Of a DNA stretch of 54,083 bases, positions 1-54,083 are shown one piece after another. The translations under genes and the position numbers were made by a program. The stretch spans positions 1 to 54,083 of the forward strand of contig JAITKB010000034.1 of NCBI GenBank assembly GCA_031278605.1, written 5' to 3'. Source of the stretch: Tannerellaceae bacterium (GTDB lineage: Bacteria; Bacteroidota; Bacteroidia; Bacteroidales; Tannerellaceae). Positions within the stretch are counted from its first letter, which is position 1. Each line of letters begins with the position of its first letter. Under the pieces are notes generated by a model. It saw nothing but the letters and a program-made list of their open reading frames with translations. It did not search any database and had not been told where the DNA came from.

Positions 1-774
1 GGGATCTTTCACCCCGTCGCGCATGAAGCTGATGTCGGAGATGATACCCAGCATATTGTCTTTGTAGGTTTCAAAGACTTCGATGGCTTCCTCGTAGGTA
101 CGGGCCAGGAGGATTTTGGGTCGTCCCCGCATACGCAGGGTGCGTTGGTGGTCGTTCAGGGCTTCCTTGGAGAAGGACTGGCTTTGCTCCAGCACGAAGC
201 GGTAGAGGTGGGGCAGGGCCGAGGAGTAGAAACGGATGGAATCCTCCACCAGGAGGATGATCTGCACGCCGGTGCCGACCGTATCGTACGGGGCGTTCAT
301 CTTGTCTTCTATCAACTTGATGATGGCCAGAAGGAGTTCGGCATTGCCCAGCCAGCTGAACAGGTAGTCAATGGCGCCGAGGTCTTCTCCCTGCACGCGC
401 CGGGCCACTTCCCGGGAAAAGGGCGTGAGCACCACGATGGGGATTGCAGGGTATTGCTTTTTGATTTCCCTGGCGGCGGCAAAGATGTCGCGGTTGTCCA
501 TATTGGGCATACAGATGATGAGTTCAAAGTTCCGGTGGGCAAGTTCCCCCAGGGCTTCTTCCTCGCTGGATACCTGGGTAAAGCGCGGAGGGTAACGAAG
601 GCTTAGGGAGGTGTATTCGTTGAAGATCTGCTCGTCCACCCGTCCGTCGTCTTCGAGCATGAAGGCGTCGTATTTGGTGGCGATCAGCAGCACGTTGTAG
701 ATGCGCTTGTTCATCAGGTTGGCGAAGGAAACGTCCTTCAGGACCAGATTTTTGAAGGAAGGAATGGCCGTCAT
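1..774 (-). CDS. Receiver-like / PEP-utilising protein, N-terminal part
   Basis: The gene starts at 774 and is open to the left edge of the window (258 codons), so its C-terminus is not visible. The ORF track omits it because it has no stop here. The translation shows two receiver-like alpha/beta units. The first has the strands LIICMPN and IPIVVLTPFSR; the second begins with IILLVEDS and reaches GIISDISF, which has the Asp expected of a phosphoacceptor. From memory of the family, this N-terminus matches long Bacteroides proteins that carry a PEP/pyruvate-binding (PEP synthase or pyruvate phosphate dikinase type) region further on. That part lies outside the window, so the enzymatic role is inferred. 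It is divergent from the inositol-phosphate synthase gene. Confidence 0.6.
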   Translation of the reverse strand, partial: MTAIPSFKNLVLKDVSFANLMNKRIYNVLLIATKYDAFMLEDDGRVDEQIFNEYTSLSLRYPPRFTQVSSEEEALGELAHRNFELIICMPNMDNRDIFAAAREIKKQYPAIPIVVLTPFSREVARRVQGEDLGAIDYLFSWLGNAELLLAIIKLIEDKMNAPYDTVGTGVQIILLVEDSIRFYSSALPHLYRFVLEQSQSFSKEALNDHQRTLRMRGRPKILLARTYEEAIEVFETYKDNMLGIISDISFMRDGVKDP

Positions 775-906
775 AAGTTGTTCGTATAGCTATTATTATG
801 TCTGCAAATGAACTCTTTTTTTTCTTACCGGCGGCTATTCTCCGAGGTAAATCGCTAACTGATTGAAACGAAGTCGTGTGACTTTCCCCGCCAAAGCAAT
901 ATGAAC

Positions 907-927
907 CACGAATCACGAACCACGAAC
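907..927. repeat. Three 7-bp tandem repeats upstream of the inositol operon
   Basis: Three consecutive copies of the heptamer CACGAAY lie just upstream of the predicted -7 box of the inositol-phosphate synthase gene, in the divergent intergenic region 775-982. The rest of that region holds a T-run and no recognisable gene. A role as a regulator binding site or slippage-prone spacer is only a guess. Confidence 0.5.
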
Positions 928-939
928 CGCTAAAAAATA

Positions 940-947
940 TACCTTTG
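940..947 (+). promoter_or_regulatory. Bacteroidota -7 box for the inositol-lipid operon
   Basis: TACCTTTG matches the Bacteroidota -7 consensus TAnnTTTG and lies 36 bases before the start codon at 983. No clear TTTG -33 box is seen at the usual distance. Confidence 0.5.
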
Positions 948-982
948 CAATCATACTCATCAAATAATAACATACGACATTT

Positions 983-2287
983 ATGGAAACAACAGTGAAA
1001 GTGAAAGAAGCCGCCGGCAAACTCGGCGTGCTTGTAGTGGGAGTGGGAGGCGCTGTGGCCTCTACGTTTATTGCCGGCACCTTGTCTGTGCGTAAGGGGA
1101 CCGGCCTGCCCGTGGGATCCTTAACGCAATTGGCCACCATCCGCCTGGGTAAACGTAACGAGAATCGTTTCCCTAAGATTAAGGACGTCGTACCCCTGGC
1201 CGCACTCGACGACCTGGTGTTCGGCGGATGGGACATCTTTGAAGAAAACGTATACGAAGCAGCCCTGCACGCCGAAGTGCTCAAACCCGAAGACCTGAAC
1301 GTCGTGAAAGACGAACTGGAAACCATCCGGCCCATGCCCGCCGTCTTCGATCGCAACTTTGTGAAACGCCTGAACGGAACACACGTCAAGCCCACCGCCT
1401 CCCGACGGGCCTATGTCGACCGGCTGAGGGAAGACATCCGAAACTTCAAAGCACAACACCACTGCGAACGGATCGTGGTGATGTGGGCGGCCAGCACCGA
1501 AATCTACATCCCCCAAACCGCCCCGCACGAGAGCCTGGCGGCTTTTGAAAAAGCCCTGGAAGACAACGACACGGAAGCCATCTCCCCCAGCATGTGCTAC
1601 GCCTGGGCCGCCGTGAGCGAAGGAGCCCCCTTTATCATGGGAGCGCCCAACCTCTGCGTGGACATCCCCGCCCTGTGGGAACTCGCCGAAAGGGAAAAGG
1701 CGCCCCTGTGCGGAAAAGACTACAAAACAGGACAAACCCTGCTCAAAACCGTCCTCGCCCCCATGCTCAAAACCCGGATGCTGGGACTCGAAGGCTGGTT
1801 CTCCACCAACATACTCGGCAACCGCGACGGGGAAGTGCTGGACGACCCCGGATCTTTCAAAACCAAGGAAGTAAGCAAACTCTCGGTCATCGACACCATC
1901 CTGCAAACCGAAGTCTACCCCGAACTCTACGGCCATATCTACCACAAGGTGCGCATCAACTACTACCCTCCGCGCAAAGACAACAAAGAGGGATGGGACA
2001 ACATCGACATCGTAGGCTGGCTGGGATACCCCATGCAGCTGAAGGTCGACTTCCTGTGCCGCGACTCGATTCTGGCCGCCCCGCTGTGCTTGGATCTGGT
2101 CCTGTTTGCCGACCTGGCCCTGCGTTGCGGTTTCCACGGCATCCAGTCGTGGCTGTCCTTCTACTTCAAAAGCCCCATGCATGCCCCCGGTCGCGTCCCG
2201 GAACACGACCTGTTCATCCAGCACACGATCCTGAAAAACACGCTCCGGAAAATCATCGGCGAACCCACCCTGGACTACCTGGACTGA
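983..2287 (+). CDS. ino1: Inositol-3-phosphate synthase (MIPS)
   Basis: Converts glucose 6-phosphate to inositol 3-phosphate with catalytic NAD, the committed step of inositol-lipid synthesis. The 434-residue protein has the NAD-binding motif GVGGAVAST at residues 20-28 and the downstream blocks expected of the prokaryotic family (for example MWAASTEIY, SWLSFYFKSP). It is the first gene of a five-gene operon; its TGA shares one base with the ATG of the next gene (TGATG), which suggests translational coupling. The gene order resembles the Bacteroides thetaiotaomicron inositol-lipid cluster (BT_1522 to BT_1526, from memory), which supports a role in phosphoinositol lipids rather than catabolism. 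Confidence 0.92.
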   Translation: METTVKVKEAAGKLGVLVVGVGGAVASTFIAGTLSVRKGTGLPVGSLTQLATIRLGKRNENRFPKIKDVVPLAALDDLVFGGWDIFEENVYEAALHAEVLKPEDLNVVKDELETIRPMPAVFDRNFVKRLNGTHVKPTASRRAYVDRLREDIRNFKAQHHCERIVVMWAASTEIYIPQTAPHESLAAFEKALEDNDTEAISPSMCYAWAAVSEGAPFIMGAPNLCVDIPALWELAEREKAPLCGKDYKTGQTLLKTVLAPMLKTRMLGLEGWFSTNILGNRDGEVLDDPGSFKTKEVSKLSVIDTILQTEVYPELYGHIYHKVRINYYPPRKDNKEGWDNIDIVGWLGYPMQLKVDFLCRDSILAAPLCLDLVLFADLALRCGFHGIQSWLSFYFKSPMHAPGRVPEHDLFIQHTILKNTLRKIIGEPTLDYLD

Positions 2288-3072
2288 TGGATTTCGCAAT
2301 CATAGCCGCCGGGGAAGGCTCCCGTCTGGCCGAAGAAGGCGTCCGGGAACCCAAACCCCTGGTCCCACTACACGGCATCCCCCTGATAGACCGCCTGGTT
2401 GATATTTTCCTTCGCCACGGCGCCACCGCCCTCCACGTGATCGTCAACGAAGAAATGACCGAGGTGCAAAAGCATCTGCAACAGATGAAACTCCCCATCC
2501 CGCTACACCTTACGGTGAAATCCACCCCCGGCCCCGTGCAGAGTTTCTTCTTCCTCAGCCTCCGTTTGCGGGGGGAACGCTTCTGCCTCACGACCGTTGA
2601 TAGCGTCTTCCGGGAAGAGGACTTCAGCCGTTACCTCGACGCCTTCCGGGAGGAAGAGGCCGACGCACTGATGGCCGTTACCGAATACGTCGACGACGAA
2701 AAACCCCTCTACGTCCATACCGACGAACAAGGCTTTATCCGTCGCTTCGCCGACCAAACCCAAAGTCGCTACGTATCGGGCGGAATCTACGGCCTGAAAC
2801 GCTCCGCACTCCGGGTGTTGCAAAACTCCATCCGAAACAACGAACTCCGTATGCGTCATTACCAACGCCGCCTGTTGGCCGAAGGCCTTAGCCTCAAGGC
2901 CTACCCCTTTGGGCAAATCCTGGACATCGACCACGCCTCCGACATTGAAAAAGCCGAACACTTCCTAAATCCACCCTCCTTTACCCCTTCAGCCCATGCA
3001 CCTTATGAACGAACCCACCCTGGCCGGCATCCGGCGTGGAAGACAATTCTCCCCCAACCATGTGGAAAATGA
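2287..3072 (+). CDS. Nucleotidyltransferase of the inositol-lipid operon
   Basis: A 261-residue sugar-nucleotide-type transferase. The N-terminus has the nucleotide-binding signature AAGEGSRL (residues 7-14) followed by KPLVP at 23-27, and TTVDSVF further on is the likely metal-binding Asp segment. By context it probably activates inositol phosphate with an NTP, as in the CTP:inositol-1-phosphate cytidylyltransferases of other prokaryotes, but the substrate is inferred. The start is set by the overlapping TGATG with the synthase gene. The track ORF beginning at 1594 merely extends this frame upstream. The last 25 or so codons overlap the next gene by 77 bases and look like read-through sequence, so the functional C-terminus may end near ASDIEKAEHF. 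Confidence 0.75.
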   Translation: MDFAIIAAGEGSRLAEEGVREPKPLVPLHGIPLIDRLVDIFLRHGATALHVIVNEEMTEVQKHLQQMKLPIPLHLTVKSTPGPVQSFFFLSLRLRGERFCLTTVDSVFREEDFSRYLDAFREEEADALMAVTEYVDDEKPLYVHTDEQGFIRRFADQTQSRYVSGGIYGLKRSALRVLQNSIRNNELRMRHYQRRLLAEGLSLKAYPFGQILDIDHASDIEKAEHFLNPPSFTPSAHAPYERTHPGRHPAWKTILPQPCGK

Positions 3073-3892
3073 CGCGGCCATCTTTGACCTCACCGCCGAA
3101 GAACTCCGCAAACGGGGATGCCTCGTGAAGGAATACCCGGAATCGGCCCTGGAGGAAAACGCCGTGGAAGAAAGCCTCATCTTCCACATGGCACGCGACA
3201 GCCGCTCGGTGCGGAAACTCCAAACCTACGAAAACGAAGGGCGTCTCGTGGTGAACTCGCCCCGGGGAATCCAAAACTGCACCCGCGAAAGCATGACCCG
3301 TCTGCTGCTGGCCAACCACGTCCCGCACCCCAAAAGCCTGATCGTGCCTACCGACATCAACCCCCTGCCCCTGCTTCGCGAGGCAGGAATGCAACGCTGC
3401 TGGATCAAGCGGGGAGACTTCCACGCCGTTTGCCGCGAAGACGTCGCTTACGTCCGGGACCGGGAAGAAGCCCCCGACATCCTGCGAGGCTACGCCCTTC
3501 GGGGAATCAAGCAGGCCGTGATCAACGAACACCTTCGCGGCGACCTGGTGAAGTTCTACGGCGTGCTGGGCACCCGCTTCTTCCATTGGTTTTACCCTTT
3601 GCCGGCCCACCACAGCAAATTCGGTCTGGAGCAAATCAACGGGACGGCCAAAGGCTTCCCTTTCGCCCCCGAAAAACTCCGCAGCCTGTGCAACCGTACA
3701 GCCCGCATCCTGAACACCCAGGTCTACGGGGGAGACTGCATCGTCTCCCCGGAAGGCCTCGTGGACATCATCGACTTCAACGACTGGCCCAGCTTCGCCC
3801 CCTGCCGCAAGGAAGCCGCCCGGTACATTGCCAAACGTATTTATACCCTGATAAGCACCTCATGCGAAACCCAACACCCGATAGTCCGTTAG
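2996..3892 (+). CDS. ATP-grasp-like protein in the inositol-lipid operon
   Basis: A 298-residue protein with an ATP-grasp layout: a nucleotide-binding middle region (NSPRGIQNCTRESM, then CWIKRGD and VINEHLRGDLVKFYG) and a C-terminal catalytic segment IIDFNDWPSFAPCR that resembles the metal-binding Asp/Asn motif of RimK-like and inositol-phosphate-kinase ATP-grasp enzymes. No specific family member is recognised. Its place between the nucleotidyltransferase and the CDP-alcohol transferase suggests an ATP-dependent step on inositol or its lipid, which is inference. An alternative start is the ATG at 3005 (MNEPTL). It overlaps the genes on both sides. Confidence 0.65.
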   Translation: MHLMNEPTLAGIRRGRQFSPNHVENDAAIFDLTAEELRKRGCLVKEYPESALEENAVEESLIFHMARDSRSVRKLQTYENEGRLVVNSPRGIQNCTRESMTRLLLANHVPHPKSLIVPTDINPLPLLREAGMQRCWIKRGDFHAVCREDVAYVRDREEAPDILRGYALRGIKQAVINEHLRGDLVKFYGVLGTRFFHWFYPLPAHHSKFGLEQINGTAKGFPFAPEKLRSLCNRTARILNTQVYGGDCIVSPEGLVDIIDFNDWPSFAPCRKEAARYIAKRIYTLISTSCETQHPIVR

Positions 3893-4797
3893 TTGCCAGC
3901 TTCAAGTCCATGGACACGGAAGAGTTCCTCGACATCCACTTCTACCGCCCCCTGGGCTATGCCTGGGCGATCGCCTTTAGGAAATGGGGCGTCCACCCCA
4001 ACAGCGTTACCCTGGCGGCGATCCTTTTGGGCATCGCCGCGGGGATTTGCTTTTATTTCCGCGACCTCCGGGTGAACATCCCCGGCATGTTGCTCTTAGT
4101 GTGGGCCAATACCTACGACAGCGCCGACGGACAGTTGGCCCGCATGACCCGCCGGACCTCCCCGCTGGGACGTATGCTGGACGGCTTCTGCGGACAAGCC
4201 TGGTTCGTCACCATCTACGCCGCCATCTGCCTCCGCCTGACACCCGAATGGGGCCTGTGGATCTGGCTGCTGGGAGCCATAACCGGATACGGCCACAGCC
4301 GGCAGGCAGCCCTGGCCGACTATTACAGGAACCTGCATCTGCTCTTTCTGAAAGGAAAAGCGGGCAGCGAACTCTCCGATAGCGCTACCCTAAGGATCGA
4401 GGCCCGGGGTTTGTCCCGGAAGGAAAACCCTCTCCTTTGGCTCGGCAACCTCCTCTACCTGAATTACACCAGGGGGCAGGAAAAACACACCCCCCGCCTG
4501 CAAGCCCTGATGGAGGTTCTCCACTCCAAGTACAACGGCCAAGCCCCGGCCTGGTTCCGGGAATCCTTCTGCCGGGAAAGCCTCCCGCTGATGAAGTACG
4601 CCAACATCCTGTCGTTCAATACGCGCTCCATCGTCCTTTTCCTGGCCCTTCTGGTCGACCTTCCCTGGCTCTACTTCGTGTTTGAGCTTACCCTTATGAA
4701 CCTCCTGCTGGTGTACATGGTCGCAAAACACGAACACTTTTGCACCACCTTCACCGAACAATTAAACAACCAACCGAAAGAAACATGTTCCACTTAA
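3862..4797 (+). CDS. CDP-alcohol phosphatidyltransferase, probable phosphatidylinositol-phosphate synthase
   Basis: An integral membrane enzyme of 311 residues that should join an inositol phosphate head group to a CDP-activated lipid (or the reverse activation). The family signature is present as DSADGQLAR followed by GRMLDG. The usual last Asp of D-x2-DG-x2-AR-x8-G-x3-D-x3-D is replaced: the sequence reads DGFCGQ. Several hydrophobic helices surround it (SVTLAAILLGIAAGI, SIVLFLALLVDLPWLYFV). The start at 3862 is the first ATG of this frame with a matching N-terminus and overlaps the ATP-grasp gene by 31 bases; the ORF track shows a longer, non-genic extension from 3118. An internal start at 3910 is also possible. 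Confidence 0.8.
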   Translation: MRNPTPDSPLVASFKSMDTEEFLDIHFYRPLGYAWAIAFRKWGVHPNSVTLAAILLGIAAGICFYFRDLRVNIPGMLLLVWANTYDSADGQLARMTRRTSPLGRMLDGFCGQAWFVTIYAAICLRLTPEWGLWIWLLGAITGYGHSRQAALADYYRNLHLLFLKGKAGSELSDSATLRIEARGLSRKENPLLWLGNLLYLNYTRGQEKHTPRLQALMEVLHSKYNGQAPAWFRESFCRESLPLMKYANILSFNTRSIVLFLALLVDLPWLYFVFELTLMNLLLVYMVAKHEHFCTTFTEQLNNQPKETCST

Positions 4798-5519
4798 GCA
4801 ACCTGAAAGGCATCCTCTTCGATTACGGCGGCACGATAGACACCAACGGCACGCACTGGGCAGAGGTGCTGTGGGAATCCTATCAAACCCTGGGAATCCC
4901 CGTGACAAAGGAATCCTTCCGCAAAGCCTACGTCCACGCCGAGCAAACGCTGGGGCACGACGGCGCAGTATCCCCTTCCCTCGGCTTCCGCCTCCTGCTG
5001 GAAAGCAAAGCGCAGCTCCAGCTCCAGTGGCTAAAGGATCAAAACCTCCTGGCAAAGAAGGAACACACCCTATCCCTGGCCGCAGCCATCTCCGCCCGGG
5101 GCTTCTCCTATGCCCAAACAACCGTCAACGCCCTTGGCCAAAAACTCCTGCAACCCCTGGCCGCACGGTATCCCCTCGTGTTGGTGTCGAATTTCTACGG
5201 CAACCTCCACGCCGTCCTGGCGGATTTCCGCCTGGAAGAAGTGTTTGCCTGTGTGATTGAATCCGCCGCGGTGGGCGTTCGCAAACCCGACCCGGCGATT
5301 TACCGGCTGGGGCTGGAGCAATTGAGACTTCTCCCCGAAGAGGTCCTCGTCGTTGGCGACTCCTACACGAACGACATCCTCCCGGCCGCAAGCCTCGGAT
5401 GCCACACCGTCTGGCTGAAAAAGTCCGGATGGGAAGGAGATGAACAAGGGAAGGGGAAGGAAACGCCCGGCATCGTCATCCGGGACCTGATGGAGTTAAG
5501 GGAAATCGTTCGTTTATGA
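4785..5519 (+). CDS. HAD-family hydrolase, probable phosphatidylinositol-phosphate phosphatase
   Basis: A 244-residue HAD-superfamily protein. Motif I is FDYGGTID, motif II lies in LVLVSNFYGN, motif III is KPDPAIY and motif IV is VVGDSYTND. Motif I keeps the nucleophile Asp but has Gly where most HAD phosphatases have the second, acid/base Asp. As the last gene of the inositol-lipid operon it is the natural candidate to dephosphorylate the phosphoinositol lipid; this follows from context, not from the sequence alone. The start at 4785 (MFHLSNLKG) is preferred to the track start at 4740, because it overlaps the transferase gene by only 13 bases and gives a normal HAD N-terminus. Its stop overlaps the end of the convergent transporter gene. 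Confidence 0.78.
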   Translation: MFHLSNLKGILFDYGGTIDTNGTHWAEVLWESYQTLGIPVTKESFRKAYVHAEQTLGHDGAVSPSLGFRLLLESKAQLQLQWLKDQNLLAKKEHTLSLAAAISARGFSYAQTTVNALGQKLLQPLAARYPLVLVSNFYGNLHAVLADFRLEEVFACVIESAAVGVRKPDPAIYRLGLEQLRLLPEEVLVVGDSYTNDILPAASLGCHTVWLKKSGWEGDEQGKGKETPGIVIRDLMELREIVRL

Positions 5520-6413
5520 GCGCTGCCGCTTCTTCCACAACTGATAACTGTTGATGATGTTTTGCCACAAAACATAGGCGGCAGGAGCCACCGAAGAAAC
5601 CGGATGAAGATAAGCCTGGGCAATCCAGATAGCCAGGATGGTGTTCTTCTGCCCCAAACCCTGCCCGCAGGAAACCGGGTCGCCGTAATGCCGCCCGATG
5701 CGGCGGCCCAGCAGAAACTGACCCGCACAGATCCCCAGCGACACAAGAGCCAGCGCTATCTCCGTGCGGTAATCGGGATTCTCTTCGTCGGCCAGGAATC
5801 CCACCGTTTTGGCCGTCACCACCGTGAGGGCTATCGCCCAGAGGTAGAACGAGAGGTTCCCCAGGCGCTGCATCCGGGCATTCACCCCGGGCAGGGCGTA
5901 GCGGATAAACCAAGCCGACAGCAAGGGACAAAGCAGCACAGGAGCTACCCGACAAAAGATGTGGAACAGGGAATCCGTAAACAACAAATCCGCATGGGAG
6001 CCTGCCAGGGGCAAAAACAACGGGGCAAGCATCGCCACGCCCAGGTTGCACAACAGCAAATAACTCGTGAGAAACCCCACGTTGCCTCCCAATAATCCCG
6101 TAACAACGGCCGCCGAAGTAGCCGTGGGCGCCAGTACACAGATAAAGGCGCCCTGCGCCACCACGGGATTGTACCACATCAGCAGAGCATATACCGCCAT
6201 GCTGCCGATCAATTGGATCAGCAGCAGCCAGCCGTGGGCAGGGCGAACTGCCACGGCGCGGGGCGACAGTTTGCAGAAGGTCAGCAGCAACATGGCAAAT
6301 ATCAGATAGGGCGTAAGGAAAGCAAGGCAGCTTATCCACCGATAAGCCGCCACTCCCAGGAGCATGGCCACAGCCAGCGCCTGGTTCTTTAGGATTCCCA
6401 GGATCTTTGCCAC
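5514..6413 (-). CDS. Bile acid:sodium symporter (BASS)-like membrane transporter
   Basis: A 299-residue, almost wholly hydrophobic protein with about nine or ten predicted membrane helices. The Gly- and Pro-rich stretch LAPTATSAAVVTGLLGG and the later GQKNTILAIWIAQ match the conserved BASS segments. The family carries organic anions with sodium; the substrate here is not predictable. It follows the NagB/PIG-L fusion after only 3 bases, so the two are probably co-transcribed. The stop codon overlaps the end of the convergent HAD gene by 6 bases. Confidence 0.75.
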   Translation of the reverse strand: MAKILGILKNQALAVAMLLGVAAYRWISCLAFLTPYLIFAMLLLTFCKLSPRAVAVRPAHGWLLLIQLIGSMAVYALLMWYNPVVAQGAFICVLAPTATSAAVVTGLLGGNVGFLTSYLLLCNLGVAMLAPLFLPLAGSHADLLFTDSLFHIFCRVAPVLLCPLLSAWFIRYALPGVNARMQRLGNLSFYLWAIALTVVTAKTVGFLADEENPDYRTEIALALVSLGICAGQFLLGRRIGRHYGDPVSCGQGLGQKNTILAIWIAQAYLHPVSSVAPAAYVLWQNIINSYQLWKKRQRS

Positions 6414-6416
6414 TTT

Positions 6417-8405
6417 TTATGGAAGGGGTATGTATTGCACGAAAGCCTCGATGGCTTCGTAGGCGGCGAGGCCCAACTGCCGGTAGAGGTCGGCCGTAGC
6501 GCGGTTGCGGTCTTCGGCGCGTTGCCAGAACAGGCGTTCGTCGTTCCCCAGGAACGGGGCGCTTTCGGCCTGCGACTGATGGCGCAGGATGGCATTCCGC
6601 TTGCTGCGCAGTTCTTCGGGGCTGATGGGCACGGCCATTTCGATGTGATCCATTTCCCATTCCGCCCAGGCCCCGCGATACATCCAGATGCGGCATTGCT
6701 TCATCCAGGCTTCATCCTTCAACTCGTCGATGGCGGCCAAGGCTGCGTCGAGGCATACCTTGTGCGTCCCGTGCGGGTCGGCCAGGTCGCCGGCTACGAA
6801 GACCTGGTCGGGCCGTATCTCCTGCAGAAAGTTGCGAACGATTTTCACATCCTCCTCGCCCAGGTCTTTCTTCTTCACCGTGCCGGTTTCGTAGAAGGGA
6901 AGGTCAAGGAAGCGGATGCGTGACTCGTTCGTGATTCCCGAATAACGTGCCGCCGCGCGGGCTTCTTCCCGTCGGATGGTGCCTTTCATGAAGAGCACAT
7001 CGTCTTTTTCCCTTTCGCCTTCCTTCTTTTCGTGGCGCAGGTAGCGGATGATTTCTTCGGCTTTCTGTCGCAGGGTTTGTTCGCCGGGCGAGTAGCGGCG
7101 GCATACGTCGCAGAGGTATTCGCAATAGCGGAGCACTTCCTCGTCGCCCACGGCAATATTGCCGGAGGTCTGATAGGCCACATACACCTCGTGTCCCTGC
7201 CGGCAAAGGCGATGGAAGGTGCCGCCCATGGAGATCACATCGTCGTCGGGATGGGGGCTGAAGATGATCACCTTTTTGGGATAAGGCAGCGCTCGTTCGG
7301 GGCGATTCGAGTCCTCCGCATGGGGCTTCCCGCCCGGCCATCCGGTGATGGTGTGCTGTATGTCGTTAAATATCTTAATGTTCACGTTGTAGGCCGAGCC
7401 GTACAGGGCCAGGAGTTCTCCCAATCCGTTTTCGCTGTAATCCTTATTGGTCAGTTTCAGGATCGGCTTGCCGGTCAGCCGGCAGAGCCGGACGATGGCC
7501 CGACGTATCAGCTTATTGTCCCATTCGCAGCTTGTTACCAGCCAGGGACGGTCGATGCGCGTGAGTTGTCCGGCGGCCGTGAGGTCTATAACGGCCCGGA
7601 CGTTGCGGGCGCTTTGCAGACAGGATGCCGGCAGGCTGTCGGAGGCATTGCCTTCCACGGCTTCCCGGATGATCCCGGCTTTGCTTTCTCCCCAGGCCAT
7701 CAGGCGGATTTGCCGGGCGTTCAGCAACGTGGACATGCCCATGGTGATAACCCCGGCCGGCACATTCTCTACCGATCCGAAGATGCGGGCCGCCTCCTTG
7801 CGCGAATCGTTATCGAGCAGGATCAAACGCGTGGCGGTATTGGCGCCGGAGCCGGGACCGTTGAAACTGATATTGCCTGCATGTCCGATGCCCAGCAGGA
7901 CGGCGTCTATGCCGCCGACCCGTTTGATTTCCTGTTCGTAGTGGAGGCAAAAATCCAGAAGGTGTTCCTTGGGCATAAACCCGTCGGGGGAATAAATGTT
8001 TTCGGGCAACACATCCACATGATCCAGGAAATAATCCTTCAGGTAAGCCAAGTTGCTGTAAGCCTCCGAGCTAAGCGGGTAAAACTCATAGAGGTTAAAC
8101 ACGATTACGTTCCGGAAGCTGAGTTGTTCTTCCCTGTGCAGGCGGATCCATTCCCTGAAAACGCTTTGCGGGGTCCGTCCTCCCGGCAGGGCCAGGACGA
8201 AGGCTTGGTGGTTGGTTTGTTTTTCGCGGATTTGCGCCGCGATTTCTCCGGCAATAAGCCGTGAGCCTTCGTCGGTGGATTCGCACACCAGGGTAGGGAT
8301 CTTTTCAAAGCGGGTGACTACCGACTGTTCGTAGTCATTGGCCGGACGATAATACCGCGCAGGTATTCGTGTGAGTGAAATCCGGGAACTTAAATTTGTT
8401 TTCAT
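6417..8405 (-). CDS. Glucosamine-6-phosphate deaminase-like / PIG-L deacetylase fusion
   Basis: A 662-residue two-domain protein. Residues about 30-290 resemble NagB (LALPGGRTPQSVFREW, GIGHAGNISFNGPGS), and residues about 375-640 form a PIG-L/LmbE de-N-acetylase with the zinc motif PHPDDDVI and a second motif DPHGTH. The same fusion occurs in Bacteroides genomes. The NagB half looks catalytically altered: the usual MDEY around the catalytic Asp reads LYEFY, and the GDGH motif carrying the catalytic His reads HAGN, so deamination activity is doubtful while the deacetylase half looks intact. It probably acts in the cytoplasm on an N-acetylated sugar; no signal peptide is seen. Confidence 0.85.
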   Translation of the reverse strand: MKTNLSSRISLTRIPARYYRPANDYEQSVVTRFEKIPTLVCESTDEGSRLIAGEIAAQIREKQTNHQAFVLALPGGRTPQSVFREWIRLHREEQLSFRNVIVFNLYEFYPLSSEAYSNLAYLKDYFLDHVDVLPENIYSPDGFMPKEHLLDFCLHYEQEIKRVGGIDAVLLGIGHAGNISFNGPGSGANTATRLILLDNDSRKEAARIFGSVENVPAGVITMGMSTLLNARQIRLMAWGESKAGIIREAVEGNASDSLPASCLQSARNVRAVIDLTAAGQLTRIDRPWLVTSCEWDNKLIRRAIVRLCRLTGKPILKLTNKDYSENGLGELLALYGSAYNVNIKIFNDIQHTITGWPGGKPHAEDSNRPERALPYPKKVIIFSPHPDDDVISMGGTFHRLCRQGHEVYVAYQTSGNIAVGDEEVLRYCEYLCDVCRRYSPGEQTLRQKAEEIIRYLRHEKKEGEREKDDVLFMKGTIRREEARAAARYSGITNESRIRFLDLPFYETGTVKKKDLGEEDVKIVRNFLQEIRPDQVFVAGDLADPHGTHKVCLDAALAAIDELKDEAWMKQCRIWMYRGAWAEWEMDHIEMAVPISPEELRSKRNAILRHQSQAESAPFLGNDERLFWQRAEDRNRATADLYRQLGLAAYEAIEAFVQYIPLP

Positions 8406-8437
8406 TATGCGTTGCTTTTTTATTATTTATCGGGAAG

Positions 8438-8445
8438 CAAAAGTA
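8438..8445 (-). promoter_or_regulatory. -7 box for the NagB/PIG-L fusion gene
   Basis: On the minus strand this reads TACTTTTG, matching TAnnTTTG, 33 bases before the start codon at 8405. No -33 box is clear. Confidence 0.45.
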
Positions 8446-8488
8446 ATAAAAAAAAGACGAGGCCTCCCCCGCGTTGGGGGGATGGGGG

Positions 8489-8597
8489 CTATTCCTTCCA
8501 AATGCAGTGAATGGGGTAGTGCTTAATCAAATGGGCTGGTTCAACAGGAAGGATCTCAAAACCAGATATACGCTTGTGTGTCTATCAGCAATCTCAT
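8489..8597 (-). pseudogene. Remnant of a PIN-domain (VapC-type) toxin gene
   Basis: The minus strand starts with an ATG that overlaps the antitoxin stop (ATGA) and encodes MRLLIDTQAYIWF, the typical N-terminus of VapC toxins including the first active-site Asp, then hits a TGA. One base shifted, the frame continues as GFEILPVEPAHLIKHYPIH, which resembles the middle of the same toxin family, and ends at 8489. The part between (roughly 50 or more residues) and the C-terminus with the remaining catalytic residues are missing. This looks like an internal deletion plus frameshift. It is too short for the ORF track. Confidence 0.7.
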
Positions 8598-8815
8598 TCG
8601 ATGTAATCTTTCAAGTCATCCGGTGTGTCATTGAAATCGTCGCTCATCCAGGTAACCGTACCTTTCATGCAGCCGAAAAAAGGTTTGCCGGGTTTATCCG
8701 TTTGGTACTTTTGCGACAAAAATTCGATGTAATCCGATAGCTCATGCTGCACTCTCGGCGGGAGTTGATGTATCCTTTTATACAGTGTATCCGTCACGGG
8801 GTTTTCCGATATCAT
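8594..8815 (-). CDS. DUF2281-type antitoxin (VapB-like)
   Basis: A 73-residue protein with the DUF2281 pattern: a short helix region (LYKRIHQLPPRVQHELSDYIEFLSQ) and a C-terminal GCMKGTVTWMSDDFNDTPDD segment of the kind that neutralises VapC toxins. The start at 8815 is chosen because a good promoter ends shortly before it. The track ORF starting at 9082 only adds frame read through the 22-bp repeat array. The gene looks intact, whereas its downstream partner is broken, so it may be a leftover or a solitary antitoxin. Confidence 0.72.
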   Translation of the reverse strand: MISENPVTDTLYKRIHQLPPRVQHELSDYIEFLSQKYQTDKPGKPFFGCMKGTVTWMSDDFNDTPDDLKDYIE

Positions 8816-8842
8816 ATCCGTATTCTTTAAATGTATTTGATA

Positions 8843-8874
8843 CAAAGATAAGTCTTGCCTGGGGTTGCTGCAAA
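8843..8874 (-). promoter_or_regulatory. Promoter of the antitoxin gene
   Basis: On the minus strand, TTTG (8874-8871) is followed after 20 bases by TATCTTTG (8850-8843), matching the Bacteroidota -33/-7 pair. The -33 box lies inside the edge of the 22-bp repeat array, so the array could influence this promoter. Confidence 0.6.
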
Positions 8875-8997
8875 TTCGCAGCCGAGCGACTGCGATTTCG
8901 CAGCCGGGCGGCTGCGATTTCGCAGCCGAGCGACTGCGATTTCGCAGCCGAGCGGCTGCAAGTTCGCAGCCGAGCGGCTGCGAATTCGCAGCAAACC
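8862..8997. repeat. 22-bp tandem array A with palindromic core
   Basis: Units beginning TTCGCAG fall at 8875, 8897, 8919, 8941, 8963 and 8985, an exact 22-bp period, with five full units and a partial sixth. The core GCAGCCGAGCGGCTGC is a near-perfect dyad; in the second unit the arms are GCAGCCG and CGGCTGC. The outer edges of the array are near inverted copies of each other (GTTGCTGC at the left, GCAGCAAAC at the right). All frames through it stay open, which creates spurious ORFs in the track. It lies between the divergent antitoxin and PlsC-like genes, in a 291-base gap without other genes. Confidence 0.9.
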
Positions 8998-9017
8998 GAA
9001 GCCGCGGGACGCAGGCG

Positions 9018-9037
9018 GGGAAAAGCCGGCTTTTCCC
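9018..9037. repeat. 20-bp perfect palindrome
   Basis: GGGAAAAGCC followed directly by GGCTTTTCCC, a perfect self-complementary sequence between array A and the acyltransferase promoter. It could be a regulator site or a small hairpin. Confidence 0.6.
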
Positions 9038-9047
9038 ACGAAAGACG

Positions 9048-9078
9048 TTGGCAGGAAAACGAAAAAGATCTAATTTTA
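9048..9078 (+). promoter_or_regulatory. Possible promoter of the PlsC-like gene
   Basis: TTG at 9048 is followed after 20 bases by TAATTTTA, one mismatch from TAnnTTTG, 28 bases before the start codon at 9107. Confidence 0.35.
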
Positions 9079-9106
9079 CCACCCGTAATTAATCCTCAGA
9101 TATCGA

Positions 9107-9850
9107 ATGACACGCACAATTTACCCGGTATACTTCTGGGTGTTTTTCTTACCCGTTTTTTTGGTTCTTACCCTGCTTACGGCCCTGGTTACCCTCGCAG
9201 GCTGTTTGCTGGGAGGCAAACGCATCTTTTCCTATTACCCGGGGATGCTCTGGTCGCGAACGGTTTGCGCCCTGGCGCTCTGCCCCGTCAAGGTGAGCGG
9301 ACGCGAACATATCCGAAGGAATCAATCCTATGTCTTTGTGTCGAATCACCAGGGGGCTTTCGACATTTTCCTTATCTATGGCTTCCTGGGCGTTCCCGTT
9401 AAATGGATGATGAAGGCAGGACTTCGCAAAATACCCCTGGTGGGCGCCGCCTGCCGGGCTGCCGGGTTTATTTTTGTGGAACATTCCACGCCCCAGGCGG
9501 CGGCCCGCAGCGTGAAAGAAGCCGAAGTCTCACTCCAAAAAGGCGCTTCCATAGCCATATTCCCGGAAGGCTCGCGCACGCCCAACGGACGAATGCAACG
9601 CTTCAAGAAAGGAGCCTTCCAAATCGCTGCCGACCTGCATCTGCCCATCCTGCCCATCACCCTGAACGGCCCTTACCGCGTCTTGCCCATCGGGGCCCTG
9701 AGGGTGAAACCGCACCGCATGGAAATGATTATCCACCCTCCCCTTGCCACCCAGGACCGCACCCGGCAAGGAGCCAGGGAATTGCAGGAATTAGCCGAAC
9801 AAACCCAGGCCGTCATTGCCTCGGCCCTGTGGCCGGAGTTCCTCCCTTAG
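9107..9850 (+). CDS. plsC: 1-acyl-glycerol-3-phosphate acyltransferase (PlsC family)
   Basis: A 247-residue membrane-associated enzyme that should transfer an acyl chain to lysophosphatidic acid in phospholipid synthesis. An N-terminal hydrophobic helix (residues about 8-36) is followed by the catalytic motif NHQGAFD (His 81, Asp 86) and the substrate-binding motif FPEGSRT around residue 150. A second PlsC-family gene lies at 31567. The stop codon overlaps the stop of the convergent Wzi-like gene. Confidence 0.88.
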   Translation: MTRTIYPVYFWVFFLPVFLVLTLLTALVTLAGCLLGGKRIFSYYPGMLWSRTVCALALCPVKVSGREHIRRNQSYVFVSNHQGAFDIFLIYGFLGVPVKWMMKAGLRKIPLVGAACRAAGFIFVEHSTPQAAARSVKEAEVSLQKGASIAIFPEGSRTPNGRMQRFKKGAFQIAADLHLPILPITLNGPYRVLPIGALRVKPHRMEMIIHPPLATQDRTRQGARELQELAEQTQAVIASALWPEFLP

Positions 9851-11322
9851 AAGTTTCCCCTGGCAACCCCGAAGCCGAAGCCGAGGGTTTGACCCGTAAA
9901 CTCCCCCGCGTCGGCAGCCAGGCTGCCCGTAAAGCGCCACCCCGGAAGACGGGAGGGGCGGAAGCCGATCTCCACCAGGGCCGAAAGACCCTTGCGGTTG
10001 TTCAGGAACGGACGATAGGGCGTCCCCCAGGAATCCATCCCGGTGAACAGCACCCGATAGGCCAGGGGAGAGGAAAGCCGGCCGGAGAATCCGAGATGCC
10101 AGGCGTACACCCGGATGTTCCGGAAGCCCGGCGAACCGTCGGTATTGTACTCCGGCGAAGGAAGAAGCGGGCTGCCGAGGCTGCGGTTGAAGTAAGACAG
10201 GCCCGTGGTGTACTCCTGGTTGTTATAATAGCGGTCGGCCCCGCCGCCTATGCCCGGATAGGCCTCGTGGTCGAAGGCAATGAAGTGCAATGAACCGCTT
10301 TGGTTGCGCGTGTCCAAACATTCCACAAGGAGTTTCTGCAACAAAGGCCGGCCTTCAAGCTCCAAACCAATACCCCACAGGCCGTCCCTCCCGTTGAGGA
10401 AGATCATCCCCGATTTGTCTTCAAAGTAATGCTGGTGGTAGGCTTGCAGGGCCCAATGCTCCCGTTTGTAGGTCAGCCGGATGTCGTAGGAGCCGTATTG
10501 ATTGCCCAGGGCATTGCTCCGGTCCATTTCCGAGGCCTCTTCGCTGCCCGCCATCCCGGCTACAACCCGGAGGAAATCGGCGGGCGACTGAGGTTGCCGT
10601 CCCACAGCCGGGTCGGTGGACGTCCCCCCCCACTGCACGCCGTGCTGCATCCCCAACTCCAAAAACAACGCAAGGCGACCCGGCGACCCGATCCGGAAGA
10701 AAATCGCCTTGTGATGCCACAGGATATCCTTTATATAGACCTGTTGGTCGCCGACAAACCAAGCCAGGTAATCCCTGTCGAAGGATCGACCGAGGGAGAA
10801 ATCCCCTTTCACCGCCAGCCTTCCGCCGGTTTTCGGCACCGGGGCATAATCCGGCAAACGGAGCTCGACCTTGGGAATGGGACGGGCATTGGAGGAGAAA
10901 ACCATATCGCCCGAACTGAGGCTTTTCTCCCATAAGCCTCCGCCCTCTTCCCTGCTCCCCAGGGTGAATGAAAGGGAACGATACCTCAGCTCGGCGTAAA
11001 GCTGCCGGACAAATACCTTCCGGTAACGAGGCGCCGCCAGGGCCAAATCCACGCCTGCCTCCCAACGGAATCCCCCACCCGGCAAACCCCCGTAGCTCAA
11101 TCCGGCGCTCATATACCCGTTGCCGGCCGGCAAAGGCACCAGCCCGTAGCGGTTGCTCACCAACCAGAAAGGCGTGTATCGCCCCGAAGCCGCCGAGGTG
11201 AACATCTCGGTCTTATAAAGAAGTCTTCCCGGAGGATTCTCCGTCTGGGCAAAACCCGGAAGGGTTGCCCCCAAGGCCAGGGCCAGGGCCAGGGCTAATG
11301 CTGTAAAATGCTTGCTGTTCAT
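9847..11322 (-). CDS. Capsule-assembly Wzi-family outer-membrane protein
   Basis: A 491-residue exported protein with a signal peptide (hydrophobic Leu/Ala run ending GFAQ) and alternating amphipathic strands and aromatic residues typical of an outer-membrane beta-barrel. It matches the Bacteroidota Wzi-type proteins (segments SAASGRYTPFWLVSNRYG and LYAELRYRSLSFTLGSRE); Wzi helps attach or organise capsule at the cell surface. The start at 11322 is preferred over 11361, because the latter falls inside the predicted -7 box. The stop overlaps that of plsC, leaving no room for a separate terminator. Confidence 0.75.
   Translation of the reverse strand: MNSKHFTALALALALALGATLPGFAQTENPPGRLLYKTEMFTSAASGRYTPFWLVSNRYGLVPLPAGNGYMSAGLSYGGLPGGGFRWEAGVDLALAAPRYRKVFVRQLYAELRYRSLSFTLGSREEGGGLWEKSLSSGDMVFSSNARPIPKVELRLPDYAPVPKTGGRLAVKGDFSLGRSFDRDYLAWFVGDQQVYIKDILWHHKAIFFRIGSPGRLALFLELGMQHGVQWGGTSTDPAVGRQPQSPADFLRVVAGMAGSEEASEMDRSNALGNQYGSYDIRLTYKREHWALQAYHQHYFEDKSGMIFLNGRDGLWGIGLELEGRPLLQKLLVECLDTRNQSGSLHFIAFDHEAYPGIGGGADRYYNNQEYTTGLSYFNRSLGSPLLPSPEYNTDGSPGFRNIRVYAWHLGFSGRLSSPLAYRVLFTGMDSWGTPYRPFLNNRKGLSALVEIGFRPSRLPGWRFTGSLAADAGEFTGQTLGFGFGVARGNF
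11275..11295. repeat. Hexanucleotide repeat within the Wzi signal peptide
   Basis: Three perfect copies of GGCCAG plus a partial one encode the alternating Leu-Ala run of the signal peptide. Copy-number change would alter signal-peptide length by two residues without a frameshift. Confidence 0.7.
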
Positions 11323-11358
11323 GCCGTTTCTTCTAGTGTTTCCAATAGTGTTTCCAAG

Positions 11359-11366
11359 CAAAGGTA
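11359..11366 (-). promoter_or_regulatory. -7 box for the Wzi-like gene
   Basis: Reads TACCTTTG on the minus strand, 37 bases before the start at 11322. It argues against the longer ORF start at 11361. Confidence 0.5.
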
Positions 11367-11439
11367 AACAAATCGCCCGGGAGGGATACAGGGCTGGAAA
11401 TTAAAATGATTCCCAGGCTGATGATATCCCTTTTTTTTA

Positions 11440-11447
11440 TAGTTTTG
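11440..11447 (+). promoter_or_regulatory. -7 box for the exported oxidoreductase gene
   Basis: TAGTTTTG matches TAnnTTTG and lies 47 bases before the start codon at 11494. Confidence 0.45.
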
Positions 11448-11493
11448 CCTCAGATAGCCCTGTGGCGATTACTAACTTTTAAATCTATATCTC

Positions 11494-12780
11494 ATGAATC
11501 GAAGGAAATTTATCCGAAATGGAGCATTTACTATGGCCGCATTTACCATCCTCCCCCGCCGGGTTTTGGGCGGCGGTCGCTTTCTCGCTCCGAGCGACCA
11601 ACTGAATCTGGGTATTATCGGTTGCGGCTCACAAGGCCGCTGGACGTTAGCCCCCGAATTTGCCAAACGCGCCAACCTGATTGCCGCCGCCGACTGCGAA
11701 TCGCGCCGCTTGCAATCCATGCAGGAAATCGTGGAAAAAGAAACGGAAAAGGCCAAGGGAAAAGCCTACAAAGGCTTCAAACAATACGCCGATTACAAGG
11801 AGATTCTCGCCCGCCGGGATATTGACGCCGTGATCATTTGCACGCCCGATTTCTGGCACGCGATACAAACCATTGAAGCCTGCCGCGCAGGAAAAGATGT
11901 GTACGTGGAAAAACCCATGTCGCACAGCATCGAAGAAGGTCGAGCCATGGTCCATGCCGTAAAGAAATACAACCGGGTGTTGCAGGTTGGGAATATGCAG
12001 CGCTCCTGGCGCAACTTCCGCCATGCCTGTGAGCTGGTCCGCAACGGATACATCGGCGAGGTAAAAGCAATCCGGGTCTCCGTGGGTCCTCCTCCCGTGA
12101 AATACGATTTGCCCGCCCAACCCGTTCCGCCCACGCTGAATTGGGAACAGTGGATTGGCCCTGCGCCCATGAATCCCTACAACGAGGAACTCGCCCCCGC
12201 CATGGAACTACGGGTGTATCCCAACTGGAGAAACTACAAGGAATACGGCGGAGGCATGGTGGCCGACTGGGGCGCTCACATGTTCGACATCGCACAATGG
12301 GCCATGGGAATGGACGATTCGGGGCCGATAGAATTTATCCCTGCCGAGCCGGAACGCCGCATCCCCCTCACCATGCGCTATGCCAACGGGACCGTGATGA
12401 GCCACGAACGCTTCCGGGAATCGGAAGGAAATGCGGTTCGCTTTATCGGGAGCGACGGGGTGATAGACATCAGCCGGAGCTTCCTGGATACGATCCCGGC
12501 CAAACTTCAGGAACAGGTAATTGGAGAGAACGAAATCAAACTTTACCGGAGCGACGACCATTACAACGACTTCCTGAATGCCATCAAAACACGCCGACAA
12601 CCCCTCAGCACCGTAGAGATCGGACACCGTACGGCATCGTTGTGTCAGGTGGTGAACATTTGCTATGAGTTGAACCGTAAATTGACGTGGAATCCGGAGA
12701 AGGAAGAGTTCTTCCTGGACAGCGAGGCGAACAAACTCCGTAGCGCCCCCTTGCGTGCCCCTTATTCCCTGGAAATATAA
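11494..12780 (+). CDS. Gfo/Idh/MocA-family oxidoreductase, Tat-exported
   Basis: A 428-residue NAD(P)-dependent oxidoreductase. It begins with a twin-arginine signal (NRRKFIRNGAF), then the Rossmann motif GIIGCGSQGRW and the family motif VEKPMS carrying the catalytic Lys. The family oxidises or reduces sugar hydroxyls; exported Bacteroidota members with DUF1080 partners take part in a 3-keto-glycoside pathway for glycan breakdown. It stands alone between its own promoter and a strong terminator, with a DUF1080 gene about 2.3 kb away. The sugar substrate cannot be read from the sequence. Confidence 0.85.
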   Translation: MNRRKFIRNGAFTMAAFTILPRRVLGGGRFLAPSDQLNLGIIGCGSQGRWTLAPEFAKRANLIAAADCESRRLQSMQEIVEKETEKAKGKAYKGFKQYADYKEILARRDIDAVIICTPDFWHAIQTIEACRAGKDVYVEKPMSHSIEEGRAMVHAVKKYNRVLQVGNMQRSWRNFRHACELVRNGYIGEVKAIRVSVGPPPVKYDLPAQPVPPTLNWEQWIGPAPMNPYNEELAPAMELRVYPNWRNYKEYGGGMVADWGAHMFDIAQWAMGMDDSGPIEFIPAEPERRIPLTMRYANGTVMSHERFRESEGNAVRFIGSDGVIDISRSFLDTIPAKLQEQVIGENEIKLYRSDDHYNDFLNAIKTRRQPLSTVEIGHRTASLCQVVNICYELNRKLTWNPEKEEFFLDSEANKLRSAPLRAPYSLEI

Positions 12781-12791
12781 AAAAACGAAAA

Positions 12792-12817
12792 CCCGGTTTC
12801 CTGAAAAAGGAACCGGG
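12792..12817 (+). terminator. Hairpin after the oxidoreductase gene
   Basis: CCCGGTTTCC and GGAACCGGG form a GC-rich stem around an A-rich loop, 11 bases after the stop codon. It has no U-run of its own and sits directly before the stronger hairpin at 12826. Confidence 0.55.
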
Positions 12818-12825
12818 CCGAAATG

Positions 12826-12866
12826 AAAACAAGAGCAATTGAATCCGATTCAATCGCTCTTGTTTT
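12826..12866. terminator. Bidirectional terminator between convergent genes
   Basis: A 19-bp stem with one mismatch (arms starting AAAACAAGAGC and ending GCTCTTGTTTT, loop CCG) has T-runs on both strands. It lies between the converging oxidoreductase and bactofilin genes and can end transcription from both. Confidence 0.85.
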
Positions 12867-12876
12867 TCGCACATAA

Positions 12877-13350
12877 TTAATCTTCGCTATTGAACGTGCG
12901 ACCCGGCCCAAGGGTGAAGCCGTCGACAGGTAGGAGATTGTTTGTCGACGAACCTGAGTTAACAGGTAAGCTCATATCCGTTTCCGTATCGGCATCATTC
13001 AGGAGCATGTTACATGTTCCGGAGAACTTGGCGCTTGGTTCAACTACCAGATCCCGTGTTGTAATGATACCTTTTATAATCGCAGTAGGTTTAAGTACCA
13101 GCACCTCGCTGGTGGTGATGCTTCCAACTACCTGGCCCAGTATTTCGGCATTTACGGAGATGATATCCCCTTCAACCTGCGCCGTTGGTCCGATGACAAT
13201 TTTTCCACCACAACTGATCGTGCCTTCAATTCTTCCGTCCAGACGAAAATCACCGTCGGTCGTAACATCTCCCTTTACCGTGGTGCCATAAGCCAAAGCG
13301 TTATGCAATACACCCATAGGAGCCTCATCCGTAATAATATTTTGTACCAT
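12877..13350 (-). CDS. Bactofilin (polymer-forming cytoskeletal protein)
   Basis: A 157-residue protein with the repeated beta-helix pattern of bactofilins (G-x-I-x-G-x-V units, for example GRIEGTISCGGKIVIGPTAQ and GDIISVNAEILGQVVG) and short disordered ends. Bactofilins polymerise without nucleotides and scaffold cell-envelope or shape functions in the cytoplasm. It is monocistronic, with its own -7 box and the shared terminator at 12826. Confidence 0.88.
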   Translation of the reverse strand: MVQNIITDEAPMGVLHNALAYGTTVKGDVTTDGDFRLDGRIEGTISCGGKIVIGPTAQVEGDIISVNAEILGQVVGSITTSEVLVLKPTAIIKGIITTRDLVVEPSAKFSGTCNMLLNDADTETDMSLPVNSGSSTNNLLPVDGFTLGPGRTFNSED

Positions 13351-13384
13351 AAAATAAAGATTTTATTGTTATTTAGTGATTCAG

Positions 13385-13392
13385 CAAATATA
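13385..13392 (-). promoter_or_regulatory. -7 box for the bactofilin gene
   Basis: Reads TATATTTG on the minus strand, 35 bases before the start at 13350. Confidence 0.5.
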
Positions 13393-13534
13393 AGAATATT
13401 TTTAAACAACATGGCTTTTCCAATCTTTTTCATTAAAAATTTACAACAATCTGTTTCCAAATATCTTTTCATTTTATACAAAACCGGCAACCTCCGGGAC
13501 GGGAAAGGGCGATGCGGGGCAAAGGTGGTCTGTT

Positions 13535-14167
13535 TCAGCGGAAACAGGACCTGTTCCAGGTATATACCTTGGGGTTTTCTTTCAGGAAAGGGAGGGTTTT
13601 TTGCCTTTCTTCTTCGTTCAGATACAGGGGTGTGGCGTAGATAGCCGTCAGGGTAAGGTCTTCGGGGCTTAACCTATATTTTATTAAATGCATATCCAGA
13701 CGGGCGATGGCGTCCCGGAAGGCGTCGCTGTCGGCTTCGCCCGGATCGTTGAGGAACCATTCGGGGGGCACGGGGGTAAAGAGGGCGGAGGGATCGAGCC
13801 TTTGCCATTCGGTGGTATAGAAGGACACCCGGCTGTCGGGCGCCGGTCCTTCGATAGTCGTAACCATGCATATAATATAGGTATGGTTGATCAGAGGGAG
13901 CATTTTCAACTCCACGACGCTTCGTTCCGTCACCCGGAGCATCAGGTAGTTGTCGGTCAGTTGTTGTAGTTGGGAGTATCCTCCCATGGTATTTTGCAGG
14001 CGTGCGTCTTTTCCTGCGAGGAACAGTTCCGCCAGGTCTTTCCGCCAGGCTATTTCCAGTTGGGGAAGGTAAGCGTCGGGGATTTGCGTGAAAAGTGTTT
14101 TCATATCCTGCGCCCCTGTGCACAGGGAGCAGAGGCCGAGGAACAAGAGAAGGCTATATCGTTTCAT
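13535..14167 (-). CDS. DUF3256 family protein
   Basis: A 210-residue exported protein with a signal peptide (SLLLFLGLCSLCTGAQ). The block DMKTLFTQIPDAYLPQLEIAWRKDL is characteristic of DUF3256, a Bacteroidales family of unknown function. It follows truA after a 39-base gap, an arrangement seen in other Bacteroidales. Confidence 0.8.
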   Translation of the reverse strand: MKRYSLLLFLGLCSLCTGAQDMKTLFTQIPDAYLPQLEIAWRKDLAELFLAGKDARLQNTMGGYSQLQQLTDNYLMLRVTERSVVELKMLPLINHTYIICMVTTIEGPAPDSRVSFYTTEWQRLDPSALFTPVPPEWFLNDPGEADSDAFRDAIARLDMHLIKYRLSPEDLTLTAIYATPLYLNEEERQKTLPFLKENPKVYTWNRSCFR

Positions 14168-14206
14168 TTGAGCGTTGATTATTATTTCGTGTCCAAATAT
14201 AGCGTA

Positions 14207-14968
14207 TCATTTCTGAAACACGCTTTCGGGGTAGGTAATATTTTCCAGGAACAAGGCGTGAGCCGGTGCGGAGCATCCGGCCTTTGCCCGGTTTTCGGCT
14301 TCGATCACGGCGCGAAAGTCTTCGCTTGTCAGTTTGCCTCGCCCCACATCGAGCAAAGTCCCAACGATGGCGCGTACCATGTTGCGCAGGAAGCGGTTGG
14401 CAGTAATGGTAAACCGCCATACGTCCCCCTGGTTTTCCCAGGCGGCGTGTGTTATGTGGCAAAGGTTGGTCTTTGCCCCGCTGTGGAGTTTGCTGAAGCT
14501 GCTAAAGTCGGTATAAGGGTATAACTCCGCGCAGGCTTTGTTCATGGCTTCAAAATCCGGGTCTCCGGCCAGGCGGCACACCTGGTCTTGGTTGAAGGGG
14601 TTTTTGTGGGAGGTTATATAATAATGATACGTTCGCGAGAGGGCGTCGAAGCGGGCGTGGGCGTCGCTTCGGACGGGCAGGATTTGCGCTATTGCAATGT
14701 CTTTCGGCAGCAAACGGTTGAGTTTTCCGGTCAGCAGGGGCAGGTTTCCGGTTTTTTCCTCTCCTTCTTCCCCGTCAAAATGGGCAACCATTCCTCGGGC
14801 GTGCACTCCGGCGTCTGTGCGTCCGGCTCCCACCACGGGCGTTGGTCTTTGCAGGTATATACCCAGCGCTTTTTCCAGGGTTTGCTGTACGCTGGGGGCG
14901 TTGGGTTGTATTTGCCATCCGCAGTAATTTTTGCCGTTGTAGGCAAGGTAGATAAAATAACGGTTCAT
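14207..14968 (-). CDS. truA: tRNA pseudouridine synthase A
   Basis: A 253-residue enzyme that makes pseudouridine at positions 38-40 of the tRNA anticodon arm. The catalytic Asp lies in GAGRTDAGVHA; RFDALSRTYHY and FLRNMVRAIVGTLLDVG are further family blocks. The start at 14968 (MNRYFIYLAYNG) is preferred to 15001, which adds 11 residues not typical of the family. Confidence 0.95.
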   Translation of the reverse strand: MNRYFIYLAYNGKNYCGWQIQPNAPSVQQTLEKALGIYLQRPTPVVGAGRTDAGVHARGMVAHFDGEEGEEKTGNLPLLTGKLNRLLPKDIAIAQILPVRSDAHARFDALSRTYHYYITSHKNPFNQDQVCRLAGDPDFEAMNKACAELYPYTDFSSFSKLHSGAKTNLCHITHAAWENQGDVWRFTITANRFLRNMVRAIVGTLLDVGRGKLTSEDFRAVIEAENRAKAGCSAPAHALFLENITYPESVFQK

Positions 14969-15021
14969 AGCTTTCTGTCTATCTGTTGGGTGTAAGGGCA
15001 AAATTAAGCCATAGGGCCGAC

Positions 15022-15051
15022 TTGTCCAACGGGGATTCTTTTATACCTTTG
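15022..15051 (+). promoter_or_regulatory. Promoter of the DUF1080 gene
   Basis: TTG at 15022 is followed after 19 bases by TACCTTTG (15044-15051), a full Bacteroidota -33/-7 match 41 bases before the start codon. Confidence 0.6.
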
Positions 15052-15091
15052 CGCACATTGAAATTTAAGAACCAGGAAAATCAAATTCAGG

Positions 15092-15871
15092 ATGAAAAAG
15101 AAAAGTTTTATTTCCAAAGCGCTATGGGCGACCATCGCCTGCGCAGCCTGTACGGGGCTGAACGCCCAACAGAAAGAATACCCGAAACCCGAACAGATGA
15201 GGCCGGGCATGTCGGAATATTGGACGCCTCAGCCGGAGGTTGTGACGCCGGGTGTTGCCCAGGCCGCTCCTTCCGATGCGATTGTGCTGTTCGACGGCAA
15301 GGATCTCTCGGCCTGGGAAACGCCCAAGGGGGAACCTGCGCAATGGACCGTGCACGAGGGTGTATTTACGGTGGATAAGAAGACCGGGGATATTCAAACC
15401 CGGCAGAAGTTTGAGAACTTCCAACTGCACATCGAGTGGCAAATCCCCGAACAGATCACCGGTCGCGGCCAGGCACGCGGCAACAGCGGCGTCTATCTGC
15501 AGGGGCTGTATGAGATTCAGATACTGGACTGCTACAACAACGAGACCTACGTGAACGGCCAAACCGGAAGCGTCTACAAGCAAACGCCTCCCCTGGTAAA
15601 CGTCATGCGCAAACCGGGCGAATGGAACGTCTACGACATCATCTACTCCGCCCCGATATTCAAGGAGGACGGCGCCTACCGCATCCCCCCCTATGTCACG
15701 GTGCTGCAAAATGGCGTCTTGCTTCAGAACCACACGGCGATATTGGGCACGACCGAATACATCGGTTTCCCCAGGGTGGTCAAGCACGGTCCGGGTCCCA
15801 TTATTCTCCAGAGTCATGGCGATCCCAGCCCGCCGATTAGTTTCCGCAACATCTGGATTCGGGAGTTGTAA
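15092..15871 (+). CDS. DUF1080 (3-keto-disaccharide hydrolase-like) protein
   Basis: A 259-residue exported protein with a signal peptide ending near GLNAQ. Residues about 60-255 form a DUF1080 jelly-roll (LFDGKDLSAW, ARGNSGVYLQGLYEIQILDCY, GPIILQSHGDP). Members hydrolyse or eliminate 3-keto-glycosides made by Gfo/Idh/MocA oxidoreductases. It is monocistronic, with its own promoter and terminator, so it probably works with one of the exported oxidoreductases encoded nearby. Confidence 0.85.
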   Translation: MKKKSFISKALWATIACAACTGLNAQQKEYPKPEQMRPGMSEYWTPQPEVVTPGVAQAAPSDAIVLFDGKDLSAWETPKGEPAQWTVHEGVFTVDKKTGDIQTRQKFENFQLHIEWQIPEQITGRGQARGNSGVYLQGLYEIQILDCYNNETYVNGQTGSVYKQTPPLVNVMRKPGEWNVYDIIYSAPIFKEDGAYRIPPYVTVLQNGVLLQNHTAILGTTEYIGFPRVVKHGPGPIILQSHGDPSPPISFRNIWIREL

Positions 15872-15904
15872 GGAGAACGACGGCGTCCTTTCGGCAAAAA
15901 GAGA

Positions 15905-15942
15905 GATGGAGCTGCCTTTTGAGGCGGCCCCATCTTTTTTTT
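15905..15942 (+). terminator. Terminator of the DUF1080 gene
   Basis: A stem GATGGAGCTGCC / GGCGGCCCCATC with two imperfect pairs, followed by a run of eight Ts. Confidence 0.75.
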
Positions 15943-15969
15943 GCCGTTTTTCCTCTTCGGGACGGATCT

Positions 15970-17055
15970 TCAAAGGCCGAAGGCTTCGGCCACGGCGGGG
16001 TAGACAATCTTTCCTTCCACGATATTGAGTCCTTTGGCCAGGCCCGGGTCTTTTCGGCAGGCGTTTTGCCAACCTTCCCCGGCTATTTTCAGGGCGTAGG
16101 GCAGGGTGGCATTGGTGAGGGCGAGTGTGGAGGTTTGGGGGACGGCGCCGGGGATATTGGCCACGCAATAGTGAATCACCCCGTCGACCGTGTATACCGG
16201 GTCGGCATGGGTGGTTGGGCGAGAGGTTTCGAAGCATCCTCCCTGGTCGATGGCCACATCCACGAGCACGCTACCGGGTTTCAGCAGCTGGAGCATGGGG
16301 CGTGTGAGGAGGTGTGGCGCTTTGGCTCCGGCCACGAGTACGGCGCCGATTACCAGGTCCGTAGCGGGCAGTTCTTGTTCCAGGTTGTGGGTGGAGGAGT
16401 AGAGTGTTTTCACGTTCGGGGGCATGACCTCGCTCAGGTAGCGCAGACGCGCCGGGGAGAGGTCGGCAAGGGTCACATCGGCGCCCAGTCCGGCGGCCAT
16501 CCGTGCGGCATGATACCCCACGACGCCTCCTCCGATGATGAGTGTTCTGGCGGGTTTGACCCCCGGCACGCCGCCCAGGAGGATGCCTTTTCCGCCTTGG
16601 GGTTTTTCCAGGAAACGTGCTCCTTCCTGCACCGACATTCTCCCGGCCACTTCGCTCATGGGGATCAGCAGCGGGAGTGCATGGTCGTTGTTTTCCACGG
16701 TTTCGTAGGCCAGGCAGACGGCTTTGCGTTCCATCATGGCGAGCGTTAGCTTCCGGTCCGAGGCGAAATGGAAATAGGTAAACAGGAGTTGTCCGGGCCT
16801 TATCAGCGGATATTCTGCGGGCACGGGTTCTTTTACTTTCAGAATCATTTCGGCCGTGTGGTATACGTCTTCGGCCGTGGGGAGCAGACGTGCTCCGGCG
16901 TCTTGGTATGCGGCGTCGGCGAAGCTGCTTCCCAGGCCTGCTCCTTGTTGGAGGTAGACGGTATGTCCTCTTTGTGTGAATTCTTTGGCGCCGGCGGGCG
17001 TCAGAGCGACGCGATTTTCATTGTTTTTGATTTCTTTGGGAATCCCTACGATCAT
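15970..17055 (-). CDS. ald: Alanine dehydrogenase
   Basis: A 361-residue NAD-dependent enzyme interconverting L-alanine and pyruvate plus ammonia. Family blocks include [16 protein letters not shown] at the N-terminus, LKVKEP with the substrate-binding Lys, FTYFHFASD with the catalytic His, and the NAD-binding [18 protein letters not shown]. Length is normal. It has its own promoter; the 22-bp array B separates it from the sugar operon upstream. Confidence 0.95.
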
Positions 17056-17084
17056 TGGATTTGCATTTAAAGTTTATAATACCC

Positions 17085-17116
17085 CAAAAGTAGACATTCG
17101 TTGCGGAAAAACGCAA
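17085..17116 (-). promoter_or_regulatory. Promoter of ald
   Basis: On the minus strand TTG (17116-17114) and TACTTTTG (17092-17085) are 21 bases apart, matching the Bacteroidota pattern, 29 bases before the start codon. Confidence 0.6.
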
Positions 17117-17225
17117 GGGATGTTTCCTCGGGTTTTTGCCGGGGATCGTTCAGAATTCGCTAATCGTCTAATTATAAAGCGTCTAACCCTCACTCCCCGG
17201 CTCCCTTTCCTTTTCTCTGAAAGGG

Positions 17226-17257
17226 GGCTTCGGCTCCTGTGCACAGGAGCCGAAGCC
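17226..17257. repeat. 32-bp perfect palindrome at the edge of array B
   Basis: GGCTTCGGCTCCTGTG is followed directly by its exact reverse complement. The centre is the GTGCAC core of the first unit of array B. In the transcript of the upstream operon it would form a long uninterrupted stem. Confidence 0.9.
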
Positions 17258-17364
17258 GGAGTGCACAGGAAGTTTTGCCGGAGTGCACAGAAAATTTTGC
17301 CGGAGTGCACAGGAAGTTTTGCCGGAGTGCACAGGAAGTTTTGCTCCTGTGCACTGCAGCTAAA
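17233..17364. repeat. 22-bp tandem array B (six units, GTGCAC core)
   Basis: Six units of exactly 22 bp begin at 17233, 17255, 17277, 17299, 17321 and 17343, each with GTGCAC at bases 7-12. The inner units read GCCGGAGTGCACAGGAAG plus TTTT; the outer two have GCTCCT instead of GCCGGA. The last unit contains the TAG stop codon of the SDR gene (17360-17362). Together with the ald promoter this fills the 304-base gap 17056-17359, in which no gene is seen. Array C at 45140 uses the same unit and also has six copies. Confidence 0.92.
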
Positions 17365-18181
17365 CGCCGCTGAAGGCGGAGAATCCTCCGTCGACGGGGA
17401 GTAGGGCTCCGGTGATGAACGAGGCGGCTTCGCTGCACAGGAATTGTACGGCTCCGTTTAGTTCGGTGATGTCTCCGAAGCGTTTCATGGGGGTTTTGGC
17501 TAATACTTTTTGGCTCCGTTCGGTGAGGCTTCCGTCGGGGTTGAGCAGGACGGCTCGGTTTTGGTCTCCGATGAAGAAGCCCGGTGCAATGGCGTTTACC
17601 CGTATGCCGTCGCCGTATTTGAGCGCCATTTCCGTGGCCAGCCATTGCGTGAAATTGCTGATGCCGGCCTTGGCCACCGAATAGCCGGGCACGCGCGTGA
17701 TGGCCGAGTAGGCCGTCATGGAGGATACGTTGACGATGCATCCGCTTTTTTGTTTTGCCATGATCTTGCCGAAGACCAGGCAGGGGTAAACGGTTCCGTT
17801 GAGGTTCAGGGCGGTGACCTTTTCCCAGTCGGTTATTTGCAAGTCGAAGAAGCTCTGGTCCGGGGCCAGGGTTGCTCCGGGGAGGTTGCCTCCGGCGATA
17901 TTGAGCAGGACGTCTATGGTTCCCCATTGGGTCACCGCCTCGGCGGCCGCTTTTTCCAGGCTTTCGACCTCCAGCACATCGGCTGTAATGCCGAGGACTT
18001 CCCCGCCCGAGGCTCGGAGTTCTTCCACCCGCTTCTCAAGCGGCTCCCGGCGGACGTCCAGGGCAACGACCCGGGCTCCGGCCTGTACAAAACTCTTGGC
18101 GATGCTTCCGCCAAGCACTCCGCCGGCGCCGCTGATCACGGCTACTTTTCCGGCAATACTGAAATTCGTCATGGGTTTCAT
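17360..18181 (-). CDS. SDR-family oxidoreductase, probable D-mannonate oxidoreductase
   Basis: A 273-residue short-chain dehydrogenase. It has the cofactor motif SGAGGVLGG (residues 17-25), the NIAGG segment, and a Ser-Tyr-Lys set in NVSSMTAYSAITRVPGYSVAKAG. Next to mannonate dehydratase it most likely reduces D-fructuronate to D-mannonate in glucuronate breakdown; SDR-type enzymes with this role are known outside the classical UxuB family. The start overlaps the uxuA stop (ATGA). It is the last gene of the operon, and its stop lies inside repeat array B. Confidence 0.8.
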   Translation of the reverse strand: MKPMTNFSIAGKVAVISGAGGVLGGSIAKSFVQAGARVVALDVRREPLEKRVEELRASGGEVLGITADVLEVESLEKAAAEAVTQWGTIDVLLNIAGGNLPGATLAPDQSFFDLQITDWEKVTALNLNGTVYPCLVFGKIMAKQKSGCIVNVSSMTAYSAITRVPGYSVAKAGISNFTQWLATEMALKYGDGIRVNAIAPGFFIGDQNRAVLLNPDGSLTERSQKVLAKTPMKRFGDITELNGAVQFLCSEAASFITGALLPVDGGFSAFSGV

Positions 18182-19374
18182 TGTTTTTCTTTTAAAAGAG
18201 GTTGATGGGATTCAAGGGAATGGATGGCCGCCAGCACGCCGTCCATCTGCGCCAGGGCGTACATGCGTCCGAAGAAGGAGTATCCGGGGTTGTAGCCCCG
18301 GGTGGCGTCGTCGAACATCAGGCGTCCGTGGTCGATGCGCATGGGGAGGCCGGGATGGATTTCTTCAAAGATTCGCGCCACTTCCACCAGGCGTCCGCCT
18401 CCTTGCAGGTGGGAGGCTTCCCGGAAGTCGCCCCCGGGCAAAAGCTCCGTGCTGCGAAGGTGCACATAGTGGGTGCGTCCGGCAAACCGTCGCGCCAGGT
18501 CCGGGAGGTCGTTCCCCGCTCCGGCGCTGAGGGAACCGGCGCAGAAAGTCAGTCCGTTGCGGGGATTGTCCACGCAACGGAGGATCCGGGCGATGTCCTC
18601 GCCTCCGGTCACAATCCGCGGCAAACCCAACACGGGCCAGGGCGGATCGTCGGGGTGGATGCAGAGGTTGATCCCCCAGGTCTCGCACACGGGTATCACC
18701 TCCCGGAGGAAGTAACGCAGGTTGTCGCGCAAATCCTCGGCCTTCATGCCTTCGTACGGGGCCAACAGGCGGCGGAAAAGGGCCACGGGATGGCGTTCGC
18801 CCGTGCGGATATTGCCGTGGATAAACCCCTGGGTCTTTACAATGATGGTATCCACCAGGGCCTCTTCCTCTGCGGGGGTGATGGTATGGGCCAAGGCCTC
18901 GACCCGTGCCATTTCCTGCGGGGTATAATCCCTTGCTGCGTCCTTGCGCCCAAGGATATGGCAGTCGAAATAGGCAAAGCGCGTCTTGCTGAAGAAAAGC
19001 GAAGTCGTGCCGTCCGGGCAGGGACAGGCCAGGTCGGTGCGTATCCAGTCGATAACGGGCATGAAGTTGTAACAAACGGTGCGTATGCCGGCGCGGCCCA
19101 GGTTGGCGAGGCTTTGCTTATAGTGCTCGATGCAGGTGTCGCGGTCTTTCCCTCCGTATTTGATCGTCTCGGCTACGGGGAGGCTCTCCACCACGGCCCA
19201 GTGGAATCCTGCGTTTTCGATGGTGTGTTTCACTTCCCGGATCGCTTCCGTTTCCCAGACCTCGCCGTTTGGCGTATCGTACAGGGCGGTTACGATGCCC
19301 TCCACGCCGATTTGTCGGAGCATATCGAAGGTTATCCGGTCCTTCTTCCCGAACCATCTCCAGGTTTTCTTCAT
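18178..19374 (-). CDS. uxuA: Mannonate dehydratase
   Basis: A 398-residue enzyme converting D-mannonate to 2-keto-3-deoxygluconate. Family blocks include MKKTWRWFGKKDRI at the start, YNFMPVIDWIRTDL, CIHPDDPPWPVLGLPRI (metal-binding His) and FCAGSLSAGAGND. The start at 19374 is chosen by this N-terminus and by the overlap with the GH67 stop; the ORF track start at 19845 extends into the GH67 gene in another frame. Confidence 0.95.
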   Translation of the reverse strand: MKKTWRWFGKKDRITFDMLRQIGVEGIVTALYDTPNGEVWETEAIREVKHTIENAGFHWAVVESLPVAETIKYGGKDRDTCIEHYKQSLANLGRAGIRTVCYNFMPVIDWIRTDLACPCPDGTTSLFFSKTRFAYFDCHILGRKDAARDYTPQEMARVEALAHTITPAEEEALVDTIIVKTQGFIHGNIRTGERHPVALFRRLLAPYEGMKAEDLRDNLRYFLREVIPVCETWGINLCIHPDDPPWPVLGLPRIVTGGEDIARILRCVDNPRNGLTFCAGSLSAGAGNDLPDLARRFAGRTHYVHLRSTELLPGGDFREASHLQGGGRLVEVARIFEEIHPGLPMRIDHGRLMFDDATRGYNPGYSFFGRMYALAQMDGVLAAIHSLESHQPLLKEKQ

Positions 19375-21506
19375 CACAAACGCCCTCCGTGCACGGCGCT
19401 TATCTGCCGCTTCAGGTCCTCCAGGTCGTGCACCGGGCGTTCCAGCTCGTAGGGGATGGGCCGACGGGAGAAGGTTTGGAAATACAACAAGCAGGCGTCT
19501 TTCCATACCAGGGCGTCGCGGGCCTGGGTTCGCAGCCGGGATTGCACCTGAAGGAAACGTTCCGGGTCGACAAACCCCTCCAGGCGGTCCCACACCTTCT
19601 GGTAGGCGCGCACGGTTTGCACTCCTTCGTCGTAACGGTAGCAGAGGTTCTCCCAGAGGCTGAGGCCGTTGGCCAGCGGATGCGTCCAGGGGACACGGTG
19701 GAACCACAAAAGGAGGTTTTCGGGGCAACGCGCCGGGTCGGCATAGATCCCCGCCAACGGCTCGTGGTATTGGGCTACGGCGTTGCTTCCCGTTGGCGTT
19801 CGGTCGAAGCCTATCCCCCCGGTATCGGCCTTGTGGTAATACCACGGCATCCAGTCGGCTCGCCCCCCGGGTATATCGCCCCAGGGTTCCGGCCCGTAAT
19901 GCTGGCGGAAAGCAAAGATGTGATGCAGGCCGTAGGGCATCATGTAGTTCACGCAGGTTTCGCGCGAGGTCAGCATCAGGTCCTTTACCGGGTCAAGGAA
20001 AGCCTCGTTGTGGGTGAAGGTCTGGCGTATCCATTCGTCGGCGATTTGCTCCGAGGTCAAGTCGTGCTTCCAGGCCAGGCGTCCGAAGGCATACCAGTTG
20101 GCCTGTGCGAAGGGATGTCCGCACCAGTTTGCATCGCTGCCCGTATTGGCTACGCCGGCGATGGCCGAGAGGCGCCGGGAGCCGAAGGTTGCGTCGGTCA
20201 ATCGCGCCACCGTGGAGCCTTCCCCCCACGCCCGGGTATCGCTTCGGAGGGTTTCTTCAAAAAGCGGCGCCAGGAAGACCAACTGCTTGGAATGTCCGAG
20301 ATACTCCTGGGTGATTTGAAACTCCACCATCGTCGGCGTCTGCCGTAACGCTCCGAAAAGCGGGCTGAAAGGCTCCCTCGGCTGGAAGTCAATAGGTCCG
20401 TTCTTGATCTGTATCATCACATTGTCGCGGAACTGCCCGTCCAGCGGGACAAACTCCCCATAGGCCTGCTTCGCCCGGTCTTCCTGGGTCGGACTGTAAA
20501 CAAAGGCCCGCCAAATCACAATCCCCCGGTAGGGTTTGAGGGCGTCGGCCAGCATATTCGCCCCGTCGGCATGGGTGCGGGCGTAGTCCTGCGGACCCGA
20601 TTGCCCCTCCGAATTGGCCTTGACCAGCACACCCCCGAAATCGGGTATCAGCGCGTAGATTTCCTTCATTTTCTTTTGCCACCATTGCCTGACGTCCTTA
20701 TTCAGCGGGTCGGCCTCGGGCAATCCCCCGATGGTTTGGGGGGCGGAGAAGTTGACCGAGAGGTATACCTGCAATCCATACGGGCGGAAGACCTCGGCCA
20801 GGGCCTTTACCTTTTCCAGGTAGGGGCGGGTGAGTATCTGCGGATTGGCGTTCACGTTGTTCAACACCGTTCCGTTGATGCCGACCGAGGCATTGGCGCG
20901 GGCATAGGCTTCGTAGCGCGGCGAGAGGGTGTCGGGCAGTTGGCTCCACTGCCAGAGGGACCCCCCGGCATATCCCCGTTCGATGCTTCCGTCGAGGTTG
21001 TCCCAGTGATTCAGCAAACGCCGTTCATAGGCCGGTGTTTCCCGGATCGTTTCCCCCGTCCATAGCCCGGAGGCTATCAGGCGGAGGAAGTGGAACACGC
21101 CGTAAAGCACCCCCTGGTCGCCCTCGGAGGCAATCACAAGGTGGGAGCCGACGCTTGTAATCAAAAAGCCGTCGCGCCCAAGCCCGTTGAGGGCTTTTCG
21201 GGGGAGCAAGGCGTTTACCGCCTTGCTTTTGCCGGTTCCTACGACCAGCGCTGTGTTTGCATCGGTCACGCCGGAGAAGGATATTTCCCCTCCGGTGAAA
21301 GACTTCCAGGCCGTATGCAACTCCCGGAGCGCGACGCCAAGCGTAGGCGAGGTTTCGTCGGCCACCACCCGCTCGAAGCGGTATCCCACCCTCTCAAGGG
21401 GTGCATAGCGCAACCAAAGCCGGCTGCCGTCTTCGGCTATCAGGGTCGAAGCGCAAAGGAAACAGAAGAAAAAGGACAAAAAGGCTTTCCTAGTTTTAGT
21501 CCGCAT
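19374..21506 (-). CDS. aguA: GH67 alpha-glucuronidase
   Basis: A 710-residue exported enzyme that removes (4-O-methyl-)glucuronic acid from xylo-oligosaccharides. It has a signal peptide (FLSFFFCFLCASTLIAE) and the three GH67 active-site blocks: NSEGQSGP, NGPIDFQPREP and VEFQITQEYLGH, each with its acidic residue. Length is normal for the family. It overlaps the GH3 gene by 11 bases and uxuA by one, so the product's glucuronic acid can pass to UxuA and the SDR encoded next to it. Confidence 0.95.
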   Translation of the reverse strand: MRTKTRKAFLSFFFCFLCASTLIAEDGSRLWLRYAPLERVGYRFERVVADETSPTLGVALRELHTAWKSFTGGEISFSGVTDANTALVVGTGKSKAVNALLPRKALNGLGRDGFLITSVGSHLVIASEGDQGVLYGVFHFLRLIASGLWTGETIRETPAYERRLLNHWDNLDGSIERGYAGGSLWQWSQLPDTLSPRYEAYARANASVGINGTVLNNVNANPQILTRPYLEKVKALAEVFRPYGLQVYLSVNFSAPQTIGGLPEADPLNKDVRQWWQKKMKEIYALIPDFGGVLVKANSEGQSGPQDYARTHADGANMLADALKPYRGIVIWRAFVYSPTQEDRAKQAYGEFVPLDGQFRDNVMIQIKNGPIDFQPREPFSPLFGALRQTPTMVEFQITQEYLGHSKQLVFLAPLFEETLRSDTRAWGEGSTVARLTDATFGSRRLSAIAGVANTGSDANWCGHPFAQANWYAFGRLAWKHDLTSEQIADEWIRQTFTHNEAFLDPVKDLMLTSRETCVNYMMPYGLHHIFAFRQHYGPEPWGDIPGGRADWMPWYYHKADTGGIGFDRTPTGSNAVAQYHEPLAGIYADPARCPENLLLWFHRVPWTHPLANGLSLWENLCYRYDEGVQTVRAYQKVWDRLEGFVDPERFLQVQSRLRTQARDALVWKDACLLYFQTFSRRPIPYELERPVHDLEDLKRQISAVHGGRL

Positions 21507-24150
21507 AATAAGCCTCTCCCGTGATTTCTATCTCTTGCTGTGCGACCTGTCCGGAGGCAATGGCTTCCGGAGCCGGCTGGCGTCCGCCGACCGACAGAAG
21601 CAGTTTGCCCGGCAGGACCTGCGCCCGGTTGTCCGTATCCCTGGCGGCGATCTGCAACGGCTCCAGGGTGAAGTTCACGGTTTTCGCTTCTCCGGCTTTG
21701 AGGTGGATGCGTTTGAATCCCTGGAGGGAACGGATGGGGGTTTTCAGCGGACTGCCGGGCAGGGAGACGTACAACTGTACGACCTCGTCGCCGTCGACCT
21801 GTCCGGTATTTCGGACCTCCACCGATACCTCAAGGGCGTCTCCGGCCTGGACGGAAGCAGGCACAGGGTCTATCCGGTAGGCAAAGGTTGTATAGCTTAA
21901 CCCGTAGCCGAATTCATAGAGCGGGGTGTCGTGGAAGTAGCGGTAGGTTTTCCCTTGCATATCGTAATTATCGAAGGCGGGTATTTGCTTTATATCCTTA
22001 TAAAAGGTTACCGGCAGCCGTCCGGCGGGGTTGTAATCGCCGAAGATCACGTCGGCCAAGGCCGCGCCTCCCTGCTGTCCGGGATACCAGGCTTCGATGA
22101 TAGCCGGCAGGTGTTCGGCTTCCCAATTGAAGGCCAAAGCGCTCCCGTTGAGCAATACGAGCACGGTAGGTTTCCCCAGCTTATGAATTTCGCGGATCAA
22201 CTCCGTTTGTGTTTCGGGCAGACGTATGTCTAGGCGATCGCCTCCGGCAAACCCTTCCACCTTAACCGGCATCTCTTCGCCTTCCAGCAAAGGGCTTAAC
22301 CCCATACAAAGGATCACCAGGTCCGAGGATGCTGCCAGTTCCACCGCTTCCTGTTTCAGATGGGGCTTCGGCGTATCCCACAGCAAACGCATGATGGCAT
22401 AGTCGGTATGGTCCTGCAGGTATTCCACGCGCAGATTGTAGGCCTTACCGCCTTCCAGGTGCATGAGTTCGTAAACCTTGCGCGGATGATGCTCATTTTT
22501 CCATCGCGTAACCAGGGAATCGTTCAGGTAGAGGTTGAAGCCTGAAAATCCTTCGCCTCCCAGGGCGTATTCGCCGGTTACGGGGGGGATCAGCCAACCG
22601 GTCCAGCGAACGGAGAAATCATCGTAAGCCATATCCTCAAAGGGCGGGGTGGTCCACCACACAAAGTCTATGTTCGGGTCTGTTTGGGTATGGGCGGGGG
22701 TTCCTTCCCAGGTTTTATTTGCGAAATATTCGGCCTTCAGCCCTTTCTGCGAAGCCGTTTCGTCGGTAAACAGGAAATCGGCGGGGATCGCTTCAAAATA
22801 AGGAAGCTTCTCGGCCAGGGGGCAACCCTGTGCAAAGATCACCTGGGCCTGCGGCAACTTCTCGCGCAAACCCGTCAACGGGGTTTTGGGCTGCGAGGGG
22901 TATCCGTTGTAGTTCCCCAACAGGACTTCTTGGTCGTCGGCGTTCGGGCCGATTACGGCTACCTTCTTCACCTCCTTGCTAAAGGGCAAAAGATTGCCTT
23001 CGTTTTTCAGCAGCACCATGGATTTGCGTGCGGCGTCCAAGGAAAGCGCCTGATGTTCCTTGCTGTCCACCACGTCGTAGGGGATTTGTGTGTATTTCAC
23101 GTCCTTTTCCGGGTCGAACATCCCCAGTTTCATCATGGCCGTGAGTATCCTTGTCACGGGCAGGTTGAGTTCTTCCTCCGTGATCAATCCCTGTTCCACG
23201 GCTGCTCCAAGGTGGAGGTAGGTATTCCCGCAATTTTGGTCGGTTCCTGCCTTGACGGCCATGGCTGCGGCTTCTTCGGGGGTAGCGGTCACGTGATGCG
23301 CCCGTTCCATGAAGAAATCGGCAATGGCCCAGCAATCGGAAACGATGTAGCCTTCAAAACCCCATTCCGTGCGCAACAGGTTTTCAAGGAAAAGGCTTCC
23401 GCAGCAGGGCGCTCCCCGCAGACTCTGGTAAGCGCACATCACGGAGTAGACCTTGGCCTCCTGCACGGCGCGTTTGAAGTGGGGCAGATAGGTTTCCGCC
23501 ATATCGTAATCGCTCGGCCATACGTCAAAAGAGTGGCGTGTGGATTCGGGGCCGCTGTGTACGGCGAAATGCTTGGCCGTAGCCACTAGCTTGAGGTATT
23601 GGGGATCGTCCCCCTGCAATCCCCGGATAAAGGGGACGGCAAGTCCTGCCGTGAGATAGGGGTCTTCGCCATAGGTTTCCATTCCCCTTCCCCAGCGTGG
23701 GTCCCGGAAGATGTTGATATTGGGCGTCCAGTAGGTCAGTCCCTGGTAGATGCCCCTTTTGTTCCTCGACGCATATTCGTGGTGTTTGGCGCGCGCCTCG
23801 TCCGAGATGGCCTCGGCGATGGCTCCCATTTCCTCGTCGTCCCACATGGCCGCCATGCCGATGGCCTGGGAGAAAACCGTGGCCCGTCCCGAACGACCTA
23901 CGCCATGCAGACATTCGTTCCAAAAATTATGGGCAGGGATACCCAGGCGTTCCACCCCCGGGGAATCATACCTTAGCATATCTATTTTTTCCTGCAGGGT
24001 CATTTCGGACACCAAACCTTCGGCTCGTTCCAGGAACGGGAGCGAGGTGTCTTTGTACGTGCCTGCATTGGGGTTTGTACATCCTGCGAGGGTTGCCAGC
24101 AAGGCGACGGGCAGGAATAATTTCAAGAGTAAGCGATTTCTGTTCATCAT
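21496..24150 (-). CDS. GH3 beta-xylosidase/beta-glucosidase lipoprotein with PA14 domain
   Basis: An 884-residue lipoprotein (lipobox LAGC near residue 23). The N-terminal GH3 barrel carries the nucleophile Asp in YIVSDCWAI; the C-terminal alpha/beta sandwich begins near LLKNEGNLLPF. A PA14-type insert lies at about residues 460-600 (AEYFANKTWEG to RLLWDTPKP), and a fibronectin-III-like end follows (VSVEVRNTGQVDGDEVVQLYV). With GH67 in the same operon, xylosidase activity is the likeliest role; glucosidase is possible. Confidence 0.9.
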   Translation of the reverse strand: MMNRNRLLLKLFLPVALLATLAGCTNPNAGTYKDTSLPFLERAEGLVSEMTLQEKIDMLRYDSPGVERLGIPAHNFWNECLHGVGRSGRATVFSQAIGMAAMWDDEEMGAIAEAISDEARAKHHEYASRNKRGIYQGLTYWTPNINIFRDPRWGRGMETYGEDPYLTAGLAVPFIRGLQGDDPQYLKLVATAKHFAVHSGPESTRHSFDVWPSDYDMAETYLPHFKRAVQEAKVYSVMCAYQSLRGAPCCGSLFLENLLRTEWGFEGYIVSDCWAIADFFMERAHHVTATPEEAAAMAVKAGTDQNCGNTYLHLGAAVEQGLITEEELNLPVTRILTAMMKLGMFDPEKDVKYTQIPYDVVDSKEHQALSLDAARKSMVLLKNEGNLLPFSKEVKKVAVIGPNADDQEVLLGNYNGYPSQPKTPLTGLREKLPQAQVIFAQGCPLAEKLPYFEAIPADFLFTDETASQKGLKAEYFANKTWEGTPAHTQTDPNIDFVWWTTPPFEDMAYDDFSVRWTGWLIPPVTGEYALGGEGFSGFNLYLNDSLVTRWKNEHHPRKVYELMHLEGGKAYNLRVEYLQDHTDYAIMRLLWDTPKPHLKQEAVELAASSDLVILCMGLSPLLEGEEMPVKVEGFAGGDRLDIRLPETQTELIREIHKLGKPTVLVLLNGSALAFNWEAEHLPAIIEAWYPGQQGGAALADVIFGDYNPAGRLPVTFYKDIKQIPAFDNYDMQGKTYRYFHDTPLYEFGYGLSYTTFAYRIDPVPASVQAGDALEVSVEVRNTGQVDGDEVVQLYVSLPGSPLKTPIRSLQGFKRIHLKAGEAKTVNFTLEPLQIAARDTDNRAQVLPGKLLLSVGGRQPAPEAIASGQVAQQEIEITGEAYYAD

Positions 24151-24153
24151 GGT

Positions 24154-25488
24154 CTATTTGTTTTTTTTGTCCTGCGTTCTTTTCAGGGCGCAGGTGGTTA
24201 TATAATATTTTGCTATCATGGCTGGCGTTTCCCATGCCGGGAGACCGTGTTCCACGTATTGGAGGAAATTTTCCGTTACCTGCCCGAAATGGGCTTCGTG
24301 TCCGTTGCGGTAGTTATCCGGGATGTGAACCTCCCAGGTATCTTCGGCTGTTTTCCGGAGGCTAATGCCCGGATATTTCCCGGCCACAAAGGAGACGGCT
24401 TCCTGCAGGTCTTTTTCGTAGGCTGTCCGCTCAACGCTTTCTGTGGCCCGGATGAAAAGGACGGGTTGGTATCCCTGTTCTTTTCCCTGCCGGATAATTA
24501 AATGCGCTTTGCTTCCTTTCAGGATGGAGTAATGCGTATCGCCTCCTCCTTCGGGGTGACTGTAATTCCAGGAAACGGCCACCCGGGCATGTATGTTTTT
24601 TATTTTGTAGGCGATCACGCCGTTGGCTTCCACGTAAAGGGTGTCGGCGGAAACGTTTTTCTGCAAAAAAGCAGGATAGGCATCCAGCCCCGTTACTTCC
24701 CTGAACTGTTCCGGGCTAAGGGGTGTGCTCCGGGAATGGGCCTCCAGCAGAGTGACGTCTTTTTGGTAATCGAGGATTTGTTCGGGGAAGAGTTCCCATT
24801 GAACCAGATCCACCAGATGCGTGGTTACGTCCACCAGGCCGGCGCCCTGCTGTTCCGCATCGAAAAACCAGGCGGGTCGCCGGAGCGGATTTCCGGAGAC
24901 GGTTTTGAGGAAGTGGTGCACACTTTCCTTTACAACGGCGGGATGCTCGATCGTACCTGTTTGCTGTTCGCCATAGACGGCAGGCAGGAGGGAAAATTCT
25001 TTTTGCAGCATTGTAGCAATTTCAAAGCGCTCGGTCATGATATCGTAGAGCAGGAGGCCGTTTTGTTCGGCTATGCGGAAACAGGCTTTCAGCTTTTCAA
25101 AGTCTTCGGGGCGGATTGCCATGGGCTTATCTGCCAAGACATGCATTCCGGCGGCTAAGGCTTGTCGGATGTATTCGATTTTCTTTCCGTTGTTACCGGC
25201 GATTACCAGGACGTTGCCTTTCTTTTCCGACAACATTTTTTCCATGTAATCCTCTCCCGTGTAGACCACTTCGGTCCATTGCGTGGGATTATCCCTGCGG
25301 GTGTTATAGCCCTGAATTATCTTCAGGTGTTCCCGGAGTTCATCTCCTTCGGGGGCATAGACATACACCTTTTGGTCCACTTGGGGATAGGATATTTTCT
25401 GCACCAGGGCCGCATGGAAATGTCCCGGGTCGAGGGTTATGAGTTTCACGGCCAGCAGTCCGGCCAGCAGGGGTAGGGAAGGTTCCAT
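24154..25488 (-). CDS. Putative oxidoreductase (Gfo/Idh/MocA-like, atypical N-terminus)
   Basis: A 444-residue protein with a Rossmann-like N-terminal half (KLITLDPGHFHAALVQK, LVIAGNNGKKIEYIRQALAAGMHVLADKPMA) and the C-terminal domain seen in Bacteroidota putative oxidoreductases. The usual G-x-G-x-x-G loop is replaced by DPGHFHAA, while the catalytic-Lys motif is kept as ADKPM. It lies 18 bases after the PmoA-like gene and 3 before the GH3 gene. A role in oxidising a glycoside is inferred from its neighbours. The first residues are hydrophobic, so export is possible. Confidence 0.72.
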   Translation of the reverse strand: MEPSLPLLAGLLAVKLITLDPGHFHAALVQKISYPQVDQKVYVYAPEGDELREHLKIIQGYNTRRDNPTQWTEVVYTGEDYMEKMLSEKKGNVLVIAGNNGKKIEYIRQALAAGMHVLADKPMAIRPEDFEKLKACFRIAEQNGLLLYDIMTERFEIATMLQKEFSLLPAVYGEQQTGTIEHPAVVKESVHHFLKTVSGNPLRRPAWFFDAEQQGAGLVDVTTHLVDLVQWELFPEQILDYQKDVTLLEAHSRSTPLSPEQFREVTGLDAYPAFLQKNVSADTLYVEANGVIAYKIKNIHARVAVSWNYSHPEGGGDTHYSILKGSKAHLIIRQGKEQGYQPVLFIRATESVERTAYEKDLQEAVSFVAGKYPGISLRKTAEDTWEVHIPDNYRNGHEAHFGQVTENFLQYVEHGLPAWETPAMIAKYYITTCALKRTQDKKNK

Positions 25489-25506
25489 GTTTTTGTCTTT
25501 GTTCTT

Positions 25507-26766
25507 TTATTTTTGGGCGATGACCTTTGGCGAATGGGCAAAGTCCTGCCAGAGCCGGTCGGCTTGTTCGGGCGTCATTTCGCCTTCGTAGGCCAGGATT
25601 CTGTATTTGAGGATGTAGTGTCCGCCGGGTTGAAGTTCCCAGTCCTTGTTTTTGGTGGGGGCGAAGTTGATAAAGGCGTCTCCTCGTCCTCCGTTGGCAT
25701 TTTCGTCCCAGATACGTAGCGGTTCGGGGGCGTTGTAGTTGTTGGGATGTCCCATAAAGAGCAGGCCGGAGCGACCGCCGGGCGTATCGCCTGTGATATA
25801 GATCCACCGGGCGGTTGTACCGTCGATATGGGGGCGTGTTTTTCCTTCGGAGGTATACATTTCGCAGTTGTCTTTTGTCCATTCGGCCCTTGCCCTGTAT
25901 CCGAATCCGGCGTAGCGATAAGCCTGCAACAAGACGGGTTGGGGGGTAGAGGGAAACAAATGCGACTCGAAATCCCAGAGGAATCCCTCTGGAACGTTCC
26001 AGGCCTTGACCTTCCAGGATTCGTTCAGGACCTTTTGTTCTTCTTCTTGCGGTTTCAGGATGTAATGCTCCAGGGTGGCCGTGTATCCGCAGAAGACGTC
26101 TCCCCGGAATATTTGGTCGATGCTTCGTGCCCGCACGCTTCCGGTTTTGTCGCCGAGGTTCCACAGGTCGTAGCTCTGTCCCTCGTAGATGAGGCGTGTC
26201 CAGGGATTCCATATGCCGAAATGGTGCCGGTGGTCTTGCGGTTGGATCTGGGTAAGGACATGTCCGGCGGGGGAATAGGCCGGATGAATAAAGCCGCTTC
26301 GTCCGAAGGCCGGATCCACACCCTGGGGTGCATCGAGGTGGGCGTAATGATATTCCAGCACGGCTTGTCCGGCTTTTGTCAGCCGCAGGGTTTTTTGGGT
26401 ATCTACCAGATCCATAGCCTGCTTCCGGTCAGGGGCGGTTCCGGGGGGGAGTTCTTTGATGACGGCAACGAATCGGCGAACGCTTCCCGCGGGGGTTTCC
26501 CCGTTCAGTATCCAGTAGAGGGTGGGCGGCTCGCCTTCTTCCGGGGCGTATTGCGAGGGCAGTTCCTGTCTTGTTTTTCCTTGGTCGATCCATTCATAGA
26601 GGGTGATCACGGAAGATGCGGTTGGTTTCAGGGCGGAGATATCGGCCGATACGACACAGTCCGTGCGGTTGGTTTCGCCGGCTTGGAGCGTCAGGGAGAT
26701 TTCCCTTGTGGTGCAGGCGCTCCAGAGGGTGGCCGAGGCGATCAGCAGGGAGAACAGGCTTTTCAT
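25507..26766 (-). CDS. PmoA-like (DUF6807) lipoprotein
   Basis: A 419-residue protein with a lipoprotein-type signal (LLIASATLWSAC). The body matches the family labelled methane oxygenase PmoA or DUF6807, with the His-rich block QIQPQDHRHHFGIWNPWTR and the block SGLLFMGHPNNYNAPEPLRIW. The family label is historical and does not imply methane oxidation; its members commonly sit beside Gfo/Idh/MocA genes in Bacteroidota. Enzymatic activity is unknown. The clustered His residues could bind metal. Confidence 0.72.
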   Translation of the reverse strand: MKSLFSLLIASATLWSACTTREISLTLQAGETNRTDCVVSADISALKPTASSVITLYEWIDQGKTRQELPSQYAPEEGEPPTLYWILNGETPAGSVRRFVAVIKELPPGTAPDRKQAMDLVDTQKTLRLTKAGQAVLEYHYAHLDAPQGVDPAFGRSGFIHPAYSPAGHVLTQIQPQDHRHHFGIWNPWTRLIYEGQSYDLWNLGDKTGSVRARSIDQIFRGDVFCGYTATLEHYILKPQEEEQKVLNESWKVKAWNVPEGFLWDFESHLFPSTPQPVLLQAYRYAGFGYRARAEWTKDNCEMYTSEGKTRPHIDGTTARWIYITGDTPGGRSGLLFMGHPNNYNAPEPLRIWDENANGGRGDAFINFAPTKNKDWELQPGGHYILKYRILAYEGEMTPEQADRLWQDFAHSPKVIAQK

Positions 26767-26789
26767 GTTTTTATTGGGTTAAAATCGGA

Positions 26790-28154
26790 TTAAAAATTGT
26801 AAGGATATCGGTGAGGTCTTGCGAGCAGGTCATTGGCTTGATCGTCGTTATGGAATCGTTCCCGGATGGGGTCCCAGAAGAGTTTCCGGTTCAGTTTCAT
26901 GGCGATGTGTTGCAACAGACAGGCGCTGCAGGAGCGATGCGCCACTTCTGCGGGTGTGATGTTTTTGCTCCCTGTGCGAATGCTTTCTATCCAGTTGCCG
27001 TGATGATCGGTGCTGACTTGGAGGCGTACGGGGTCGTTTTCGGTCAGTGGGGAGAGGATTTTGGGGTTAGAGGCTTGCAGGGCTTCGCTTTGGACGCTTA
27101 TAGGGTCGTTGGGGGAGGCCCGGTAGTTGCCTCGGCTGACGAAGATTCGGCCTTCGCTGCCGATAAACAGCAATCCGTTGGGTTTGTCAGGGCTTTCGGT
27201 TATTCCGCTAACGATTACGCCGTTATCGTATAGCATTTCCGTTTCGTAGGAGCCGTGTACGTCCCAGAGTCCTTCGGTGGGAAATTCGGCTTTGCCGGAT
27301 ATTTCAATGGGTCCGCCGTATTCTTTGTCCATGGCCCAGTGTGCGATGTCGAAGTGATGGGCTCCCCAGCCTGTAATCATTCCGGCGCCGAACTGTTCGC
27401 AACGCAGCCACCCCGGGCGGTCGTATCCTTGTTGGGGATGTACGCGATCGACCGTATAGGGGACATAGGGCGTTGCTCCGAGCCACCTATCGTAATTCAA
27501 TCCTTTGGGTATGGGCATTTCCGCGGGATTGCCCCCCGGGGGATCTCCCGGCAGGCGGACTTCGATGCGTTGGAGTTGACCGATGCGTCCGTTGCGTATC
27601 AGTTCGCAGGCCACGCGAAACTGTTCCATGGAGCGTTGCTGGCTGCCTATTTGGAGGATGCGTCCGCTGGCGTTGACGGCATTGCTCATGGCTCGTCCTT
27701 CGGCAAGGGTGAGCGAGGTGGGCTTTTGCAGGTATACGTGTTTTCCGGCGCGTACGGCGTCGATGGCGTTCTTGGCGTGCCAGTGATCCGGGGTGCTGAT
27801 GACCACGGCGTCCACTTCCTTATCGGCCAGCAGATCCCGGTAATCCGGATAGGTTTTTACTTCGCTTGGGGGTTGGGTATTTTTTTTTGCGTAATACGCT
27901 TCCACGAATTTCTTTCCGTCTTCGGCCCGTTGCGTGTCCACCTCGGCTATGGCCACGAGGCGAACAAGGTCGTATTTCATGACGCCTGGCAGGTCGTGAA
28001 CCCGTGCGATTCGTCCGGCACCTATGGCTCCGATATGGATTCGGTTGGAGGGAGCATGGGGTCCGAAGACCGAGGCCGGCAGGATGGTGGGAGCCATCAC
28101 AAGTCCCGCTCCTGCGGTGAAGGATTTTTCGATAAAATTTCGTCGTGTCATCAT
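26790..28154 (-). CDS. Gfo/Idh/MocA-family oxidoreductase, Tat-exported
   Basis: A 454-residue oxidoreductase and first gene of the sugar operon. It has a twin-arginine signal (TRRNFIEKSFTAGAG), the Rossmann motif IGAIGAGRIARVHDLPG and the catalytic-Lys segment YLQKPTS. It is a paralogue of the 11494 gene but clearly divergent. Likely acts in the periplasm on a glycan or glycoside hydroxyl. A minus-strand -7 box lies about 50 bases upstream. Confidence 0.88.
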   Translation of the reverse strand: MMTRRNFIEKSFTAGAGLVMAPTILPASVFGPHAPSNRIHIGAIGAGRIARVHDLPGVMKYDLVRLVAIAEVDTQRAEDGKKFVEAYYAKKNTQPPSEVKTYPDYRDLLADKEVDAVVISTPDHWHAKNAIDAVRAGKHVYLQKPTSLTLAEGRAMSNAVNASGRILQIGSQQRSMEQFRVACELIRNGRIGQLQRIEVRLPGDPPGGNPAEMPIPKGLNYDRWLGATPYVPYTVDRVHPQQGYDRPGWLRCEQFGAGMITGWGAHHFDIAHWAMDKEYGGPIEISGKAEFPTEGLWDVHGSYETEMLYDNGVIVSGITESPDKPNGLLFIGSEGRIFVSRGNYRASPNDPISVQSEALQASNPKILSPLTENDPVRLQVSTDHHGNWIESIRTGSKNITPAEVAHRSCSACLLQHIAMKLNRKLFWDPIRERFHNDDQANDLLARPHRYPYNF

Positions 28155-28202
28155 GGTCGTGTGTTATTAGGGCTGTAAATGTATGTAAATAATGATATTT
28201 CA

Positions 28203-28210
28203 CAAAGATA
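28203..28210 (-). promoter_or_regulatory. -7 box for the glucuronoxylan operon
   Basis: Reads TATCTTTG on the minus strand, 49 bases before the start at 28154. The -33 position falls in the GC hairpin at 28226-28241 and has no TTTG, so activation by a regulator may be needed. Confidence 0.5.
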
Positions 28211-28481
28211 GTTTTTTTTTCGCATGGGGGAGCGCGCCCCCTCTTTTGCGACATTTTTTAAAATAAACTTTCCTCCCCGATGCCGCGGCAAGGGGAATAA
28301 AAAGTTTTTTTTCTTCACCGAGGGTTCGTTGAAGAAAAATAAAAAAAATAGTTCTTCTTCCGGAACATTCCGTAAGGAGATCAAGAATGAAAAAGATCCT
28401 TTCGCGGAGGTTGTGGCGGTTTGAAGGCGTGTCGGATTTTTGTCTCGGAGGCGTTCGGCTTAGGTTTTTTTGACCACATAG

Positions 28482-28512
28482 TTGCAACATAGAATCTTTT
28501 TTATGTACTTTG
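28482..28512 (+). promoter_or_regulatory. Promoter of the tetR-fabH-fabG cluster
   Basis: TTG at 28482 and TACTTTG at 28506-28512 are 21 bases apart; the second differs from TAnnTTTG by one missing base. Confidence 0.45.
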
Positions 28513-28513
28513 C

Positions 28514-28536
28514 GCACATTCTTCATTAAAATGTGC
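28514..28536. promoter_or_regulatory. Probable TetR operator (inverted repeat)
   Basis: GCACATT and AATGTGC are perfect inverted arms separated by 9 bases, placed between the predicted -7 box and the start codon of the TetR gene. Binding there would block its own transcription, as is usual for this regulator family. Confidence 0.5.
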
Positions 28537-28540
28537 AGTC

Positions 28541-29137
28541 ATGATGACAATTACCGTATCCAAAACTCGTGAAATGCTGGTAGACGTTGCCCGCCAATTG
28601 TTCGCTCGTATGGGCGTGGATAATACCACCATGAACGATATTGCCCAGGCTTCCCAAAAAGGACGCCGCACACTCTATACCTATTTCAAAAATAAAAACG
28701 ACATCTATCAGGCCGTAGTGGAAACCGAAGTGGGGAAACTCTACAATATGCTCCTTGAAGTAGCCGCCAAGGAACTTCCGGCCGACGAAAAGTTGATGGC
28801 GTTTATCTATATCCGCCTGGACGCCGTCAAATCGCTCGTGGTTCGCAACGGCACCCTGAGAGCCAACTTCTTTCGCGATATATGGAGGGTGGAAAAAGTC
28901 CGCAAGGGATTCGATAAAAAAGAAACCGAACTGATCAAACGAATCCTCAACGATGGCGTGAGCGAAGGATTGTTTGACGTGGCCGACGCCGACCGAACGG
29001 CCCTGGTGCTTCATCATGCGCTGAAAGGATTGGAAGTCCCCTACATTCGGGGGCTGATGGGAGACGCCGTCTCCCGGAAAATCAATCGCAAGGATGAGGT
29101 GATCCATTTAGTATTCAACGGAATAAAAATAAAGTAA
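28541..29137 (+). CDS. TetR-family transcriptional regulator
   Basis: A 198-residue regulator with an N-terminal helix-turn-helix (residues about 8-55; MNDIAQASQKGRRTLYTYFKNK) and a helical ligand-binding part. It heads the cluster with fabH and fabG, separated from fabH by 8 bases, which suggests control of fatty-acid synthesis in response to an acyl ligand. The start may be the second ATG, at 28544. Confidence 0.88.
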   Translation: MMTITVSKTREMLVDVARQLFARMGVDNTTMNDIAQASQKGRRTLYTYFKNKNDIYQAVVETEVGKLYNMLLEVAAKELPADEKLMAFIYIRLDAVKSLVVRNGTLRANFFRDIWRVEKVRKGFDKKETELIKRILNDGVSEGLFDVADADRTALVLHHALKGLEVPYIRGLMGDAVSRKINRKDEVIHLVFNGIKIK

Positions 29138-29145
29138 ACACAGCC

Positions 29146-30090
29146 ATGTTTATTAATGCTACGGGATTTTATGTCCCCGAAGAACGTGTGCCTAATGCCT
29201 ATTTCCTCCACGTGAACGGCCTCACCGACGAGTGGATCGAACAACGCACCGGCATCCGTAGCCGCTCCCTGGCGCAATCCGGGGAAACAATCAACTCGAT
29301 GAGTTTATGCGCGGTCCGCAACGCCCTTGCCCGCCTGTCCTACGACGTGACCGAAGTCGATCTGATCATCTCGGCTTCCTACTCGCCCTACGACACGGTA
29401 GCCACGGCCGCACACGAAGTGCAACGGGAATACCGCATCGAACCGGCCAAGGCCTTCTATATCTCCTCGGCCTGCTCCTCTTTCCTGAACGCAATGGAAA
29501 TCATCCAAGGGTATTTTGCCATGAACAAAGCCTCCAAAGCCCTGATCCTCTCGGCCGATAAAAATTCGGCCTACCGCAACGAATCCGACCCGCAAACCGG
29601 ACATCTCTGGGGCGACGCCGCCGCCGCTTTCTTCCTCTCAAAAGAACAAATGACGGAATCCGACAGGGTCGTTGTTGACGTCCATACCGAAGGCCTCGGA
29701 CACATAGGCAAAAGCCTGGAGGCCGTAAACCTGAGACCCCGCCACGGAGGCATCCTCATGCCGGAAGGACGGGACGTTTTTATCCAAGCCTGTAACTATA
29801 TGCCCAAAAACATCCGCTATCTGCTGGAAAAAAACGGATACACACTCGCCCAACTCTCCTATTTCATCGGTCATCAGGCCAATTTGCGCATCCTAACGAA
29901 CGTTGCCAGGCAACTGGATCTGCCGGATGAAAAGATCCTGCACAACATCGAAGAATTAGGAAATACCGGCTCGGTAAGCGCGGCCCTAGTGTATGCACAA
30001 AACGAACATCGCTTTAAAAAAGGCGATTTACTGGGTCTCAGCGTCTTCGGAGGCGGATACTCCGCCGGAGCTTGCCTGATAGCCTGTTGA
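29146..30090 (+). CDS. fabH: 3-oxoacyl-ACP synthase III family protein (FabH-like)
   Basis: A 314-residue condensing enzyme. The Cys-His-Asn triad is visible: Cys 110 in YISSACSSF, His in GHQANLRIL and Asn in LGNTGSVS. It should catalyse the first condensation of acyl-CoA with malonyl-ACP or a related ketide step. It lies between the TetR gene and fabG and is probably co-transcribed with both. The substrate could be other than acetyl-CoA, since many Bacteroidota have several FabH paralogues. Confidence 0.9.
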   Translation: MFINATGFYVPEERVPNAYFLHVNGLTDEWIEQRTGIRSRSLAQSGETINSMSLCAVRNALARLSYDVTEVDLIISASYSPYDTVATAAHEVQREYRIEPAKAFYISSACSSFLNAMEIIQGYFAMNKASKALILSADKNSAYRNESDPQTGHLWGDAAAAFFLSKEQMTESDRVVVDVHTEGLGHIGKSLEAVNLRPRHGGILMPEGRDVFIQACNYMPKNIRYLLEKNGYTLAQLSYFIGHQANLRILTNVARQLDLPDEKILHNIEELGNTGSVSAALVYAQNEHRFKKGDLLGLSVFGGGYSAGACLIAC

Positions 30091-30133
30091 ACTCGAAACT
30101 ATGTATCAATATAGAATTAATATAGAATAGAAT

Positions 30134-30880
30134 ATGACATTATTGAAAGGTAAAGTGGCGCTCGTAACAGGTGCCGCACGCGGCATAGGAAAAGCTATCG
30201 CCCTGAAATTCGCTTCGGAAGGCGCTGATGTGGCGTTTACCGATTTGATGATTGACGAAGTCGGTCGGGACACCCAAAAGGAAATCGAAGCCTTCGGCGT
30301 AAAAGGCAAAGGATTCGTCTCCAATGCCGCCGACTTTGACCAGGCACACCAAACCGTGAAAGACATTGTAAGGGAATTCGGACGAATCGACGTCCTGGTC
30401 AACAACGCAGGCATTACACGCGACGGACTGATCCTGCGCATGACGGAAGATCAATGGGACCGGGTGATTCAGGTAAACCTCAAGTCGGCCTTCAATTTCA
30501 TACACGCCGTTGCGCCCGTTATGATGAAGCAAAAGAACGGCAGCATCATCAATATGGCTTCCGTGGTTGGCGTTTCCGGCAATGCGGGACAGGCCAACTA
30601 TGCCGCCTCGAAAGCCGGAATGATCGCCCTGGCCAAAAGCATCGCCAAGGAATTAGGCTCGCGGGGAATCCGTGCCAATGCCATCGCCCCGGGTTTTATC
30701 CTTACGGACATGACCGCCGGATTGCCGGAAGAAGTGAAAGCCGAATGGGCCGGGCAAATCCCCCTCAGACGGGGAGGAACCCCCCAAGACGTGGCCAACG
30801 TAGCCACCTTCCTCGCCTCCGACTTATCCTCGTACGTCACCGGACAAACCCTCCATTGCTGCGGAGGAATGAATACGTAA
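30134..30880 (+). CDS. fabG: 3-oxoacyl-ACP reductase
   Basis: A 248-residue SDR enzyme reducing 3-oxoacyl-ACP with NADPH. It has the cofactor motif TGAARGIG (residues 12-19), NNAGI at 90-94 and the catalytic Ser 143, Tyr 156 and Lys 160 (SKAG block). It follows fabH after 43 bases and precedes the pseudouridine synthase by 6. Confidence 0.92.
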   Translation: MTLLKGKVALVTGAARGIGKAIALKFASEGADVAFTDLMIDEVGRDTQKEIEAFGVKGKGFVSNAADFDQAHQTVKDIVREFGRIDVLVNNAGITRDGLILRMTEDQWDRVIQVNLKSAFNFIHAVAPVMMKQKNGSIINMASVVGVSGNAGQANYAASKAGMIALAKSIAKELGSRGIRANAIAPGFILTDMTAGLPEEVKAEWAGQIPLRRGGTPQDVANVATFLASDLSSYVTGQTLHCCGGMNT

Positions 30881-30886
30881 AACGTC

Positions 30887-31570
30887 ATGGAAATCATCTA
30901 CGAAGACAATCACATCATCGCCGTTAGTAAAGCCTGCGGAGAGATTGTGCAGGGGGATAAAACCGGCGATACGCCGCTTTCGGAACAACTCAAAGAATGG
31001 CTGAAGGAGAAATACCAAAAACCGGGCAATGCCTTTGTCGGCGTAACGCATCGTCTGGACCGACCCGTGAGCGGAGCCATCCTCTTTGCCAAAACCTCCA
31101 AAGCGCTCTCCCGACTGAACGATATGTTCCGCTTCGGACAAGTGAAGAAAACCTATTGGGCAATGGTCAAAAACCCCCCGCCCCAGGAGGAAGGCCAACT
31201 GATTCACTGGATAAGTCGCAACGAATTGCAAAACAAAAGCTACTCCTACGACGAAGAACGCCCACACAGCAAACAAGCCGTCCTGTCCTATAAGCTGATC
31301 GGGCGAACCGATGCCTACTACCTCCTGGAAATCCATCCCCAAACCGGCCGGCATCATCAGATCCGTTCCCAACTGGCTAAGATCGGTTGCCCCATCAAAG
31401 GCGACCTGAAGTACGGAGCCAAACGTTCCAACCCCGACGGGGGTATCTCCCTGCACGCCCATAGCCTGGAATTTGTTCACCCCATCTCCCAAACAGCCGT
31501 CAGGATCGTTGCCCCGCTTCCTCCGGGCTACGCCCTTGGGCAAAAGGACGCATACGAAATAGACGAATGA
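30887..31570 (+). CDS. RluA-family pseudouridine synthase
   Basis: A 227-residue RNA pseudouridine synthase without an S4 domain. The catalytic motif HRLDRPVSG has Asp at residue 58; IHPQTGRHHQIRSQLA is the second family block. The target (rRNA or tRNA) cannot be told. Its stop overlaps the start of the acyltransferase gene by 4 bases. Confidence 0.88.
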   Translation: MEIIYEDNHIIAVSKACGEIVQGDKTGDTPLSEQLKEWLKEKYQKPGNAFVGVTHRLDRPVSGAILFAKTSKALSRLNDMFRFGQVKKTYWAMVKNPPPQEEGQLIHWISRNELQNKSYSYDEERPHSKQAVLSYKLIGRTDAYYLLEIHPQTGRHHQIRSQLAKIGCPIKGDLKYGAKRSNPDGGISLHAHSLEFVHPISQTAVRIVAPLPPGYALGQKDAYEIDE

Positions 31571-32118
31571 GAAAGATGTTAAGTAAATGGATGTTCCGCA
31601 TAGCGGGCTGGAGGAAAGGTCCTATGGGCGAATATGTGCCGAAATGTGTGATATGCGTAGCCCCCCATACCAGTAACTGGGACCTTGTTATCGGGAAACT
31701 GCTCTATACCTCGCTGGGGAGGAAAGCCTATTTCCTTATCAAGAAAGAATGGTTTTTCTTTCCCCTGAACCTCTTCTTTAAATGGATCGGAGGCATTCCG
31801 ATCGACCGGGGCGGCAATGCCTCGGTAACCGACCGGATGGCAAAGGAGTTATCCGGACACGCCACCTTTCACCTTGCCGTTACGCCCGAAGGTACGCGCA
31901 AGATGACGCAGGAATGGAAACGCGGCTTCTATTACATCGCCATCAAAGCCAACGTGCCCATCCTGCTCGCCTACATTGATTACCTGAAGAAAGAAGTAGG
32001 CGTGAAAACGCTCTTCTACCCCACGGGAAACGCCGAGGCCGATATACCCGCTATCCGGGCCTATTACCGGGGCGTGACGCCCAGGCATCCGGGAAACTTT
32101 GCCGACCATGGCCGATAA
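31567..32118 (+). CDS. PlsC-family acyltransferase, short form
   Basis: A 183-residue acyltransferase with the catalytic motif HTSNWD (His 34, Asp 39) and the TPEGTR motif further on. It is shorter than the 9107 gene and lacks a long N-terminal membrane anchor. It could acylate lysophospholipid or another glycerolipid. It overlaps the neighbouring genes on both sides and belongs to the fab-linked operon. Confidence 0.82.
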   Translation: MRKMLSKWMFRIAGWRKGPMGEYVPKCVICVAPHTSNWDLVIGKLLYTSLGRKAYFLIKKEWFFFPLNLFFKWIGGIPIDRGGNASVTDRMAKELSGHATFHLAVTPEGTRKMTQEWKRGFYYIAIKANVPILLAYIDYLKKEVGVKTLFYPTGNAEADIPAIRAYYRGVTPRHPGNFADHGR

Positions 32119-32884
32119 CCTGCATATTACCGGCATACAGGCGCCCGTTTCCTGGGAAGACAGACAGGACAACCTTGCCCGCTTCGGCCACCTGGTCCGC
32201 CGCGTAAGCGGGCAAACGAACTTAGTCGTGCTACCGGAAATGTTCACCACCGGATGCTCCATGAACGTGGAAACCCAAGCCGATACGATGGACGGAATTA
32301 CCCTGGCAACCATCAGGACCTGGGCAAGGGAATGTCACACAGCCCTCACCGGAAGCTTCCTTGCCCGGGACAACAACCGATACTACAACCGCGCCTTCTT
32401 TATCACCCCCTCCGGAGAATCCTTTTATTACGACAAACGCCACCTGTTCACACCGGCCGGCGAACACCTGCGTTTCACGCCCGGCGCCCGTCGCCCGTGG
32501 GTGAACTACCTGGGCTGGAACATCTGCCTTCAGGTATGCTACGACCTGCGCTTTCCCGTATGGAGCCGCAATGTCAATAAGGCCTACGACCTGCTGATCT
32601 ACATGGCCAACTGGCCCGAAACACGGATCCGGGCCTGGCATACCCTGCTCCCGGCACGCGCCATAGAGAACCAGGCCTACGTCTGCGCTGTGAATCGTAC
32701 GGGAAACGACCGGGGGGAATACCGCGGACATTCGGCCATCTATTCCCCGTTGGGAGAGAAGCTCTCGGAGGCCGGAAACGAAGCGGAAGTAATCTTCGGC
32801 AACCTCCTGGACAAGCATTCCTTAGAGGACCTGCGAAGGCGTTTCCCCGTGTGGCAAGACGCCGACCCGTTTACACTGGAATAA
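32108..32884 (+). CDS. Nitrilase-family amidohydrolase (omega-amidase-like)
   Basis: A 258-residue carbon-nitrogen hydrolase. The Glu-Lys-Cys triad is clear: Glu 44 in LPEMFTTG, Lys 110 in YDKRHLF and Cys 144 in QVCYDLRFP. The sequence is closest in pattern to omega-amidases (YafV type), which hydrolyse alpha-ketoglutaramate and related compounds in metabolite repair. The ATG at 32108 is preferred to the TTG at 32099. It overlaps the acyltransferase gene by 11 bases. Confidence 0.85.
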   Translation: MADNLHITGIQAPVSWEDRQDNLARFGHLVRRVSGQTNLVVLPEMFTTGCSMNVETQADTMDGITLATIRTWARECHTALTGSFLARDNNRYYNRAFFITPSGESFYYDKRHLFTPAGEHLRFTPGARRPWVNYLGWNICLQVCYDLRFPVWSRNVNKAYDLLIYMANWPETRIRAWHTLLPARAIENQAYVCAVNRTGNDRGEYRGHSAIYSPLGEKLSEAGNEAEVIFGNLLDKHSLEDLRRRFPVWQDADPFTLE

Positions 32885-32926
32885 CAACAACCACCAAACT
32901 ATACCCACCTCCAAACAATACCCGCC

Positions 32927-34213
32927 ATGAAAAACCGCACCCCTTGGGCCTGGATCCCCACGCTTTATTTTGCCGAAGGCCTGCCCTACGTAGCCGTGAT
33001 GACCCTTTCGGTTATTATGTATAAGAAGTTGGACCTCTCCAATGCCGAGATTGCCCTTTATACCAGCTGGCTGTATCTGCCCTGGGTCATCAAACCCTTC
33101 TGGAGTCCGTTTGTCGACCTGATAAAGACCAAACGCTGGTGGATATACACCATGCAACTGCTCACCGGCGCCGGCCTGGCGGGGGTCGCCTTTAGCATCC
33201 CTGGCGACTTCTTCTGGCAGGCTTCGCTGTCTTTTTTCTGGCTGTTGGCCTTCAGTTCCGCTACGCACGACATTGCCGCCGACGGCTTTTATATGCTTGC
33301 TTTGTCCACCTCCCGGCAAGCCTTCTTTATCGGGATACGCAATACGTTTTACCGCATCGCCATGGTTACCGGACAGGGCCTGCTGGTGATGTTGGCCGGA
33401 TACGTTGAGACCCGCACGGGGCGGATACCCTATGCCTGGAGCATCGTATTCCTGATCCTGAGTGGCGTGTTTGTTGCGGCCTGCGCCTGGCACCGCTTTA
33501 TACTGCCCCTTCCGCTGGAAGACCGGCAGCGCAGCGGCGTTACCCCGGCTACGATCCTGAGGGAATTCATCAAGGCCTTTGCGGATTTCTTTCGCAAGAA
33601 GGGCATCGTGGCTGCCCTCCTCTTCATGCTCACCTACCGCCTGGGGGAATCGCAGTTAGTCAAGCTGGCCTCTCCCTTTTTGCTGGACGCAAGGGAGCGG
33701 GGCGGCCTCTCGCTGTCCACGGCCGAGCTGGGCCTGGCCTATGGGACGGTGGGCGTCGTATCGCTGATGCTGGGCGGGATCCTGGGCGGCGTGGTGATCG
33801 CCCGCTTGGGTGGTCTGCGGCGCTGGATTTGGCCCATGGCCCTGTCGCTCTTTTTGCCCAACCTGGCCTATGTCTATATGGCCTATGCCCTGCCCGATAA
33901 CCTTTTCATGATCAGCGTCTGTGTAGGCTTCGAGCAATTGGGTTACGGCTTTGGCTTCACCGCCTATACGATGTACCTGATGCTTTTCTCCGACGGCCCC
34001 TACAAGACCTCGCACTATGCCATCTCCACCGGCTTCATGGCCCTGGGGCTGATGCTCCCCGGCATGTTTTCCGGATGGATACAGCAAGCCACCGGCTATC
34101 CGTTGTTTTTCCTTTGGGTACTGGTGTGCAGTCTTCCGGTATTCTTTGTCATCCCCTTCTTAAAGGGTGTCGGAGGGGGGAAAAAAGGCAGCCCACCTAA
34201 GTCCTATACTTAG
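32927..34213 (+). CDS. MFS transporter, AmpG-like
   Basis: A 428-residue transporter with about twelve membrane helices. The N-terminus (PWAWIPTLYFAEGLPYVAV) and the segments LPWVIKPFWSPFVDLIKTKRWW and HDIAADGFYM match AmpG-type permeases, which import muropeptides for peptidoglycan recycling. The substrate is inferred from family only. The last codons and the TAG stop lie within repeat array D. Confidence 0.8.
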   Translation: MKNRTPWAWIPTLYFAEGLPYVAVMTLSVIMYKKLDLSNAEIALYTSWLYLPWVIKPFWSPFVDLIKTKRWWIYTMQLLTGAGLAGVAFSIPGDFFWQASLSFFWLLAFSSATHDIAADGFYMLALSTSRQAFFIGIRNTFYRIAMVTGQGLLVMLAGYVETRTGRIPYAWSIVFLILSGVFVAACAWHRFILPLPLEDRQRSGVTPATILREFIKAFADFFRKKGIVAALLFMLTYRLGESQLVKLASPFLLDARERGGLSLSTAELGLAYGTVGVVSLMLGGILGGVVIARLGGLRRWIWPMALSLFLPNLAYVYMAYALPDNLFMISVCVGFEQLGYGFGFTAYTMYLMLFSDGPYKTSHYAISTGFMALGLMLPGMFSGWIQQATGYPLFFLWVLVCSLPVFFVIPFLKGVGGGKKGSPPKSYT

Positions 34214-34262
34214 GTAGGCTGGGTCCTATACTTAGATAGGCTAAGTCCTATACTTAGCCTGG
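34197..34262. repeat. 22-bp tandem array D (three hairpin units)
   Basis: Three exact 22-bp units begin at 34197, 34219 and 34241, each containing GTCCTATACTTAG. Units 1 and 3 form hairpins with loop CCTAT: ACCTAAGT/ACTTAGGT in unit 1 and AGGCTAAGT/ACTTAGCCT in unit 3. The bases outside TAAGT differ between the two but stay paired. The array spans the MFS stop codon and ends 16 bases before the stop of the convergent sufS gene, so it probably acts as a bidirectional terminator or 3-prime end stabiliser. Confidence 0.9.
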
Positions 34263-34278
34263 GGCTGTCTACGAGCCG

Positions 34279-35499
34279 CTAACGCTTGAAAAGAGTTCTT
34301 ACTTGCTTGATCCCGTCGATAAAGACGTCAATTTCTTCCTTTGTGTTGTACAGCGCAAAAGAGGCGCGTACGGTGCCCTCTACCCCCAGGGCCTTCATCA
34401 GGGGTTGGGCGCAATGATGACCGGTGCGCACGGCAATGCCCAGTTGGTCGAGCAGCAGGCCTGTGTCGTAGGGGTGGATATCCTCCAAAAGAAACGATAC
34501 GACACTGCTCTTCCGCTCCGTGCGGCCGAAGATGCGAACCCCTCCGACCTCCTGCAAACGCCCGGTGGCATAACGCAGCAGTTCCTGTTCGTGTGCCGCG
34601 ATGTCTGCCCGCCCAAGTTGTTCGATGTAGGCCAGGGCCTCAGCCAGGGCCGTTGTCCCGATGTAATCGGGCGTGCCGGCTTCGAACTTGAACGGCAAGT
34701 CGTTGAAGGTGGTTTTGTCGAACGAAACGGAGGCAATCATTTCGCCTCCCCCCTGGTAGGGAGGCAGCTCCTCCAGGCGTTTTTCCTTGCCGTACAATAC
34801 GCCGATACCGGTCGGTCCGTAAATCTTATGGGCCGAAAAAGCATAAAAATCCACGTCCAACGCCCGGACATCCACCCCAAGATGCGGCACGGCCTGCGCC
34901 CCGTCCAACAAGACCGGCACCTGGTGGCTGTGGGCTATGGCGATCAGGGTTTCCACCGGGTTGATGGTCCCCAGGACGTTCGACACATGCGTGAGCGATA
35001 CCAAACGCGTACGTTCCGAAAAGAGCCTACGGTAGGCCTCCAGGTCCAGGGCTCCCGTCTCGTCAATGGGCACAACCTTCAAGGTCAGGTTTTTCCTGGC
35101 CGCCTGTATTTGCCAGGGGACAATGTTGGAATGATGCTCCATCTCGGAAAGGATGACCTCGTCGCCCTCGGTCAGGAACTTCTCCGCAAAGCTCGAGGCA
35201 ATCAGGTTGATCGCCTCGGTGGTCCCGCGGGTAAAGATGATTTCATGGGCGAAACGGGCGCCCAGGAAATCCCGGACCGCACCCCGCGCTGCTTCGTGCG
35301 CCTCGGTTGCCGCCTGGCTGAGGTAGTGAACCCCCCGGTGGATGTTTGCGTTCACGTTGTAGTAGCCTTGCTTTATTTTTTCTACCACCGGGCGTGGCTT
35401 TTGGGTGGTTGCCGCATTGTCGAAATAGACGAGCGGCTTTGCGTAGATCGTTTGTTGCAGGATAGGGAAATCCTTCCGCAGGGTTTGTATCTCGAACAT
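34279..35499 (-). CDS. sufS: Cysteine desulfurase (SufS type)
   Basis: A 406-residue PLP enzyme that takes sulfur from cysteine for iron-sulfur cluster assembly. The PLP Lys is in FSAHKIYGPTG and the persulfide Cys in RTGHHCAQP; YFDNAATTQKP is the typical start. No sufBCD or sufE gene is adjacent. It is instead the last gene after porU-porV-ispF, starting 3 bases after ispF. Confidence 0.92.
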   Translation of the reverse strand: MFEIQTLRKDFPILQQTIYAKPLVYFDNAATTQKPRPVVEKIKQGYYNVNANIHRGVHYLSQAATEAHEAARGAVRDFLGARFAHEIIFTRGTTEAINLIASSFAEKFLTEGDEVILSEMEHHSNIVPWQIQAARKNLTLKVVPIDETGALDLEAYRRLFSERTRLVSLTHVSNVLGTINPVETLIAIAHSHQVPVLLDGAQAVPHLGVDVRALDVDFYAFSAHKIYGPTGIGVLYGKEKRLEELPPYQGGGEMIASVSFDKTTFNDLPFKFEAGTPDYIGTTALAEALAYIEQLGRADIAAHEQELLRYATGRLQEVGGVRIFGRTERKSSVVSFLLEDIHPYDTGLLLDQLGIAVRTGHHCAQPLMKALGVEGTVRASFALYNTKEEIDVFIDGIKQVRTLFKR

Positions 35500-35502
35500 G
35501 GC

Positions 35503-36006
35503 TTAGTGTTTGTCTGGTTTCAAATCGGATTGTGTAATCAGCGCCGTTACATAGGCCGCAATGCCTTCCTGGCGGCCGGCGAATCCCAAGCCTTCGCACG
35601 TGGTGGCCTTAATGGATATATCCCCGGGGGGGATTTGCATCACGGCGGCGAGCGTTGCCTGGATGTCCGGGATGTAAGGGCTGAGTTTGGGGTGTTCGGC
35701 TACGACGGTGGCGTCGATGTTTCCCGTTTCGTATCCCTTGCTGCGCAGGAGCTGCATGGTTTTCCGAAGTAGTATTTTGCTGTCGATGTCTTTGTATTCC
35801 TGGCTCGTGTCGGGAAACTGACAGCCGATGTCTCGCATACCGGCCGCGCCCAGCAGAGCGTCGCATAGGGCGTGGATCAACACATCGGCATCGCTATGCC
35901 CCAGCAATCCAAGCCGATGCTCAATCCGTACGCCCCCCAGCCATAAGGCCCGGTTGGGCGCCAGGGCATGGACGTCGTAGCCGAAACCCACCCGTATGCG
36001 GGTCAT
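35503..36006 (-). CDS. ispF: 2-C-methyl-D-erythritol 2,4-cyclodiphosphate synthase
   Basis: A 167-residue enzyme of the MEP isoprenoid pathway. Metal ligands appear in GYDVHAL (Asp 11, His 13) and HALCDALLG; GHSDADVLIHA and ATVVAEHPKL are further family blocks. It overlaps the porV stop by 4 bases. The porU-porV-ispF order is also known in Porphyromonas gingivalis (PG0026 to PG0028, from memory). Confidence 0.95.
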   Translation of the reverse strand: MTRIRVGFGYDVHALAPNRALWLGGVRIEHRLGLLGHSDADVLIHALCDALLGAAGMRDIGCQFPDTSQEYKDIDSKILLRKTMQLLRSKGYETGNIDATVVAEHPKLSPYIPDIQATLAAVMQIPPGDISIKATTCEGLGFAGRQEGIAAYVTALITQSDLKPDKH

Positions 36007-37214
36007 TGGAAGAGGTTTTTTATGCCGTCCATGTCGAAGGAGAGGGAAAAGCGCAGGGTTTGGTCCAGGGGATTGTTGGGAACGGTGCTGATCAGGTAGG
36101 CGGCGTCGAGTTGGAATACGTTCATGCGGAAGCCGGCGCCCAGGGAGAAGTATTGTCGGTTGCCTTTGTTTGGGTTTTCGTAGTAATAGCCTCCCCGGAC
36201 AAAGAACTGCTCGTTGTAGCTGTATTCGGCGCCCAGGGAAACGTTCACTTCGCTTAGTTCTTCTTCTAAGCCGCCCGGTGCATCGCTGAAGGACCGGAAG
36301 ATACCGGTCATGAACGACATCCGGTTGTATTCTTCCCTGAGTTTATCGTAGGCCTCTTGTGCTTCTTCCGTATTCCCCCTGCTCTTGGGGAGGCTGGGTA
36401 CCAAATATTTACCCAGGTCCACGTAAACACCCAGGCGGTTGTAGTCGTCCAGCGGATACAGCAGCCCGGAGCCTATCTTCAGCATGGTGGGGATGAACTG
36501 GTTGGTGGCTCCGCCGTCGTAGGATATTTTCGTTCCGATATTGGAGACGTGGTAGCCGAGCGTCCACAGGCTTTCCGAACTGCCCAGGATGACGTATTTC
36601 TCCAGATACCCCGACACATCGGCGGCAAAGGAGTTGCCTGCCGTCATGGCGTCGCTCTGGTCGCCCATATCGGAGCGGATGTACCTAAGGGAGACTGCCA
36701 TGGAATAGAGTTCCGACAATTTGCGGCTATAACTTGCGTCGATGGCCATCTCGTAAGGGTTGAGGTAGTTGTAGGGGATGGGGTCCGAGGGCATCGTTTC
36801 GGCTATTTCCCCCAGGGAGAAATAGCGCAGGGATGCGCTGACGGCCTGGTTGTCGTTGTAGCCTATCTTATAAAATCCGGAGAGGTAGGCCAATGCCACG
36901 TCGTTGACTATGCGGCGCAACCAGGGCGTATAGGACAGTCCGATGCCGGCATTGCTGTAATGGAAGGCGTATTTGGCAGGATTCCAATACTGGGAGGCGA
37001 TGTCTGCACCACTGGCTACCCCGTTGTCGCCCATGGAGCCTCCCCTGGCATCGGGGGCAATGGAGAGCGAAGGGGCTGCGGTATTGATGGGGGAGAAACG
37101 GTTCTGTTCTTCCTGTTGCGCCCCAAGGGGGAAAGTTATACCGGGGAGGAAAGTCATACTGAGTATAAGCAACAGGCAGGCTGTGATATGGGGGGGGGTT
37201 GTTCTTGTTTTCAT
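36003..37214 (-). CDS. porV: Type IX secretion outer-membrane protein PorV (LptO)
   Basis: A 403-residue outer-membrane beta-barrel of the FadL-like type. It has a signal peptide, followed by the N-terminal block SLSIAPDARGGSMGDNGVA that is diagnostic for PorV, then SQYWNPAKYAF and repeated amphipathic strands. PorV brings cargo with a C-terminal signal to the PorU sortase at the cell surface. It lies 46 bases after porU and is probably co-transcribed. Confidence 0.93.
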   Translation of the reverse strand: MKTRTTPPHITACLLLILSMTFLPGITFPLGAQQEEQNRFSPINTAAPSLSIAPDARGGSMGDNGVASGADIASQYWNPAKYAFHYSNAGIGLSYTPWLRRIVNDVALAYLSGFYKIGYNDNQAVSASLRYFSLGEIAETMPSDPIPYNYLNPYEMAIDASYSRKLSELYSMAVSLRYIRSDMGDQSDAMTAGNSFAADVSGYLEKYVILGSSESLWTLGYHVSNIGTKISYDGGATNQFIPTMLKIGSGLLYPLDDYNRLGVYVDLGKYLVPSLPKSRGNTEEAQEAYDKLREEYNRMSFMTGIFRSFSDAPGGLEEELSEVNVSLGAEYSYNEQFFVRGGYYYENPNKGNRQYFSLGAGFRMNVFQLDAAYLISTVPNNPLDQTLRFSLSFDMDGIKNLFQ

Positions 37215-37260
37215 TCATGCTTGGGTTTGATACAACACTATAAACTGCGGGCGTTCCGGT

Positions 37261-40200
37261 TTATTGTGCGAGTACTACGAATTTGCCGGATAGCGAGGCT
37301 TCCGCCGTTTGGGCGCTACGGATGGCGGCGCGATAGAGGTAAATACCGGGACGAAGGCGCGAGCCGCTGTTGCTTGTCAGGTTCCACTCCACGATGTAGG
37401 GGGCGTCCAGGGCGGAGGAGCCGTTTTCCTGGAGATGCCATTGAAGTTGTCCGGTCATATCGTACACCCGCAGGCTTACTTGCAATGCGGATTCGGGGCG
37501 ATTGTGCCGGATGAAAAACCGTACGTATTCGCGGGCGGGAACCGGTGCAACAAGCACGGCAGCGATATCGGGTCGTATGGTTTCCTCTACTTCAAAGGTA
37601 AACGTGTCAAGCGTGGGATTGTTGGCCACGTCCCATACCCTGAATTCGGCCGTGTGTATACCCGGCGCAAGGGCAGGCAGCGAAAAGGTCACCAGGCCTT
37701 CCCCTTGGCTATCGGGCAATAAGCGGTAATAGGAGTTGAGGTTGTAGGTGAGGACGGGGTTGTTGTCTATGGAGAGCACGATGTCGTGTCCGATGCTGCT
37801 CCCGCTGATGTTAACGCCCGATTCATCCCACAGGCGGGCTACGAACAAGGGGGTGGGATTCACTTTCATGCCATCGCTGAAGGTAGAATCGTTCAGGAAC
37901 AGTTGCCGTATTTCCGGGCCTTGCGTATCTTCCTCCGGGTGCAGGGCCGAGCCTCCGACCCGGAAGTCGTTGAAGTAGCCTTGCGCTTCCCGAGCTGAGT
38001 TGTCGGCAAGGGCATAGAGGTTCATCAGGCCGTAGTCGTTGGAATAGGAAATATCCTTGGGGACGGTGAAGGAGAATCCGAAGTTTCCGTTGCTCACCTT
38101 GCTGTTCCCCACGTAGAGCGTATTGGGATAGTCGGTGAATTCAAACGGATTCCCGTTATGGTTGTTGTCCAGGGTTTGGAGTGTTTGTTTGCTGTCCAGG
38201 ATGTTGACGGTCAAGGAGCCGGAGAAGTCGGTTGCTATGGTATTCCCGTCGGGCGAAAGGATGTGGCCCTCGACGGTGATTTTCTCCAGGGCTTTGAACG
38301 TGACGGCTTCGCCCGTGTTTACCGCTTGTCCGTTTATGCTTGTCACCTGCATCCGGTATTCCGGGCAGGCGAGTTTCATGGCGGGGTCTCCGATCAGGAT
38401 AAAGTTAAGTTTATTGGTATCGTAGAGTTTGTTTTTGGTCTGCCTGATGATGTCGCCCAAGGTTTGCCGTCCTCCCTTGGGGGTTAAGGCGAAGAGTTCC
38501 CCGATCAGGTTGTTGTTGAGCTGGAAATTATTGCTTGAATACACTACGCGCGTTGTGGTGAAGAGGGCTATTCCTCCGCTTTTCTGTAGGAAAACATTTT
38601 CCCCGGCAGAGGTTGACGGATGATCGAAGCGGGTAAAGTCGCAGGTAGCCGTTATCCACAGGGGGAGGTAGGGATAGGAGAAATGAGCAATATCTGCCGT
38701 TGCGCTCAGCACTTTCTCGTCGCTCCACTGTTCGGTGCTTCCATGTCCGGTGTAATTGATTACCAGCAAACCGTCTTTGAGTTGTTTTTGTATGTTTTGC
38801 CGCACATCCGGGTAGGTGGAACTGCTTTTCTTGTAGGCGTCGAAGAAGATCTTGCTTACAAGGAATTCGGGATGTTCGTTTCTTACCCGTTCGCCCAGGC
38901 TGTCGGCATATTCCATGTGTTCGTTGCTGTAAGCATCTGCCGCACTTCCGTCGTCGGCCACAAAGCACACCCTGTTTTTCCATGCGCCTGTCGAGGCATT
39001 GTCTATATATTGTAAGACTTTATCTACCGCAAGCGTTGCTTCCTCCTGCGTCCGGACGGGGAAGCGACCAATGCCCAACTGTATGTTCCCTATCCCGAAA
39101 GGCGCATCTTCGAGCGCCCCGAAGTAATCGTCCGTTACATAGGAATACTGGTTCAGGGAGTTTTCCGATTGATACGTGAGCAACATATTGGAGGTAAATA
39201 CATTTTTCCATCCGGCCGTTACGGAGCGGTTATCGTAGGCGCCGTCGCCGAAGAGGAGGAGGTATTTCGGTCGGTCGGCCTCTGTTGCGCTACGGTCGTA
39301 AAACATCTTCATAAAGCGGCGGTAGGCCGTGGCATCCGGCGCTCCGCTGGAAAATTCATTGTATATCTGCTGCGGACTTACCACCTCTACGCTCAGGTTA
39401 TCCTTTGTGCGATGTATTTCGGCCAGGCGTTCGGCCTGGGGGCGGAGGGCATCCCCGGCGATGAGGATCATATCCGTTTGCGGCAGGGCGTGCAGGTTCT
39501 GGTTGGTCACTTCCCCAACGATTTCCCAGGCCCCCTGTTCCTGGTTGGTCTGTACGGCTGCAAACTCCCGCAAACTGCCGGCCGGGATGGTGAACGACAC
39601 CTCCGTCCCATCCCGCCGCGTCTCTATCCGTTTGGGGTTTATCCCGTCGGTAACGTCAAACACCAGCGTATGTTCGTTGGCTTCCCCCAGTACAAAACGG
39701 GAGATATTATTGCGTGAGGCGATGCTGCGGAACAGGGTGAACGGTCCGTATGGTTTCAAGGTGCGCTTGACGTGCAGGCGGATATAATCCAGGTACACAT
39801 TCTCGTCGCCCGTATTATTGTATCCGACGCTGATGACCGGATTCTCATTTTTGTTGCCCGCCCATACTCCGGTATTCGTCCCGGCTACGGCTTTGGTGTA
39901 GGTGTTCCCGGAACCGACCGCTGCGAGTTTGATGTCCAACAGGGGATTCCCCTCGATGTATAAGGTTGCTATGCCTGTTGTTGATTTGGGACGGGCGATG
40001 AAGCGCATGCTCCAGATCCCGTCTTCGCCGGTCAGACCGGGGATGCGGAATACCGACGAGGCAATGGTGCGCGAACCGCCGGTGGCGAAGGATTCGCCGA
40101 ATAGCTCCCGTCCGGAGTTGTTGATTGAAACCAGGTCCTCTTCAAACACCCGGTATTCGTCGAAGGAGGTGATGGTCAGGGATGCTTCAGGGGCGGTGGC

Positions 40201-40650
40201 TGCCAGAGTTTCCATTTCTTTGCCTTCGGTGGCGTCGGTCAGGAAGTAATAACCGTACAGGGAGTAGGGGTTGTTGGTGTGGATAAAGGTTTTTGCCTCT
40301 TCGCTGTATTCCCATTTTACGGCGCCTTTTGCGTAGAACAGCAGATAATTTTCCCCTCGGTACGTGGCTGTGGCGGGGAGGTCGTCGGTATAAGGTTTCC
40401 TGAAATCTTCCTCCAGCGGCCAGCCGCCGTATCCGTGCACGGATACGGCCTGCGGGGTGGCGAATCCCATTTTTTTCAATTCCTCATCCGTTATTTTGCA
40501 GATACCGGTATTTCCCACCCGTATCTTCACCCACCGGCCCGTGGACAGTAGCGACTGGGGGGCGTAACTTCCTGCGTCTGTCGCCTTTGCCGAAGAGAAG
40601 CAACTCAGGCACAGCAGTCCTATTTTAAGCACATACGTTACGTTCTTCAT
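37261..40650 (-). CDS. porU: Type IX secretion sortase PorU
   Basis: A 1129-residue surface protease of the gingipain (C25) family that removes the C-terminal signal from type IX cargo and attaches the cargo to lipopolysaccharide. It has a signal peptide (GLLCLSCFSSAKA), an N-terminal beta region, and a caspase-like fold at about residues 390-770 with the catalytic His in YTGHGSTEQW and Cys in TATCDFTRFDHP. The C-terminus (NPTLDTFTFEVEE to GKFVVLAQ) resembles a type IX sorting domain. Length is typical for PorU. Confidence 0.93.
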   Translation of the reverse strand: MKNVTYVLKIGLLCLSCFSSAKATDAGSYAPQSLLSTGRWVKIRVGNTGICKITDEELKKMGFATPQAVSVHGYGGWPLEEDFRKPYTDDLPATATYRGENYLLFYAKGAVKWEYSEEAKTFIHTNNPYSLYGYYFLTDATEGKEMETLAATAPEASLTITSFDEYRVFEEDLVSINNSGRELFGESFATGGSRTIASSVFRIPGLTGEDGIWSMRFIARPKSTTGIATLYIEGNPLLDIKLAAVGSGNTYTKAVAGTNTGVWAGNKNENPVISVGYNNTGDENVYLDYIRLHVKRTLKPYGPFTLFRSIASRNNISRFVLGEANEHTLVFDVTDGINPKRIETRRDGTEVSFTIPAGSLREFAAVQTNQEQGAWEIVGEVTNQNLHALPQTDMILIAGDALRPQAERLAEIHRTKDNLSVEVVSPQQIYNEFSSGAPDATAYRRFMKMFYDRSATEADRPKYLLLFGDGAYDNRSVTAGWKNVFTSNMLLTYQSENSLNQYSYVTDDYFGALEDAPFGIGNIQLGIGRFPVRTQEEATLAVDKVLQYIDNASTGAWKNRVCFVADDGSAADAYSNEHMEYADSLGERVRNEHPEFLVSKIFFDAYKKSSSTYPDVRQNIQKQLKDGLLVINYTGHGSTEQWSDEKVLSATADIAHFSYPYLPLWITATCDFTRFDHPSTSAGENVFLQKSGGIALFTTTRVVYSSNNFQLNNNLIGELFALTPKGGRQTLGDIIRQTKNKLYDTNKLNFILIGDPAMKLACPEYRMQVTSINGQAVNTGEAVTFKALEKITVEGHILSPDGNTIATDFSGSLTVNILDSKQTLQTLDNNHNGNPFEFTDYPNTLYVGNSKVSNGNFGFSFTVPKDISYSNDYGLMNLYALADNSAREAQGYFNDFRVGGSALHPEEDTQGPEIRQLFLNDSTFSDGMKVNPTPLFVARLWDESGVNISGSSIGHDIVLSIDNNPVLTYNLNSYYRLLPDSQGEGLVTFSLPALAPGIHTAEFRVWDVANNPTLDTFTFEVEETIRPDIAAVLVAPVPAREYVRFFIRHNRPESALQVSLRVYDMTGQLQWHLQENGSSALDAPYIVEWNLTSNSGSRLRPGIYLYRAAIRSAQTAEASLSGKFVVLAQ

Positions 40651-40657
40651 GGTTTAA

Positions 40658-41275
40658 TTATCTCACATGGAAATCCAATAGCTTTCGTTGGCCGATATAT
40701 CCCTGCAGGTGGTCGCCTATCTTTACCGCACCTACACCCTGCGGTGTTCCGGTGTAGATCAGGTCGCCTGTTTTCAAGGTGAAGAACCGGCTGGCATAAG
40801 CCACTATTTTATCTGCTTTAAAGATCATATCCGAGGTGTTTCCCTCCTGGACTTTCATGCCGTTTATCTCCAGGCGGAAGGGTATCCGGTTTATATCTCC
40901 CCCTGCTTCTGAGAGCGGGATGAATGTACCCACGGCAGCCGAATGATCAAAGGCTTTACTTATTTCCCATGGCAATCTTTCCGATTTCAGCTTCTCCTGC
41001 AAATCGCGCGCCGTGAAGTCAATGCCTACGGTTACTTCGCCGTAATAGCGGGGAGCGAAGCGTTCGGCGATGTTTTTCCCCAGGCGGTTTATCCGGATTA
41101 CCATTTCCGTTTCGTAATGAATTTTCGATGAGAAGTCGGGGATAAAAAAGGGTTTCCCGTTTTTCAGCAGCGAAGATTCGGATTTCATGAAAATAACAGG
41201 TTCTGCCATTTCCGGCGCGGCATGCATTTCCTTGTTGTGGGAAGCATAGTTCATCCCTACGGCTATGATTTTCAT
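40658..41275 (-). CDS. Fumarylacetoacetate hydrolase family protein
   Basis: A 205-residue protein with the FAH fold: the metal-binding block SSKIHYETEMVIRI, GIDFTARDLQ and FTLKTGDLIYTGTPQGVG. Small members act as acylpyruvate or oxaloacetate-type hydrolases or decarboxylases. The start at 41275 (MKIIAVGMNY) overlaps the rex stop by 4 bases; the track ORF from 42001 only extends the frame upstream. Confidence 0.88.
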   Translation of the reverse strand: MKIIAVGMNYASHNKEMHAAPEMAEPVIFMKSESSLLKNGKPFFIPDFSSKIHYETEMVIRINRLGKNIAERFAPRYYGEVTVGIDFTARDLQEKLKSERLPWEISKAFDHSAAVGTFIPLSEAGGDINRIPFRLEINGMKVQEGNTSDMIFKADKIVAYASRFFTLKTGDLIYTGTPQGVGAVKIGDHLQGYIGQRKLLDFHVR

Positions 41276-41928
41276 TTTCTGTGATTGATAATGCCCAGGC
41301 GGTTGAACATGACGGCCAGGTGGGCATACATGGAGGTGTTCTGCACAACCGCATCCTGGGGTACGCGGATGCGGAAGGGGGTGAAGTTCCAGAGCGCCTT
41401 GATGCCTTCGGCGATGATATGGTCGGTCACATCCTGGGCCTGATCTACCGGGACGGTTATGATGCCTATGGTGGCATCCAGGGTCTTTTGGCGGGCCGGG
41501 AACTCCCGGAGGTGAAACACCGGGATTCCATTGACGGCCGTATCCGCCAGGCTTTCGCGGATATCGAAACCGGCCACGATTTCCAAGCCGTATTGTTTCA
41601 GCCCGGAATCGTGCAACAGGGCTGCGCCCAGGCTTCCTACGCCAAACAACAGGGCTTTGTGCTGCACGGTAAAGCCCAGGAAGTTTTCCAAGGCGGCTAT
41701 CAGGGTTTCGATTTCGTATCCCACCCTTGTTTTTCCCGAAACATTCACAAAGGAAAGGTCCTTGGCCACCTGGCTGGGAGCTACGCTGATTTCTCTGGCT
41801 ATTTGTGTGGAAGAAACGCGGGTTTTTCCTTTTCCTTTCAGCAGTTTCACGAAAGCGAGGTACCAGGGCAACCGCCTCAGGGTTGGTTCGGGCAGTTTCA
41901 TAACCGGGGGGATTTGTTCTTGGTTCAT
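41272..41928 (-). CDS. rex: Redox-sensing transcriptional repressor Rex
   Basis: A 218-residue repressor that senses the NADH/NAD ratio. The N-terminal winged helix (residues about 15-75, with SSTQIAREISVAPSQVAKDLSF) is followed by the Rossmann motif FGVGSLGAALL at 95-105. The start at 41928 fits the family N-terminus (EPTLRRLPWYL) and lies 26 bases after a -7 box. Alcohol, fermentation and respiratory genes are its usual targets; none is adjacent, though pta/ackA are about 10 kb away. Confidence 0.93.
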   Translation of the reverse strand: MNQEQIPPVMKLPEPTLRRLPWYLAFVKLLKGKGKTRVSSTQIAREISVAPSQVAKDLSFVNVSGKTRVGYEIETLIAALENFLGFTVQHKALLFGVGSLGAALLHDSGLKQYGLEIVAGFDIRESLADTAVNGIPVFHLREFPARQKTLDATIGIITVPVDQAQDVTDHIIAEGIKALWNFTPFRIRVPQDAVVQNTSMYAHLAVMFNRLGIINHRK

Positions 41929-41953
41929 GCTTGTTTGTTTGATGTGTGCCGGA

Positions 41954-41961
41954 CAAAAATA
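41954..41961 (-). promoter_or_regulatory. -7 box for rex
   Basis: Reads TATTTTTG on the minus strand in the 44-base gap between tcdA and rex, so rex may have its own promoter besides read-through from pnp-tcdA. No Rex operator sequence was recognised there. Confidence 0.4.
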
Positions 41962-41972
41962 CAATTTTCTTT

Positions 41973-42782
41973 TCAGGGATTCTCCGCCTGCCGGCAAACA
42001 TCCCGGATCACCAATCCGGCGAGGGTAAAGCCGAATATGGCGGGGATATGCGTCAGGGTTCCGTTGATCTGTACTTTTTGGCTGCACCATTCGTGGTTCA
42101 GCAGTTCCGGTTTCCCGGGTCCCCGGTTTGCTTTGGGGCAAAGGCATGTTGCTGTCCCGCACGCGGTTTCTCCGCCTTTGTTTTGCAGCACTTCGGGGCT
42201 ATAGACGCAGAGGAATTTTTTTGCCGGGGGGATTGACTTTTTCAGTTTGCGTCTCAGGGCGGCTCCCAGCGGGCAGCCTTTTACCTGCCAGAATTCCGCC
42301 ACCTGTATTTTCGATGCGTCTGTTTTGAGGGCGGCCCCCATGGAGGAAAACAATACGGCCGGCGTTCGGGTAGCCGTCCGTATCAGTTCTGCCTTGTGTT
42401 CCAGGCTGTCGATGGCGTCGATGATGTAGTGGTAGGTTTCCAGGGCGAACGAATCGCTTGTTTCCTTGCTGTAAATCATCTGAAGGGCTTGTATCTCTGC
42501 CTGGGGGTTTATTTCCAGGAGGCGCTTTTTCAGCGCCTCCACTTTGACCTGTCCCAGTGTCCGGGTTGTTGCCATGAGTTGGCGGTTGATATTCGTTATG
42601 CAAATCCTGTCGGAGTCTACCAGGGTGAGGCTTCCGAGGCCGGAACGTATGAGACTTTCGGCGCACCAACTTCCTACGCCTCCTGCGCCGAAGAGGATGA
42701 CCCGCGTTGCGGCGATGCGTTTCATGGATTCGCCGCCCAGCAGGAGTTCCGTTCGTTGGAACAGTCCTTTTTCCGATCCCAT
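41973..42782 (-). CDS. tcdA: tRNA threonylcarbamoyladenosine dehydratase
   Basis: A 269-residue E1-like enzyme that cyclises t6A37 in tRNA using ATP. The nucleotide-binding motif GAGGVGSW is at residues 32-39, followed by DSDRICITNINRQ and the DAIDSLEHK segment. The C-terminal half has several Cys residues, as in the family. It starts 13 bases after the pnp stop. Confidence 0.9.
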   Translation of the reverse strand: MGSEKGLFQRTELLLGGESMKRIAATRVILFGAGGVGSWCAESLIRSGLGSLTLVDSDRICITNINRQLMATTRTLGQVKVEALKKRLLEINPQAEIQALQMIYSKETSDSFALETYHYIIDAIDSLEHKAELIRTATRTPAVLFSSMGAALKTDASKIQVAEFWQVKGCPLGAALRRKLKKSIPPAKKFLCVYSPEVLQNKGGETACGTATCLCPKANRGPGKPELLNHEWCSQKVQINGTLTHIPAIFGFTLAGLVIRDVCRQAENP

Positions 42783-42795
42783 ACGGCGGCGGATT

Positions 42796-45009
42796 TTAGT
42801 AATCGCGGCGACGGGGACGCTCCTCGCGGGATGAGTCTTTCGATCCCCTGGGGTCGGTGCGGCGTTCGGTGCGCAGGGGGCGTTCTTCGTATCCTTCGGG
42901 TTTGGGCATTAATACCTTGCGTGAGAGTTTGAACTTTCCGGTTTTGGGGTCTATGTCCACCAACTTGATCCGTACGGGGTCTCCTTCCTTCAGTCCGGCT
43001 TGTTCTACGGTATCCAGCCGTTTCCAGTCTATTTCCGATATATGCAGTAAGCCGTCCTTGCCCGGCATAAATTCCACGAAAGCGCCGTAGGGCATGACCG
43101 ACGATATTTTCCCTTCGTATATTTCCCCCACTTCGGGTACGGCCACGATGGCCCGGATGGCTTTCAGTGCGGCGTCTATGGAGGCCTTGTTGTTGGCGGC
43201 GATTTCTACCTTGCCCACCCCGTCTATCTCATCTATGGAGATTACGGCGCCGGATTTTTCCTGTATTCCCTGGATGATTTTCCCGCCCGGGCCGATGACG
43301 GCCCCGATGTATTCCTTACCGATCGTAAGGGTCTCGATGCGTGGGGCGTGGGGCTTGAGGTCGGCACGGGCTGCGGGCATGGTTTCCACCAGTTTGCCCA
43401 GGATATGCATCCGTCCTTCTTTGGCTTGCGCCAGGGCTTTTTCGAGGATTTCATAGGAAAGGCCGTCTACCTTAATATCCATTTGGGTGGCGGTGATGCC
43501 GTTTTCCGTACCGGTTACTTTAAAGTCCATATCGCCCAGGTGGTCTTCGTCGCCCAGAATATCGGAGAGGATGGCGTAGTTCTGTCCTTTGTTTTCCGAG
43601 ATCAATCCCATGGCGATGCCCGAGACCGGTCTTTTGATTTGCACTCCGGCATCCATCAGGGCCAGGGTGCCGGCGCAGACGGTGGCCATGGAGGAGGAAC
43701 CGTTGGATTCGAGTATGTCGGAGATGACACGTATGACGTAGGGATAATCGGCGGGTATCATGCGTTTCAATGCGCGGTGTGCCAGGTTGCCGTGGCCTAC
43801 TTCGCGGCGTCCTACCCCGCGGGAGGGTTTGGCGTCGCCGGTGGAGAAGGGGGGGAAGTTGTAATGCAGCAGGAAGCGTTCTTTCCCGTGGTTGAGTACG
43901 TCGTCCACGATTTTCTCGTCGGCCTTGGTGCCCAGGGTTACGGTGGTGAGCGACTGGGTTTCGCCCCGGGTGAAGACGGCGGCCCCGTGGGGTCCGGGCA
44001 CGTAGTCGGCCTCGCACCAGATGGGGCGGATTTCCGTTGTTTTCCGTCCGTCCAGGCGTTTGCCTTCGTCCAGGATGGCGCGGCGCATGGCTTCTTTTTC
44101 CACGTCGTGGTAATAGCGACCGATCATCCCGGCTTTTTCCTCCAATTCTTCTTCCGTGAATCCGCCCTTGTATTCTTCCACGATGCGTTCAAAGGCTTCG
44201 GTGCGTTCCTGTTTGCCCGAGGCCGAGACGGCAATGGCATAGACCTTGTCGTAGCATTTCAGGCGAACGTCCTTGCGCAGTTCTTCGTCGTTTGTCTCGT
44301 GTTCGTAGGAGCGTTTTTCCATTTTGCCGCAGGCGGCCGACAACTCCAGTTGCACCCGGCACTGGTCTTTGATGGCTTCGTGGGCTACTTTGATGGCTTC
44401 CAGCATATCGGCTTCCTGGACTTCGTCCATTTCCCCTTCCACCATCATGATGTTGTCCAGGGTGGCGCCTACCATAATATCCATATCGGCTTTTTCGAGT
44501 TCGGCGAACGTGGGGTTGATCACAAATTTCCCTTCCACGCGCGCCACGCGCACTTCGGATATAGGTCCGTTGAAGGGGATGTCGGACACGGCCAGAGCCG
44601 AGGATGCCGCCAAACCGGCCAGGGCGTCGGGGACGTCGTTCCCGTCGGAGGAGTACAGTATGATATTCACGAATACTTCGGCATGATAGTTATCGGGAAA
44701 GAGCGGCCGAAGCGCCCGATCGACCAGGCGCGAGGTGAGTATTTCGTAATCGGAAGCCTTGCCTTCCCTTCGGGTAAAGCCTCCGGGGAAACGTCCGTAG
44801 GCTGAGAATTTTTCTTTGTATTCTACCTGGAGCGGCATAAAGTCGACGCCCGCGGCGGCTTCTTTGGCGGCGGTGACCGTGGCGAGCAACATCGTGTTAC
44901 CCATTGTCACCGTGACGGCGCCATCGGCTTGTTTGGCCAGTTTCCCGGTTTCTACCGTGATGATTCGTCCATCACTTAATTCAATCGTTCTGTTAATTGG
45001 AGCAACCAT
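42796..45009 (-). CDS. pnp: Polyribonucleotide nucleotidyltransferase (PNPase)
   Basis: A 737-residue 3-prime exoribonuclease. Two RNase PH-like halves are visible ([21 protein letters not shown] in the first, [20 protein letters not shown] in the second), then a KH domain ([21 protein letters not shown]) and an S1 domain ([23 protein letters not shown]). It ends in a short charged tail rich in Arg and Glu. It heads a minus-strand run down to sufS. Array C lies upstream of its promoter. Confidence 0.96.
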
Positions 45010-45060
45010 AATTTTCTGTTCTCTTTAATATTATCATCTTATTACCATCTTTAAACCGGG

Positions 45061-45068
45061 CAAAGATA
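45061..45068 (-). promoter_or_regulatory. -7 box for pnp
   Basis: Reads TATCTTTG on the minus strand, giving a leader of about 45 bases before the start at 45009. Confidence 0.5.
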
Positions 45069-45139
45069 ATTTTTTTTTACCATCGACCGATAATACGGCG
45101 GATCTGTTTCCGTGTCGGTCGCCGAGAAAAGGGGCTTTT

Positions 45140-45271
45140 GCCGGAGTGCACAGCAGCTAAATTTCCTGTGCACAGAAAATTTTGCCGGAGTGCACAGAAA
45201 ATTTTGCCGGAGTGCACAGAAAATTTAGCCGGAGTGCACAGGAAATTTTGCTGCTGTGCACAGAAAATTCC
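45140..45271. repeat. 22-bp tandem array C (six units, GTGCAC core)
   Basis: Six units of exactly 22 bp begin at 45140, 45162, 45184, 45206, 45228 and 45250, each with GTGCAC at bases 7-12. Inner units read GCCGGAGTGCACAGAAAA plus TTTT. The first ends in GCAGCTAAA, as does the last unit of array B. The second and sixth have TTTCCT or GCTGCT in place of GCCGGA. It shares its unit and copy number with array B, about 28 kb away. Confidence 0.92.
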
Positions 45272-45458
45272 GCCCCTTCCGGCCTTCGGCTTCCGGCGTC
45301 GTGGGAGGGAGGATTAGATTCCTTTGTTTCAACGTATTAACTGATGTAGGGTCGATCCCCGCCTTGCTTTGGCCTCCGGGCTGCTCCCATGGGTCAAGCC
45401 CCGGGCGGGATAACCGGTGGAAAGCCCCGGGATTGCTACGGAAACCGTTTTTTTTGTG

Positions 45459-45466
45459 TAGATTTG
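45459..45466 (+). promoter_or_regulatory. -7 box for the GNAT-like gene
   Basis: TAGATTTG matches TAnnTTTG, 23 bases before the start codon at 45490. Confidence 0.5.
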
Positions 45467-45489
45467 CCTTTCCATAAAAGAAAAACAGC

Positions 45490-46620
45490 ATGGCAATAGA
45501 AATCAAAGAAGTAAAAACGAAGAAGGACCTGAAGCAGTTCGTAAGGTTCAATATCGAACTCTATAAAGGTCATCCTTATCATGTTCCGGGCTTGATGGAA
45601 GAGGAATTAATGACGCTGGACCGGAAGAAAAATCCGGCCTTCGAACAATCGGAAGCCATCTATTTCCTCGCTTGCAACGAAAAACAAGAAGTCGTGGGAC
45701 GCATCGCCGGTATCATTAATTATAAAGCCAATGAAATATGGAAGCAAAAAGCCGCACGCTTCGGCTTCGTGGATTTTGTTGACGACAACGAAACCGTAGA
45801 CGCCCTCTTCAAAGCCGTGGAAGAATGGGCCAGGCAAAAAGGAATGGAAGAAATACACGGGCCGCTGGGATTCACCGACATGGATCATGAAGGTATGCTT
45901 GTGCACGGATTTGACCTCATGGGCACCATGGCTACCATCTACAATTATCCTTATTATCCTTCCCACATGGAACGCATGGGGTATGTCAAAGCACAGGACT
46001 GGAAGGAATACAAAATATATATCCCCACAGAAATACCGGAAAAACACCGGCGCATCGGCGAAATCGCCAGGGAAAAATACGGGCTGAAGACGCTTCGCTT
46101 CAAGTCGCGCAAGGAAATCTGGCCCTACGCCAACAAAATATTTCAGGCCCTGAACCTGGCCTACGCTCCCCTCTACGGCGTAACCCCCCTCACCGAAAAA
46201 CAAATCGAATACTACGTGAAAATGTATATCCCCATGCTCCGCCTGGATATGATTGCCATCATCGTTCGCGAAGCCGACGACCAGGTAGCCGGCTTTGCCA
46301 TTAGTCTGCCCAACCTCTCGCATGCCCTTCGCAAAGCCTCCGGACGCATCTTCCCCTTCGGTTTTATCCCCTTGCTGCGCGCCCTGTACGGGAAACCCAA
46401 AGTGGTGGACCTGTACCTCACCGGCGTATTGCCCGAATACCGGGGCAAAGGAGTGAACGCCATGTTCTTTAACGCACTCATCCCCGTCTACCAGAAGGTC
46501 GGATGCGTTTATGCCGAAAGCAATCCCGAATTGGAAACCAACAATGCCGTGCAAGCCCAGTGGGACTATTTCAGACGGGAACACCACAAAACCCGAAGAG
46601 CCTTCAAGAAATCATTGTAA
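45490..46620 (+). CDS. GNAT-like acetyltransferase family protein
   Basis: A 376-residue protein widespread in Bacteroidota and without a defined function. The C-terminal half resembles a GNAT fold, with VVDLYLTGVLPEYRGKGVNAMFF matching the acetyl-CoA-binding segment (RGKG). The N-terminal part (HPYHVPGLMEEE, GPLGFTDMDHEGMLVHGFD) is a second, GNAT-like half. It lies 33 bases before the topoisomerase gene. The acceptor is unknown. Confidence 0.75.
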   Translation: MAIEIKEVKTKKDLKQFVRFNIELYKGHPYHVPGLMEEELMTLDRKKNPAFEQSEAIYFLACNEKQEVVGRIAGIINYKANEIWKQKAARFGFVDFVDDNETVDALFKAVEEWARQKGMEEIHGPLGFTDMDHEGMLVHGFDLMGTMATIYNYPYYPSHMERMGYVKAQDWKEYKIYIPTEIPEKHRRIGEIAREKYGLKTLRFKSRKEIWPYANKIFQALNLAYAPLYGVTPLTEKQIEYYVKMYIPMLRLDMIAIIVREADDQVAGFAISLPNLSHALRKASGRIFPFGFIPLLRALYGKPKVVDLYLTGVLPEYRGKGVNAMFFNALIPVYQKVGCVYAESNPELETNNAVQAQWDYFRREHHKTRRAFKKSL

Positions 46621-46653
46621 CTCCGGCATACAAACCCCCAATCCGAACAACGT

Positions 46654-48513
46654 ATGGAAAAAAAATCGCCCCTCACAACCCCCGATTATATCGACGAAGA
46701 TATCAAAACCCTCGATTGGAAAGAACATATCCGCCGACGACCGGGTATGTACATCGGGAAACTCGGAGACGGCTCGCACGCCGAAGACGGCATTTATGTG
46801 TTGCTGAAAGAAGTCTTGGACAACTCCATCGACGAATACATGATGGGCTACGGTAAATCGGTGGAAGTAACCATAAAGGATGGTAGCGTGAGCGTACGAG
46901 ATTACGGACGGGGCGTCCCCCTGGGAAAAGTGCTGGACGTGTCCAGCAAAATGAATACCGGAGCAAAGTATGACAGCAAAGCCTTTAAGAAATCGGTGGG
47001 ACTGAACGGCGTCGGAATCAAAGCCGTGAATGCCCTGAGCAGTTATTTCCGAATCTGCAGCAACCGCGACGGGGAATCGAAACAGGTGGAATATTGCCGG
47101 GCCGTCGTCACCCGGGAAACAGAAATCGCCCCTACCACCGAAACCAACGGCACAAGCATCCGTTTCATCCCCGATAAGGAAATATTCAAAGACTACGAAT
47201 ACAAAGACGAATACATCGAAAAGCTGCTGAAAAACTACGTCTTCCTCAATTCCGGCCTCTCCATCCACTACAACGGCAGGCGCTTCTACTCCCGCAACGG
47301 ACTGGTGGATCTGCTCAACGAACAAATGACTACCGAACCCCTGTATCCCATTATACATCTGAAAGGCGACGACATCGAAATGGTAATGACACACAGCAAC
47401 CAATACGGCGAAGAATATTACTCCTTTGTGAACGGACAATATACCACGCAGGGCGGTACACACCTCTCGGCCTTTAAGGAACATATCGGACGCGTGGTGA
47501 AGGAATATTACAACAAAAATTTCGAATATCCCGACATCCGCGCAGGCGTGGTGGCAGCCATCAGCATCAAGGTGGAAGACCCCGTGTTTGAAAGTCAAAC
47601 CAAAACAAAACTCGGCTCCAGGGATATGGGACCCCAGGGGCCTACCGTAGGGAAGTTTATCGGCGACTTCGTGAAAAAGGAATTGGACAACTTCCTGCAT
47701 AAACATGCGGAAACCTCCGAGATCCTGCTCCGGAAAATAACCGAGTCGGAAAAAGAACGGAAAGCCATTGCCGGCGTTACCAAACTGGCCCGCGAACGGG
47801 CCAAGAAAGCCAATCTGCACAATAAAAAACTGCGCGACTGCCGTGTGCACTTCAACGACGCCAAAGGAGAACTCACCCAGGATAGCAGCCTCTTTATCAC
47901 CGAAGGGGATTCGGCCAGCGGATCCATCACAAAAAGCCGGGACCCGAACCTGCAAGCCGTATTCAGTTTGCGGGGCAAGCCGCTGAACTGCTTTGGCCTC
48001 ACCAAAAAAATCGTATACGAAAACGAAGAGTTCAACCTCCTGCAAGCCGCCCTGAACATAGAAGACGGCCTGGAAGGACTGCGCTACAACAAAGTGATTA
48101 TCGCCACCGATGCCGACGTGGACGGTATGCATATCCGCCTCTTGCTGATCACCTTCTTCCTGCAGTTCTTCCCCGACCTGATAAAAAGCAACCACGTATA
48201 CATCCTGCAAACCCCGCTCTTCCGCGTACGCAACAACCGACAAACCTGGTATTGTTACACCGAGGAAGAACGCCGGGAAGCTATGCGAACCGCTGGGAAA
48301 AACCCGGAAATCACCCGCTTCAAAGGCCTGGGGGAAATCTCGCCCGATGAGTTCCGGCATTTTATCGGGAAAGATATTCGCCTCGACCAGGTAACCATGC
48401 GCAAGGAAGACTTGGTGAAGGAAATGCTGGCGTTTTATATGGGGAAGAATACGATGGAGAGGCAGAATTTTATCATCGACAACCTGGTGGTGGAACAAGA
48501 AATCGCCTCATGA
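46654..48513 (+). CDS. parE: DNA topoisomerase IV subunit B
   Basis: A 619-residue type II topoisomerase ATPase subunit. The ATP-binding part has [20 protein letters not shown] and [14 protein letters not shown]; the transducer part follows; the Toprim domain has TEGDSASG and [11 protein letters not shown]. The sequence RRRPGMYIG is near the N-terminus. It is assigned to ParE rather than GyrB by its short length and the divergent ends; GyrB cannot be fully excluded. It overlaps coaD by 4 bases. Confidence 0.9.
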
Positions 48514-48962
48514 AAAAAATCGCCCTCTTTCCGGGAACCTTCGACCCCTTCACCCTTGGGCACGACGCACTGCTGAAAAGGGGCCTTGAGTTGGTAGACG
48601 AAATCATTGTGGCTATTGGCCCGAATGGAAACAAGCAAACTTATTTCTCCTTAGAAGAACGCCTGAAAACCATACGCAACCTGTATCGCCACGAAACAAG
48701 AGTGCGCATTGAAACCTACGACACCCTGACGGTGGATTTCGCAAGGAAAATGAAAGCAGGCTTCATTCTAAGGGGCGTGCGCAACGTTCAGGATTTCGAA
48801 TACGAAAAAACAATGGCCGGCGTGAACCGGGAACTTGGCGGCGTGGAAACCCTTGTCCTCTTTGCCGAACCTGAACAGGCGCACATCAGTTCCACGATTG
48901 TACGCGAACTGCTGAGATATGGGAAAGATATTTCTACCTTTGTTCCCAAAGCAAAAAAATAA
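48510..48962 (+). CDS. coaD: Pantetheine-phosphate adenylyltransferase
   Basis: A 150-residue enzyme of coenzyme A synthesis that adenylates 4-phosphopantetheine. The nucleotidyltransferase motif [12 protein letters not shown] is at residues 7-18, with [12 protein letters not shown] in the middle and the phosphate-binding ISSTIVREL near residue 130. Its start overlaps the parE stop (ATGA). Confidence 0.95.
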
Positions 48963-48984
48963 CTACTGAACGAATCATAAAATC

Positions 48985-50589
48985 ATGAAGAGAAAATTAT
49001 TGCCGGCGCTACTCCTCCTTGGCGCCCTGTCGGGCGCCAAGACGCAAGGCCAGGACATAAACCGGGAGGTGAGGAAACTGTCGATGGCCTTGTACGCCGT
49101 GACAAATATGTACGTGGATACGACCGATATAAGCCGGCTGACGGAAAACGCAATCGTGGGGATGTTGGAAAAATTGGACCCCCATTCCAATTACCTGGAC
49201 CCGGATGAAACCAAAGACATGACGGAACCCCTGCAGGGTAATTTCGACGGGATCGGTATTCAGTTCAATATGCTTACCGATACCTTATATATTATACAGG
49301 TCATAGCCGGAGGCCCTTCGGAAAAAGTAGGAATGTTGGCGGGAGACCGGATTATCCTGGTGGACGACACGCTCATCGCCGGTGTGAAAATGAAGAATAA
49401 CGACATCATGAAACGTCTGCGCGGACCCAAAGGCACGGAAGTGCGGGTGAAAGTGCTTCGGAGAAACGAACCGCAGCCCATAGACTTCCGGATCATTCGC
49501 GACAAGATCCCGGTGCATAGCCTCGATGCAGCTTATATGGCCGATGAACGAACAGGTTATATCCGCTTGAGCCGCTTCGCACTCTCTTCAACGACCGAAT
49601 TCCGGACGGCTTTGGCCAACCTGAAGAAGAAGGGAATGGAAAACCTGATCCTCGATCTGCAAGGCAACGGGGGAGGATACCTGAACATAGCCATCGAACT
49701 GGCCGACGAATTCCTCAACCAAGGCAAACTCATCGTCTATACCGAGGGACACAACCAGCCGCGCGAAAACGCGGAAGCAACTCCCCAGGGAGACTTTGAA
49801 GAAGGACGGCTGGTGATTCTGGTAGACGAATCCTCGGCCTCGGCCAGCGAAATCCTCGCCGGAGCCGTTCAGGACTGGGACCGGGGTGTCATCCTCGGAC
49901 GACGCACCTTCGGCAAAGGACTTGTGCAAAAACCCATCCCCCTTCCCGACGGTTCCATGATACGCCTTACCGTGTCCCGCTATTATACGCCAACCGGACG
50001 GGGTATACAGAAACCCTACGAAAACGGAGACAGCGAAGCCTACAACCGGGACCTGATCGCACGCTACAACCGAGGCGAACTGATGAGTGCCGACAGCATC
50101 CACTTCCCCGATTCCCTGAAGTACCAGACCCTCACCTTCCGACGCACCGTCTATGGCGGCGGAGGAATCATGCCCGATATCTTCATCCCCATAGATACGA
50201 CAGACTATACGGACTATCACCGGAAGTTGGTGGCCAACGGGCTGGTGAATCGTATCGCAATGGATTTCGCCGATAAAAACCGCGCAAGTCTCATGGCTCG
50301 ATATTCGGAGTTTGCCCGCTACAAAGAGTCCTTTGATGTGCCGGAATCGCTTATGCAGCAGCTCACAGACCTTGCCGCAACAGAAAAGGTACCCTTCGAA
50401 CCGGAAGCCTACAACCGATCTCTCTCCCTTATCAAGCTCCAGGCCAAAGCCCTTATCGCACGGGACCTGTATGAGCTGGGCGACTACTATCAAATCATCA
50501 ACGATGCGAACCAGAGTTTCAGGGCCGCCCTCCGCATCATCAACGATCTGCCGGTATACACGAAAGAACTGAGCGCCGATGCCGGTTGA
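48985..50589 (+). CDS. S41-family C-terminal processing peptidase
   Basis: A 534-residue exported protease with a signal peptide (LLPALLLLGALSGAKTQGQ). A PDZ domain lies at about residues 85-165 (GIGIQFNMLTDTLYIIQVIAGGPSEKVGM) and the S41 catalytic core has Ser in DESSASASEILAG and Lys in FGKGLVQ. Such CtpA/Tsp-type enzymes trim periplasmic or envelope proteins. It overlaps folP by 11 bases. Confidence 0.92.
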   Translation: MKRKLLPALLLLGALSGAKTQGQDINREVRKLSMALYAVTNMYVDTTDISRLTENAIVGMLEKLDPHSNYLDPDETKDMTEPLQGNFDGIGIQFNMLTDTLYIIQVIAGGPSEKVGMLAGDRIILVDDTLIAGVKMKNNDIMKRLRGPKGTEVRVKVLRRNEPQPIDFRIIRDKIPVHSLDAAYMADERTGYIRLSRFALSSTTEFRTALANLKKKGMENLILDLQGNGGGYLNIAIELADEFLNQGKLIVYTEGHNQPRENAEATPQGDFEEGRLVILVDESSASASEILAGAVQDWDRGVILGRRTFGKGLVQKPIPLPDGSMIRLTVSRYYTPTGRGIQKPYENGDSEAYNRDLIARYNRGELMSADSIHFPDSLKYQTLTFRRTVYGGGGIMPDIFIPIDTTDYTDYHRKLVANGLVNRIAMDFADKNRASLMARYSEFARYKESFDVPESLMQQLTDLAATEKVPFEPEAYNRSLSLIKLQAKALIARDLYELGDYYQIINDANQSFRAALRIINDLPVYTKELSADAG

Positions 50590-51451
50590 GATGCATAAAA
50601 CAATCCATGTCAGGGGCAAGTTGCTTTCCCTTCATCCGCCCCTGGTGATGGGCATCCTGAACGTTACCCCCGATTCCTTCCATGCAGGCAGTCGCACGCA
50701 AACCGAAGCGGCAATACACCGTCGCATCGAGACCATACTCCGGGAAGGCGGTCGCATTATAGATATCGGAGGCTATTCCTCCCGTCCGGATGCCGCCGAA
50801 GTATCGCCGGAGGAGGAGATGAGGCGTTTGGCTCCCGCCCTGCGCATTGCGGAGACTTATCCCGAAGCCGTCGTTTCCGTGGATACCTTCCGCGCCTCCA
50901 TCGCTCGCCGTTCGGTGGAAGTATACGGAGCATCCATCATCAACGACATCTCCGGAGGGGAGTTGGACGCCGACATGTTCCGCACCGTAGCCGACCTCCG
51001 GGTGCCTTATATCCTGATGCACATGCGGGGCGCCCCGCAAACCATGCAGCAATTCACTACCTACGATGACCTGATAGTAGATATTCGGAAATACTTCGCC
51101 CGAAAGGTCTACGAGTTGCAACTTCTGGGCGTAAACGATATGCTGCTCGACCCCGGTTTCGGCTTCAGCAAAACAACGGAACAGAATTTTGAACTGATGC
51201 GCCGCCTCGACGAATTGACCGTCTTCGATCTTCCGCTCCTGGTAGGCGTTTCCCGCAAATCCATGATCTATAAATTACTTGGTACGACACCCGGTGATAG
51301 CTTGAACGGAACAACCTTCCTGCATACGCTTGCCCTGCAGAAAGGAGCCGATATCCTCCGGGTGCACGACGTAAAGGCCGCAACGGAAGTAGTGCGCCTG
51401 ATGCAGGCTTATTCAAACAACCATACCTTATGTGGATGCACCTCGGAATAA
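50579..51451 (+). CDS. folP: Dihydropteroate synthase
   Basis: A 290-residue TIM-barrel enzyme of folate synthesis joining p-aminobenzoate to the pterin diphosphate. Motifs: GILNVTPDSFHAG, the loop IIDIGGYSSRP, and DPGFGFSKTTEQN with the later GVSRKSMI Lys/Arg block. An ATG at 50591 (MHKTIHV) is an alternative start that avoids overlap with the protease gene. Its end overlaps cdaA by 22 bases. Confidence 0.94.
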   Translation: MPVEMHKTIHVRGKLLSLHPPLVMGILNVTPDSFHAGSRTQTEAAIHRRIETILREGGRIIDIGGYSSRPDAAEVSPEEEMRRLAPALRIAETYPEAVVSVDTFRASIARRSVEVYGASIINDISGGELDADMFRTVADLRVPYILMHMRGAPQTMQQFTTYDDLIVDIRKYFARKVYELQLLGVNDMLLDPGFGFSKTTEQNFELMRRLDELTVFDLPLLVGVSRKSMIYKLLGTTPGDSLNGTTFLHTLALQKGADILRVHDVKAATEVVRLMQAYSNNHTLCGCTSE

Positions 51452-52215
51452 AAGACATGGTAGACATCCTGCTGGTAGCCGTCTTCCTCTACCAGGTCTA
51501 CAAGCTGATGAAAGCTTCGGGTACGATGACCCTTTTTACCGGCATCATAGCCTTCCTTGTGGTTTGGGTACTTGTATCGCAGGTGCTGGAAATGCGTCTG
51601 ATGGGCGCCATATTGGACAAGTTCATCAGTGTAGGCGTTTTGGTGTTGGTTATACTCTTTCAGGACGAGATACGGCGTTTTCTCTTTGCCCTGGGTTCGC
51701 ACCGGCGGTGGAAGATCTTTTCCTACATTTTCAAGGGCAAAAGCGGGAACGATGAAGACGGAAACAAATACATCGCCCCGGTTGTGCTTGCCTGCATGAA
51801 TATGGGGAGGAAAAAGACCGGCGCCCTTATCGTGATCCGCCGGGAGATGGATCTTTCGGTTTACGAGCATACGGGCGAGATGTTCGACGCCGACGTCAAT
51901 GCCCGGTTGATAGAAAATATCTTCTTCAAGAACAGTCCCTTGCACGACGGGGCAATGATTATCTCCGGCAATCGGATCAAAGCCGCCGCCTGCATCCTCC
52001 CGGTAGCCCGCCATGCCCTTTTGCCGAAGGACTTCGGGCTGCGTCATCGCTCCGGTCTGGGGATGTCGATGGAAACAGACGCCTTGATCATCATCGTATC
52101 CGAAGAACGAGGCAGGATATCCGTTGCCAGGGAAGGACGCCTGGCCGCCAACGTGACGGCTGAAGAACTGCAACAAATCCTTTCCGGGGAACGGGAAGTG
52201 TCGAGTTTCTGTTAA
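51430..52215 (+). CDS. cdaA: Diadenylate cyclase CdaA
   Basis: A 261-residue membrane enzyme making the second messenger c-di-AMP. About three N-terminal helices (IKDMVDILLVAVFLYQ, LFTGIIAFLVVWVLV, VGVLVLVILFQ) precede the DAC domain with its active-site motifs NSPLHDGAMII and LRHRSGLGMS. No CdaR-type regulator is adjacent; folP is upstream, as in other Bacteroidota. Confidence 0.94.
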   Translation: MWMHLGIKDMVDILLVAVFLYQVYKLMKASGTMTLFTGIIAFLVVWVLVSQVLEMRLMGAILDKFISVGVLVLVILFQDEIRRFLFALGSHRRWKIFSYIFKGKSGNDEDGNKYIAPVVLACMNMGRKKTGALIVIRREMDLSVYEHTGEMFDADVNARLIENIFFKNSPLHDGAMIISGNRIKAAACILPVARHALLPKDFGLRHRSGLGMSMETDALIIIVSEERGRISVAREGRLAANVTAEELQQILSGEREVSSFC

Positions 52216-52305
52216 ATCGTCCGAACCCCCTGTCTCTACCCATGATAATCCCCCTCCGGAAAATACACCGCAATAACATATAAACAATAAAAAAACTACT
52301 CCAAA

Positions 52306-53340
52306 ATGGACTTAATGCAAAGTATTCTTGCACGCGCTAAAGCGAACAGGCAACGTATCGTACTCCCGGAAGGAACCGAGGAACGAACGCTTCTGGCGGC
52401 TGACCGTTTGTTGGCCGACGAAATAGCCCATATCCTGTTGATAGGAAATCCTTCTGAGATTAAAAGGTTGGCAGACTCCAAAGGCTTGAAGCATATCGAA
52501 AAGGCCACGATTATTAATCCCTGTGATCACCTTCGGAAAACAGCTTATACGGATTTGCTTTATCAGTTGCGGCAACCCAAGGGTATGGTTCTCCAGGTTG
52601 CCGAGAAATTGGTGGAAAATCCGCTTTACTTGGCTTGCCTAATGATAAAATCCGGCGACGCCGACGGCGAAATAGCCGGCGCCCGGAATACCACCGGCGA
52701 TGTGTTGCGCCCGGCATTGCAGATTATCAAAACCGCGCCCGGCATGAATTGCGTATCCGGCGCCTACCTGATGTTTACCAAAGCCGCCAACTACGGCGAA
52801 CAGGGTTTGCTGGTCTTTGCCGACTGCGCCGTTATACCCAAGCCTACCGCGGCCGAGCTGGCGGAGATCGCCGTGGCCTCCGCCCGTACGGCGAAAGCCA
52901 TCGCGGGCATTGAGCCGAGGGTGGCTATGCTGAGCTTCTCGACCAAAGGCAGCGCCTCGCACCCCCTGGTGGATAAAGTGACGGAAGCCACCCGCCTGGC
53001 AAAGAAAATGGCGCCCGATGTGGAGATAGACGGGGAGCTGCAGGTGGACGCCGCCCTGGTGCCCGAAATCGGAGCAAGGAAAGCGCCCGGAAGCCTCATC
53101 GCAGGAAGAGCCAACGTCTTGGTGTTCCCTTCCCTCGAGGTGGGTAACATCGCCTACAAATTGGTGGAACGTCTGGGGGGAGCCGAGGCCGTAGGCCCTG
53201 TCCTGCAGGGCATGGCAGCACCGGTGAACGACCTGTCGCGCGGATGCTCCTCCGAGGACATCTATAAAATGGTGGCCATCTCTGCGAACCAGGCCATCGG
53301 GCTTCAGGATGCCGGGCCGCTGGACTTCAATCCGGAATAA
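52306..53340 (+). CDS. pta: Phosphate acetyltransferase
   Basis: A 344-residue enzyme interconverting acetyl-CoA and acetyl phosphate. Blocks: [18 protein letters not shown] at the start, [34 protein letters not shown] and [10 protein letters not shown] at the end. It is the short form without a regulatory N-terminal domain. It precedes ackA by 23 bases, giving the classical acetate-fermentation pair. Confidence 0.96.
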
Positions 53341-53363
53341 AAACATACATATATATAGGATAC

Positions 53364-54083
53364 ATGAAAATATTAGTCTTGAATTGCGGGAGTTCTTCCG
53401 TGAAATATAAGTTGTTCAACATGGACAACCAGACCGTACTGGCGCAGGGAGGCGTAGAAAAACTGGGTTTGCCGGGATCGTTCCTCAAGTTTACATTGCC
53501 CAACGGGGAGAAAACGGTTATGGAGCACGACCTGCCCGAACATACCGCGGCCATTGAGTTTATCCTTCGCATCCTCACGGACGACGCCTATGGATGCATC
53601 CGCTCTTTCGATGCGATCGACGCCATTGGGCACCGGGTGGTGCATGGGGGGGAGACCTTCAGCAGCAGCGTCCGCATTACGCCGGAGGTGATCGACAAGA
53701 TGGTGGAATGTATCGACCTGGCTCCCCTTCATAACCCTCCCAACCTGAAAGGTATCCGGGCCATGCAGGACCTGCTTCCCGGGACGCCTCAGGTGGGCGT
53801 GTTCGACACGGCTTTCCACCAGACCATGCCCGATTATGCCTATATGTACGGCCTGCCTTATGAGATGTATACGAGGTACGGCATCCGGCGTTACGGTTTC
53901 CATGGCACGAGTCACCGCTACGTTTCGGCGCGTGCCTGCCGGATCTTGGGCGTATCCCCCCGGCAGCAACGCATCATCACGGCTCATATTGGCAATGGGG
54001 GGTCGATTACAGCCATCCGAAACGGGGAATCCGTGGATACTTCCATGGGATTGACGCCCGTGGAAGGCCTGCTGATGGGTACC
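53364..54083 (+). CDS. ackA: Acetate kinase, N-terminal part
   Basis: The first 240 codons are visible; the gene runs off the right edge. Acetate kinase makes ATP and acetate from acetyl phosphate. Motifs: LNCGSSSVKY at the N-terminus, GHRVVHGGE, FDTAFHQTMP with the catalytic Asp, GFHGTSHRYV and AHIGNGGS. It is absent from the ORF track because its stop lies outside the window. Confidence 0.96.
   Translation, partial: MKILVLNCGSSSVKYKLFNMDNQTVLAQGGVEKLGLPGSFLKFTLPNGEKTVMEHDLPEHTAAIEFILRILTDDAYGCIRSFDAIDAIGHRVVHGGETFSSSVRITPEVIDKMVECIDLAPLHNPPNLKGIRAMQDLLPGTPQVGVFDTAFHQTMPDYAYMYGLPYEMYTRYGIRRYGFHGTSHRYVSARACRILGVSPRQQRIITAHIGNGGSITAIRNGESVDTSMGLTPVEGLLMGT

What the first reader, a model, noticed from the sequence alone, without database searches (positions are those of the whole stretch)
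2996..3892. An ATP-grasp protein inside the inositol-lipid operon
The gene is locked between the nucleotidyltransferase and the CDP-alcohol transferase by overlaps on both sides, so it probably belongs to the pathway. Its C-terminal IIDFNDWPSF segment resembles the catalytic end of ATP-grasp enzymes, a group that includes inositol-phosphate kinases. This may mean an extra phosphorylation or ligation (for example an amino acid) on the inositol head group, a step not part of the pathway as I know it.
Basis: inference. Interest (0 to 1): 0.65.

Follow-up and report, generated by a model that had tools for sequence, protein, structure and literature searches.

The report
Likely ATP-grasp kinase in inositol-lipid operon
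A gene that public annotation calls a 'hypothetical protein' is an ATP-using enzyme present in every copy examined of a bacterial gene set for making inositol lipids, and it probably adds a temporary phosphate to the inositol ring, a step missing from the published pathway of gut bacteria.

Summary
The ORF (start more likely 3005 than 2996; end 3892) lies in MIPS–nucleotidyltransferase (NTP)–ORF–CDP-alcohol transferase (CAP)–HAD, the 'alternative' Bacteroidetes inositol-lipid cluster of Heaver 2022. That paper's text never mentions this gene. Pfam has no hit, but an AlphaFold2 model (pLDDT 93.7) has a clear ATP-grasp fold. It is an obligate cluster member: all 42 genomes with it have the cluster's CAP type where the contig allows, and vice versa. 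It is fused to the NTP in four loci.

Fold alone does not separate kinase from ligase. A profile search of the PDB puts inositol-phosphate kinases (ITPK) first (E 1.8e-5), and the metal motif D...D-x-N-x-x-P-S-F (67/67) is ITPK-like; ligases use E-x-N.

Best explanation: it phosphorylates MIPS's inositol-3-phosphate; the NTP makes a CDP-inositol-phosphate, CAP moves it onto ceramide, and HAD removes the extra phosphate. Related AG-less, HAD-less clusters have a true inositol-phosphate cytidylyltransferase instead, as this predicts. Fold and linkage are shown; kinase activity, site and order are inferred. Amino-acid ligation is less likely but not excluded. Outside the class, clusters add an aminotransferase and an inositol-dehydrogenase-like gene, suggesting amino-inositol lipids.

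The parts
983..2287 (+). myo-inositol-phosphate synthase (MIPS)
   Evidence: Pfam NAD_binding_5 8.9e-104 and Inos-1-P_synth 5.9e-33
2287..3072 (+). sugar-nucleotidyltransferase-like protein (NTP), putative cytidylyltransferase; the ~28 C-terminal residues are absent in relatives
   Evidence: Pfam NTP_transf_3 7.8e-14 and NTP_transferase 6.9e-12; only weakly like inositol-phosphate cytidylyltransferase (31 bits); alignment A4
3005..3892 (+). ATP-grasp protein (AG), putative inositol-phosphate kinase; alternative upstream start at 2996
   Evidence: AF2 pLDDT 93.7, Foldseek PDB ATP-grasp, ITPK profile hits, alignments A1, A2, A5
3725..3796 (+). metal-binding motif YGGDCIVSPEGLVDIIDFNDWPSF (D244, D257, N259 counted from the Met at 3005)
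   Evidence: GGD...D-x-N-x-x-P-S-F in 67/67 homologues; D244, D257, N259, P262, S263, F264 invariant
3862..4797 (+). CDP-alcohol phosphotransferase (CAP), head-group transferase
   Evidence: Pfam CDP-OH_P_transf 1.1e-9; PDB profile hits AF2299 8.9e-12 and choline/ethanolaminephosphotransferase 9.2e-5
4785..5519 (+). HAD-family hydrolase, putative phosphatase of the lipid intermediate
   Evidence: Pfam Hydrolase 3.6e-14 and HAD_2 5.2e-12; motif I FDYGGT

Best explanation
The gene encodes an ATP-grasp enzyme that is an obligate part of the 'alternative' bacterial inositol-lipid pathway and most likely acts as an inositol-phosphate kinase. Proposed order: MIPS makes 1D-myo-inositol 3-phosphate. 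The ATP-grasp enzyme adds a second phosphate to the ring (O-1 would give the same D-1 linkage as the B. thetaiotaomicron route, but the position is a guess). The fused or adjacent NTP turns the bisphosphate into a CDP-inositol-phosphate. CAP transfers it to ceramide, giving a phosphorylated phosphoinositol-ceramide. The HAD removes the remaining phosphate to give phosphoinositol dihydroceramide. Shown here: fold, conserved active-site motif, obligate linkage, fusion with the NTP, absence of the B. thetaiotaomicron-type PIP synthase from the (84.5% complete) genome. Inferred: phosphorylation, substrate, position, order of steps and the HAD's substrate.
For: (1) Fold: AF2 pLDDT 93.7; Foldseek hits ATP-grasp enzymes including StITPK1 1.7e-12 and human ITPK1 3.7e-12. 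(2) Profile of 65-67 members against PDB sequences: Entamoeba ITPK best (7e-6 / 1.8e-5), then graspetide ligase PsnB 1.8e-4, AtITPK4 5e-4, human ITPK1 4e-3, ArgX 0.016. (3) D-x-N-x-x-P-S-F in 67/67, as DLNYLPSF in AtITPK4, DVNVFPSY in Entamoeba ITPK and DINAFPGY in human ITPK1; ligases show E-x-N: PsnB ELNASAMF, this genome's own D-Ala ligase EINTVPGM. (4) Linkage: cluster-type CAP downstream in 100/100 loci, NTP upstream in 94/102, HAD in 75/78; genome-wide 1:1 with that CAP. (5) NTP-AG fused ORFs in L067, L078, L090, L133; CAP-HAD fused in L090 and reported in P. veroralis (PMC9246714). Kinase-nucleotidyltransferase fusions are a known type (FKP, HldE; from knowledge). (6) Natural control: MIPS-CAP-NTP clusters with neither AG nor HAD nearby (L155, L158); the NTP of L155 is a clear inositol-phosphate cytidylyltransferase relative (133 bits, 1.7e-38) against 31 bits for the AG-linked NTP, consistent with a different substrate. 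(7) Precedent: the ATP-grasp kinase ITPK1 phosphorylates Ins3P, the MIPS product (PMC7618535). (8) B. vulgatus makes Cer-PI but no diacyl-PI (PMC10056535), so the HAD is not needed to move inositol from PI to ceramide.
Against: No activity data. Fold similarity is as high to ligases (D-Ala ligase, RimK, ArgX, PsnB) as to ITPK. Among NCBIfam models, which may hold no ITPK model, the nearest are glutamate ligases MptN 2.5e-6 and RimK 1.9e-5. Pfam's ITPK model does not hit the window protein. ITPK1 acts slowly on Ins3P and prefers higher inositol phosphates. The HAD has Gly where HAD phosphatases usually have the second Asp (D-Y-G-G-T). The loop after K135 differs from ITPK. Six loci lack a nearby NTP.
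Confidence: 0.55

Rival explanations
1. Phosphate relocation: the HAD (or another phosphatase) first turns Ins3P into free inositol, and the ATP-grasp enzyme is an inositol kinase making Ins1P for the NTP, so that the lipid gets the D-1 linkage.
For: Same kinase evidence as the best explanation; it also explains why a HAD goes with AG and why the NTP is unlike Ins3P-using cytidylyltransferases.
Against: The HAD is fused to CAP, not to AG or MIPS, in L090 and in P. veroralis (PMC9246714), which points to a late, lipid-linked step. The known ATP-grasp inositol kinases act on phosphorylated inositols.
Confidence: 0.13
2. Amino-acid (or other carboxylate) ligase: the enzyme joins a carboxylate to the inositol or to an activated intermediate, decorating the head group, as RimK or D-Ala ligases do.
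For: Equal fold similarity to ligases; MptN/RimK are the nearest NCBIfam models; clusters outside the class carry an aminotransferase that could supply an amine.
Against: D-x-N instead of the ligase E-x-N in 67/67; inositol offers no amine or carboxylate; Bacteroidales clusters have no aminotransferase between AG and CAP; a cluster-bearing species has unmodified phosphoinositol dihydroceramide by MS (PMC9246714, PMC10056535).
Confidence: 0.15
3. Kinase whose phosphate stays: the end product is a doubly phosphorylated (PIP-like) inositol ceramide, unseen because ordinary extraction loses such lipids.
For: Kinase evidence as above; Heaver et al. saw PIP-DAG of B. thetaiotaomicron only after a PIP-optimised extraction (PMC9246714).
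Against: HAD is kept in 75/78 loci and is sometimes fused to CAP; plain phosphoinositol ceramide is found in cluster-bearing species.
Confidence: 0.08
4. Other role: the ATP-grasp protein acts on something outside the inositol head group (the lipid acceptor, a regulator, or an NTP partner subunit).
For: No direct biochemical evidence for any substrate.
Against: 1:1 linkage with the CAP and fusion to the NTP; full conservation of the catalytic motif; the paralogous CAP2 modules examined have no AG.
Confidence: 0.09

Closest known systems
Bacteroides vulgatus-type 'alternative' inositol-lipid cluster (Heaver et al. 2022, PMC9246714: BVU_RS13095 NTP, RS13105 CAP, RS13115 HAD)
   Same: Same gene order MIPS-NTP-x-CAP-(LPG_synthase_TM)-HAD; B. 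finegoldii carries it with AG annotated 'hypothetical protein'. By locus-tag order BVU_RS13100 should be this gene, though that sequence was not inspected.
   Different: The published scheme has no ATP-grasp step and no ATP use: CDP-inositol is made straight from inositol phosphate, and the HAD is proposed as an AUR1-like PI-DHC synthase.
Inositol tris/tetrakisphosphate kinases (ITPK, PF05770)
   Same: ATP-grasp fold; metal motif D...D-x-N-x-x-P-[SG]-[FY]; ITPKs lead the profile search of the PDB; ITPK1 accepts Ins3P (PMC7618535).
   Different: Not hit by the Pfam ITPK model; about 15-17% identity; different ATP-loop sequence (K-R-G-D-x-H); bacterial lipid operon context; substrate unknown.
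RimK / MptN / LysX-ArgX and D-Ala-D-Ala ligases
   Same: ATP-grasp fold, weak NCBIfam similarity to RimK and MptN.
   Different: D-x-N instead of E-x-N; far below all curated cut-offs; no amine or carboxylate partner in the core pathway.
CDP-inositol phospholipid pathway (Jorge et al. 2015, known here through its citation in PMC9246714 and PMC10191378) and DIP synthesis (IPCT/DIPPS)
   Same: MIPS + sugar-nucleotidyltransferase + CDP-alcohol transferase; homologous CAP.
   Different: The AG-less clusters (L155, L158) have a true IPCT-like NTP (tested for L155) and no ATP-grasp or HAD nearby.
B. thetaiotaomicron BT_1522-1526 pathway
   Same: Starts from MIPS; a phosphorylated lipid intermediate (PIP-DAG) is dephosphorylated.
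   Different: Uses CDP-DAG + Ins-P (PIPS), PgpA-like phosphatase and AUR1-like synthase; BT_1524 is a GtrA membrane protein unrelated to this gene; no BT_1523-type PIPS above cut-off in this genome.

Membership tests
ATP-grasp superfamily | ATP-grasp three-dimensional fold | tested here: met
   AF2 pLDDT 93.7, pTM 0.90; 665 PDB matches at E<=0.001, top ones ATP-grasp
ATP-grasp superfamily | Conserved nucleotide-binding Lys and acidic/Asn metal ligands | tested here: met
   K135, K183, D244, D257, N259 invariant in 65 sequences; assignment of K135 and K183 to nucleotide binding is by analogy
ITPK family (PF05770) | Match to the curated family model | tested here: not met
   No Pfam hit for the window protein; 1 of 67 homologues at E 0.0047; PF05770 finds nothing in the own genome
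ITPK family (PF05770) | D...D-x-N-x-x-P metal motif | tested here: met
   67/67 homologues; aligned to ITPK chains
ITPK family (PF05770) | ATP-dependent phosphorylation of inositol phosphates | not testable with these tools
   Needs enzyme assay
RimK/MptN/LysX amino-acid ligases | Match to curated family model | tested here: not met
   26.8 of 350 bits (MptN), 24.2 of 143.4 (RimK), 22.9 of 275.6 (LysX)
RimK/MptN/LysX amino-acid ligases | E-x-N metal motif | tested here: not met
   D-x-N in 67/67; ligases in the same and related genomes have E-x-N
Heaver 'alternative' inositol-lipid cluster | NTP, CDP-alcohol transferase and HAD near MIPS | tested here: met
   homologous named loci
Heaver 'alternative' inositol-lipid cluster | Production of phosphoinositol dihydroceramide by the organism | not testable with these tools
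   The window comes from an assembled genome; shown in the literature for B. vulgatus and P. veroralis (PMC9246714)
B. thetaiotaomicron-type PIP-synthase pathway | BT_1523-type PIP synthase in the genome | tested here: not met
   NF052561: only a 25-bit match (cut-off 350) to the paralogous CAP2; genome 84.5% complete

The most novel reading that the evidence does not exclude
Many Bacteroidota carry a dedicated ITPK-like kinase that makes inositol bisphosphate on the way to CDP-inositol-phosphate, so soluble inositol polyphosphate chemistry of the eukaryotic kind would be a routine lipid-building step in gut bacteria. In some members outside the class the enzyme is duplicated and joined by an inositol-dehydrogenase-like protein, a class III aminotransferase and an MlaEFD-like transporter, to make and move amino-inositol lipids.
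Probability: 0.33. Interest if true: 0.8.

Novelty: new variant of a known kind. Interest (0 to 1): 0.6.

Why it matters
Inositol sphingolipids of gut Bacteroidetes affect bacterial fitness in mice and resistance to antimicrobial peptides. The route used by many Bacteroidales, including Prevotella and Parabacteroides relatives, has only a proposed scheme, and that scheme leaves out a gene present in every copy of the cluster examined here. Adding an ATP-grasp step gives the HAD a plausible substrate, explains why the NTP is unlike inositol-phosphate cytidylyltransferases, and makes the pathway testable with four purified proteins. If the enzyme is an inositol-phosphate kinase it is a bacterial counterpart of ITPK, a family described in eukaryotes and Lokiarchaeota (PMC8024741).

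Tried and rejected
BT_1524 as the counterpart: rejected, it is a GtrA-like membrane protein (PMC9246714, PMC8791184). Single-sequence phmmer against PDB found nothing; only the family profile gave hits. The viral contig scan found no homologue. Foldseek could not tell kinase from ligase. Folding the NTP-AG fusion L067 without an alignment failed (pLDDT 31.9), so no statement on domain contacts. PF05770 and PF08443 genome searches gave no close relatives of this protein. A regular-expression scan for ligase motifs failed at first; motifs were then read from the translated ligases. Apparent losses of AG in L035, L051 and L056 were ORF-caller artefacts. Heaver's idea that the HAD is the PI-DHC synthase is not supported: B. 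vulgatus has Cer-PI but no diacyl-PI.

Full report
WHAT IS THERE. The window is contig C64 of a Bacteroidales genome (84.5% complete). Positions 983-5519 hold five same-strand genes: MIPS, a nucleotidyltransferase (NTP), the gene in question (AG), a CDP-alcohol phosphotransferase (CAP) and a HAD hydrolase. AG overlaps both neighbours as reported. The start at 3005 is likelier than 2996, because relatives begin at MNE. The 5' overlap reflects an NTP C-terminal extension not seen in relatives.

THE CLUSTER IS KNOWN, THE GENE IS NOT DISCUSSED. Heaver et al. [quoted passage not shown] vulgatus and Prevotella: BVU_RS13095 (NTP), RS13105 (CAP), RS13115 (HAD), next to MIPS. Its main text names neither RS13100 nor any ATP-grasp enzyme; a full-text search for ATP-grasp + inositol lipid + Bacteroidetes found no paper. 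Named records show the same order with this protein annotated 'hypothetical protein': Parabacteroides distasonis, Bacteroides finegoldii, Prevotella nigrescens. That RS13100 is this gene follows from locus-tag order and was not checked by sequence. Supplements of the paper could not be read.

FOLD AND FAMILY. Pfam gives no hit and NCBIfam only sub-threshold RimK/MptN/LysX matches. A 65-sequence alignment gave an AlphaFold2 model with pLDDT 93.7 and pTM 0.90. Foldseek against PDB returns ATP-grasp enzymes throughout: D-Ala ligases, PsnB, RimK, ArgX/LysX and ITPKs, all at 1e-14 to 1e-11, so the fold is certain and the chemistry is not. The family profile against PDB sequences ranks Entamoeba ITPK first (7e-6 with 67 sequences, 1.8e-5 with 65), with AtITPK4 and human ITPK1 also found; PsnB and ArgX are the only ligases. 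The metal motif is GGD...D-x-N-x-x-P-S-F in 67 of 67 homologues. ITPKs have the same acidic/Asn pattern (DLNYLPSF, DVNVFPSY, DINAFPGY), while ligases have Glu: PsnB ELNASAMF, the genome's own D-Ala ligase EINTVPGM, and a related biotin-carboxylase-like protein EMNTRLQVE. Other invariant residues include R11, D23, E46, R94, K135, D146, R166 and K183.

LINKAGE. In 105 loci examined, the cluster-type CAP lies directly downstream or one gene away in 100 of 100 with enough flank, NTP upstream in 94 of 102 (83 directly; L174 and L175 have it a little further), HAD in 75 of 78 and MIPS in 33 of 58. MIPS can be elsewhere, as Heaver et al. noted. Across whole genomes the CAP profile separates into a cluster type (over 410 bits) and weaker paralogues. 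In the close set, 31 genomes have AG; 29 of them have cluster-type CAP above 450 bits and the other two end at contig ends next to AG; no genome has that CAP without AG. In an even sample of 297 phylum genomes the same 12 have both. AG is fused to NTP in single ORFs of 513-540 aa in L067, L078, L090 and L133; L133 is only 46-51% identical to the others and comes from another family, so fusion probably arose more than once. L090 also fuses CAP to HAD, as reported for P. veroralis.

NATURAL CONTROLS. Two other arrangements lack AG. MIPS-CAP-NTP clusters in other members of the phylum (L155, L158) have no AG or HAD nearby; the NTP of L155 is a clear relative of inositol-phosphate cytidylyltransferase (133 bits, E 1.7e-38), against 31 bits for the AG-linked NTP of the window. 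This resembles the published CDP-inositol phospholipid route. Second, a paralogous CAP2 (G000:C101) lies beside an SPT-like PLP enzyme, an acyltransferase and a DAG kinase, and in L152 beside a CTP_transf_like protein, with no AG or HAD. So AG and HAD come as a pair, and the NTP differs when AG is present.

MECHANISM. The simplest reading is that AG adds a phosphate to the MIPS product, the NTP uses the new substrate, CAP transfers the head group and HAD removes the extra phosphate. ITPK1, an ATP-grasp kinase, phosphorylates Ins3P (PMC7618535). B. vulgatus makes Cer-PI but no diacyl-PI (PMC10056535), so CAP probably acts on ceramide directly and the HAD need not be a PI-to-ceramide transferase. 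The genome lacks a B. thetaiotaomicron-type PIP synthase. Shown: fold, motif, linkage, fusions, contrast with AG-less clusters. Inferred: kinase activity, substrate, position, order, HAD role. Weak points: fold does not discriminate; the HAD motif I is D-Y-G-G-T, lacking the usual second Asp; no chemistry was measured.

EXPANDED CLUSTERS. In 9 of 13 clusters examined from the more distant AG lineages (all 9 outside the class), the set NTP-MlaE-MlaF-MlaD-AG(-AG)-aminotransferase-CAP-Gfo/Idh-LPG_synthase_TM-HAD-MIPS occurs with minor changes of order; the class III aminotransferase and the Gfo/Idh protein always occur together. The Gfo/Idh protein's best NCBIfam model is inositol 2-dehydrogenase (6.4e-19, well below its cut-off). 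In four clusters AG is a tandem pair, and the second copies form a clade with the single AG of an aminotransferase-bearing cluster (100/99), with a further one nearby at 92/84. Amino-inositol lipids moved by an Mla-type transporter would fit; this is inference.

VERDICT.

Noticed in passing
L123, L124, L126, L128-L131, L174, L175 (related loci outside the class): Inositol-lipid clusters carry MlaE/MlaF/MlaD-like genes plus a class III aminotransferase and a Gfo/Idh oxidoreductase nearest to inositol 2-dehydrogenase, always together, sometimes with two tandem ATP-grasp genes: possible amino-inositol lipid synthesis and transport.
   Followed up: partly
window 3862-4797 and homologues: The CAP lacks the fourth Asp of the CDP-alcohol transferase motif (D-x2-D-G-x2-A-R..G-x3-D-x3-D): Gly is invariant there (G111) in all 21 aligned, and also in the CAP2 paralogue, while AG-less MIPS-linked CAPs (L155, L158) keep Asp.
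   Followed up: partly
window 4785-5519 and homologues: The HAD motif I is D-[YF]-G-[GA]-T in 102 of 112 homologues, with Gly in place of the usual second catalytic Asp.
   Followed up: partly
G000:C101 (L151 5868-12237): A second CAP (CAP2) of the same genome sits beside an SPT-like PLP enzyme, an acyltransferase and a DAG-kinase-like gene; in L152/L153 beside a CTP_transf_like cytidylyltransferase, an SDR and LPG_synthase_TM. Possibly the ceramide phosphoethanolamine branch.
   Followed up: partly
window 2287-3072: The NTP of the window has a ~28-residue C-terminal extension overlapping AG that relatives lack; could be lineage-specific or an assembly or sequence error.
   Followed up: no
window 6417-8405 (-): A 662-aa ORF that looks by eye like a glucosamine-6-phosphate deaminase-like domain followed by a PIG-L-like deacetylase domain (HPDDD motif); not searched.
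   Followed up: no
L134 (G056) 333-10141: A genome of the same order carries an AG that groups with those from outside the class, next to a second CAP + IPCT-like NTP + class I/II aminotransferase cassette; suggests transfer or a second head-group pathway.
   Followed up: partly
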